This document shows, one piece after another, positions 1 through 33,153 of a stretch of 33,153 bases of DNA (within the stretch, counting starts at the first letter, position 1; each line of letters opens with the position of its first letter). The position numbers and the translations under genes were made by a program. Source of the stretch: a virus; the IMG/VR virus record IMGVR_UViG_3300027778_000007, positions 1 to 33,153 of that record; one strand, 5' to 3'. The notes below the pieces were generated by a model that saw nothing but the letters and a program-made list of their open reading frames with translations, made no database searches and was not told where the DNA came from.

Positions 1-1
1 T

Positions 2-3000
2 ACTAAGAATGAAAGCTTTCGTCGTACGGCAGAACTGTTTCGTCAACAGGGTATTAAGAACTACTACTTTATCCTGCAAATTAACAACCCTGCCCTGATC
101 GGGGTTAACCCACGTGATGAAGCCAACCTGAGTAACGAACAGAAGGTCTGGATTCACAACGAGTGCAAAGAGAACTTCTGGTACTGCCTGCGTGAAGTAC
201 TGTGGTTAAAAGCAGAACAACCCTTTAAAGCCAACCGCGGCAACGTCTCCTTTATTTGGGCGTACCTCAACCACATTACCACGTACAACATCATGCCACG
301 TCAGCAGGGCAAGGCCCAAGACGTTAAGAGCAAGATTCGTGTTAAACAAACCCTCCCCTCTGACCCGGTATGGAAAGAGATGGGAGACATTAAAACTGGT
401 GACACCATTATCGACCCCAATGGTCAGGAGTCTCTGGTCAATGGCGTATGGCCTCAGGGCTACATGCGCACTTATGAAGTCGAGATGAGTGATGGTCGTA
501 AAACCCGTGCAGCCACGGACCACATGTGGCGTTACCGCACCAACGCGGACTGCGGAGAAAACAGCTGGAGTGAAACCACCACGGCTTTCTTCCTGGAAAT
601 GTTGCGCAACCCGAATTATGCCAAGGATCCTATCCAAATCCCGCTGATTGAAAATCTCGAGAACAGTCGTAAAAACCGTGACCGACTGGGATACCTCATG
701 GGAGCGTTTCTCAACGCTGAAGGTTCTGTGTCAAGCATTCCTTTACCGAATGTGGACACGAGCTACCAGGATGAGTTACAGGCGCTTCTCGACCGGGATG
801 TGCTGGATAAGTTCAAGGTAGTTTGTAGTGACGGTCAGTTAAGCATTGTGCGAGCCGATGGAACTAACTTTGAAATCAACAATGACATCGGTTTACCAGT
901 TAACCTGTTGGACAGCGATCTGCAGAGTCGTAAAGAGTTACTGCACGGTGTGCTGGATGCTTTGGGTGAAATCGGTACTGATGGTATTCTGATTAAATCC
1001 AAAGACACTATCGGTATGCGTCAAATCCAGTATCTGGTGCGGAGCCTGGGCGGTACTGCTCGTTACGAACGCAAGATCGAGAAGCTGATTATCACGTTGC
1101 CTGATGAGGTGCCGTATTTCCGTTTCCGTAAAGAACTGGTGCCGGGTTACAGCAACAAGCTGTTCGTCAAGAAGGTGTCGTTTGCGGGCGATCGTCCTTG
1201 TGTGTGTATCGAAGTCAACAACGATGATTCCACCTATATCACCGATGACTTTATCGTTACCCACAACACAGTGTCGGTGCAGGTCATTGACTTCTGGTTA
1301 ACGTACATCATGGGTCGTAGCTACAAGACGCACCTGGTGACGCTGAAGTCAGATAACCGTGCGCAGTTCATTGAAGCGATCAAGAACATCCGTACGCAGA
1401 TGCCGAGCTATTTGGTTAACCCAACCTACAAGGATAAGGACAGCGGTAACTACTTGACCTACCGTAGTTTTGGTGAGGGTCAAGCCAACGTCTTAACCAT
1501 CTCGGTTCCGCAACAGTCTGAAGCCGCCGCAGGTGACTTGGGTCGTGGTCTTACGGTGGGAACAACCAACTTCGATGAACCCGGTTACATTAACTACATC
1601 GAGTCCATTGTCAACGGATGTACACCATCTGCCCTGACTGAAATGGATAACATGCGTGAGAAAGGTTTGCCTTACGCCATCAACTACATTACTACGCCAA
1701 ACACCATCAAGCATCCGTCTGGTGCGTACATGTACCGCAACATCATGAACTCCACTGAGTGGCGCGAGAAGTTCTTCGACTGCTACAGTGAAAGTCATCT
1801 GGTGCACAAGTTGATTAAGCGCAGTCCAGTCAAGACTACCTCTCCATCGGTGGCCATGATTTACAACTACCTGAAGTTAGGTAAGAGCAAGGACTGGGTA
1901 ACCCGCACTATCGACCAGCTGAAGCTGACGTTGTCCAAGGCCAAGATCGACTTACTGTTGATGTGGGTGGAAGACGGTGAGGACCGGTTGTTTGATGACG
2001 TCACGCGTGAGAAGTTAAGTGACAACAAGCGCGATGCGGTGTGGAGCAAGGAGTACCGGGAAAGTAACCTGTATGTTGACTTCTTCGTAACCAAAGAAGA
2101 ACTTATCAAGATGTGCAGTCCGGACCACAATGACCACATCATCATCGGGTGTGATACCTCGTCGGCTATCAACAAGGATGCCTGTACGGTGGTGTTACGC
2201 AGTATGGTGACCGGTGACACCATTGGGGTGGGTCGTTATCCTCTGGCGTTCCTGGATGACGTGGCGGACATTGTAGTGGACCTGCTGGAATCGATTCATA
2301 ACAGTATGCTGATTATCGAACGTAACTACGCGCACCACTTCATTGACAAACTGCTGATCACCCTGCAAGCCAAGGGAATGGATCCGTTTAAGAAGATGTT
2401 TAACCGCATCTACAACGATCCTGTTAAGTATGCCTCGCAGTTCGAAGAAGTTAAACGGACACGTGCTGGTGGTCGCACCAAAGAGTTCTATCTGCGCTTC
2501 AAGGAGTTCTTTGGCTTTAACACAACTGCGTCGACGCGTAAAGAGCTGTATGACTTTATTCAAGAAGCGGTGGCGGCTACGGGCGCAGGTCTGCACTACG
2601 ATAAACTGATTGACGAGATCATTGCGCTGAAGATCAAGAACGATCGTATCGACCATGAACTGGAAGGCCACGATGACTTGGTAATTGCGTGGTTGTTGAG
2701 CTACTGGTTTATCAAGGTAGGTAACAGCAAAACTTATTACGACATCAGCCCACATATGGCGTTGACACGTACTAAGAATCTGTTGGCGGGTGGCGAGAAG
2801 AGTGTATTCGATGATCCGAAAGTCTTGGACATGATCGACCAAGTTCGTAAGCGTATTATCAAGCTTACCGAGGAGTACATCAAGACCAACGACAATATCT
2901 TGGCAATGCGTTTGGAATTTGAGATCAACAAGCTCACCAAACTGTTACCAAAAGAGGCGAAGCGCATTCACACCATCGATACCACCATTGAACAAGCGAA

Positions 3001-3046
3001 GGTTGAGCGCAACCAACGCATTATGAAACACCGACAAGCAGCATAA
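2..3046 (+). CDS. terL: Terminase large subunit (TerL), intein-containing, 5' partial
   Basis: This is the DNA-packaging motor: an ATPase that drives DNA into the prohead and a nuclease that cuts the concatemer. The frame is open from base 2, so the true start lies upstream; the ATG at 293 is internal. Walker A reads PRQQGK then TVSV, interrupted after the lysine by an intein (314-1267). The Walker B-like stretch TTNFDEPGY has its Asp codon at 1574. The C-terminal RNase H-like nuclease shows the three expected acidic positions: Asp in IIIGCDTSS (2153), Glu in LIIERN (2318) and Asp in EGHDDLV (2672 or 2675). About 696 residues remain in this window after splicing. The next gene starts 13 bases downstream behind a GAGGGAA ribosome site. 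The motifs make the family assignment secure; kinship to phiKZ-like TerL is inferred from context. Confidence 0.92.
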   Translation, partial: TKNESFRRTAELFRQQGIKNYYFILQINNPALIGVNPRDEANLSNEQKVWIHNECKENFWYCLREVLWLKAEQPFKANRGNVSFIWAYLNHITTYNIMPRQQGKAQDVKSKIRVKQTLPSDPVWKEMGDIKTGDTIIDPNGQESLVNGVWPQGYMRTYEVEMSDGRKTRAATDHMWRYRTNADCGENSWSETTTAFFLEMLRNPNYAKDPIQIPLIENLENSRKNRDRLGYLMGAFLNAEGSVSSIPLPNVDTSYQDELQALLDRDVLDKFKVVCSDGQLSIVRADGTNFEINNDIGLPVNLLDSDLQSRKELLHGVLDALGEIGTDGILIKSKDTIGMRQIQYLVRSLGGTARYERKIEKLIITLPDEVPYFRFRKELVPGYSNKLFVKKVSFAGDRPCVCIEVNNDDSTYITDDFIVTHNTVSVQVIDFWLTYIMGRSYKTHLVTLKSDNRAQFIEAIKNIRTQMPSYLVNPTYKDKDSGNYLTYRSFGEGQANVLTISVPQQSEAAAGDLGRGLTVGTTNFDEPGYINYIESIVNGCTPSALTEMDNMREKGLPYAINYITTPNTIKHPSGAYMYRNIMNSTEWREKFFDCYSESHLVHKLIKRSPVKTTSPSVAMIYNYLKLGKSKDWVTRTIDQLKLTLSKAKIDLLLMWVEDGEDRLFDDVTREKLSDNKRDAVWSKEYRESNLYVDFFVTKEELIKMCSPDHNDHIIIGCDTSSAINKDACTVVLRSMVTGDTIGVGRYPLAFLDDVADIVVDLLESIHNSMLIIERNYAHHFIDKLLITLQAKGMDPFKKMFNRIYNDPVKYASQFEEVKRTRAGGRTKEFYLRFKEFFGFNTTASTRKELYDFIQEAVAATGAGLHYDKLIDEIIALKIKNDRIDHELEGHDDLVIAWLLSYWFIKVGNSKTYYDISPHMALTRTKNLLAGGEKSVFDDPKVLDMIDQVRKRIIKLTEEYIKTNDNILAMRLEFEINKLTKLLPKEAKRIHTIDTTIEQAKVERNQRIMKHRQAA
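314..1267 (+). other. Intein with LAGLIDADG-type homing endonuclease inside TerL
   Basis: A 318-residue in-frame insertion splits the TerL Walker A motif between GK and T. The N-terminal Hint part contains MGDIKTGDTIIDPNG and a block-B-like TRAATDHMWRYR with the expected Thr and His. The C-terminal end reads DDFIVTHN, giving the penultimate His and terminal Asn of inteins; the first C-extein residue is Thr. Two endonuclease helices are visible: GYLMGAFLNAEGS (about 689-727, Glu where Asp is usual) and LLHGVLDALGEIG (938-976). The first intein residue is Ala (GCC at 314), not Cys or Ser, which implies a non-canonical splicing route. The P-loop is a common intein site because it is conserved and tolerates little change. 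Joining 313 to 1268 restores a normal P-loop. Confidence 0.9.
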
Positions 3047-3059
3047 CACCGAGGGAACA

Positions 3060-4070
3060 ATGGAACATAATGAATTGATTAATCAGGGCATCGACGATCT
3101 CGTCGACGGTAATGAGAGCTACGCCTTTCGTTATATGCAGGGACAGCTGTACGCCAACGACATTGTTGGTTTAAATCACCTGGCCGGCAATGAAGGTTTG
3201 GTGGGCGCTATCTGGGAAAAGATCAAACAGTTCTGCGCCTGGTTAGTTAGTCTCTTCACTGGTAAGAAAGACACAGGTGTGGCGACGAAGGAAACAGGCA
3301 TGAAGAGCGGTATGAAGGTTGACGTAACCAAGGCCAAAGTGACACCGGTCAAGGCTTCTGAGATCAAGGCTGATGTTCCCGCCCCTAAAGCGCACGAACC
3401 TACTGAAGAACAAAAGACCAAGGATAAGGTCACCATGGCGGTGGTGCCGTCTTCAGGGTCGGAAGCAAAAGAAGAACCCCGCCCGGTAACATTGGTTATG
3501 GTTCCACATAACCTTAAATATCTCTATCAACATTTGCAGAAGCTTGCGAAGAATTTTGCTGCTGAACTGGAAAGTTTGAAGAAGAATTATGAAACCGTTT
3601 ATGGGATGCGTGACAGGCTGGGGAGTAACCACGAGTCTGTGTTCTCTGGCTTCTCCAAAATGACCCCTTCTGAATTTGCTGCAAAGTTTAATACTGTGGC
3701 AGCTGATTTTAAGAAATGGGAAACTCCGCCGGCTAACCTTGCCAGTATTACTGCTCAAGATGTTAATAACCTGGCGGGCACACAAATCACAAATGTGTGT
3801 AATCACTTAAGTGCGGCAATTAATGGATTAAATATTACTCCAGAAAATATCCGCAATAAGAATGTATCTAAAGAAAAGCTTTATAGCTTTTTTGAAGGTC
3901 ATCTTAAAACAGTGACTGACCAACATGAACGTGAGGCGTTGTGTAAGGCGTTAGTGCGTTACTGTCGTTTGGACTTTGATATCTTCAGTATGTTCGAACT
4001 CAGTGACACTCTTAGCGATATCAAACTAGATATCATGACCTGTAAATATTTGGTTAAAGCCCCACAATAA
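3060..4070 (+). CDS. Probable virion or ejected protein with shared N-terminal module (paralogue 1)
   Basis: A 336-residue protein of unknown function. Residues 19-34 (ESYAFRYMQGQLYAND) and the helix IKQFCAWLV at 56-64 recur almost unchanged in the minus-strand gene 8223-9083, and more weakly in 7302-8159. A Lys/Thr/Pro/Ala-rich linker (about 70-145) joins this module to a helical C-terminal domain. The linker holds three A-x-E triplets (ASE 99-101, AHE 111-113, AKE 136-138); A-x-E is the cleavage signature of phiKZ-like prohead proteases. It follows terL by 13 bases with a good ribosome site, so co-transcription is likely, and a strong terminator follows. A capsid-targeting N-terminus is an inference from repetition and position, not shown by sequence. 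Confidence 0.75.
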   Translation: MEHNELINQGIDDLVDGNESYAFRYMQGQLYANDIVGLNHLAGNEGLVGAIWEKIKQFCAWLVSLFTGKKDTGVATKETGMKSGMKVDVTKAKVTPVKASEIKADVPAPKAHEPTEEQKTKDKVTMAVVPSSGSEAKEEPRPVTLVMVPHNLKYLYQHLQKLAKNFAAELESLKKNYETVYGMRDRLGSNHESVFSGFSKMTPSEFAAKFNTVAADFKKWETPPANLASITAQDVNNLAGTQITNVCNHLSAAINGLNITPENIRNKNVSKEKLYSFFEGHLKTVTDQHEREALCKALVRYCRLDFDIFSMFELSDTLSDIKLDIMTCKYLVKAPQ

Positions 4071-4085
4071 GTAAACATAAATAAT

Positions 4086-4115
4086 AACTACTACTCCCTT
4101 GCGGGAGTAGTAGTT
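4086..4115. terminator. Bidirectional intrinsic terminator
   Basis: A perfect 13-bp stem (AACTACTACTCCC with its complement) closes a TTGC loop. It sits between the convergent genes 3060-4070 (+) and 4128-4571 (-). Both sides carry A/T-rich flanks, so it can serve both strands. Confidence 0.85.
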
Positions 4116-4127
4116 AGTTTATTTCAA

Positions 4128-4571
4128 TCAGTGGACCATCGCTTTCAGAGGCTTTGCCAATGGAACCGTAACCAGGATCAGGTTATCTTCCACCTTGACA
4201 TTCATCCCGATAATCAGTTCGCGATCGACGTGCTGTTCGACCAGCAGTGAATCCATGAATGCACTCACCAGGCTAGTCATGTTCAGACCCATGCTACCCA
4301 GGTTGTTGAAGTTCAGCCCTTTGGAAGACAGACTGTACTTCAGCGCCACGCCATTACGGTTGCTGTCCAGCACCACTTCGCTTTTGAACACCATATCGTT
4401 CATAGAGATTTCGTGGTCTTTAACCCAACGTTGAACCGGCAGGTTAAACATGTGCTGATTAAACGCCGAGATAACCTGAAGACTGAACCAGGCTTTCAGA
4501 TGGTTAACCGCCATGGCAGAGTAAACAGGTAGATCAAAATTCGCTTTAGAAAGTTCTGTGTGTGCAGTCAT
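4128..4571 (-). CDS. Hypothetical protein, last gene of the minus-strand block
   Basis: A 147-residue protein I do not recognise. No signal peptide or membrane segment is visible. The first 60 residues look helical and the last 20 (VEDNLILVTVPLAKPL) look like beta strand. Its ATG overlaps the TGA of the thymidylate-kinase-like gene by four bases (ATGA), so translation is probably coupled to it. It is the distal gene before the convergent terminator at 4086-4115. Confidence 0.75.
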   Translation of the reverse strand: MTAHTELSKANFDLPVYSAMAVNHLKAWFSLQVISAFNQHMFNLPVQRWVKDHEISMNDMVFKSEVVLDSNRNGVALKYSLSSKGLNFNNLGSMGLNMTSLVSAFMDSLLVEQHVDRELIIGMNVKVEDNLILVTVPLAKPLKAMVH

Positions 4572-5119
4572 AATGGTTCACCTACCGGGATCACAAGGGT
4601 TTTCGGGCTTAGTCGCTGTAACAAGGAACAAGCCTCACGATAACGTCGTTGGTGGTGCTCGAACTTCTCTGGGTTTTGGAATTCTTTCTCAATAACCTCG
4701 AGGTTCTTTTTCTTCTTTAGACGTCCGATGTAAGTCGGATGCGAAATCTGCAACAGGTACACCACGTCCGGATGGTTGTGGTTGTTGTGATTCAGCACCG
4801 GCATCATACCCATGGTTTCCTGGTAGACCATGGAACTAATAAAGTTACGATCACTGATGACGATCTTGCCAGACTCTAACGCAGGGCGAATAATCGCGTT
4901 CCAAAGATAATCACGGTTCTCTTTGTAAAGACGATACAGCTCGCAGCTGTTAGTGGATTTCGCTGACAGGAAGTCACGGATCTTCTGACCAGATGGATGC
5001 CCCATAAACGGTTCAGATACGGTAAGGATCTCTTTGCCGGTTTTCGCATACAGCTTTACCAGACTTTTAATAAACAGGGATTTGCCTGCGAGATCCATAC
5101 CTTCGGCTACGACGTACAT
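4568..5119 (-). CDS. Thymidylate kinase-like (dTMP kinase) P-loop protein
   Basis: A 183-residue protein with the layout of dTMP kinases, which phosphorylate dTMP to dTDP for phage DNA synthesis. The start is set at the ATG at 5119 because AGGAG lies six bases upstream; a longer reading from 5149 lacks such a site. The P-loop is AEGMDLAGKS (residues 5-14; the family usually has EGxDGxGK). The EPFMGHPSGQKIRDFL stretch matches the family REP...iR region, and SDRNFISSMVYQ matches the DR(Y/F) motif, with Asn at the aromatic position. A Lys-rich segment (RLKKKKN) sits where the LID usually is. The altered P-loop and DRN leave open a related deoxynucleoside kinase. The next gene overlaps it by four bases. 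Confidence 0.82.
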   Translation of the reverse strand: MYVVAEGMDLAGKSLFIKSLVKLYAKTGKEILTVSEPFMGHPSGQKIRDFLSAKSTNSCELYRLYKENRDYLWNAIIRPALESGKIVISDRNFISSMVYQETMGMMPVLNHNNHNHPDVVYLLQISHPTYIGRLKKKKNLEVIEKEFQNPEKFEHHQRRYREACSLLQRLSPKTLVIPVGEPL

Positions 5120-5214
5120 TTGCGACTCCTTGCCAGGAGTTTTCCCCACGCGTTACCGAGTTTTTCAACAGGAGTAGGCTGGTAGTTACGACGTGTGTTG
5201 TACTTGGTCGGCAT
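5107..5214 (-). CDS. Very small ORF, 35 residues
   Basis: The ORF starts with MPTKYNTRRNYQP and ends ARSRKCTS. A GGAG lies seven bases before its ATG. Its 3' end overlaps the start of the kinase gene (5119) and its 5' end overlaps the upstream small ORF, a close-packed arrangement typical of phage coupled translation. It is basic (Lys and Arg throughout). No known family is recognised. It could be non-coding; the ribosome site and the way it fills an otherwise empty gap are the only support. Confidence 0.45.
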   Translation of the reverse strand: MPTKYNTRRNYQPTPVEKLGNAWGKLLARSRKCTS

Positions 5215-5335
5215 GATCTGTCTCCAACTGAGCAGGAGATTGATTCTTAACCAGAGTTCTGAAGAATTGATTCAGAATCTGCCCTTTACGACCAGCACGT
5301 TTAACACGGTTTTTAGGAATGCGTTTAGTAGCCAT
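5186..5335 (-). CDS. Small basic protein, 49 residues
   Basis: The ORF begins MATKRIPKNRVKRAGRKGQ, a strongly basic N-terminus suggestive of nucleic-acid or nucleoprotein binding. Its ATG shares one base with the TAA of the upstream gene 5335-5967 (TAATG), the same coupling seen elsewhere in this block. The C-terminal 20 residues are polar. No homologue is recognised. A gap of 185 bases without it would be out of character for this operon, which supports its being real. Confidence 0.5.
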   Translation of the reverse strand: MATKRIPKNRVKRAGRKGQILNQFFRTLVKNQSPAQLETDHADQVQHTS

Positions 5336-5967
5336 TATTTAGCCGCCTTAGAAAGTTTGAACATGATCCAATTGTTAGATGACATACTGGAACCACAGGG
5401 AACAAAGAGAGCGCCGGTAACCACGTTACGTAGAGCAAAGTAGTTACCGTCCTCATGAATAACGACGGCGCGTCGCAGGCACTGACGATGATCGACCCAG
5501 TCTTCGCAACGGATATAGTCAGCTTCACCTTTGAAGAGCATATCCAGCGCAACGCCAAAACTAACGCGATCGTCTTCACCAGGAACTTCAGCCCACTGAC
5601 CCTTGTTTAGGTTGTCCATGGTGATGTTCCATTCTTCCTCACGTCCGTCTTTATTACGAACATAAGGTTGATAGTGCGTACGATCCAGACCTTCTACCGG
5701 TTTGGTGTAGACACGTCGCCCTGCACCTTCTTTGGTAAAGTTCTGTATTTCAGCGATATTGCCGGTTAACATGCCGTTGAATAATGCGGCAGTGTCTTTA
5801 GGCTCTTTCAGCTTACGTTGGGTATCCATGTGATACTCAACCAGCTCACCGATTTGTTCAACGATTACATCACGAACAGTTTCGATGCTGGGTACTGAGA
5901 GGTCTGGCAGTTTTTTCGTGAGTATCTCAATCAAGTTATACTCCGTTGTTTTAACATCGTCAGTCAT
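5335..5967 (-). CDS. Hypothetical protein, 210 residues
   Basis: A soluble protein of unknown function. The first 60 residues are helical (IETVRDVIVEQIGELVEYHM). The C-terminal part is richer in beta structure and contains RCEDWVDHRQCLRRAVVIHEDG with two Cys residues. An AAGGCGGG sequence seven bases before the ATG serves as ribosome site. It follows gene 5977-7305 by nine bases and is followed by the 49-residue ORF through a one-base overlap. Position in a block with probable virion paralogues hints at a structural or assembly role, but nothing in the sequence shows it. Confidence 0.75.
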   Translation of the reverse strand: MTDDVKTTEYNLIEILTKKLPDLSVPSIETVRDVIVEQIGELVEYHMDTQRKLKEPKDTAALFNGMLTGNIAEIQNFTKEGAGRRVYTKPVEGLDRTHYQPYVRNKDGREEEWNITMDNLNKGQWAEVPGEDDRVSFGVALDMLFKGEADYIRCEDWVDHRQCLRRAVVIHEDGNYFALRNVVTGALFVPCGSSMSSNNWIMFKLSKAAK

Positions 5968-5976
5968 AAACCCGCC

Positions 5977-7305
5977 TTATTGGTAATTATCTCTTGTTAT
6001 AATTCGTAAGCACATATAAACAAGAAATGCAGTTCTCAGTGAAATTATAGTGCTCGGTGTGCGGATACCTGTTTGACTGGTAACCAGCTCATCACCGAAC
6101 TGTCTCAAGAACAACACGGTTTCATTAACGGAGCGAGGCGAGTTGTATGCACCTTTCATCTTACGCGCTACGTCAACAACATGAGTCTTCAGAATATTGT
6201 TAACACGCAGGTACTCAAAGAGGTGGACAGTTAATTCATCAACGAACTTGTGTGCATGTTCCGCACCTTTCTTGTTGTTGTAGATGCCCGGGAAGGCTCG
6301 CACAACGTAAGCCAGCTTGTCAGTACCACCAAATTCAGCGATTTTGCAGGCATAGCGAATCAGCTCTTCTTTGTAGAAAGCTTGTTCAGAAACCAGCACA
6401 CTCTCAATATAACTTTTATACTGGGGGACTTCCTTGCCGACGTTCTTGATAGTAACACCGTCTTCTAACTTCACGGTATTACCTTCGATACTCAAGATAT
6501 CGGTTTTGTTCTTGACATCATGGAACACCTTGTTGATGTCATTGATCACGCCACGCAAGCGGTCCTGGATATCACCCACCATGTAAACAACCTTGGCGTC
6601 GTTCTTCATGGTGGTCAGGGCTTCGTGGTGAATACCAGTGCGGGGATCCAGAATGAACTCTGCACGGGCTTCGATCAGTGCACGCCAGCTACCGTAACGT
6701 TTGATGTCATACTTCAGTGACAAACGGTTATAGGTTTCAATGGCAACTTCACGACGAGCCAGGAAAGGGTAGTCGTTGGCCAGAATACTGGTTAGACACT
6801 TGTAGTGGTACATGCAAATGATGTCCACCATGGCTTGGTGCTTGGTCTTTTGATCCAGCTTCTTGGAGTTATACGCCTGGCAGAGCAGATATGGAATAGA
6901 CATATTCCATGGATCGGATACCACGTTCCACTCTTTCTTAACGATACCGGTGGCGATCAGTGCTTCATAGATCTGGTCTTCATCCGCATCGTAGATCTCA
7001 GTGAACCACTGGTTACGGTCAGCTGTGGTAAAGACGATCTTCTGCAAGCCGAGGTAGGGTGAACCAAAAAACTCAGTGTAATCAGTCATCCCTTGACGAC
7101 GTGTGGTAAAGGAATACACGTAACGACGTAGGCGTGTGGCCCATGCCTGGTCATACTCTTCCACATCCTGCTTGAAGTAGATGTCAAAGATCTTACCCGA
7201 ACCTGCGACGTTATACGCCTCAAGTCCTGCGAACATTTGTAAGAAGTTTTCAAGTCCGTCTAACTTCTCTTCAAACATAAAGTGTTGTGCATCAAACTGT
7301 TTCAT
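5977..7305 (-). CDS. Hypothetical protein, 442 residues, possibly virion-associated
   Basis: A largely helical protein without recognisable catalytic motifs, signal peptide or membrane segment. Its start overlaps the TGA of the upstream gene 7302-8159 in an ATGA arrangement, so the two are translationally coupled. It carries many aromatic residues in its first half (FFGSPYLGLQKIVF, YMVGDIQDRL) and an Arg-rich C-terminus (SLRTAFLVYMCLRIITRD). It lies between the paralogue pair and the kinase in one minus-strand operon. A structural protein is a reasonable guess from this setting only. Confidence 0.75.
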   Translation of the reverse strand: MKQFDAQHFMFEEKLDGLENFLQMFAGLEAYNVAGSGKIFDIYFKQDVEEYDQAWATRLRRYVYSFTTRRQGMTDYTEFFGSPYLGLQKIVFTTADRNQWFTEIYDADEDQIYEALIATGIVKKEWNVVSDPWNMSIPYLLCQAYNSKKLDQKTKHQAMVDIICMYHYKCLTSILANDYPFLARREVAIETYNRLSLKYDIKRYGSWRALIEARAEFILDPRTGIHHEALTTMKNDAKVVYMVGDIQDRLRGVINDINKVFHDVKNKTDILSIEGNTVKLEDGVTIKNVGKEVPQYKSYIESVLVSEQAFYKEELIRYACKIAEFGGTDKLAYVVRAFPGIYNNKKGAEHAHKFVDELTVHLFEYLRVNNILKTHVVDVARKMKGAYNSPRSVNETVLFLRQFGDELVTSQTGIRTPSTIISLRTAFLVYMCLRIITRDNYQ

Positions 7306-8159
7306 TTATTTACACTCGTGAGGTTGTCGATTGTTTTGTTGATCTCTTGTGCGGCGTTATTAACGTACAAGATCACTTCGGTCATGAGTTGGAGATTGTT
7401 CAGGGTCAGCACCATAACTTCGTGTGCATGACTCGCTGCAAACTCCTTTAAGCTGGTTTGTGGAAAAGCCTCTGTCAGCTTAGAGGTCGGTTCACCATAG
7501 AGCCAAAGCTGATCGTGATTACGTGCAGTTGGCAGACACAGCATCTCTGTGTAAGCGTGTAACATGTTGTTCAACTGATCACTTACGCTGAAGAAAGTTA
7601 ATGTGGCGGAAGGGTACAGCGCTTCTCCTGTATAGTCTTTCTTGAGTCGCTCTATTGCCTCGGACAAATCGTTTGCCGCATTGAGTAACACCGATGAAGC
7701 CGTTTTGTACCCGATGTCTTCGTTATCAACCAGTAATGCGTACAGGCGTTTAGCATTGTTGCGGTAGCGTTCAACGCGCAACGACACGAAGGTCTGACTC
7801 TCCACTAACCGAGTTAAACAACTCACATACTCCCTGACATTGACCGGGCGAGTTAATGCTGCGAGTTTTATGACGTTGGCATCAAGGAAAGAGTCGTAGA
7901 TCAGGTATGATCCAACCAGTTCATGATAGCGGTTTATGCTCTTTGCCCACAGGCTGCTGAACCAGTTGAAGATATAAGTTTTGCGTGTTGCCTCTTCTCC
8001 ATGGTAACGACCGGGCATTCCGATGTCATAGGCAGAAGCTTGACCGTGAAGAAAAAGCTGACCGCAGATATAACGTGCATCGAAGCTTTCACGATCCAAG
8101 CAGTAATCTTCCAGTCCGTCGATTAAACGATCAACAGTACTCTTAGTTGTGTTTGGCAT
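7302..8159 (-). CDS. Paralogue 3 of the shared N-terminal-module family
   Basis: A 285-residue protein. The ATG at 8159 is preferred because GAGG lies five bases upstream; the longer form from 8186 would start at the base of a terminator. Residues 24-37 (ESFDARYICGQLFL) match the ESYAFRY.QGQLYAND module of the genes at 3060 and 8223, and a Trp-rich helix (FNWFSSLWAKSI) occupies the position of IKQFCAWLV. The rest is helical and divergent. It begins just after the terminator of gene 8223-9083 and is coupled to the next gene by ATGA. Function unknown; a packaged or ejected virion protein is inferred. Confidence 0.75.
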   Translation of the reverse strand: MPNTTKSTVDRLIDGLEDYCLDRESFDARYICGQLFLHGQASAYDIGMPGRYHGEEATRKTYIFNWFSSLWAKSINRYHELVGSYLIYDSFLDANVIKLAALTRPVNVREYVSCLTRLVESQTFVSLRVERYRNNAKRLYALLVDNEDIGYKTASSVLLNAANDLSEAIERLKKDYTGEALYPSATLTFFSVSDQLNNMLHAYTEMLCLPTARNHDQLWLYGEPTSKLTEAFPQTSLKEFAASHAHEVMVLTLNNLQLMTEVILYVNNAAQEINKTIDNLTSVNK

Positions 8160-8190
8160 GTTCGCCTCAGATAAAGTTAGTAACATAAAA

Positions 8191-8218
8191 CTGATTAGGA
8201 GGCGAACCCCCTAATCAG
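8191..8218 (-). terminator. Intrinsic terminator after gene 8223-9083
   Basis: A 9-bp perfect stem (CTGATTAGG with CCTAATCAG) is followed on the minus strand by TTTTATG. It lies between two genes of the same strand, so it may reduce rather than end transcription into 7302-8159. Confidence 0.7.
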
Positions 8219-8222
8219 ATAG

Positions 8223-9083
8223 CTACTTGGGTTTGCTCCAGAACTTCTCTTTGTGGATTGCGCTGGCGATACTGTAAACCACTTCACGATCACCTTCACG
8301 GAACTGAAGGTTCATGTTAGCGAGACGAGTCAGCGTACCGGCTACGGTATTTTGCAGCTTGGTATCAGAGATCGGAGCGATCACTTTATCAATGACTTCG
8401 TTCAGCTTATTCGACTTCCACAGCAAATCGTGATAGTAACGGAACGTCACCATCGAGTCGCTCATCTTGAAGCATTCTTTTAGGTTAGTGTAAAGAATGC
8501 CAGGACAAGCCTCTGAAAGCTGCTTCGCCGAATCCAGTTTCTCCAGGCGACCAAACACCGTGTCCATTTCAGCAATGTAGTTATGGACGTGGTTAGGGAA
8601 AACGGTTTCGCTAACGTTTTCCAAACAAGCGAAATTCACCTCAGGATTTTTCCCTAACTCCTGGATTTCTTTAACGAAGTTCTTGTGCTGTTCCACTGCC
8701 ACCATCAGCCTGAGTTTAACACGGTCGAATTTCTCCCGCATTTTACCCAAGAACTCTTTCCATGAGTCGCCATGGAAATCGTAGTTGTCCAGTTCACTGT
8801 GATATTTGACTTTATTAAAGATGGTCAAAATAGAACCAGTCTTAACGGTGAAGATAAGCGGCTTGCTTTGGAACAATCCTTTAAACTTCCTAACAATCCA
8901 CGCACAGAACTGTTTGATTTTGTCAATAACCGTTTGGACAATCCCTTCGCTACCATTGACGTCGTTGAAACCGATGACGTCGTTGGCGTACAACTGCCCT
9001 TGGTAATAACGAAAGGCGTAGCTTTCAACCCCGGCCAGTGAATCAGCAATACCCTGGTTAGTGAGTTCGAAATGTTGATCCAC
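8223..9083 (-). CDS. Probable virion or ejected protein, paralogue 2 (GTG start)
   Basis: A 286-residue protein. The start is a GTG at 9083, preceded by AAGAAGG and lying one base after the TAA of gene 9085-9927; a longer upstream reading would overlap that gene extensively. Residues 20-35 (ESYAFRYYQGQLYAND) and IDKIKQFCAWIVRKF are nearly identical to paralogue 1, whereas the helical C-terminal two thirds diverge. Same-module, different-body architecture suggests the N-terminus is a shared targeting or assembly signal. No enzyme motif is seen. A terminator follows at 8191-8218. Confidence 0.8.
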   Translation of the reverse strand: MDQHFELTNQGIADSLAGVESYAFRYYQGQLYANDVIGFNDVNGSEGIVQTVIDKIKQFCAWIVRKFKGLFQSKPLIFTVKTGSILTIFNKVKYHSELDNYDFHGDSWKEFLGKMREKFDRVKLRLMVAVEQHKNFVKEIQELGKNPEVNFACLENVSETVFPNHVHNYIAEMDTVFGRLEKLDSAKQLSEACPGILYTNLKECFKMSDSMVTFRYYHDLLWKSNKLNEVIDKVIAPISDTKLQNTVAGTLTRLANMNLQFREGDREVVYSIASAIHKEKFWSKPK

Positions 9084-9084
9084 G

Positions 9085-9927
9085 TTACATCCTTCTTGGC
9101 ACAATGGCCGCGATAGCGTTGGCGACACGCCGCACATCAGAGTAACCCATGGCTTGTGTCCAACTGGTTTTAAACAACTCGCGATACTCTTTCCACGCAT
9201 CACGGTATTCAGAGATGTCGTCGCGAATGTTATCCAGGCTAACACCACTGCGACGCACCGCTTCTTCAGCAGGACGTTTACAAGTACGGAAGATGTAGTT
9301 CTTGGTGGCGAGGATACACAGGTCACCGAACAGATCCCAAGAGCGCGGATCGATCACAGACAGGTTATCGTCGTATTCCAAGATCATCTTACCTACCATG
9401 GAGAACAGCGGATTGGTCATCCCCTCAATCACAAACGAGTTGTGGCCGTTCATGTGGATGGTGGTGAACGAGGTTGGCATGGCGCGGCTACTCTGAAGAC
9501 TGTCGAGTACACCGCTCAGCATTTCGTTCATTACACCCTGTCCACAGCTTGATGCCGAGGAGTTCAAACCCAGCACACCCGTAACTGAGTTCATGGAACC
9601 CAGGTACACTTCCGTCACGTTAACGATGTGGCGACCGCCCGTGATGTGCATCGGGCACTTTACTTCTACACAACCATTACCCATGTCGCGAACACGACTG
9701 CCGTACAAGTCAATGTATTCGGTTTTACCGCCATTGATTTTGCACGACGGAAGTACCGACGCATGGATAACTTTTTCACGTATGCCTTGTTCAACTGTGG
9801 TCTGATCAATGTGATCGTACCAGTTACCCATGAAGTTGCCGTTGGGATTCGTAAAGGCAAGCTCCAGGAGATACTGGTCGATGTCAGAGTTCTGAACCAT
9901 GTTGATGGCATGATCGACGCAGCTCAT
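9085..9927 (-). CDS. Hypothetical protein, 280 residues, first gene of minus-strand block
   Basis: The first gene of the minus-strand operon, with an AGAGGAT ribosome site before ATG 9927. The protein has a Cys/Ser/Gly-rich stretch (LNSSASSCGQGVMNEM) in the middle and a helical, charged C-terminus (ISEYRDAWKEYRELF). No membrane segment or catalytic motif is recognised. Its TAA is one base from the GTG of paralogue 2. It is transcribed divergently from 10038 across a 110-base A/T-rich gap. A virion component is possible from its neighbours only. Confidence 0.75.
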   Translation of the reverse strand: MSCVDHAINMVQNSDIDQYLLELAFTNPNGNFMGNWYDHIDQTTVEQGIREKVIHASVLPSCKINGGKTEYIDLYGSRVRDMGNGCVEVKCPMHITGGRHIVNVTEVYLGSMNSVTGVLGLNSSASSCGQGVMNEMLSGVLDSLQSSRAMPTSFTTIHMNGHNSFVIEGMTNPLFSMVGKMILEYDDNLSVIDPRSWDLFGDLCILATKNYIFRTCKRPAEEAVRRSGVSLDNIRDDISEYRDAWKEYRELFKTSWTQAMGYSDVRRVANAIAAIVPRRM

Positions 9928-9982
9928 GCTATTTATCCTCTGTGATGACTGTCATAGCATTTATAATAGAATTAATCTGAAA

Positions 9983-9999
9983 CCTATATCATCTGGGTA
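9983..9999 (+). promoter_or_regulatory. Weak match to the early-type promoter motif
   Basis: CCTATATCATCTGGGTA matches 12 of 17 positions of TCTATATTACTTAGGTG. It lies about 40 bases before the first gene of the plus-strand block (10038), in the divergent gap between 9927 and 10038. This spacing is shorter than for the stronger copies. It may be a weaker or differently timed promoter. Confidence 0.4.
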
Positions 10000-10037
10000 G
10001 TATAAAAGTATTTAAACCATTTCCTTAGGAGACAACC

Positions 10038-10367
10038 ATGAAACCTGTTAATCGTCGTGAGGGATTCGATGTCGTTATCGATACTCCTCGTACTGTGGAT
10101 GAAATGAGTTCACAAGAAAAACGCTATTTAGATGTGCTTGAGTTTTTGCAAGCTACAAAAACACTGTATCGCATATTGCTTAATAGGCCCAATGTTAAAC
10201 AACATACTAAAGCTGAAATCCGTACCGCACTTTACGCAATGGATGATGTCGGTGATATGTTAAGTCGTAACTCTTCTATCAAAGAGTTAGATGATGGTTG
10301 GCGTATCGTGCAGAAACATTTCAACAACTACGCGAACTTTTCTAAGCGGACAAGAAACCGGAGATAA
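10038..10367 (+). CDS. Hypothetical protein, 109 residues
   Basis: A small charged, helical protein of unknown function that opens the plus-strand block. A strong AGGAGA lies five bases before the ATG. The C-terminus is basic (SKRTRNRR), and the middle contains a helix (QEKRYLDVLEFLQATKTLY). The next gene begins two bases after its TAA, so the two are probably coupled. Confidence 0.8.
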   Translation: MKPVNRREGFDVVIDTPRTVDEMSSQEKRYLDVLEFLQATKTLYRILLNRPNVKQHTKAEIRTALYAMDDVGDMLSRNSSIKELDDGWRIVQKHFNNYANFSKRTRNRR

Positions 10368-10369
10368 AT

Positions 10370-10999
10370 ATGAGCATTCTGGATGTACTGGAGGATTACA
10401 ACGGCACCGTTCACCGGATGTCAGAAAGTCGTTTCGCGTTAACCTTTTGGTTTGCCCTTCCTGAACGTGATGGAGCGGGTGAACTCAAAACGGTGTTCTT
10501 TGCAGATGCTACCAACTGTAATCGTTTCGCTGCGGAACAAGCGCATGACAGCTTCAAGCCCACGGTTTATAACCTGGGCAAACCGCAATACAACGAGCAG
10601 TTTAACTTTGCTTCTTATGGAGTGATCTCTACCGATCTTCGCGAAGCATTTAAACACCGTTTATTGCATCCTACCCGCTCAGTATTGAAAGGGAAGATCT
10701 TAACACGTTCAGAAATTAATGAACGCATTAAGCAAGGTCTGGTGGTGGTAATGGTTCAACGGGATTATGACGGGGAAGAGGTGTGTTTCTTTACCGACAA
10801 TCATATATTCGGCTATACCATTTTGCCATCAGACTTCGTGGCAACAAGTTTTAATTCACCTATCAGAGTTTCTACTGATGTGGTGGAAGCCGGCTACATT
10901 ACCAGCGTCGATGAGTTCCTGGCAGCATACGGCGCTAATAAAAAGATCTTGTGGGATATTAATGGGCTGTTGGATGAACTCAATATCCCGGAGGAATAA
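10370..10999 (+). CDS. Hypothetical protein, 209 residues
   Basis: A soluble mixed alpha/beta protein that I do not recognise. Its ribosome site (GGAGA) lies within the end of the preceding gene. The N-terminal half has beta-like stretches (FALTFWFALPERDG, GLVVVMVQRDYDGEEV), and the C-terminus is acidic (LDELNIPEE). It sits between a small charged protein and a small lipoprotein in the same closely spaced operon. Confidence 0.75.
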   Translation: MSILDVLEDYNGTVHRMSESRFALTFWFALPERDGAGELKTVFFADATNCNRFAAEQAHDSFKPTVYNLGKPQYNEQFNFASYGVISTDLREAFKHRLLHPTRSVLKGKILTRSEINERIKQGLVVVMVQRDYDGEEVCFFTDNHIFGYTILPSDFVATSFNSPIRVSTDVVEAGYITSVDEFLAAYGANKKILWDINGLLDELNIPEE

Positions 11000-11001
11000 T
11001 T

Positions 11002-11214
11002 ATGAAAAAGTTACTGCTTTTGTTAGGGGTGTTATTAGTAGTGGGTTGTGATGCTCGGAATGTGGTCAATGACAATTATCTTGTTGAGCACTCCTGTATT
11101 TACAGCGGACAATTTATTGAAAAGAAAAACGCTGCCACCGTGTACATTTACAACTGTCGCGATTGGCCTTATAAACCACGTGTGATGTCAGACTCTCTGA
11201 TCCGTTCTGAATAA
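11002..11214 (+). CDS. Small lipoprotein, 70 residues
   Basis: The N-terminus MKKLLLLLGVLLVVGCDARN is a classical lipoprotein signal: two Lys, a Leu/Val core and the lipobox VVGC, with Cys16 as the lipidated residue. Asp at +2 often favours retention in the inner membrane. The mature part is only 55 residues and has two further Cys residues (HSCIYSG and YNCRDW), possibly forming a disulfide in the periplasm. A GGAGG site precedes the ATG. Phage lipoproteins of this size serve as outer spanins or superinfection-exclusion proteins; it lacks the proline richness of typical outer spanins, so the role is open. Confidence 0.8.
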   Translation: MKKLLLLLGVLLVVGCDARNVVNDNYLVEHSCIYSGQFIEKKNAATVYIYNCRDWPYKPRVMSDSLIRSE

Positions 11215-11252
11215 CAATAAATGGGGTGGTCAACACCCTAAAGGAACTCCCT

Positions 11253-11612
11253 ATGCTTATCTATTTATTCGTTGCAGTGACGGCACTCCTTGTAGGTGGC
11301 TTTGTTTATGCGCTGATTGCCGTTTATCAGCAGGATGAAAACATCCGTAAAGCTATTACCGTGATTCGCGATAATCGCATTTCTGTTCGCGTGGTTAAAG
11401 GTAATTCGACCTATAACTTCCGCCTACCCTACAAAGAGTTTTCCATGGGTTTGTCTGATGACACTATCAGATGTTTGGTGGATGAAGCGGTGATTCGCGC
11501 CGTTCACGCCAATAAACCGGGTAAAGAAAAAGTGGAACACAACTTTTCTATTACCTCTGATTATGCCAACGAAGCAAACCGCTTCCACGCGCGCCGTATT
11601 GCAACAACATAA
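11253..11612 (+). CDS. Single-pass membrane protein, 119 residues
   Basis: The start is placed at ATG 11253, with AAGGA eight bases upstream; a GTG at 11226 in frame lacks support. Residues 2-24 (IYLFVAVTALLVGGFVYALI core) form an N-terminal transmembrane helix. The rest is a soluble domain of about 95 residues with basic character. No family is recognised. It lies between the lipoprotein and a second membrane protein, so the three may act together at the host envelope. Confidence 0.75.
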   Translation: MLIYLFVAVTALLVGGFVYALIAVYQQDENIRKAITVIRDNRISVRVVKGNSTYNFRLPYKEFSMGLSDDTIRCLVDEAVIRAVHANKPGKEKVEHNFSITSDYANEANRFHARRIATT

Positions 11613-11621
11613 GGAAATCAG

Positions 11622-11840
11622 ATGCACGCTATCCTTTTAATACTTGCAGCAATCACCGCTTTCCTCCTGGGTCATACCACCGCGTCTTATCAACAGGTAA
11701 AACGTCGGGCAGAGTTAGCGGGTCGCCGAGACGAGCAGTTAAATCTCTCTGTTAAGCAGGTCAAGAAATATTTGATCAAAGCTTCTGTGTGCGCAGTGAT
11801 CGTTAATGGGTTAAACGTGATTTACAATTTCATTCTTTAG
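11622..11840 (+). CDS. Small two-helix membrane protein, 72 residues
   Basis: Residues 3-20 (AILLILAAITAFLLGHTT) form a hydrophobic N-terminal segment, and residues 53-72 (KASVCAVIVNGLNVIYNFIL) form a second one. A basic hydrophilic stretch (RRAELAGRRDEQLN) joins them. An AAGGAA lies before the ATG, nine bases after the previous stop. The size and topology would suit a small envelope-remodelling or holin-like protein, but nothing identifies it further. Confidence 0.7.
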   Translation: MHAILLILAAITAFLLGHTTASYQQVKRRAELAGRRDEQLNLSVKQVKKYLIKASVCAVIVNGLNVIYNFIL

Positions 11841-11860
11841 TTCTATTCGGGAGAAGTAGA

Positions 11861-12181
11861 ATGAGTACCATGTTTAAGCGCCGTAAACCAAAGATCCCCC
11901 ACGATGCACTTTGTGAAGATCTCAAGCAAACTATTATTGCGCTGAAGATACGGGTCGACAGCCAACGGGTGCTAATCAAACACCTTAAAAAGATGAGCCG
12001 CAATGAGTTGGTATTGCTGGTAAGTCGAACCAGATCAAAAGAGATTCTGCGCACTCTGCGATCAGAAATCGTAAAAGCGCAGCGATTGGACGCGATACTG
12101 CGTGGCTATAAAGATCGGTATCGTGCCGCACACGGTCAACTCTACAAGAAGTTTCTTGCTCGACAGGAAATGCTTAAATAA
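11861..12181 (+). CDS. Basic helical protein, 106 residues
   Basis: A Lys/Arg-rich, almost entirely helical protein (KRRKPKIPHD at the start, LRTLRSEIVKAQRLDAILRG in the middle), consistent with nucleic-acid binding or a coiled coil. A GGGAGAAG precedes the ATG. A second in-frame ATG three codons in could also serve. No homologue is recognised. It is the last gene before an 80-base gap containing a hairpin. Confidence 0.7.
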   Translation: MSTMFKRRKPKIPHDALCEDLKQTIIALKIRVDSQRVLIKHLKKMSRNELVLLVSRTRSKEILRTLRSEIVKAQRLDAILRGYKDRYRAAHGQLYKKFLARQEMLK

Positions 12182-12204
12182 GTTTTAGTTAAAAAATAAT
12201 CTGA

Positions 12205-12230
12205 CACTGCAGAGGGAAACCTCTGTGGTG
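12205..12230 (+). terminator. Hairpin between genes, possible terminator
   Basis: CACTGCAGAGG pairs with CCTCTGTGGTG around a GAAA tetraloop, with two mismatches. It is followed by CCTGTATATTTGTTTTA, a loose U-rich tail rather than a clean U tract. It separates 11861-12181 from 12263-12643 and may be a leaky terminator or processing site. Confidence 0.5.
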
Positions 12231-12262
12231 CCTGTATATTTGTTTTAATAATGGGGTGTCAA

Positions 12263-12643
12263 ATGATTAAGATTAAAATGGATTGGATAAGTGAAATCGG
12301 TAATCGATCTCGTGAAGTCATTATGGTTCAGGATAAGTTCTTTATTGTTGAGTTGACAGGTAAGGCGGAAGAACCGACAGAATTAGAAGCACTGCAGTTG
12401 CTTAACCGAGTGCTTGACTCTTATCGCAAGTTTATTAACAGCCCAGAACACGCTACGATGACGCGCCTCAAAGTTATTGATGTTGAGTATTACTGGGATT
12501 GGGAAAAGGACAAGGAGAGTGGGGAATCGAAAGGTTCTTTGTTTGACTATCCAAGTTTTAATGGTGTAGTCGGAATGAAATACTTTACTCGCGCTCACGC
12601 CGAACAATTGTTGCCTATACTTAAAGAGGAATTTGGAAAATGA
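12263..12643 (+). CDS. Hypothetical protein, 126 residues
   Basis: The start is placed at ATG 12263 because GGGGTG lies five bases upstream; the in-frame ATG at 12251 has no ribosome site. The protein is acidic and soluble, with an aromatic segment (VEYYWDWEKDKESGE). The end overlaps the next gene by four bases (ATGA). It is not recognised. Confidence 0.75.
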   Translation: MIKIKMDWISEIGNRSREVIMVQDKFFIVELTGKAEEPTELEALQLLNRVLDSYRKFINSPEHATMTRLKVIDVEYYWDWEKDKESGESKGSLFDYPSFNGVVGMKYFTRAHAEQLLPILKEEFGK

Positions 12644-13155
12644 GTAATATTCGAAAACTGAATGACATTCTTACCTGGGTTCAGCATGGCGAACAATATG
12701 TAGATCGCTTGCACGGTAATCTGACAGCCGTTGTAAAAGAAGCTTACTGCGCGATCCGTGCTGCGGTTAAACAGGAAATGACCAACCTGCCTGAATTGGA
12801 CGGGTTGGTAAAAAGCATGAAGATCATGCAGCAGCAGGGAAGCAACCCGTATAACGGCTACGAGCGCAGTGTTTTGATCGACCGTTCCAGAGAACTGCGT
12901 CAGGGTTTGTGGATTCAGCGTTGTAATTACCTGAACGCACTGAAGGCCCAGGAGCGCACGCTAAGCGCCAAGCTAAGGCATTCACTGGATGTCAGGGCAA
13001 ACGACTGGCCAGCGCTCACCCGCTTGCGTGGTGAGCTGGATGCGGTACGTGGTAAGATCACAGCAGTGGAAGAAGGTGAAGGCAAAACTTTCTTTAAACA
13101 ATCCATGATCAATGAAGCCATTGATCTGAACAAATTCTACGCGGGAGAATGGTAA
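12640..13155 (+). CDS. Hypothetical helical protein, 171 residues
   Basis: A mainly helical protein with a long predicted coiled-coil-like region (NYLNALKAQERTLSAKLRHS, then LRGELDAVRGKITAVEE). It is coupled to the previous gene by ATGA and to the next by TAATG. No enzyme motif or membrane segment is seen. Together with 13155-14015 it may form a small complex of coiled-coil proteins, which is an inference from pairing only. Confidence 0.75.
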   Translation: MSNIRKLNDILTWVQHGEQYVDRLHGNLTAVVKEAYCAIRAAVKQEMTNLPELDGLVKSMKIMQQQGSNPYNGYERSVLIDRSRELRQGLWIQRCNYLNALKAQERTLSAKLRHSLDVRANDWPALTRLRGELDAVRGKITAVEEGEGKTFFKQSMINEAIDLNKFYAGEW

Positions 13156-14015
13156 TGAACACTGTATCTGAACAAGAATTTAAGATTTACCTGGAAACTG
13201 TCTACCGGTCAATGGGTAAAGACCAAGCTAGTTTGCTCGGGGAAACGATAGTAGGTCTTTACAACGCGTTAAATTGGGGTCTTCATGAACAACAAGAGGT
13301 CGTTGAAGTTACCGCAAAGCTGAATGAATACCTCCAGTCCGGTGGTTTGTTTGGACACAACAGAAACTATGAGTTGTTGCAGCAAGTCAAGGCTTCAACT
13401 TGTGTTCTGACAAAACGTCTTGGTGCGCATCAGCAGGAGTACATGGGGGCGATTGCGGAGCATCTGGATCTGTTGACTCGAACTCACGACGCGGTGAGGG
13501 CTTCGGCTACCTCGGTCATGGATATTTCTAAGCTGATGCAGTTACAAGAAACTTTTAATCGGGTCAAAGAAGATTACGATCGTCGTAACCGTTTAACCGA
13601 TGAGCGTTATTCCTATCGCAATAGTGAACTGCAACGGTTGGAAAAGAACAACGCCTTTATGCGTAAGATGTTAAACGCTGAAGAGCAAAGAATCAAACCC
13701 GCTACCACTACGATCAGAAGCCGTCGTAATGTTATCGTGGCTGAGTTCTCTGGTCTTACTCTTTACATCGATGTGGGGGGAACCAAATTATACGACAGCT
13801 TAGCGGCGATGATTGCCGGTTATTGCTATCAGGATCTTTTCCCTCTTTACGGAGAAGGCATGGATAACAAGATCACCACCGGTGAGGTTCGTCAGCTATC
13901 TGTTTGTTTCAAACATGTAGGTGAAGGCAAAGGTGAAATCGTATTTCAGGAAGTGGCTGATGCCGAAACCATCAAGTCATTTGAAGATACACTTTACAAC
14001 AGAAAAGCGGAGTAG
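13155..14015 (+). CDS. Coiled-coil protein, 286 residues
   Basis: The start is placed at ATG 13155, seven bases after GGGAG, overlapping the upstream TAA as TAATG; an ATG at 13149 is too close to that site. Residues about 100-180 form a long charged coiled coil (NRVKEDYDRRNRLTDERYSY, LQRLEKNNAFMRKMLNAEEQ). The last 90 residues look like a separate alpha/beta domain (NVIVAEFSGLTLYIDVGGT). The family is not recognised. Confidence 0.75.
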   Translation: MNTVSEQEFKIYLETVYRSMGKDQASLLGETIVGLYNALNWGLHEQQEVVEVTAKLNEYLQSGGLFGHNRNYELLQQVKASTCVLTKRLGAHQQEYMGAIAEHLDLLTRTHDAVRASATSVMDISKLMQLQETFNRVKEDYDRRNRLTDERYSYRNSELQRLEKNNAFMRKMLNAEEQRIKPATTTIRSRRNVIVAEFSGLTLYIDVGGTKLYDSLAAMIAGYCYQDLFPLYGEGMDNKITTGEVRQLSVCFKHVGEGKGEIVFQEVADAETIKSFEDTLYNRKAE

Positions 14016-14020
14016 CAGTT

Positions 14021-14299
14021 ATGGCTAAGAAGTTGTTAGAGATTTGGCAGGAAGGTACTATCCTGTTGATTAAGGGTAAGTTGGCTTGGTTGGTTGATGT
14101 AACCAGTAAAGAAGAGATGTCCCATGCAGATGCAATGGATATCGCTAACCACATCATGCTCTATCAGGAAACGTTAGATGTACCTGATAACAGTGTGGGT
14201 TGGGTAGTGAAGTACAACTACGAAGGTGAAGGTGAAGGTGAAGTTATCGATATCGAACCATTAAGTGCTGAAGTATTAGCGACTATCAATCCTTCCTAA
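14021..14299 (+). CDS. Hypothetical acidic protein, 92 residues, with EG repeat
   Basis: A small acidic protein with a beta-rich N-terminus (EGTILLIKGKLAWLVDV) and an EGEGEGE tract at about residues 68-74 encoded by GAAGGT repeats. GGAG lies nine bases before the ATG. It is the last gene of this operon and is followed by a strong terminator at 14308-14333. Function unknown. Confidence 0.7.
   Translation: MAKKLLEIWQEGTILLIKGKLAWLVDVTSKEEMSHADAMDIANHIMLYQETLDVPDNSVGWVVKYNYEGEGEGEVIDIEPLSAEVLATINPS
14222..14243 (+). repeat. GAAGGT hexamer tract
   Basis: Three perfect GAAGGT units followed by GAAGTT lie within gene 14021-14299 and encode alternating Glu and Gly. The number of units could vary between related phages by slippage. 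Confidence 0.7.
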
Positions 14300-14307
14300 C
14301 ACGTGAT

Positions 14308-14333
14308 CCTACCCTCCCGTAAAGGAGGGTAGG
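14308..14333 (+). terminator. Intrinsic terminator
   Basis: A perfect 10-bp stem (CCTACCCTCC with GGAGGGTAGG) encloses a six-base loop and is followed by TTATCATATTTATT. It ends the plus-strand block that began at 10038. Confidence 0.85.
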
Positions 14334-14658
14334 TTATCATATTTATTAATTTTTAATTGCGTTATGTAATCTTATGGATTCCTTTGGGGGAAACCCCAGG
14401 AAGGGGGCTATTCACCTTACTTACTATATATTACTATTATTACTAATTACACTAGGTAATAGTAAGGTGAATCATAGTAAGAGAGACAAGAACACTACTA
14501 CCTACTCTAACTCCGTAAAAGGGGTTAGGGAGAGGTTAACTTGAAAAAGATTATAGATCTATATTACTAAGGTGTAGTAACCGTAATAAAACAAAACTCT
14601 ATTGCTTATTAAGAGTAGGGTGTGTAATCAATTTAACAAGGATAGGAGGAGATGTTTC
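14334..14658 (+). other. Non-coding leader/control region with hairpins
   Basis: No gene is supported in these 325 bases. They hold a G/C hairpin with a GAAA loop (14379-14402), an 11-bp inverted repeat TTCACCTTACT/AGTAAGGTGAA (14411-14421 and 14461-14471) around an A/T-rich core containing TATATTACTATTATTAC, several ACTACTA-like units, and the early-type promoter at 14558-14574. The inverted repeat could be an operator or an RNA stem. It probably isolates and controls the 14659 transcription unit. Confidence 0.6.
14558..14574 (+). promoter_or_regulatory. Early-type phage promoter motif
   Basis: TCTATATTACTAAGGTG is nearly identical to the elements before phuZ and the shell gene. The core TATATTAC is the known phiKZ early-promoter signature. 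It lies about 85 bases before ATG 14659 and downstream of a terminator, as expected for the start of a new transcription unit. Confidence 0.75.
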
Positions 14659-15102
14659 ATGCAAGAGGTCATTAACACCGCTGAAGACTTGGTATTCGTA
14701 ATTAAGCGGGATGTCAAGGAAGTGGTGAATAACGTTAATCATATCCGTAACGTTGAAGACATTGGTTTAAAGACCATGGCGAAATTACACGGAATCTTGA
14801 TGGACTGTAAAGCCATGCTGCAAACCGCGGACCGTTTCTTGAACCGTGTTATGGACGTCGAGGTTGTACGTCTGGAGTATCGTCGTTTTACCGTGTGGTT
14901 AGAGGAAACCAAAAACAAGGTTGTGGAGATCTTGGAACTGGACAAGGTGATTACCGTAGCAGACTGCGAAGCGTTGGAACAGCAGGAGCCGTGGTATCAA
15001 CCTATCATGAATACCAAAAGCATGTGTGGTGGGCTGTTGACCGTGTTAGCTGTTGCAGTGGTCATCACCATCATCTCAAACTTAGTACGTATTCTGGCAT
15101 AA
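14659..15102 (+). CDS. Tail-anchored membrane protein, 147 residues, probably early
   Basis: The start is ATG 14659, nine bases after a strong AGGAGG; an upstream in-frame start at 14602 has no such site. The first 115 residues are helical and charged (VIKRDVKEVVNNVNHIRNVE). Residues about 122-144 (GGLLTVLAVAVVITIISNLV) form a single C-terminal transmembrane segment, giving a cytosolic domain anchored by its tail. It is the first gene after an early-type promoter. Early membrane-anchored phage proteins may act at the injection site or on host membranes; no homologue is recognised. Confidence 0.8.
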   Translation: MQEVINTAEDLVFVIKRDVKEVVNNVNHIRNVEDIGLKTMAKLHGILMDCKAMLQTADRFLNRVMDVEVVRLEYRRFTVWLEETKNKVVEILELDKVITVADCEALEQQEPWYQPIMNTKSMCGGLLTVLAVAVVITIISNLVRILA

Positions 15103-15120
15103 CAACTATAAAGAGTAAGA

Positions 15121-15528
15121 ATGGATAGTAATAAACGCGGTACTGGAAAGAACACCCCCTATCTAAACGTAGGGGAATACTTTAATGAATACCTGGGGGT
15201 GCGTACATTAAGTTTTGTCCACCCCTTTACTCATAAACCGTTTGTGCTTTTAACGGATGTAAAGCCCCAGCACGTTTGGGGAGCAGAGGAGAGGCAGCTT
15301 TACTTAGAGAACATAAACGATTTATTGGAGTTATACGCCCACGAGAAAGCGAACCCCTATATCGGTCAGTATGAAGCAGGCAAGGTCGGCAAGAACATCA
15401 GCTTTAAGTATTCCAACGAAGCGTTGATTCAACACCTCACCTTTAAGACAGAATTCAACTGGCTCACTAATCTAACCATGCAGCGGCACAACCGTTGTAT
15501 GCGCTTACTAACTATCGTTACCATTTAA
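15121..15528 (+). CDS. Hypothetical protein, 135 residues
   Basis: A soluble protein of unknown function, rich in aromatic residues (YFNEYLGVRTLSFVHPF) and His. The ATG follows AAAGAG by five bases, 18 bases after the previous stop, so it is probably in the same early unit as 14659-15102. No membrane segment or catalytic motif is seen. Confidence 0.75.
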   Translation: MDSNKRGTGKNTPYLNVGEYFNEYLGVRTLSFVHPFTHKPFVLLTDVKPQHVWGAEERQLYLENINDLLELYAHEKANPYIGQYEAGKVGKNISFKYSNEALIQHLTFKTEFNWLTNLTMQRHNRCMRLLTIVTI

Positions 15529-15544
15529 TCAAAAGGACATTATC

Positions 15545-17140
15545 ATGAACTTCCCTCCACTGAACGTAAACAACCTTGCCATTCGTCACGTTATTTTACC
15601 GAACTTGGGACCGGTATTTTTAGTGGACAACTTCGGCCTCGTGTCTGCTGATAATACACAGGGCGTTGTTGAGGCAGTCAAGCAGTACTTACAAACCCAT
15701 CAACACCCTAAGTCTCTAAAGGATTTGGTCATTCAACTCATGGAAACGGGTGTCAGTAGTCTGCTTGCAGCAACAAACCACTCCGCATACGCTGTTTACA
15801 AGATGGATCTTTATTGGGGCGTCGAGTTTATTGGCACAGGTCACATCTATGAGTTAGCTTCTCAAGAGCAGGTCGCTGAAGTATTAGGTGATGCTGATGC
15901 GCGGAACCGAATGGTTGCTACCAACATTAGTATTCGCAACAGCCTACCTGAACCTCTTTACGTGGGCTTCACTGCGTTAAGTCAACCTATTCAGAATGGC
16001 TACTGGACGGGTAATGTAGGGCACGTGAATGGAGGTGATCCACTTGCTATGCTGGGGCGTCCTTTACCGATGCAGCTGGTGACGACTCGCATTCCGGCTA
16101 AGCAGAACAGTCAAGCAGTCTGGGGTGTTGATAGCATCTTGATTGCATTGGAAGAGGCGGTGGATACACCGGAACAATCAGACGTACAAAAACGTTTCGA
16201 GGCGGTAGAGAAAAGATTAACAGCAGTACGTGGTTATCCGCAGCTTTCTCAACCGCAAATGGCTGCATACCACAGCTTAGGCGCCTTTGTTAATACCGTT
16301 CGAAATAACTCAGAAGACTTTCCTCTCACTGAAGATGATGTCGAGCGTATGGAAGCTTACATCGACTTTATCGAAAAGCCTGCTGAAGAACTCTCTTCAG
16401 CTTATCCTCTACCAAAGGAAAAGCCAATTGATCCGCGCGCCATTGTTGTTAAAGCTCACCAATTCTTAGCTCAACAACAAGCAGACCAGACCGGGACGTA
16501 CCCTCCGTTGGTGGGAAAGATCGCGATCTGTGTTCATTCAGTGGCGCACAGGTTAAGTCCTTCCGAATTATTTATTCGTTCGCTTTCCGAAGCGCTGGAG
16601 TCAGCAGAGCCGTCCACGGTCATCCAACCAGTGAACCTTACTTCGGCCAATGCGCAAATCCTCGGTCGCCTGCACAACAGCGCCCTACCGCGCACACTGT
16701 ACCAATATCCGGGTATGATCTTTGGTCCTGTAATGAACGGTGGGCTTTCGGATGTAATCAACAGGATCATCGAGCAACGTCGTCAATCTAACGACGTCGT
16801 ACTGCTTAATGAGACGCACTTCAAGATCACTGATGTCAGCGACAAAGCGTTTGTGATCACGGATAAGACATTTGGTGGTAGCCTCACACTGCACATTACT
16901 GAGTCGGCCCAGAAAGAGACTTTACTCCGTCGTTTGAACGGGTTAAAGGAATTGATACTGGAAGGGCGTAATGCGCTGTACTACACTGACACCATTCTCA
17001 GCGCAGGGGAGAACGACTTCTGGAAGTTAACCGACACCGTTATCAGCGGTCCGGTCAAACTTGTAGGTAAAACCGTTCTCCACAACGTTGAGCTGCGCGC
17101 TGGTAGTTATGTCGATGCAATGATCGAAAACGTTAAATAA
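15545..17140 (+). CDS. Large hypothetical protein, 531 residues, with a duplicated C-terminal domain
   Basis: The protein has an N-terminal alpha/beta region, a central helical region (SDVQKRFEAVEKRLTAVRGY) and a C-terminal domain of about 95 residues. That last domain (from about residue 425) aligns with most of the 116-residue protein encoded just downstream at 17263. Shared positions include GG.L.xHxxxxE...xLL....L.xLxLxGxxALxY....L.A followed by x.W...xT.ISG. No enzyme signature is recognised. An AAAAGGA site precedes the ATG and a terminator follows at 17149-17166. It lies in the probable early unit. Confidence 0.75.
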   Translation: MNFPPLNVNNLAIRHVILPNLGPVFLVDNFGLVSADNTQGVVEAVKQYLQTHQHPKSLKDLVIQLMETGVSSLLAATNHSAYAVYKMDLYWGVEFIGTGHIYELASQEQVAEVLGDADARNRMVATNISIRNSLPEPLYVGFTALSQPIQNGYWTGNVGHVNGGDPLAMLGRPLPMQLVTTRIPAKQNSQAVWGVDSILIALEEAVDTPEQSDVQKRFEAVEKRLTAVRGYPQLSQPQMAAYHSLGAFVNTVRNNSEDFPLTEDDVERMEAYIDFIEKPAEELSSAYPLPKEKPIDPRAIVVKAHQFLAQQQADQTGTYPPLVGKIAICVHSVAHRLSPSELFIRSLSEALESAEPSTVIQPVNLTSANAQILGRLHNSALPRTLYQYPGMIFGPVMNGGLSDVINRIIEQRRQSNDVVLLNETHFKITDVSDKAFVITDKTFGGSLTLHITESAQKETLLRRLNGLKELILEGRNALYYTDTILSAGENDFWKLTDTVISGPVKLVGKTVLHNVELRAGSYVDAMIENVK

Positions 17141-17148
17141 ACCGATAG

Positions 17149-17166
17149 AGGGGGCTTAGGCTCCCT
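17149..17166 (+). terminator. Intrinsic terminator, short
   Basis: A 7-bp stem AGGGGGC/GCTCCCT with one G-U pair and a TTAG loop is followed by TTAT. It is weaker than the others in the window. Confidence 0.6.
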
Positions 17167-17223
17167 TTATCATTTCACCCTTATTCGATGAGAAGACAGC
17201 CATAAGTGGACTTCCTAGAGTCT

Positions 17224-17238
17224 ATTTAATCTTTTTTC
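17224..17238 (+). promoter_or_regulatory. Repeated A/T-rich element, copy 1
   Basis: ATTTAATCTTTTTTC occurs here, 24 bases before ATG 17263, and again identically at 17640-17654 before ATG 17704. Two copies in front of consecutive genes suggest a promoter or translation-leader element. A duplicated leader is equally possible. Confidence 0.4.
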
Positions 17239-17262
17239 TAAAACTTAATCAAGGAAAACATT

Positions 17263-17613
17263 ATGAGCGCTATCACTGATCCAGAAATTATTGGTTGTGT
17301 TATCAAAGAAGTATCACTGAATTCATGCATCGTGTCCAGTGATGTGACCGGCGGCAGATTGTGGGTGCATTACAATACACCCGAAGAACGTCAAAGCGTG
17401 CTGACCTGCTTATCTAAGGTCGACGACCTGGAACTCATGGGCGACAGCGCGCTCCACTATTCCAAAGAAATCTTAACTGCGGAGGCAGGCGGATGTTGGT
17501 CGTTTAACAACACCCAGATTTCAGGTGGCTTTCCCCTGGTTAAAAACTTCTTTTTAAACAATGTCTGTATTCAAGGAAAAGAAGACACGGTACAAGTTTA
17601 TTCTCTTAATTAA
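17263..17613 (+). CDS. Stand-alone version of the C-terminal domain of gene 15545-17140
   Basis: A 116-residue protein that aligns almost end to end with the last domain of the preceding 531-residue protein (GGRLWVHYNTPEERQSVLTC against GGSLTLHITESAQKETLLRR, and NTQISGG against DTVISGP). A partial gene duplication is the simplest origin. The domain may mediate binding to a common partner. An AAGGAAA site precedes the ATG. No known family is recognised. Confidence 0.75.
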   Translation: MSAITDPEIIGCVIKEVSLNSCIVSSDVTGGRLWVHYNTPEERQSVLTCLSKVDDLELMGDSALHYSKEILTAEAGGCWSFNNTQISGGFPLVKNFFLNNVCIQGKEDTVQVYSLN

Positions 17614-17639
17614 CCAAACAATGTAAAGATTACGCTCTC

Positions 17640-17654
17640 ATTTAATCTTTTTTC
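17640..17654 (+). promoter_or_regulatory. Repeated A/T-rich element, copy 2
   Basis: An identical copy of the 15-base element at 17224-17238, here 49 bases before ATG 17704. See that entry for interpretation. Confidence 0.4.
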
Positions 17655-17703
17655 ACTAACAACTCATCTTACTGTAACTGAACCGCATTTTTAAGGATTT
17701 CAA

Positions 17704-18363
17704 ATGGGCATCAACCTGTTAACCGCGACTGAACTCAAAGTTGACCGTTTAAACCGTGACACACGTACCACCCTGCACAGCAAGGCCATTACGGTTGACC
17801 TGAGCTGGCAGGAGAAACACGGTGGCTTTTCCGGTAAGGTGATGTATCTGCCTACGGATAAGAAACGTTATCCAGCCGCCCCCATGCAGTTCTATAACGT
17901 TATCGGCAACCACAACAAAGTCGTGATGTTAACGGAAGGGTTCGGTTCTATCGTAACCCGAGTGTGCGAGTCTATTTTAGGCGCACGCTACAGTTCAAAG
18001 CTCTTCCACGCTACACTGGTGGATGACGCTAACGCATTGCTGGACAGTGAAGATGTCCGTAAGAGACTCAATCTTACGTATCTTTTCAATGCCGGTGATC
18101 TTAACTACCCCTCTGTCATGATTGGGGATAACAAAAAGGTCCGCACCTATATGGAGGCGATGGACCAAGAACGATCAAGCTTAGAAATGTTCGCTGAATA
18201 CTCCAAAGCGGGGAAATTGGTTTGTATTCACCGAAAGTCGAAAAATGCAGCACCGGACTCTGAACACTTTGGTCTATTAACCGCCACCGGTATCTTATAC
18301 CGTTTAGAAGTTGAAGACGAAAAAGTTATCGGCTACGCGGCAATCGGCTGTATAGACCTTTAA
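17704..18363 (+). CDS. Hypothetical protein, 219 residues
   Basis: A soluble mixed alpha/beta protein with no recognised family. It has a glycine-rich N-terminal third (WQEKHGGFSGKVMYLPTDKK), and its C-terminal strand-rich end (GYAAIGCIDL) resembles a compact domain. An AAGGA site lies before the ATG. It is followed by a 58-base gap and then the Ntn hydrolase. Confidence 0.75.
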   Translation: MGINLLTATELKVDRLNRDTRTTLHSKAITVDLSWQEKHGGFSGKVMYLPTDKKRYPAAPMQFYNVIGNHNKVVMLTEGFGSIVTRVCESILGARYSSKLFHATLVDDANALLDSEDVRKRLNLTYLFNAGDLNYPSVMIGDNKKVRTYMEAMDQERSSLEMFAEYSKAGKLVCIHRKSKNAAPDSEHFGLLTATGILYRLEVEDEKVIGYAAIGCIDL

Positions 18364-18421
18364 GAAAAACCACCATACAAATTAATTTTGCTCAATTCTT
18401 TTACTCAATAAGGTAATACCC

Positions 18422-19054
18422 ATGACTACAATTGTTTATGCTGATGGCGTTCTGGCTTCCGATTCTCAGGTTACTCAGGGTTTCAATGTTAAGCTTCCCT
18501 GCAAAATGCAGAAGATCTACGAACCTGGTGAAGGTAAACGTTGGTCGCTGTACGGTAAACGTATCCTGGCAATCGGTGTGGCTGGCGACGCAGCTGGTAT
18601 CTACGAACTGATGGACCACCTTGAAAAAGGCATCATGTTTGATACCAAAGGTAAACAAGACGCGTGGATTAACTGTATTGCCGTCGCTGACGACAAAACC
18701 ATCTTTATCCTGGACACCTATGGCGATCGCAAGCATGCAATGTTTGTGAACCTGCCGGCGGATGCCAAGTACTCTCTGGGTTCTGGTGGTGAAATCGCAA
18801 CAGCATATCTGGCAATCGGCAAAAAGCCCGCGGAAGTGATCAAGCTGACCTCTAAGCTCGATAGCTTCACTGGTGGTGATGTGCAGGTGTGGAACTTCCC
18901 TGAAGTATTGCCGGCGGATGTTAAGCCAGCCGAAATTCCGGCAGATCAACAAGCACTGATTACCAAAGTAGCCGGTGATCTCGATGCGATTCGTTCTTCT
19001 GCGCTGGAAAAAGCAACCGCCGAAATCCTGGAAAAAACCAAAGTCCCGGCATAA
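18422..19054 (+). CDS. Proteasome/HslV-like Ntn-hydrolase (putative peptidase)
   Basis: The N-terminus MTTIVYADGVLASDSQVT is that of proteasome beta and HslV subunits, where removal of Met exposes a catalytic Thr (Thr2 here). Asp14 corresponds to the conserved Asp17, and Lys31 in QKIY to the catalytic Lys33. GVAGDAAG (52-59) and LGSGGEIATAYLAIG (about 119-133) match the two glycine-rich family signatures. No propeptide is present, as in HslV. The 210-residue length is a little above HslV, with a helical, Ala/Pro-rich C-terminal extension. Codons are strongly biased, so high expression is likely. Its own terminator follows. Target proteins and any partner ATPase are unknown, and no unfoldase is visible in this window. 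Confidence 0.82.
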   Translation: MTTIVYADGVLASDSQVTQGFNVKLPCKMQKIYEPGEGKRWSLYGKRILAIGVAGDAAGIYELMDHLEKGIMFDTKGKQDAWINCIAVADDKTIFILDTYGDRKHAMFVNLPADAKYSLGSGGEIATAYLAIGKKPAEVIKLTSKLDSFTGGDVQVWNFPEVLPADVKPAEIPADQQALITKVAGDLDAIRSSALEKATAEILEKTKVPA

Positions 19055-19074
19055 CCAAAAGAAGTCATACGACC

Positions 19075-19103
19075 ACTACCTACCCCCACAAAGGGTAGGT
19101 AGT
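19075..19103 (+). terminator. Intrinsic terminator
   Basis: A perfect 11-bp stem ACTACCTACCC/GGGTAGGTAGT with a seven-base loop is followed by TTTT. It ends the Ntn-hydrolase transcript. Confidence 0.9.
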
Positions 19104-19166
19104 TTTATGTATGATTTTTTACTGCTTCGTTTATCCCTTGTGTTATTAACTATTGAGTACAGCCTA

Positions 19167-19676
19167 ATGCTTAACTACAACCAGCAGCAGATCTTAAACC
19201 AGAAAGTCAGTTCATTCCTTAACGTGTTCTTCGGCGCGCTGGAGCAGAACCAAGCAGCATTTGTCAGTTCTATCCCTACTGATATGTTTCCCCTCACTCA
19301 AGAAAAGCCGTTTGACTTCAAGGCCAACACTTACCTGACTTTCCCCGAAGACAAAGAAAACTTCGTCTATGAACTGAGCTCAGCTCATGACACAGTGATG
19401 GTTCGTCTTTCTGATGAAATACTATGTATCCAGAAATTGAAAGACAAGGATCACTACTACGGTTTCCGCATGGCACCGACCCGCACTGTTGATTCAGAGT
19501 GGTTGGTTGCACTTCACATGCTGACGACCTATGCGACCACTGTCTTGAAAGGACGAGTGCGTAATACACTCATTACCTATCAAAACGCAGGCTACAAAAT
19601 CATTCCTGTATCTCCAATCGTACTGGAAGAAAAATACAAACACGCATTCAACCGCGCTAAAGCGATCCTCGCCTAA
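19167..19676 (+). CDS. Hypothetical protein, 169 residues
   Basis: The start is placed at ATG 19167, after the terminator; the open frame continues upstream through the terminator into the previous gene, which cannot be real. GAG lies about 12 bases before the ATG, a weak site. The sequence CTTGTGTTATTAACTATTG just upstream partly resembles the early-type promoter. The protein is soluble and mixed alpha/beta (VYELSSAHDTVMVRLSDEIL), with no recognised family. It is a single-gene unit between two strong terminators. Confidence 0.7.
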   Translation: MLNYNQQQILNQKVSSFLNVFFGALEQNQAAFVSSIPTDMFPLTQEKPFDFKANTYLTFPEDKENFVYELSSAHDTVMVRLSDEILCIQKLKDKDHYYGFRMAPTRTVDSEWLVALHMLTTYATTVLKGRVRNTLITYQNAGYKIIPVSPIVLEEKYKHAFNRAKAILA

Positions 19677-19680
19677 TTCA

Positions 19681-19709
19681 ATAAGTGTTCCCCGCAAGGG
19701 AACACTTAT
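19681..19709 (+). terminator. Intrinsic terminator
   Basis: A perfect 12-bp stem ATAAGTGTTCCC/GGGAACACTTAT, five bases after the stop of 19167-19676. A run of T residues follows after a short gap. Confidence 0.9.
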
Positions 19710-19780
19710 GATATATGTTTCTTTTTTTTTTGTTTTTCCTAGAACAGCTATTAGTTAGATCTATTTATGAGGTATTAACA

Positions 19781-20398
19781 ATGGAAGAGTTCGAAGAACA
19801 TTTTGATAAAGGTGTCACTGACATTGTTAGTGCGGCACTCAAAAAAGCGAGAACGGCATCGCATGAAAACATGGACATGCCTTACCGCAAAGATATTAAA
19901 CTTGAGAGAACAATGATCACCTATGCTTTGGACAGTTTTCAATCTCCACTTAAAGACGGTGCATGGCTTACAGTGTTCACTGAATCCCTTCAGCCTGACC
20001 GCGGTTTCTACGATACTTATATCGAATGTTGCAAACGAAACAAGAAACGTCCTAATGAGGCGCATTTCGTTAAAACGTTCTTAGTGATCCAGTTCTTTAC
20101 CAGTATCCAGCGTCAAGGTCTGACCGATGTTGGATTTCAAGTGCATGTCAGCGGTGTACATGTGGAGAGTAAAAGAACGTTCAGTACCAATCGCTTAATC
20201 GGTCGCTACGTCTCCAAACCCGCAGCAGGTAATTACGGTTTCCTGAGAACACCGTTACGTTACCCTGATTTATCTGAACCAATGAGACAGGTTATGGACG
20301 AACACGGGGCGGCATTATCAGTAATGCAAGCCGGCGACAAAGCCAACCTCGTGTTTCCTTATCCGGCAATTCTTGACTACTTAGTTAATTATATGTGA
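19781..20398 (+). CDS. Hypothetical protein, 205 residues
   Basis: The start is ATG 19781, eight bases after TGAGG; an earlier in-frame ATG at 19715 lies in the T-rich tail of the preceding terminator. The protein is soluble, with a charged N-terminus (MEEFEEHFDKG) and a conserved-looking middle (VGFQVHVSGVHVESKRTF). The family is not recognised. GATCTATTTATGAGGTA upstream partly resembles the early-type promoter. It forms its own unit. Confidence 0.75.
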   Translation: MEEFEEHFDKGVTDIVSAALKKARTASHENMDMPYRKDIKLERTMITYALDSFQSPLKDGAWLTVFTESLQPDRGFYDTYIECCKRNKKRPNEAHFVKTFLVIQFFTSIQRQGLTDVGFQVHVSGVHVESKRTFSTNRLIGRYVSKPAAGNYGFLRTPLRYPDLSEPMRQVMDEHGAALSVMQAGDKANLVFPYPAILDYLVNYM

Positions 20399-20475
20399 TT
20401 TGACCCTTTACCGCGCCATATCACGTTTACTGCCCATTATTTACTTTGTTCAAAGTCATCCCTTTAGATGATCGG

Positions 20476-20506
20476 GCGGGGGACAAATGCTGCTTATGTC
20501 TCCCGC
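20476..20506 (+). terminator. Intrinsic terminator before the tRNA cluster
   Basis: A 10-bp stem GCGGGGGACA/TGTCTCCCGC with one G-U pair is followed by TCTTTTTTAT. It separates the protein gene at 19781 from the tRNA island. Confidence 0.85.
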
Positions 20507-20548
20507 TCTTTTTTATAATGCGTAGTAGTTAGTATATTATGTTTCTCT

Positions 20549-20624
20549 TGCCCCATAGTTCAGTTGGTAGAACGGCGCACTGTTAATGCGTATGTCACTG
20601 GTTCGAGTCCAGTTGGGGCAGCCA
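20549..20624 (+). tRNA. tRNA-Asn (GUU)
   Basis: A complete 76-base cloverleaf. The acceptor is TGCCCCA paired with TGGGGCA. The D arm is GTTC...GAAC, and the anticodon arm GCGCA/TGCGT has loop CTGTTAA with anticodon GTT. The T arm is ACTGG TTCGAGT CCAGT, with discriminator G and an encoded CCA end. The sequence AGTATATTATG just upstream may be its promoter. Confidence 0.95.
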
Positions 20625-20630
20625 CATTAT

Positions 20631-20683
20631 GGAAGGGTCGTGGGTAACCACCTCAGGTCGTAACCTCAAACCACGGCACTTCC
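20631..20683 (+). other. Inter-tRNA hairpin spacer or decayed tRNA
   Basis: GGAAG at 20631 pairs with CTTCC at 20679 around GTGG/CCAC and CTCAGGTCGTAACCTC segments. The closing stem resembles a tRNA acceptor, but a T-loop GTTCGA sequence is missing. It may be a processing element between the tRNAs or a degenerate tRNA. Confidence 0.35.
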
Positions 20684-20695
20684 GCCCGATTATAT

Positions 20696-20785
20696 AGAGA
20701 GTTGGATGAGCGGTCGAAGTCGCTTCCCTGCTAAGGAAGTGTGGGAGTAATTCCACCGAGGGTTCGAATCCCTCACTCTCTGCCA
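20696..20785 (+). tRNA. tRNA-Ser (GCU)
   Basis: A complete 90-base class II tRNA. Acceptor AGAGAGT pairs with ACTCTCT. The anticodon arm CTTCC/GGAAG has loop CTGCTAA with anticodon GCT. A long variable arm of about 20 bases (TGTGGGAGTAATTCCACCGA), a T arm GAGGG TTCGAAT CCCTC, discriminator G and an encoded CCA complete it. It reads AGC and AGU codons. Confidence 0.95.
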
Positions 20786-20806
20786 CTTTTCACATAACGA
20801 GATAAT

Positions 20807-21064
20807 ATGAACGTCACTATCTACGGTAAAGAAGCCTGCGCTTTCTGCAAACGCGCAAAAGACCTGTGTGAAGCCAAAGGCATCGAACACAACTATATCG
20901 ACTTCGTTGAAACAGGCATGACCAAAGCCGATCTGGAAGCGATTGTTGGTAAGCCAGTAAACACGGTTCCTCAGATCTTCGTAGATGGCGTGCATATTGG
21001 CGGTTACGTTGACTTAGCTGGTTTGGTAGCAAAACAAGAAGTAGCGGCTAAAGCTGCTGAATAA
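20807..21064 (+). CDS. grx: Glutaredoxin
   Basis: An 85-residue glutaredoxin, which reduces disulfides using glutathione and can supply electrons to ribonucleotide reductase. It has the active-site CAFC at residues 11-14, the cis-Pro segment NTVPQIF, and the glutathione-binding GGYVDLAGL. The length is typical for a single-domain glutaredoxin. It lies 21 bases after tRNA-Ser with an ACGAG before the ATG, so it may be read from the same transcript as the tRNAs. No ribonucleotide reductase gene is visible in this window. Confidence 0.93.
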   Translation: MNVTIYGKEACAFCKRAKDLCEAKGIEHNYIDFVETGMTKADLEAIVGKPVNTVPQIFVDGVHIGGYVDLAGLVAKQEVAAKAAE

Positions 21065-21127
21065 TATGTATTTCTAGAACACTTCATTTCAAGATAAAGC
21101 ACGTACTGGCTACCGCCACTGCAATTT

Positions 21128-21360
21128 GTACGGGCTACCCCTTGACGCTCTCTGAGTGGGTTCGGGTTATTGTTATTTGCGACGGTTGATTAACGATTCA
21201 CAGTTTTTGATTACAAGCCGATCTTATCGCACAGTCACTGATGAGGTTACTCTGCTGTCGCAAACCCTATTACTTCTCCCGAAGTGATGATTCCTTGCCC
21301 ATCGTCCGTGTGGGAACAACAAGGATAAAATATGAGAATGGGAACTTTCACGCCCATGGC
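21128..21360 (+). ncRNA. Candidate structured RNA between glutaredoxin and gene 21423
   Basis: No gene fits in 21065-21422. Several helices can be drawn: TTTGCGAC/GTCGCAAA (21176-21183 with 21257-21264), ACTTC/GAAGT (21272-21285), CCTTG/CAAGG with CCCA/TGGG inside (21293-21324), and ATGGG/CCCAT (21338-21357). A tract of ACTACTA units (about 21370-21405) follows and leads to the ribosome site of 21423. It could be an independent RNA, a long structured 5' leader, or an upstream domain of the RNA region after 21745. Confidence 0.5.
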
Positions 21361-21422
21361 TCTAGCGGACACTACTACTAACTACTAAACACTACTAATC
21401 ACTAAACAGAAGGTTTTTTATT

Positions 21423-21701
21423 ATGCCGCAATTAAAGATAACAGAAACCTCCGCTAATGGCGAAGTAATCGTCGATGGTGTTGTGGATCGCACTTGTTAC
21501 TACAACATGGGTGAAAATCCAATTGTGGACTTGTTGCTTGAACCACGGAAACGCGACAAAGATTGCACCTTACCTAAAGACGCTGTCTACCGCGTAATGG
21601 GTAACGGCGTGATCCAATACGTTTACCGTCACCAGTCAGCGTACCTCATCAACGACAGCGGGAAGACCATTCAGGTAATCTGGAACGCCTGCAAAGATTG
21701 A
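21423..21701 (+). CDS. Hypothetical protein, 92 residues, within the RNA island
   Basis: A small soluble protein with beta character (NGEVIVDGVVDRTCYYNMGE) and a C-terminal half (VYRVMGNGVIQYVYRHQSAY) with two short repeats of strand-turn type. AGAAGG precedes the ATG and a terminator follows. It is enclosed on both sides by structured non-coding sequence. No family is recognised; an RNA-binding partner of the flanking RNA is a possibility only because of position. Confidence 0.75.
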   Translation: MPQLKITETSANGEVIVDGVVDRTCYYNMGENPIVDLLLEPRKRDKDCTLPKDAVYRVMGNGVIQYVYRHQSAYLINDSGKTIQVIWNACKD

Positions 21702-21708
21702 TGTTTTT

Positions 21709-21739
21709 TTAAGGTGAGTACTATTATTGCTCACCTTAA
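21709..21739 (+). terminator. Intrinsic terminator after gene 21423-21701
   Basis: A perfect 10-bp stem TTAAGGTGAG/CTCACCTTAA with an 11-base loop, followed by an A/T-rich TTAATATTCTTTT. Confidence 0.85.
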
Positions 21740-21761
21740 TTAATATTCTTTTACTGAAATA

Positions 21762-21900
21762 CCAACAGTTATGTTGGAGAGTTGTACGCTAAGTAATCAA
21801 AATACTTATCGAACCACTGTCCCAGTGTTTCAGCGAGTGCTTCACTTTCCCTGAGCGAACGGGGTAACACGGATTGTTATCCCATTCGATTTATACTCGC
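21762..21900 (+). ncRNA. Structured segment upstream of the large-RNA promoter
   Basis: Helices follow each other without gaps: CCAACA/TGTTGG (21762-21777), AAGTA/TACTT (21791-21807), CACTG/CAGTG (21815-21827), then GCGAGT/ACTCGC (21833-21838 with 21895-21900). The last encloses CGAA/TTCG and GGGGTAACA/TGTTATCCC (21861-21883). The order is nested and free of clashes. It may be a separate RNA, or the 5' part of a longer form of the RNA at 21940 made from an upstream start. Confidence 0.5.
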
Positions 21901-21915
21901 CTAAAAGATTTCAAC

Positions 21916-21932
21916 TCTGTATTATTAAGGTG
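21916..21932 (+). promoter_or_regulatory. Early-type phage promoter motif, before the large RNA
   Basis: TCTGTATTATTAAGGTG differs at two positions from the copy at 14558. It is preceded by TTTCAAC, as the phuZ and shell-gene copies are preceded by TTTCAAG. No credible protein start follows for 700 bases, so the product would be the non-coding RNA at about 21940-22530. Confidence 0.65.
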
Positions 21933-21939
21933 TAATGAA

Positions 21940-22530
21940 CAAACCATTTTGATGGATGTCCTGCGGTCGCCCTGGCGACATGAGGTTCGGTATCCGGCGG
22001 CTACTGCTGAGCGGCACGTCGCCTGAACTGATCTACTAAGCGATCCCTGAGCTGGGGGTGTGATTGCCTATATAGAGCGAATCGCATATGCGGAAGAGTA
22101 GAAGAACGTTGCGGCGTGCGCCGCTGTTGAGGACGTTCTCCCTAACTGCTAGGGCGACCACAGGACCTTCATTGAAAGTTCATTATCTCTCTCAAAGATA
22201 ATAACAGAGTGGAATAAGGATGTTCCACAATGTTTCTAACCATTAAAGGTAAATATGTTTTTCATAGCTTATTTACCCTTACTGGGTAAATTCCAGTTGA
22301 CGGAACAAACGGTGTTTAATCTCGTGATAGCTTCTATCAGAGGTTACATTATAAAAGAATCTTCCTATGAGCACTCCCCAGGCTCGGAAGTTATGACGCA
22401 ACCATTCGCACCGAAGCGAAGATCCCGAATAGCGTGGCAACATGCCATATGGGGTTTCCGATCGATGTGCTGACTGGGGATTCTTTTAAGCCTGACCGCC
22501 AAAGGCGTGTCAGGCACACCTTCTTATTTT
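21940..22530 (+). ncRNA. Large ornate non-coding RNA candidate, about 590 bases
   Basis: The sequence folds into nested helices along nearly all its length. Domain 1 is closed by a 16-bp stem with one mismatch (21958-21973 with 22151-22166). It contains GGCGAC/GTCGCC, GCGAT/ATCGC, and AGAACGT/ACGTTCT around GCGGC/GCCGC (22103-22139). Hairpins follow at 22182-22202, 22209-22228, 22271-22291 and 22317-22346. Domain 2 is closed by a 10-bp stem (22352-22361 with 22479-22488). It holds AGCAC/GTGCT, CGGAA/TTCCG and the hairpins TTCGC/GCGAA and TGGCA/TGCCA. An intrinsic terminator ends it. Size, ornate folding and position beside tRNAs recall GOLLD and ROOL RNAs of phages, but I cannot assign it to either. 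Confidence 0.7.
22490..22515 (+). terminator. Intrinsic terminator of the large RNA
   Basis: GCCTGAC/GTCAGGC (7 bp) is stacked on CGCC/GGCG with an AAA loop and followed by ACACCTTCTTATTTTTTT. It closes the non-coding unit ahead of the phuZ promoter. Confidence 0.88.
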
Positions 22531-22574
22531 TTTGTCTTTTTAAATAATCTTTAAATCACTGTTATTTTTTCAAG

Positions 22575-22591
22575 TCTATATTACTTAGGTG
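22575..22591 (+). promoter_or_regulatory. Early-type phage promoter motif, before phuZ
   Basis: TCTATATTACTTAGGTG, the copy taken here as the reference, lies 54 bases before ATG 22645 and is preceded by TTTTTTCAAG. The core TATATTAC equals the phiKZ early-promoter signature. Confidence 0.8.
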
Positions 22592-22644
22592 AATGTAGTA
22601 CAATAATCGTAACTTAAAGCTTTATTAACAACGAGGTAGTATGT

Positions 22645-23625
22645 ATGTCTGAACTTATGGTCATTGGTTGTGGTGGTACCGGCATCAACATCATGAAAGA
22701 TATGATCGATGCACCGGGGACTCGTATTCTGAAAGAAGCACAGTACCTGGCATTCGACAGTTCTGATAGCAACAGCTCTGATGGTAAATTCGAAGTGTTG
22801 CACATGAACTCTGCTAAGAACCCCGGTCAGAAAGCACAGGGTTCTGGTAAAGACGTTACCCTGAACTTTGAAAACCATGCGCCGTTTATTGCTGAATCTT
22901 TCAAAGTACGCAAGCCAGGTAAATTCTGCATCGTGATCATGTCGGTCGCTGGCGGTACAGGTTCAGGCCAGGGCTTCGCAGTTCTGCGTTATCTGTTGAG
23001 CCGTGGCATTCCAACCGTCGGTCTGTTTGTGCAGGATCACACATCTCTGGTTGAGCGTCGCAACTCTACCAAGATCATGCTGTCGATCTCTAACCAGGTG
23101 CAAGAGCGTTTCCTGGGCAAAGTCATTCCGCACGTACGCATCATCAACGATGAACGTACTCGCCGCGAAATCAACGACGAAGCTGTTCTGAATCTGAATT
23201 ACCTCAGCCTGTTCCTGACTGAGTCAAATGAAGAGCTGGACTTTGAAGATATTTCAAACACTCTGCAATACTCTAAAGTTACCGGCCTGCCGCCAGCGCT
23301 GTCTGAAATCAACTTCCTGACCGACAAAGCAATCGATACCTATACGGGTAAACCGCCGGTGTCATTTGCGACCCTGTTTGATCATCGCGACAATGCGCGC
23401 CCGCTGTTCAAAGATGCAGCCTATCGTGCAACCGGCGTAATCAATCCGGACAACAATCCGCCGAAAGCTGACGTCGTTGTAATGATGCTGGATCACGGCG
23501 AAGCAGTGCAGAAGTTGAAGATTGAACTGGAAGAGCTGGATAGTGCTCAACAGAAAGCCAAATCAACTTTCGTTAAGCAGGAAGACCTCTCTTCTAATGC
23601 CGATGACAGTGGTTTTGACTTCTAA
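22645..23625 (+). CDS. phuZ: PhuZ-type phage tubulin
   Basis: A 326-residue tubulin/FtsZ-family GTPase. In phiKZ-like phages this protein forms a dynamic spindle that centres the phage nucleus and carries capsids to it. The N-terminal VIGCGGTGINIMKDM is the first nucleotide-binding loop, and AGGTGSGQGF (about residues 95-104) is the tubulin signature G-box. The C-terminal tail is acidic (EDLSSNADDSGFDF), as in PhuZ, where it supports polymerisation. The length matches PhuZ rather than FtsZ. The ATG at 22645 follows ACGAGG; the ATG four bases earlier is out of frame. Codons are highly biased, which suits abundant expression. It has its own promoter and terminator. Confidence 0.93.
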   Translation: MSELMVIGCGGTGINIMKDMIDAPGTRILKEAQYLAFDSSDSNSSDGKFEVLHMNSAKNPGQKAQGSGKDVTLNFENHAPFIAESFKVRKPGKFCIVIMSVAGGTGSGQGFAVLRYLLSRGIPTVGLFVQDHTSLVERRNSTKIMLSISNQVQERFLGKVIPHVRIINDERTRREINDEAVLNLNYLSLFLTESNEELDFEDISNTLQYSKVTGLPPALSEINFLTDKAIDTYTGKPPVSFATLFDHRDNARPLFKDAAYRATGVINPDNNPPKADVVVMMLDHGEAVQKLKIELEELDSAQQKAKSTFVKQEDLSSNADDSGFDF

Positions 23626-23646
23626 TTAATAAATACTAAAATCAAT

Positions 23647-23674
23647 ATACTACTAGGGGAAACCCTAGTAGTAT
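23647..23674 (+). terminator. Intrinsic terminator of phuZ
   Basis: A perfect 12-bp stem ATACTACTAGGG/CCCTAGTAGTAT with a GAAA loop, followed by TATTTTTTTTC. Confidence 0.92.
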
Positions 23675-23704
23675 TATTTTTTTCATTCAAATGAGGTCAT
23701 ACAC

Positions 23705-23998
23705 GTGTCTAGATCGTTCCTTGTTGAATTATCTCGGTTGGGTCTTAGTGATCCTATGAGTCAATCAGATAAACCCGTAGAACGTGACAGGCAACGTTTT
23801 CTATTGTGCCGGGGTTTAGAAGATTTAGGTTTTACTATCGAAAACAATGTTTCTGCGGGTACTTTGACGCCATACGAAGAGATGGTGCTGAATACTTTAT
23901 CAGAAACGCTGACTAATAACGCTTTAGGTGTACCTTCCGATGCTCTCGTCCGCATCGTTCCTTTGGGTAATACCTTCAGGGTCTTGTTCTTATTCTAA
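23705..23998 (+). CDS. Small hypothetical protein, 97 residues (GTG start)
   Basis: This opens a chain of small genes after phuZ. The start is a GTG preceded by GAGG. The protein ends in a hydrophobic strand (NTFRVLFLF), an ending resembled by several later members of the chain. The middle contains a helix (YEEMVLNTLSETLTNNALG). No family is recognised. Confidence 0.7.
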   Translation: MSRSFLVELSRLGLSDPMSQSDKPVERDRQRFLLCRGLEDLGFTIENNVSAGTLTPYEEMVLNTLSETLTNNALGVPSDALVRIVPLGNTFRVLFLF

Positions 23999-24013
23999 GA
24001 GGCACTACCGCAC

Positions 24014-24538
24014 ATGCTATATCCAATCCACACCATTGACCTTCTTTATTATAGAAAGATGTTCGCTCACCTCAACGAGCGAGCCAATCAAAATAAAGAA
24101 GAGGACGATAAACTGAGCAGAAACTTTGTGATGTCATTCGTCGAACGCGCTTTTGCATTTGTGGAAGAGGTGTATAACAGCAACAACTCATTCCACCTGG
24201 ACGGTTTACAACAGACCATGGATGAAGTAAGTTTTGCGGGTAATCTGGTTCAGTATGTCGAGGATGAAGTTTCCAAGCTTCGGGAGAAAGCGCTTAAGGC
24301 TGGCTGGGATCCTCGCATCAAAATCAAGGTTACCGAACGCCGTATTGCCTCTGCTGAACAGATCCTGCTTTATACCATGGACTTGGAGGCGACAGCGGAA
24401 GCTATGGCCGAAGAACCGGTCGAAGAAATTTATGACAGTGCATTCACTGAAAAAGAAGTTATCGACAACCCGACCGCGGATCAAATAAATGTCTGGTTCG
24501 ACCTCCAACAAACCAAGAAGGCTGCAGAAGACGCTTGA
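24014..24538 (+). CDS. Hypothetical helical acidic protein, 174 residues
   Basis: A helical, charged protein (LSRNFVMSFVERAFAFVEEV) with a strongly acidic C-terminal third (EAMAEEPVEEIYDSAFTEKE). GAGG lies about ten bases before the ATG. Its last 50 bases overlap the next gene. No known family is recognised. Confidence 0.7.
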   Translation: MLYPIHTIDLLYYRKMFAHLNERANQNKEEDDKLSRNFVMSFVERAFAFVEEVYNSNNSFHLDGLQQTMDEVSFAGNLVQYVEDEVSKLREKALKAGWDPRIKIKVTERRIASAEQILLYTMDLEATAEAMAEEPVEEIYDSAFTEKEVIDNPTADQINVWFDLQQTKKAAEDA

Positions 24539-24881
24539 CCTTCGATCGTTCGACAAAGTAATAGAAGACGAGTTGTCACGGCGCATTGCTACCGCCCACG
24601 GCACAACACAGTCGGTCTATTTCCTGCCAGCTCTCTATCAGCGCCTTGCAAATGAACTCTCCTACTATAAAGGAACGTTCTACTGCGCTCAGCGTTATGA
24701 CACCAAAGCTTTCCGCACTGCCTATGACTTCGATGATCAAAATGAAATTATTGATGAACTGGGATGCGAATTAAGTATGCGGTTGTGTGCGATGTTGGGG
24801 GTGCCGCGAATAGAGCACGGCGTGCGCATTGAATTTATTACGCACAACCAGTGGCTGATTAACTATCTTGAGGAGTATTGA
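24489..24881 (+). CDS. Hypothetical protein, 130 residues, overlapping start
   Basis: The ORF begins at an ATG inside the end of gene 24014 and has no clear ribosome site; a later non-ATG start near 24520, behind AAGAAGG, is possible. The protein is soluble and ends HGVRIEFITHNQWLINYLEE, sharing the strand-like V-R-I-x-F-I pattern with neighbours. Its TGA overlaps the next ATG (TGATG). Confidence 0.65.
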   Translation: MSGSTSNKPRRLQKTLDLRSFDKVIEDELSRRIATAHGTTQSVYFLPALYQRLANELSYYKGTFYCAQRYDTKAFRTAYDFDDQNEIIDELGCELSMRLCAMLGVPRIEHGVRIEFITHNQWLINYLEEY

Positions 24882-25195
24882 TGATCACTCAAAATCTGTA
24901 TGTTGGAAAATTGATCTCCGCCATTAACCAATTCGTTTTAGCTGAAGATGTTGAAGAAGACATCTGCGATTGGGGTGAATGGATGGTGAGTTATGCAATG
25001 GATTGCGCGCGAGCAAATATCGCACCCGATTACCACGGTAAGCTCCTGGGTATCGCCGGTGCTGACTTTGCTGATATCATCATGGCGGAACATGGCGGGG
25101 ATTTTAAACTGATCGAATTGAACGAGAGAATTATGCGCGGGCATTACTTCGACTATGCCGTCACCTCTCTGGGGATCACGTTCATAGGACATTAA
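24881..25195 (+). CDS. Small hypothetical protein, 104 residues
   Basis: The start is ATG 24881, six bases after GAGGAG and overlapping the previous stop. The protein is acidic (AEDVEEDICDWGEWMVSYAM) and ends VTSLGITFIGH, like others in the chain. Function unknown. The next gene follows after one base. Confidence 0.7.
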   Translation: MITQNLYVGKLISAINQFVLAEDVEEDICDWGEWMVSYAMDCARANIAPDYHGKLLGIAGADFADIIMAEHGGDFKLIELNERIMRGHYFDYAVTSLGITFIGH

Positions 25196-25196
25196 T

Positions 25197-25502
25197 ATGT
25201 TAACGAACCGTTTAGTTAGCGTACTCAACCTGGTGCGTGATCTTAATCTCGCACTGGGTGATGAAACCGGTGAAGACGTGTTGTGTAGTCTGGTGGGTCA
25301 AATGGTGCACAGTCGCAACGTTGATCTCGATGACTACTTTAAACCGTTCTTCCAGGAAGAGTGGGTGCGTCGCAAAGTACTTATGGAGCTGGGACCACGA
25401 TTGAATACCCTGGCTTACCAAATTAACGCAGTAAAGGAAAAGTTTACTGTGAACTCTTACAGTGTTAGCAATTTAGGAGCGACCCTTTATGGTGAGCAAT
25501 AA
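25197..25502 (+). CDS. Small hypothetical protein, 101 residues
   Basis: The ATG lies one base after the previous stop; AGGAC lies upstream. The protein is helical (LTNRLVSVLNLVRDLNLALG) and ends with a strand-like segment (YSVSNLGATLYGEQ). It overlaps the next gene by 14 bases. No family is recognised. Confidence 0.7.
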   Translation: MLTNRLVSVLNLVRDLNLALGDETGEDVLCSLVGQMVHSRNVDLDDYFKPFFQEEWVRRKVLMELGPRLNTLAYQINAVKEKFTVNSYSVSNLGATLYGEQ

Positions 25503-25794
25503 AAGACGTCAAGACATCAGCATCGGTTTCCCTGTCAACACTGACCTCGACGACCTGGTGTTCCACTACTCCGCACTGTTTTCAGCTCACGGCGTTAAAC
25601 ACACTCTGCCACCGTGTACCAGTCCGCACAAAAAGCTGACCAATGCGGTGAAGGAATCACAAGAGCGTTTGCTGCGTGATTTCCAGATGGTGAACGACCA
25701 TATCTATGGTTGGAAAAACGAACCGATGGACGTGGAAGTGAAAGACATGAAGGTGGCCGGCAATTCTGTGCGAATCAGTTTTATCATCGGATAA
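25489..25794 (+). CDS. Small hypothetical protein, 101 residues
   Basis: The start overlaps the end of gene 25197 and follows TAGGAG. The C-terminus (MKVAGNSVRISFIIG) has the clearest V-R-I-x-F-I ending of the chain, similar to GVRIEFITHN in 24489 and NTFRVLFLF in 23705. Function unknown. Confidence 0.7.
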   Translation: MVSNKRRQDISIGFPVNTDLDDLVFHYSALFSAHGVKHTLPPCTSPHKKLTNAVKESQERLLRDFQMVNDHIYGWKNEPMDVEVKDMKVAGNSVRISFIIG

Positions 25795-25800
25795 CACACC

Positions 25801-26133
25801 ATGCAATACACGCTCCTTAACGACACCGGGCTTTGTTACTTAAAGCTGTGGGAGTTGCTTAAAGACGACGACTTCTTACTGGACATGCCGCTTCAGTACG
25901 TTAAGGAAGATTGGTTCTACCAGCAACTCGATATGGCCATCGAGAGAGCCGTTTACCACAATGAATCATCTCCTCTGTATGAGACGATTCTGATGCCAGT
26001 TAAACACCTAACTGAAAGTGGTGTGGCGTTAGTAGAACCCACGTTGTCTTTGCATCTTTCCTATCCATTGAAAGTAGGCGATTCTGTTATCAACTTCCCC
26101 TACATTCGTTATACCATCACCCTTCTCACTTAA
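25801..26133 (+). CDS. Small hypothetical protein, 110 residues
   Basis: An acidic protein that starts six bases after the previous stop. It ends with a strand-rich segment (VGDSVINFPYIRYTITLLT) resembling neighbours in position and pattern. No family is recognised and no membrane segment is likely. Confidence 0.7.
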   Translation: MQYTLLNDTGLCYLKLWELLKDDDFLLDMPLQYVKEDWFYQQLDMAIERAVYHNESSPLYETILMPVKHLTESGVALVEPTLSLHLSYPLKVGDSVINFPYIRYTITLLT

Positions 26134-26144
26134 TAGGAGCATCA

Positions 26145-26561
26145 ATGATCACCGTAAACGAAGGTGACATCGTTGACTTCAGTTTGATGACCGACACGGT
26201 TCTCGGAGGTAAACGCACAGGTGTTACTGTGGCAGTTCCTCCGATGAACTACAGTGCGGCCACTCGACTGGATCCCGAGCTTAACAACAAGCACAAAAAC
26301 ATGTTCCCTTTCTTCCGAGACAAGGTGGACAATGTTGATGATCCTGCGAAGTACAAATACTTTGCAGTTGAGAACGCCAACGGTGTTTTAGAAGTCATTG
26401 GTGTTCCCTGGGTCATGGATACCACGTACAAACCTATTCTCACACGTGAGGTTACGTTTGTTGTGCATAACTTCCGCGAAGAGTGGCGCGGCACGATTCA
26501 GACAATGCTCAAGAATCTCGGTGCCAACTTTACTACGCTGGATAGCACAGACGTTAAATAA
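26145..26561 (+). CDS. Hypothetical protein, 138 residues
   Basis: The last member of the post-phuZ chain, with AGGAG before the ATG. The protein is beta-rich at its N-terminus (VNEGDIVDFSLMTDTVLGG) and ends with a helix (EEWRGTIQTMLKNLGA). Function unknown. A strong terminator follows at 26578-26607. Confidence 0.75.
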   Translation: MITVNEGDIVDFSLMTDTVLGGKRTGVTVAVPPMNYSAATRLDPELNNKHKNMFPFFRDKVDNVDDPAKYKYFAVENANGVLEVIGVPWVMDTTYKPILTREVTFVVHNFREEWRGTIQTMLKNLGANFTTLDSTDVK

Positions 26562-26577
26562 ATAAAGGTAATAATTT

Positions 26578-26607
26578 ACTGCTATTCCCATGGTAGGGAA
26601 TAGCAGT
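26578..26607 (+). terminator. Intrinsic terminator
   Basis: A perfect 12-bp stem ACTGCTATTCCC/GGGAATAGCAGT with a six-base loop, followed by TCATACTTTTATTTTTTT. It separates the small-gene chain from the polymerase gene. Confidence 0.9.
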
Positions 26608-26638
26608 TCATACTTTTATTTTTTTCTCTGAGGTATTT

Positions 26639-28720
26639 GTGGAAACAACAATTAATCCATTTAAAAATGCCGACTATACCGCAGATCGAGATTTTCTTAA
26701 ATTCTATCACGAACAGATCGCCTATTACCTTTCCCATCATTATAAAACATCATCAGCAAAAATGCTGAAGTGGGTGAAGCATGTCTTCAAGGTAAACCAT
26801 AACGGATTCAGAGAGGTCAAATTTAAAGTACTTGAGAAAAACAAGTACGGTGACCGTGAAATCAAAGTTAAAGGCGCTCGGGAATTCTTCGCCGGTGTAG
26901 AGGAAAAGAATCTGCACTTGAGTCCATCGTTTGTTGGTTACACTAACTACGATGAGTGTCCGTCGGTTAACGCCCTGGGTACCGAAAAGTACATTGCAGA
27001 TCGCGGCAAATATAAGAAGCTGCGTAGCAAGGCGAGTCTTGAGAAAGACGACTACGGCTATAAAACGTATAACGAAATCCAGAACGCCTTGAAGATCTTT
27101 AACAACGCGCAGTCTGGAGCGATGTCATCTAACGGTACACCGATTCGTAACAAGTCGGGGCATACCACGTTAACCAGTACCTGTCGTACGGTAACGTCAA
27201 CCGTGAACTTAATGAATGAACGTCTGTTGAACGGTAACCGACTCTTCATTAACTATAAGAAAACATTGCAGCACATGGTGGCAGTGCTACGATCAACGAA
27301 CTTCCCGAAACTGCTTGCGGTCATGGAGCGGTTGAAGATGGTTCACGCCACCGTAGATCAAGTCATGGATATGATCTACCGTTGCACCAAGTACTACTGG
27401 AGCAACAAAGAGAACTACGAGAAGCTGCGTAACTTCGTGGAGATGTTGAATCCAGAAGAGCGCACAGCCATCCTGTGTGTTGGTGACCTGCAAGGGTTGT
27501 TTGTAACCAACCACGGTGTGATTCGTGAGTTCCTGGATGACTGGATGAAAGTACCGGAGATCCCTGAGGGTAAAACCAAAGACGACTTCGTTGCACCAGC
27601 GGATGGTGATTACTATACGCTGTGTATCACCAAGATCGGGCAGGAGAGTTCTAAACTTGAAATCAATGCGTTGAACCAGTGGCATCTCGAAGTTGAGAAG
27701 AAGTGGTTTGATTTCATTGAAGTGTTCTTCAAGACCAAAACGGCGGTGAGTGATGTTTACTCGGTAACCGAGATGGTGCGTGAAGCGGTACTGACCTCAG
27801 ATACTGACTCCTCTATTTATAGTGCGGATGATGTCTGTAACATGTACGGCGGAACACCAGAAGCCATGATCGTGTTGAACGGTGTGTTGACGTACTTCAT
27901 TCGCTTAATGGCGATTCACCAGCACGCACAGCTCAGCAAGAACATGAACGTCTCGGATTGTAACCTGTATAACTTGAACATGAAGAACGAGTACCTGTTC
28001 GGTTCATACGTTACAACACTGATGTCCAAGCACTACTACGCAACGCAGTTGATGCAAGAAGGCGTAATGCACTCCAAGATCAAGATGGAGATCAAGGGTG
28101 TTCATTTACGTTCGTCGAAGGTGGCCAAGGTTATTAAAGACTTTGCGCACAAGCTCATGCGTGACATCCTGGATGTTATCTATAACAAACAGAAGATGGA
28201 TGCCTCTATTCTGATGCACAACGTAGCAGAACTGGAGCGAGTCGTTATCGACGGTATCAACGCAGGGGATTGGGTGTGGCTCAGCAAACAAACCATCAAA
28301 GATAAGGAAGTGTATTCCAATCCAGAAGGCAGCGTGTACCAGTACCATGAACTGTGGGAAGAGGTATTTGCTGACAAGTACGGTGCGGCACCACCAATCC
28401 CGTATGTTGGGGTTAAGGTGAACACAGACTTGACAACGAAGGCGCGTTTGGAAGAGTACCTGACAGCATTGGGTGATTGTGAAATCAAACATCGCTTGAA
28501 GGCATACTTGGAAGCGAAAGGTCAGGATAAGTTAACGACGTTCTACGTTCCTGTTGACAACCTCTTGACAATCCACACCATTCCAGAGGAGATCATTAAA
28601 GGTACAGACACTCGTCGTATCGTGAAGCAGAACTTGAAATCTGTGTACGCGGTATTGGAGTCTGCTGGTCTTTATGTCGCCAACAAGAACATCACCCGTC
28701 TGGTGTCAGACGAACACTAA
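26639..28720 (+). CDS. Family B DNA polymerase, C-terminal catalytic part (split)
   Basis: A 693-residue protein carrying the late motifs of family B polymerases. A motif B-like segment QNALKIFNNAQSGAMSS has Lys152, Asn156 and Gly160. Motif C is SDTDSSIY (387-394) with two catalytic Asp residues. A KKRY-like SKHYYATQLMQEG (463-475) and MEIKGVHLRSS, matching the KG-v-x-x-R motif (483-493), follow in the right order. Motif A and the exonuclease domain are absent, so they must be encoded by another gene. Motifs B and C are about 230 residues apart, far more than usual, so a large insertion is present. The GTG start follows CTGAGG by six bases. It should act with its missing partner at the phage replication site. 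Confidence 0.85.
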   Translation: METTINPFKNADYTADRDFLKFYHEQIAYYLSHHYKTSSAKMLKWVKHVFKVNHNGFREVKFKVLEKNKYGDREIKVKGAREFFAGVEEKNLHLSPSFVGYTNYDECPSVNALGTEKYIADRGKYKKLRSKASLEKDDYGYKTYNEIQNALKIFNNAQSGAMSSNGTPIRNKSGHTTLTSTCRTVTSTVNLMNERLLNGNRLFINYKKTLQHMVAVLRSTNFPKLLAVMERLKMVHATVDQVMDMIYRCTKYYWSNKENYEKLRNFVEMLNPEERTAILCVGDLQGLFVTNHGVIREFLDDWMKVPEIPEGKTKDDFVAPADGDYYTLCITKIGQESSKLEINALNQWHLEVEKKWFDFIEVFFKTKTAVSDVYSVTEMVREAVLTSDTDSSIYSADDVCNMYGGTPEAMIVLNGVLTYFIRLMAIHQHAQLSKNMNVSDCNLYNLNMKNEYLFGSYVTTLMSKHYYATQLMQEGVMHSKIKMEIKGVHLRSSKVAKVIKDFAHKLMRDILDVIYNKQKMDASILMHNVAELERVVIDGINAGDWVWLSKQTIKDKEVYSNPEGSVYQYHELWEEVFADKYGAAPPIPYVGVKVNTDLTTKARLEEYLTALGDCEIKHRLKAYLEAKGQDKLTTFYVPVDNLLTIHTIPEEIIKGTDTRRIVKQNLKSVYAVLESAGLYVANKNITRLVSDEH

Positions 28721-28740
28721 AACAAACATAATACTATGTG

Positions 28741-28765
28741 TAGCTACTGGCATTGCCAGTAGCTA
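28741..28765. terminator. Bidirectional intrinsic terminator
   Basis: A perfect 10-bp stem TAGCTACTGG/CCAGTAGCTA with a CATTG loop lies between the convergent polymerase gene (+) and gene 28770-29861 (-). Confidence 0.85.
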
Positions 28766-28769
28766 TTAT

Positions 28770-29861
28770 TTATGCGTTTATCAGGTCAAGTTGTTTTAAC
28801 AATGCCAAAGCGTGCTTACGGAATTTCGGATCATCAATCTGTTTCCAACGACTTTCTACCAGCGGAACGAACTGTTTAATCATGCCCGACGTACTGTCTG
28901 GTGTATAACTGAGCTCATTACACAATGCAAAGTAAATCTGGTAATACTTCACCGCATTGAGTTCGAACCCCCAGATACGGTTAGGGCTGTAGCTGAGATC
29001 GTACTGACCAACATCAAAGAACCCTACTAACTCACGGGTCATTTCAGTGTCGAGGTAGGACTTTAACAACAGGTTGGTTTTCCACGTACTGGTTTTCAAC
29101 GCCTTGACATAATAACCCAGCATGTCGAGTAATTGATCACGAACGCCCACCACAGTGAAGTCCACACCTTCACCTAACAGCAGATCACTGTAACCCGCAC
29201 GATTAACGATATGTTCGTGCAGCGCGTTGAAGTAGGCGAGCTGATTGTGTTGGATCCCAAACTTCGGTGTAACCACGTTAGCCAGGAAATGATGAATACC
29301 ATGACCGTCATATTTTGGATCGTTCATGTACATCCACCAACCCACCGCTAACTCTACAATGTTAAGCCCGATATAGGCAAAGTCATTGCTGTAGTCAAAC
29401 GTCTGTTGTCTTTCACGTTCACCACTTGGATTGTAGCTCCAGGTAGTAATAGTGGAATAAACAGGAACCAGTGGGTCGAGATCATTTAGCGTGAGTTTCT
29501 TTAAGTCACGATTATTTTCTAACAGGCAGAACGATTCTGTACAGCCACCGTAGAAGATGACGTCACGGTGAGAACTTTCTCTGTTGTTATCAGAAATAAT
29601 CTTAAAAGCAGAACACAGTGACCGGCTGCGGAACTTGGCATAGATCGTTACATACTCTAAGGTCCACGTGGGGTCAATGGCTAATGTCTGCAACAACCCT
29701 ACCAGCATGTTCTGGTTAAATAAGTTCAGGTTCTTTTCACTAATGCGCTTCCACATCTGACGGACGTTGTAGTCGTTATTACGTACAAGGTTATTAATCA
29801 GCGGGTAACGCATTGGGGAAAGTCGTAAACTTACGGAAGTATCGACTAAGATAGTTTTCAT
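28770..29861 (-). CDS. Hypothetical protein, 363 residues
   Basis: A lone minus-strand gene. The protein is soluble and helical, rich in Leu, Tyr and Trp (LNIVELAVGWWMYMNDPKYD, NAVKYYQIYFALCNEL). No catalytic motif, signal peptide or membrane segment is seen, and no clear ribosome site precedes ATG 29861. It is transcribed away from the probable shell gene across a 243-base gap. A virion or replication role cannot be told apart from sequence. Confidence 0.7.
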   Translation of the reverse strand: MKTILVDTSVSLRLSPMRYPLINNLVRNNDYNVRQMWKRISEKNLNLFNQNMLVGLLQTLAIDPTWTLEYVTIYAKFRSRSLCSAFKIISDNNRESSHRDVIFYGGCTESFCLLENNRDLKKLTLNDLDPLVPVYSTITTWSYNPSGERERQQTFDYSNDFAYIGLNIVELAVGWWMYMNDPKYDGHGIHHFLANVVTPKFGIQHNQLAYFNALHEHIVNRAGYSDLLLGEGVDFTVVGVRDQLLDMLGYYVKALKTSTWKTNLLLKSYLDTEMTRELVGFFDVGQYDLSYSPNRIWGFELNAVKYYQIYFALCNELSYTPDSTSGMIKQFVPLVESRWKQIDDPKFRKHALALLKQLDLINA

Positions 29862-29981
29862 AATTTTTTACCAGCATTACCTATTATATGTACACACATG
29901 CGGGCAACCGTGTGAATCCGGGGTCACCACGCATATTTCGTTATTTACATAACATTTTGCATGTCCCAAAAATATTTCAAG

Positions 29982-29998
29982 TCTACATTACTTGAGTG
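29982..29998 (+). promoter_or_regulatory. Early-type phage promoter motif, before probable chmA
   Basis: TCTACATTACTTGAGTG differs at three positions from the phuZ copy and is preceded by the same TTTCAAG. It lies about 106 bases before ATG 30105, giving a long leader. A capsid gene would be expected to have a late promoter, so this supports an early gene product. Confidence 0.72.
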
Positions 29999-30045
29999 TA
30001 TAAACCATAATGATATTTCATTGACTGCATATCTTATTGTGTTTC

Positions 30046-30059
30046 TACATTCGAATGTA
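30046..30059. repeat. Perfect 14-base palindrome in the leader
   Basis: TACATTCGAATGTA is its own complement. It lies between the promoter motif and ATG 30105. It could be an operator for a dimeric regulator or an RNA hairpin affecting the leader of the most strongly codon-biased gene here. Confidence 0.55.
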
Positions 30060-30104
30060 ACAAGAAACCTTTAAATAATCCAAAGTAAATAATGGAGAAG
30101 TAAA

Positions 30105-32087
30105 ATGGGCGTTAACCAAAACAATGGCGGTAGCAATGCATGGGAAGACAACGGCGATAACAACAGCCGTACCCAGGACCGCAATACCCAATCAAACGGA
30201 CTGACGAGTCTGCTGGGTCTGCTGGGTCAAACCTCTTCCACCTTCACTGGTCGTTCTATCCCTGAGATGAACAAAGTCCAGGAAGAGCTGCAGAAGATCT
30301 TCAAACAGCGTCGCGAAGACAAACTCAATACGCTGAAAGCGAAAATCGTTCCTGAGATCGATCTGATCAACCCGAACGTTTCTCCGATTCTCCCTGGCCT
30401 GGTGCTGTGGATGAAACAAGAGAACACCATCTACATCGCACCGTTCCTGTTCTACGCTAAGAACATGATCGTTGACGTTGAAGAAGTGGTGATGTACACT
30501 CAGCAAACTTCGCATCGCGTAAACGTGCCGCGCACTCCGTCTGCTTATATTGATAAGCGTCTGAACGCAGAGCTGGTACAGCAGTTCAAATCCAACCACA
30601 ACTCTACTGCTGCGGTAGTACAGATCGCGGCTGGCGTGATCAACCTGGAAAACTACGGCGACATCCGTAACGATGAGAAACGTGTCATCGACAAAATCCA
30701 GGCGTACATGGATCGCGAGTGGGAAACTGGTATCCTGATCGAGCTGGTTCGTCAGACTGCTAAAACTGATGGCGCTAAACTGCCTTCTCCGTTCTTCAGC
30801 AATCAGCCTTACGGCGCGAACGGTACTGCGGATGCGCGTATCACTCCGATCACTGCTCCGCTGCATGGCGAGAACGGTGTTATCCTGCCTTCCAACATGG
30901 AAGTGTCTGTGGTAACTACCAACCCGAACCAGTACGGTACGCCGAACAACAACAACGCTGACAACACTCCACGTGAAGTCTGCCGCGTTCACGCGAACGT
31001 ATCTCTGCTACCGGTAAACCATCAGGAATACCTGAACAACATCCGTCGCGCCAATATCAACCCAATGGGTCTGGGTGGTCCGATGAATGATGGCTACCGT
31101 CCGTTCCGTCCGTGCATCGGTCTGAACAACGCAGTGGCTGGTCCGCAGATGAACTCAAACGGCGGTATCATTCCGTTCCTGATGGGTCTGTATGTGCTGA
31201 TGTGTGCGAACAACCGTTACGCATTCGCCGACGTTCTGCGTCGCGCTAAGTGTGGCGTTCGTGGTAACCTGGTTAACCTGGAACCGCGTCTGGACAAACT
31301 GTTCTCGGAGAACCACATTCCGCGTCTGGTTGGTCAGAACAGCACCAAGCTGGACAACAAGAACATCATCGATATCGAACTGGTGAACCGTTGGATCCAG
31401 CAGCACATCATGCAGCAGGCGATCTTCACTGTGCCTGTACTGCCTACCGGTGCTAACTCCGCGCTGACCAAACTCCTGATTGACCTGAACAACCCGGCTA
31501 CCAAAGCTGACGCTGTGAAAGCAATCATGACTGCGGCAGATGCCATCTCCAACGGTGCTTTCTCTAAAGCAGCTGCGGCGAACTCTGGCTCTGACAGCAA
31601 AGGTTGGAACCCAACCAAGCCGATCTACCACGCATCAAACATCCTGGTTGTCGACGGTACTGCGCGCTTCAACGGCGAGCTGTTCAACCTGGGCGAACTG
31701 GATGAGATGTCAGTACATCACTTCGCGGGTCCTAACGGCGGTCCAAACGCAGACGTGTTCCTGCGCACCATGTATCAGCAGAACGATCGTGAAAACCTCA
31801 AAGCTCGTCAGCAGCGCCTGCGCATCATGCTGACCGAAGCGATGAACCTGAGCGATCTGGAAATCAACGGCTTCGGTCGTGTAGCTGTCATGGATCCAGG
31901 CTTCATGAACCTGCTGGGTACTGTGTTCTCTACCATCGGTACGCTGAACACCAGCTCTATCAACGGTAACTTCATGAACGGCGACGCGACCTTCGCGCCA
32001 GGTACTTCACTGGCCGTAGACTATGTTGCTGGCGTGAACACCAATCAGCAGGGCGGCGGTACCTGGGACGCTTACAACGTTCTGTAA
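30105..32087 (+). CDS. chmA: Probable chimallin, phage nuclear-shell protein
   Basis: A 660-residue protein with the most extreme codon bias in the window (CTG, GGT, CGT, AAC, ATC dominate), so it should be very abundant. Chimallin forms the protein lattice around phage DNA and is about this size. It has a flexible Asn/Gly/Ser-rich N-terminus (MGVNQNNGGSNAWEDNGDNN), a folded body, and a flexible C-terminus (VNTNQQGGGTWDAYNVL), as expected for a lattice linked by terminal segments. The early-type promoter, the nearby phuZ, and an RNA polymerase subunit directly downstream match the phiKZ gp54-gp55 order. The main alternative is the major capsid protein, also abundant and of similar size; early promoter and neighbours argue against it. 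I identify it by context and properties rather than by a recognised motif. Confidence 0.6.
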   Translation: MGVNQNNGGSNAWEDNGDNNSRTQDRNTQSNGLTSLLGLLGQTSSTFTGRSIPEMNKVQEELQKIFKQRREDKLNTLKAKIVPEIDLINPNVSPILPGLVLWMKQENTIYIAPFLFYAKNMIVDVEEVVMYTQQTSHRVNVPRTPSAYIDKRLNAELVQQFKSNHNSTAAVVQIAAGVINLENYGDIRNDEKRVIDKIQAYMDREWETGILIELVRQTAKTDGAKLPSPFFSNQPYGANGTADARITPITAPLHGENGVILPSNMEVSVVTTNPNQYGTPNNNNADNTPREVCRVHANVSLLPVNHQEYLNNIRRANINPMGLGGPMNDGYRPFRPCIGLNNAVAGPQMNSNGGIIPFLMGLYVLMCANNRYAFADVLRRAKCGVRGNLVNLEPRLDKLFSENHIPRLVGQNSTKLDNKNIIDIELVNRWIQQHIMQQAIFTVPVLPTGANSALTKLLIDLNNPATKADAVKAIMTAADAISNGAFSKAAAANSGSDSKGWNPTKPIYHASNILVVDGTARFNGELFNLGELDEMSVHHFAGPNGGPNADVFLRTMYQQNDRENLKARQQRLRIMLTEAMNLSDLEINGFGRVAVMDPGFMNLLGTVFSTIGTLNTSSINGNFMNGDATFAPGTSLAVDYVAGVNTNQQGGGTWDAYNVL

Positions 32088-32120
32088 TTGACAACGTTGT
32101 AGGTATCCTGCAAGGATAGG

Positions 32121-32146
32121 TGAGTTGGGGGGTGACCTCCAACTCA
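32121..32146 (+). terminator. Intrinsic terminator after probable chmA
   Basis: An 11-bp stem TGAGTTGGGGG/CCTCCAACTCA with one G-U pair is followed by TTTCCTTTTCTTTATTTTTT. A smaller hairpin TATCC/GGATA lies just upstream. Confidence 0.85.
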
Positions 32147-32175
32147 TTTCCTTTTCTTTATTTTTTAGGTGAAAT

Positions 32176-33153
32176 ATGTTTCCAACCCCAACTCCTGAAC
32201 TCGAAAGAGTGATCGCTAAACTGACCTCTCCCGATTTGGTTGATATGAACCCTATCGCAAAGTTCAAAGAGTATGCTCAAGGTGTTGAACATCGTCTTCC
32301 CGATGATTTGAAATTTATTACACCGCATTATCCTGACTTCGAGGATTATAATTATCTGCATGATACGTCGGAATCTACCCCGATTTATCTCAATGATTAT
32401 GACCTCAACATTGAAGAGGATCGCAATCGGTTAGCTGCTCTGACTCGCATGGAGTTCAACGGCAATACCTTTATGCAGATCGCTCAGTGTAGTCCGGGGT
32501 GCGGGACACTGAAAGGCAACTACTTAGTCGGTAGCGGTATCAGCTGTCCAAACTGTGGTAACACGGTAGAACTTCATTATGATAAGCAACACGAAGTCGG
32601 CCTGTGGATTAAAGCTCCTGAAGGTGTTGACGCGTTTGTAAGTCATTCTTTCTATAACACGTTCTTCTCTTCTATCTGTGTGGTGAAGCAAGGTTCCCAG
32701 CGCATTATCATTGCGCGCTATTTCATGGACCCGACCTATCGCCGTGAGATTAAGAAGAAGCATGCGGTTACGGAGATGTTGTTACTGAACATTCTCAAGG
32801 AACTGGGAATTGAAGATATCAGCATGAATGGTTTCTATCGGAACTGTGAATTGCTCATGGCCTACTTCTTGACTGGCCCTGGCGCGAAACACACGGGATT
32901 GAAAGAACGATCGCTCGAAGCCTGGACATTCTGGAACCGATTTAAGCACAAAGCTTTCTTCAACTATCTGAAAGTTCCAAGTCGTTTCTCCACTATTCTG
33001 GAGCATAACGAACGCGGGACCTGGGGGGTTGAAGGACAGCCAGAAACCAAACAGATCTATTACACCATCGCTGCGTGTAAACGATCCAGTGAGTTCTATG
33101 ACCTCACTGAACAGGACAAACGCCGAAACTGTGGTATCGTGGGTGCCAAGCTT
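32176..33153 (+). CDS. Phage multisubunit RNA polymerase, beta-prime N-terminal-like subunit, 3' partial
   Basis: The frame runs open from ATG 32176 to the window end (326 residues seen), preceded by AGGTGA. A zinc ribbon CSPGCGTLKG...GISCPNCGNTVE (about residues 106-136) is followed by LWIKAPEGVDAFVSHSFYNT. This matches the layout of the beta-prime zinc-binding domain (C..CGk......gi.C..CG.eV) and its following LasP-h segment. PhiKZ-like phages encode their RNA polymerase as split beta and beta-prime pieces. The non-virion enzyme transcribes late genes, and its gp55 subunit follows the shell gene in phiKZ. Catalytic NADFDGD is not in the visible part and may lie downstream or in another gene. 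Which of the two phage enzymes it belongs to is inferred from synteny. Confidence 0.68.
   Translation, partial: MFPTPTPELERVIAKLTSPDLVDMNPIAKFKEYAQGVEHRLPDDLKFITPHYPDFEDYNYLHDTSESTPIYLNDYDLNIEEDRNRLAALTRMEFNGNTFMQIAQCSPGCGTLKGNYLVGSGISCPNCGNTVELHYDKQHEVGLWIKAPEGVDAFVSHSFYNTFFSSICVVKQGSQRIIIARYFMDPTYRREIKKKHAVTEMLLLNILKELGIEDISMNGFYRNCELLMAYFLTGPGAKHTGLKERSLEAWTFWNRFKHKAFFNYLKVPSRFSTILEHNERGTWGVEGQPETKQIYYTIAACKRSSEFYDLTEQDKRRNCGIVGAKL

What the first reader, a model, noticed from the sequence alone, without database searches (positions are those of the whole stretch)
21940..22530. Large ornate non-coding RNA between tRNAs and phuZ
About 590 bases lack a credible gene but are packed with compatible helices, including a 16-bp closing stem over 193 bases and a 10-bp closing stem of a second multibranch domain. 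They are bounded by an early-type promoter and an intrinsic terminator. Location beside phage tRNAs and the folding style recall GOLLD and ROOL, RNAs of unknown function that form large assemblies. In a nucleus-forming phage an abundant early RNA next to the tubulin gene would be new biology. I do not recognise the sequence as tmRNA, RNase P RNA or a group I intron.
Basis: partly seen in the sequence, partly recalled or inferred. Interest (0 to 1): 0.9.

Follow-up and report, generated by a model that had tools for sequence, protein, structure and literature searches.

The report
Folded RNA leading small phage gene
Just before the tubulin gene of a giant bacterial virus lies a real, strongly folded 256-base RNA that belongs to no catalogued family, but about a third of the reported 'non-coding' stretch is in fact a small protein gene that appears to share the same transcript.

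Summary
21932-22187 ('domain B') is a real structured RNA: fold z -6.3, 39 long-range pairs (0 of 500 shuffles reach this), 98.9% of pairs kept in four related contigs with 4 compensatory pairs, divergence 5-11 times below phuZ synonymous sites, no reading frame, no Rfam match. It starts exactly where a phage early-type promoter (TGTATTAT-N6-G) predicts the first base.

22255-22473 is not non-coding. It is a 72-aa gene with a ribosome-binding site, 49% identical (E 3e-20) in a distant relative, dN/dS 0.2-0.4. Its start site lies in a conserved hairpin and its synonymous changes are unusually few, so coding and RNA constraint seem to overlap.

Best reading: one early transcript with a self-closed RNA leader and a small gene, like the 5'UTR-derived ncRNA of phiKZ gene p40, but larger. 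GOLLD and ROOL models do not match. A second, more deeply conserved RNA ('domain A core') lies upstream and is split in this window by an inserted gene. More distant phuZ phages, including cultured phages EL and FishSpeaker, carry other strongly folded RNA-like stretches upstream of phuZ. Transcription and function remain untested.

The parts
21918..21932 (+). Early (virion RNA polymerase) type promoter TGTATTAT-TAAGGT-G; predicted first base G21932
   Evidence: One of only three + strand matches to T[AG]TATTA[CT]-N6-G in 33 kb; AR9/phiKZ early motif with start 6 nt downstream (PMC5312081); a profile built from group 2 phuZ promoters also touches it, weakly (E 0.91)
21932..22187 (+). Domain B: self-closed multibranch RNA; closing stem begins at the predicted first base
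   Evidence: z -6.3 and 0/500 shuffles reach its 39 long-range pairs; 98.9% cells paired, 4 compensatory pairs, none in slid controls; stops in all frames; first base paired in the MFE
22209..22228 (+). Small hairpin between domain B and the gene (GTGGAATAAGGATGTTCCAC), absent in L018
   Evidence: one search lists it as terminator-like, but its T-run is poor
22245..22280 (+). Hairpin that holds the ribosome-binding site (AAAGG 22245-22249) and start codon of the 72-aa gene
   Evidence: Helix kept in the near relatives and, shorter, in L018; z -3.2, -4.7, -6.6, -1.85; one compensatory pair
22255..22473 (+). 72-aa protein gene (ORF72), no known family
   Evidence: L018 homologue 49% identity, E 3e-20, dN/dS 0.2-0.4; profile hits only group 1 and L018; no PHROG, no Pfam match above cut-off
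22490..22533 (+). Terminator-like hairpin with a T-run about 10 nt downstream
   Evidence: Sequence; not called by the scan; same layout in L018
22577..22591 (+). phuZ early-type promoter TATATTAC-TTAGGT-G
22645..23625 (+). phuZ (phage tubulin)
   Evidence: tblastn against PhuZ proteins of 99 phage records
21267..21384 (+). Domain A core, 5' piece (deeply conserved RNA, interrupted in this window)
   Evidence: profile hit E 2.8e-36; helices conserved to L018
21746..21831 (+). Domain A core, 3' piece
   Evidence: profile hit E 1.7e-18
21376..21747 (+). Insertion splitting domain A, present only in this window; carries ORF 21423-21701 (92 aa) and a hairpin 21709-21739
   Evidence: Alignment with four relatives, all uninterrupted; PHROG 8729, function unknown, E 2e-8; no phage tblastn hit
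21071..21266 (+). 5' part of domain A, variable in L018, no reading frame in common
21861..21883 (+). Terminator-like hairpin ending domain A, just upstream of the promoter
   Evidence: a different hairpin at the same place in L018 (sequence)

Best explanation
21932 to about 22530 is one early transcription unit of a phuZ-carrying jumbo phage. Its 5' 256 nt fold into a self-closed multibranch RNA whose closing stem starts at the first transcribed base. The rest is the mRNA of a 72-aa protein whose ribosome-binding site and start codon lie in a hairpin, ended by a terminator-like hairpin. Shown by sequence: the fold, its conservation, the reading frame, the start-site hairpin and the promoter motif. 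Inferred: that promoter and hairpin act as such. Most likely mechanism (inferred): the 5' domain is a cis-acting, protecting leader of the small gene and accumulates partly as a separate 5'UTR-derived RNA, while the start-site hairpin keeps translation low until it is opened. What opens it is unknown.
For: Domain B: z -6.3, 39 long-range pairs, 0/500 shuffles; 4 compensatory pairs, none in slid controls; distance 0.08-0.12 against phuZ dS 0.67-0.85. Promoter motif puts +1 at the first base of the closing stem. No promoter motif between B and the gene. In L018 the same order holds: a long-stem RNA domain (z -5.9), then the ribosome-binding site within about 20 nt, the homologous gene and a hairpin plus T-run. 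Start-site hairpin kept in all lineages. ORF72 dS (0.31, 0.09) far below phuZ dS (0.85, 0.67). Precedent: phiKZ gene p40 has a structured, stable 180-nt RNA from its 5'UTR (PMC8545117).
Against: No transcript data. L018's 5' domain has no sequence similarity to domain B and a different number of arms, so homology of B rests on position and closing stem only. Few sequences: window and L001 are near-identical, as are L002 and L004. Covariation is therefore thin (4 pairs; shuffles reach the pair count in 9 of 500). The start-site hairpin shows one compensatory pair, no better than shuffles. Low divergence could partly reflect recombination of this block among the phages. The L018 match to the promoter motif is imperfect (sequence).
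Confidence: 0.5

Rival explanations
1. Domain B is a trans-acting ncRNA in its own right (processed out or terminated early). The 72-aa gene downstream merely shares its promoter.
For: Self-closed 5'-3' stem starting at +1 is typical of stable ncRNAs (general knowledge); very slow evolution including loops; terminator-like hairpin 22209-22228 just after it; other phuZ phages have a self-closed ncRNA upstream of phuZ with its own terminator hairpin and strong covariation.
Against: In L018 the ribosome-binding site follows the closing stem almost at once and the 22209 hairpin is absent; that hairpin lacks a good T-run; the gene always follows directly in the five contigs that have it.
Confidence: 0.22
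2. The whole 590 bases are one large ornate RNA like GOLLD or ROOL, with a short reading frame inside it.
For: Whole-region z -8 to -9; ORF72 synonymous sites constrained; tRNAs about 1.1 kb upstream.
Against: No GOLLD or ROOL match (the ROOL control genomes were also silent); the second half is conserved as protein to L018, while its stems covary little and the consensus fold has a positive (unfavourable) covariation term.
Confidence: 0.1
3. Ordinary mRNA of a small early gene; the 5' folding has no function beyond stability.
For: A reading frame with a ribosome-binding site and a promoter explain half of the region; structured phage leaders are common (general knowledge).
Against: Domain B evolves 5-11 times slower than phuZ synonymous sites, loops included, with paired changes kept.
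Confidence: 0.15
4. Conservation of the block reflects recent recombination among these phages, not selection on RNA.
For: Divergence is low over the whole block 21066-22640, spacers included, and dS varies between neighbouring genes.
Against: It would have to have happened in all three lineages; domain A core is conserved to L018 (distance 0.24-0.31) although phuZ is near saturation there (dS 1.8); compensatory changes exist.
Confidence: 0.08

Closest known systems
phiKZ 5'UTR-derived ncRNA of gene p40 (Grad-seq, PMC8545117)
   Same: Structured RNA at the 5' end of an mRNA of a related jumbo phage; found both as a stable short species and as part of longer transcripts.
   Different: 180 nt with two stem-loops against 256 nt with a long closing stem and multibranch core; sequence relation not tested; p40 does not lie near phuZ in the phiKZ region read (inferred from tag numbering).
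GOLLD and ROOL RNAs (PMC12286853)
   Same: Large folded phage RNAs, often near tRNAs.
   Different: No model match; here a protein gene follows in the same unit.
Structured, start-site-sequestering mRNA leaders of bacteria and phages
   Same: Ribosome-binding site and AUG in a conserved hairpin behind a folded 5' leader.
   Different: No ligand or partner known; not in Rfam.
Group 2 phuZ-upstream RNA (found here in IMG/VR contigs L020-L032, L036)
   Same: Self-closed structured RNA directly upstream of phuZ, with a terminator hairpin, 15 compensatory pairs of 65.
   Different: No sequence similarity to domains A or B.

Membership tests
GOLLD (RF02032) | Covariance model match | tested here: not met
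   No match in the window at E<=10; no record over the cut-off
GOLLD (RF02032) | Assembles into RNA-only cages | not testable with these tools
   Needs cryo-EM or native gels
ROOL (RF03087) | Covariance model match | tested here: not met
   No match at E<=10; no control genome rang either, but gathering and E<=10 Rfam scans also list no ROOL
GOLLD/ROOL | Encoded near phage tRNAs | tested here: inconclusive
   tRNAs at 20549-20785, but separated by a gene, domain A and an insertion
tmRNA, RNase P RNA, group I/II intron, any Rfam family | Rfam model match | tested here: not met
   Only tRNAs at gathering cut-off; nothing credible in 20400-22700 at E<=10
phiKZ-type 5'UTR-derived ncRNA | Structured RNA at the 5' end of an mRNA, promoter upstream | tested here: met
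   Promoter motif, domain B, then ORF72 with ribosome-binding site
phiKZ-type 5'UTR-derived ncRNA | Stable short RNA species seen on Northern blot | not testable with these tools
   No RNA data for this uncultured phage
Start-site-sequestering leader | Hairpin covering ribosome-binding site and AUG, conserved in relatives | tested here: inconclusive
   Hairpin present in all lineages but only one compensatory pair, not above shuffles
Protein-coding gene (ORF72) | Purifying selection on the reading frame in a diverged relative | tested here: met
   49% identity, E 3e-20, dN/dS 0.2-0.4

The most novel reading that the evidence does not exclude
The interval just upstream of phuZ is a conserved home for large, early, structured RNAs in phuZ-carrying jumbo phages. 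Unrelated-sequence RNAs occupy it in this phage, in the L020-L036 group, in phage EL and in FishSpeaker, and they act in infection (for example on ribosomes, or on phuZ or nucleus function). They would form a new class of jumbo-phage RNA.
Probability: 0.18. Interest if true: 0.8.

Novelty: new variant of a known kind. Interest (0 to 1): 0.52.

Why it matters
Non-coding and regulatory RNAs of jumbo phages are almost unstudied; phiKZ has two reported candidates. A locus beside phuZ that carries well-conserved, self-closed RNAs in several lineages, with folded candidates in the cultured phages EL and FishSpeaker, gives a concrete and testable set. The window's own case also shows a folded leader in front of a small gene of unknown function, with RNA constraint that seems to reach into the gene.

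Tried and rejected
Single 590-base ncRNA: rejected because ORF72 is conserved as protein. Rfam searches at gathering and permissive thresholds: nothing but tRNAs. I first searched RF01998 as GOLLD from memory; it is a group II intron domain, and was replaced by RF02032. L012, which shares an 18-mer, is an unrelated GC-rich contig, a chance match. Known phages, plasmids and E. coli genomes hold no credible DNA match to domain B, and known phages none to domain A beyond chance-level hits. The genome-contig scan for PhuZ found no relative. AlphaFold of ORF72 was poor, pLDDT 55, so no fold search was made. The chimallin search with one distant query was uninformative. A first pair count on domain A used a mis-set structure string and was redone. 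Phage vB_PQ1 is 99% EL in this stretch and added nothing.

Full report
WHAT THE WINDOW IS. The window is a 33 kb fragment of an uncultured jumbo phage (a virus record) with phuZ at 22645-23625 (closest named PhuZ proteins 38% identical: RisingSun, Joad, FishSpeaker). Four contigs in the viral collection carry close relatives: L001 (PhuZ 99%), L002 and L004 (89%, near-identical to each other) and L003 (88%). One more, L018 (231 kb, PhuZ 60%), is a useful distant relative.

THE OBSERVATION. The folding is far beyond chance: z -9.3 for 21900-22540 and -8.1 for 21932-22525. Split into pieces, both the 5' part (21940-22200, z -5.1) and the 3' part (22230-22540, z -7.8) contribute.

THE 3' PART IS A GENE. 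The reading frame 22255-22473 has a homologue of nearly the same length at the same place in L018: 49% identity over 71 aa, E 3e-20; dN/dS 0.2-0.4. A ribosome-binding site precedes it in every contig (AAAGG; AAGGG in L003; GGAGGG in L018). A profile of the protein finds it only in these five contigs among 13 phage records. No phage in the public collection has it, and Pfam and PHROGs give no match above cut-off.

BUT RNA CONSTRAINT OVERLAPS IT. Synonymous divergence of ORF72 is 0.31 (L002) and 0.09 (L003), against 0.85 and 0.67 for phuZ and 0.93 for the glutaredoxin gene. The ribosome-binding site and start codon lie in a hairpin in all lineages, a perfect 12-bp stem in L003. This fits translational control, but only one pair shows a compensatory change, so I count it as suggestive. 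Recombination of the block could also lower divergence.

DOMAIN B. 21932-22187 contains no shared reading frame. With 500 shuffles its energy is z -6.3, and 39 pairs span at least 160 nt, which no shuffle reaches. Counted on four sequences, 98.9% of pair cells are standard pairs, 4 pairs change on both sides, and slid controls give none. Variable sites fall on 20 of 182 paired and 23 of 91 unpaired columns. The nucleotide distance is 0.08-0.12, 5-11 times below phuZ dS. L018 has at the same place a domain with a 26-pair closing stem and z -5.9 but no sequence similarity and different inner arms; homology is therefore positional, not proven.

PROMOTERS. AR9 early promoters read AAATATATATTAT-(6N)-G, and phiKZ and phiR1-37 also start 6 nt after their motif (PMC5312081). 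In the window T[AG]TATTA[CT]-N6-G occurs on the + strand only at 14560, 21918 and 22577. The second predicts a first base at G21932, and that base is paired in the closing stem of domain B. The third would serve phuZ. No such motif lies between domain B and ORF72, so the two are probably one transcript. The hairpin at 22490-22515 is separated from its T-run by about 10 nt and is not a standard terminator, though the layout recurs in L018.

DOMAIN A, OUTSIDE THE REPORTED COORDINATES. Between the glutaredoxin gene and the promoter lies a second RNA-like region. It is continuous in all four close relatives; only the window carries a 370-nt insertion (about 21376-21747) with a 92-aa gene. Its core is conserved to L018 at distance 0.24-0.31, where even phuZ dN is 0.34. 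Five helices hold (98.6% of cells, 3 compensatory pairs; shuffles reach the pair count in 27 of 500), with stops in all frames. This is the most deeply conserved non-coding element of the locus.

WIDER PICTURE. Many of the more distant phuZ phages from the viral collection (L019-L036) have a non-coding stretch upstream of phuZ with strong + strand folding. In one group it is a roughly 230-nt RNA closed by its own 5' and 3' ends, with 65 pairs, 15 compensatory, none of 500 shuffles as good. Phage EL (z -7.9) and FishSpeaker (z -10.0, further upstream, ahead of other genes) also show folded stretches; RisingSun does so only weakly (z -2.0). None is similar in sequence to domains A or B. This may be convergent or rapidly evolving; I do not claim one family.

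COMPARISON WITH KNOWN RNAS. GOLLD and ROOL models find nothing, nor does any Rfam family except tRNA. The best functional parallel is the 180-nt RNA from the 5'UTR of phiKZ gene p40 (PMC8545117). I found no paper in the library that reports an ncRNA upstream of phuZ; a 2026 review of jumbo phages mentions non-coding RNAs only once, for phiKZ.

CONCLUSION. The reported feature is real in its first half and misread in its second. The best-supported reading is a large, self-closed leader RNA on the transcript of a small early gene, possibly also present as a stable separate RNA. Transcription, timing, abundance and function are untested.

Noticed in passing
window 20631-20684: A 54-nt hairpin between tRNA-Asn and tRNA-Ser; 3 of 16 pairs change on both sides among four sequences, so a small structured RNA or processing element.
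   Followed up: partly
window 21376-21747: Gene insertion (92 aa, PHROG 8729, unknown function) with ACACTA repeats at its left edge and its own terminator-like hairpin, splitting a conserved RNA that is intact in four relatives.
   Followed up: partly
L001 about 4845-4871: The loop region of the terminator-like hairpin is inverted relative to the window (ACACGCCTTTGGCGG against CCGCCAAAGGCGTGT).
   Followed up: no
L028 5410-5645 and equivalents in L020-L032, L036: A covarying, self-closed ncRNA of about 230 nt upstream of phuZ, followed by a second RNA-like stretch with its own terminator-like hairpin.
   Followed up: partly
L007 1739-2366 (FishSpeaker) and L033 5409-5914 (phage EL): Unannotated strongly folded intervals (z -10.0 and -7.9) upstream of phuZ in cultured phages, good targets for RNA-seq.
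   Followed up: partly
L018 4680-4890: Two degenerate tRNA-like stretches with T-arm motifs (GGTTCGANTCC) that ARAGORN does not call, directly upstream of domain A.
   Followed up: no
window 293-3046: The large reading frame looks like a terminase interrupted by an intein-like segment (GDTIIDPNGQ...FIVTHNT).
   Followed up: no
window 14560 and 29966-29999: Further early-type promoter matches ahead of ORFs 14602 and 30105.
   Followed up: no
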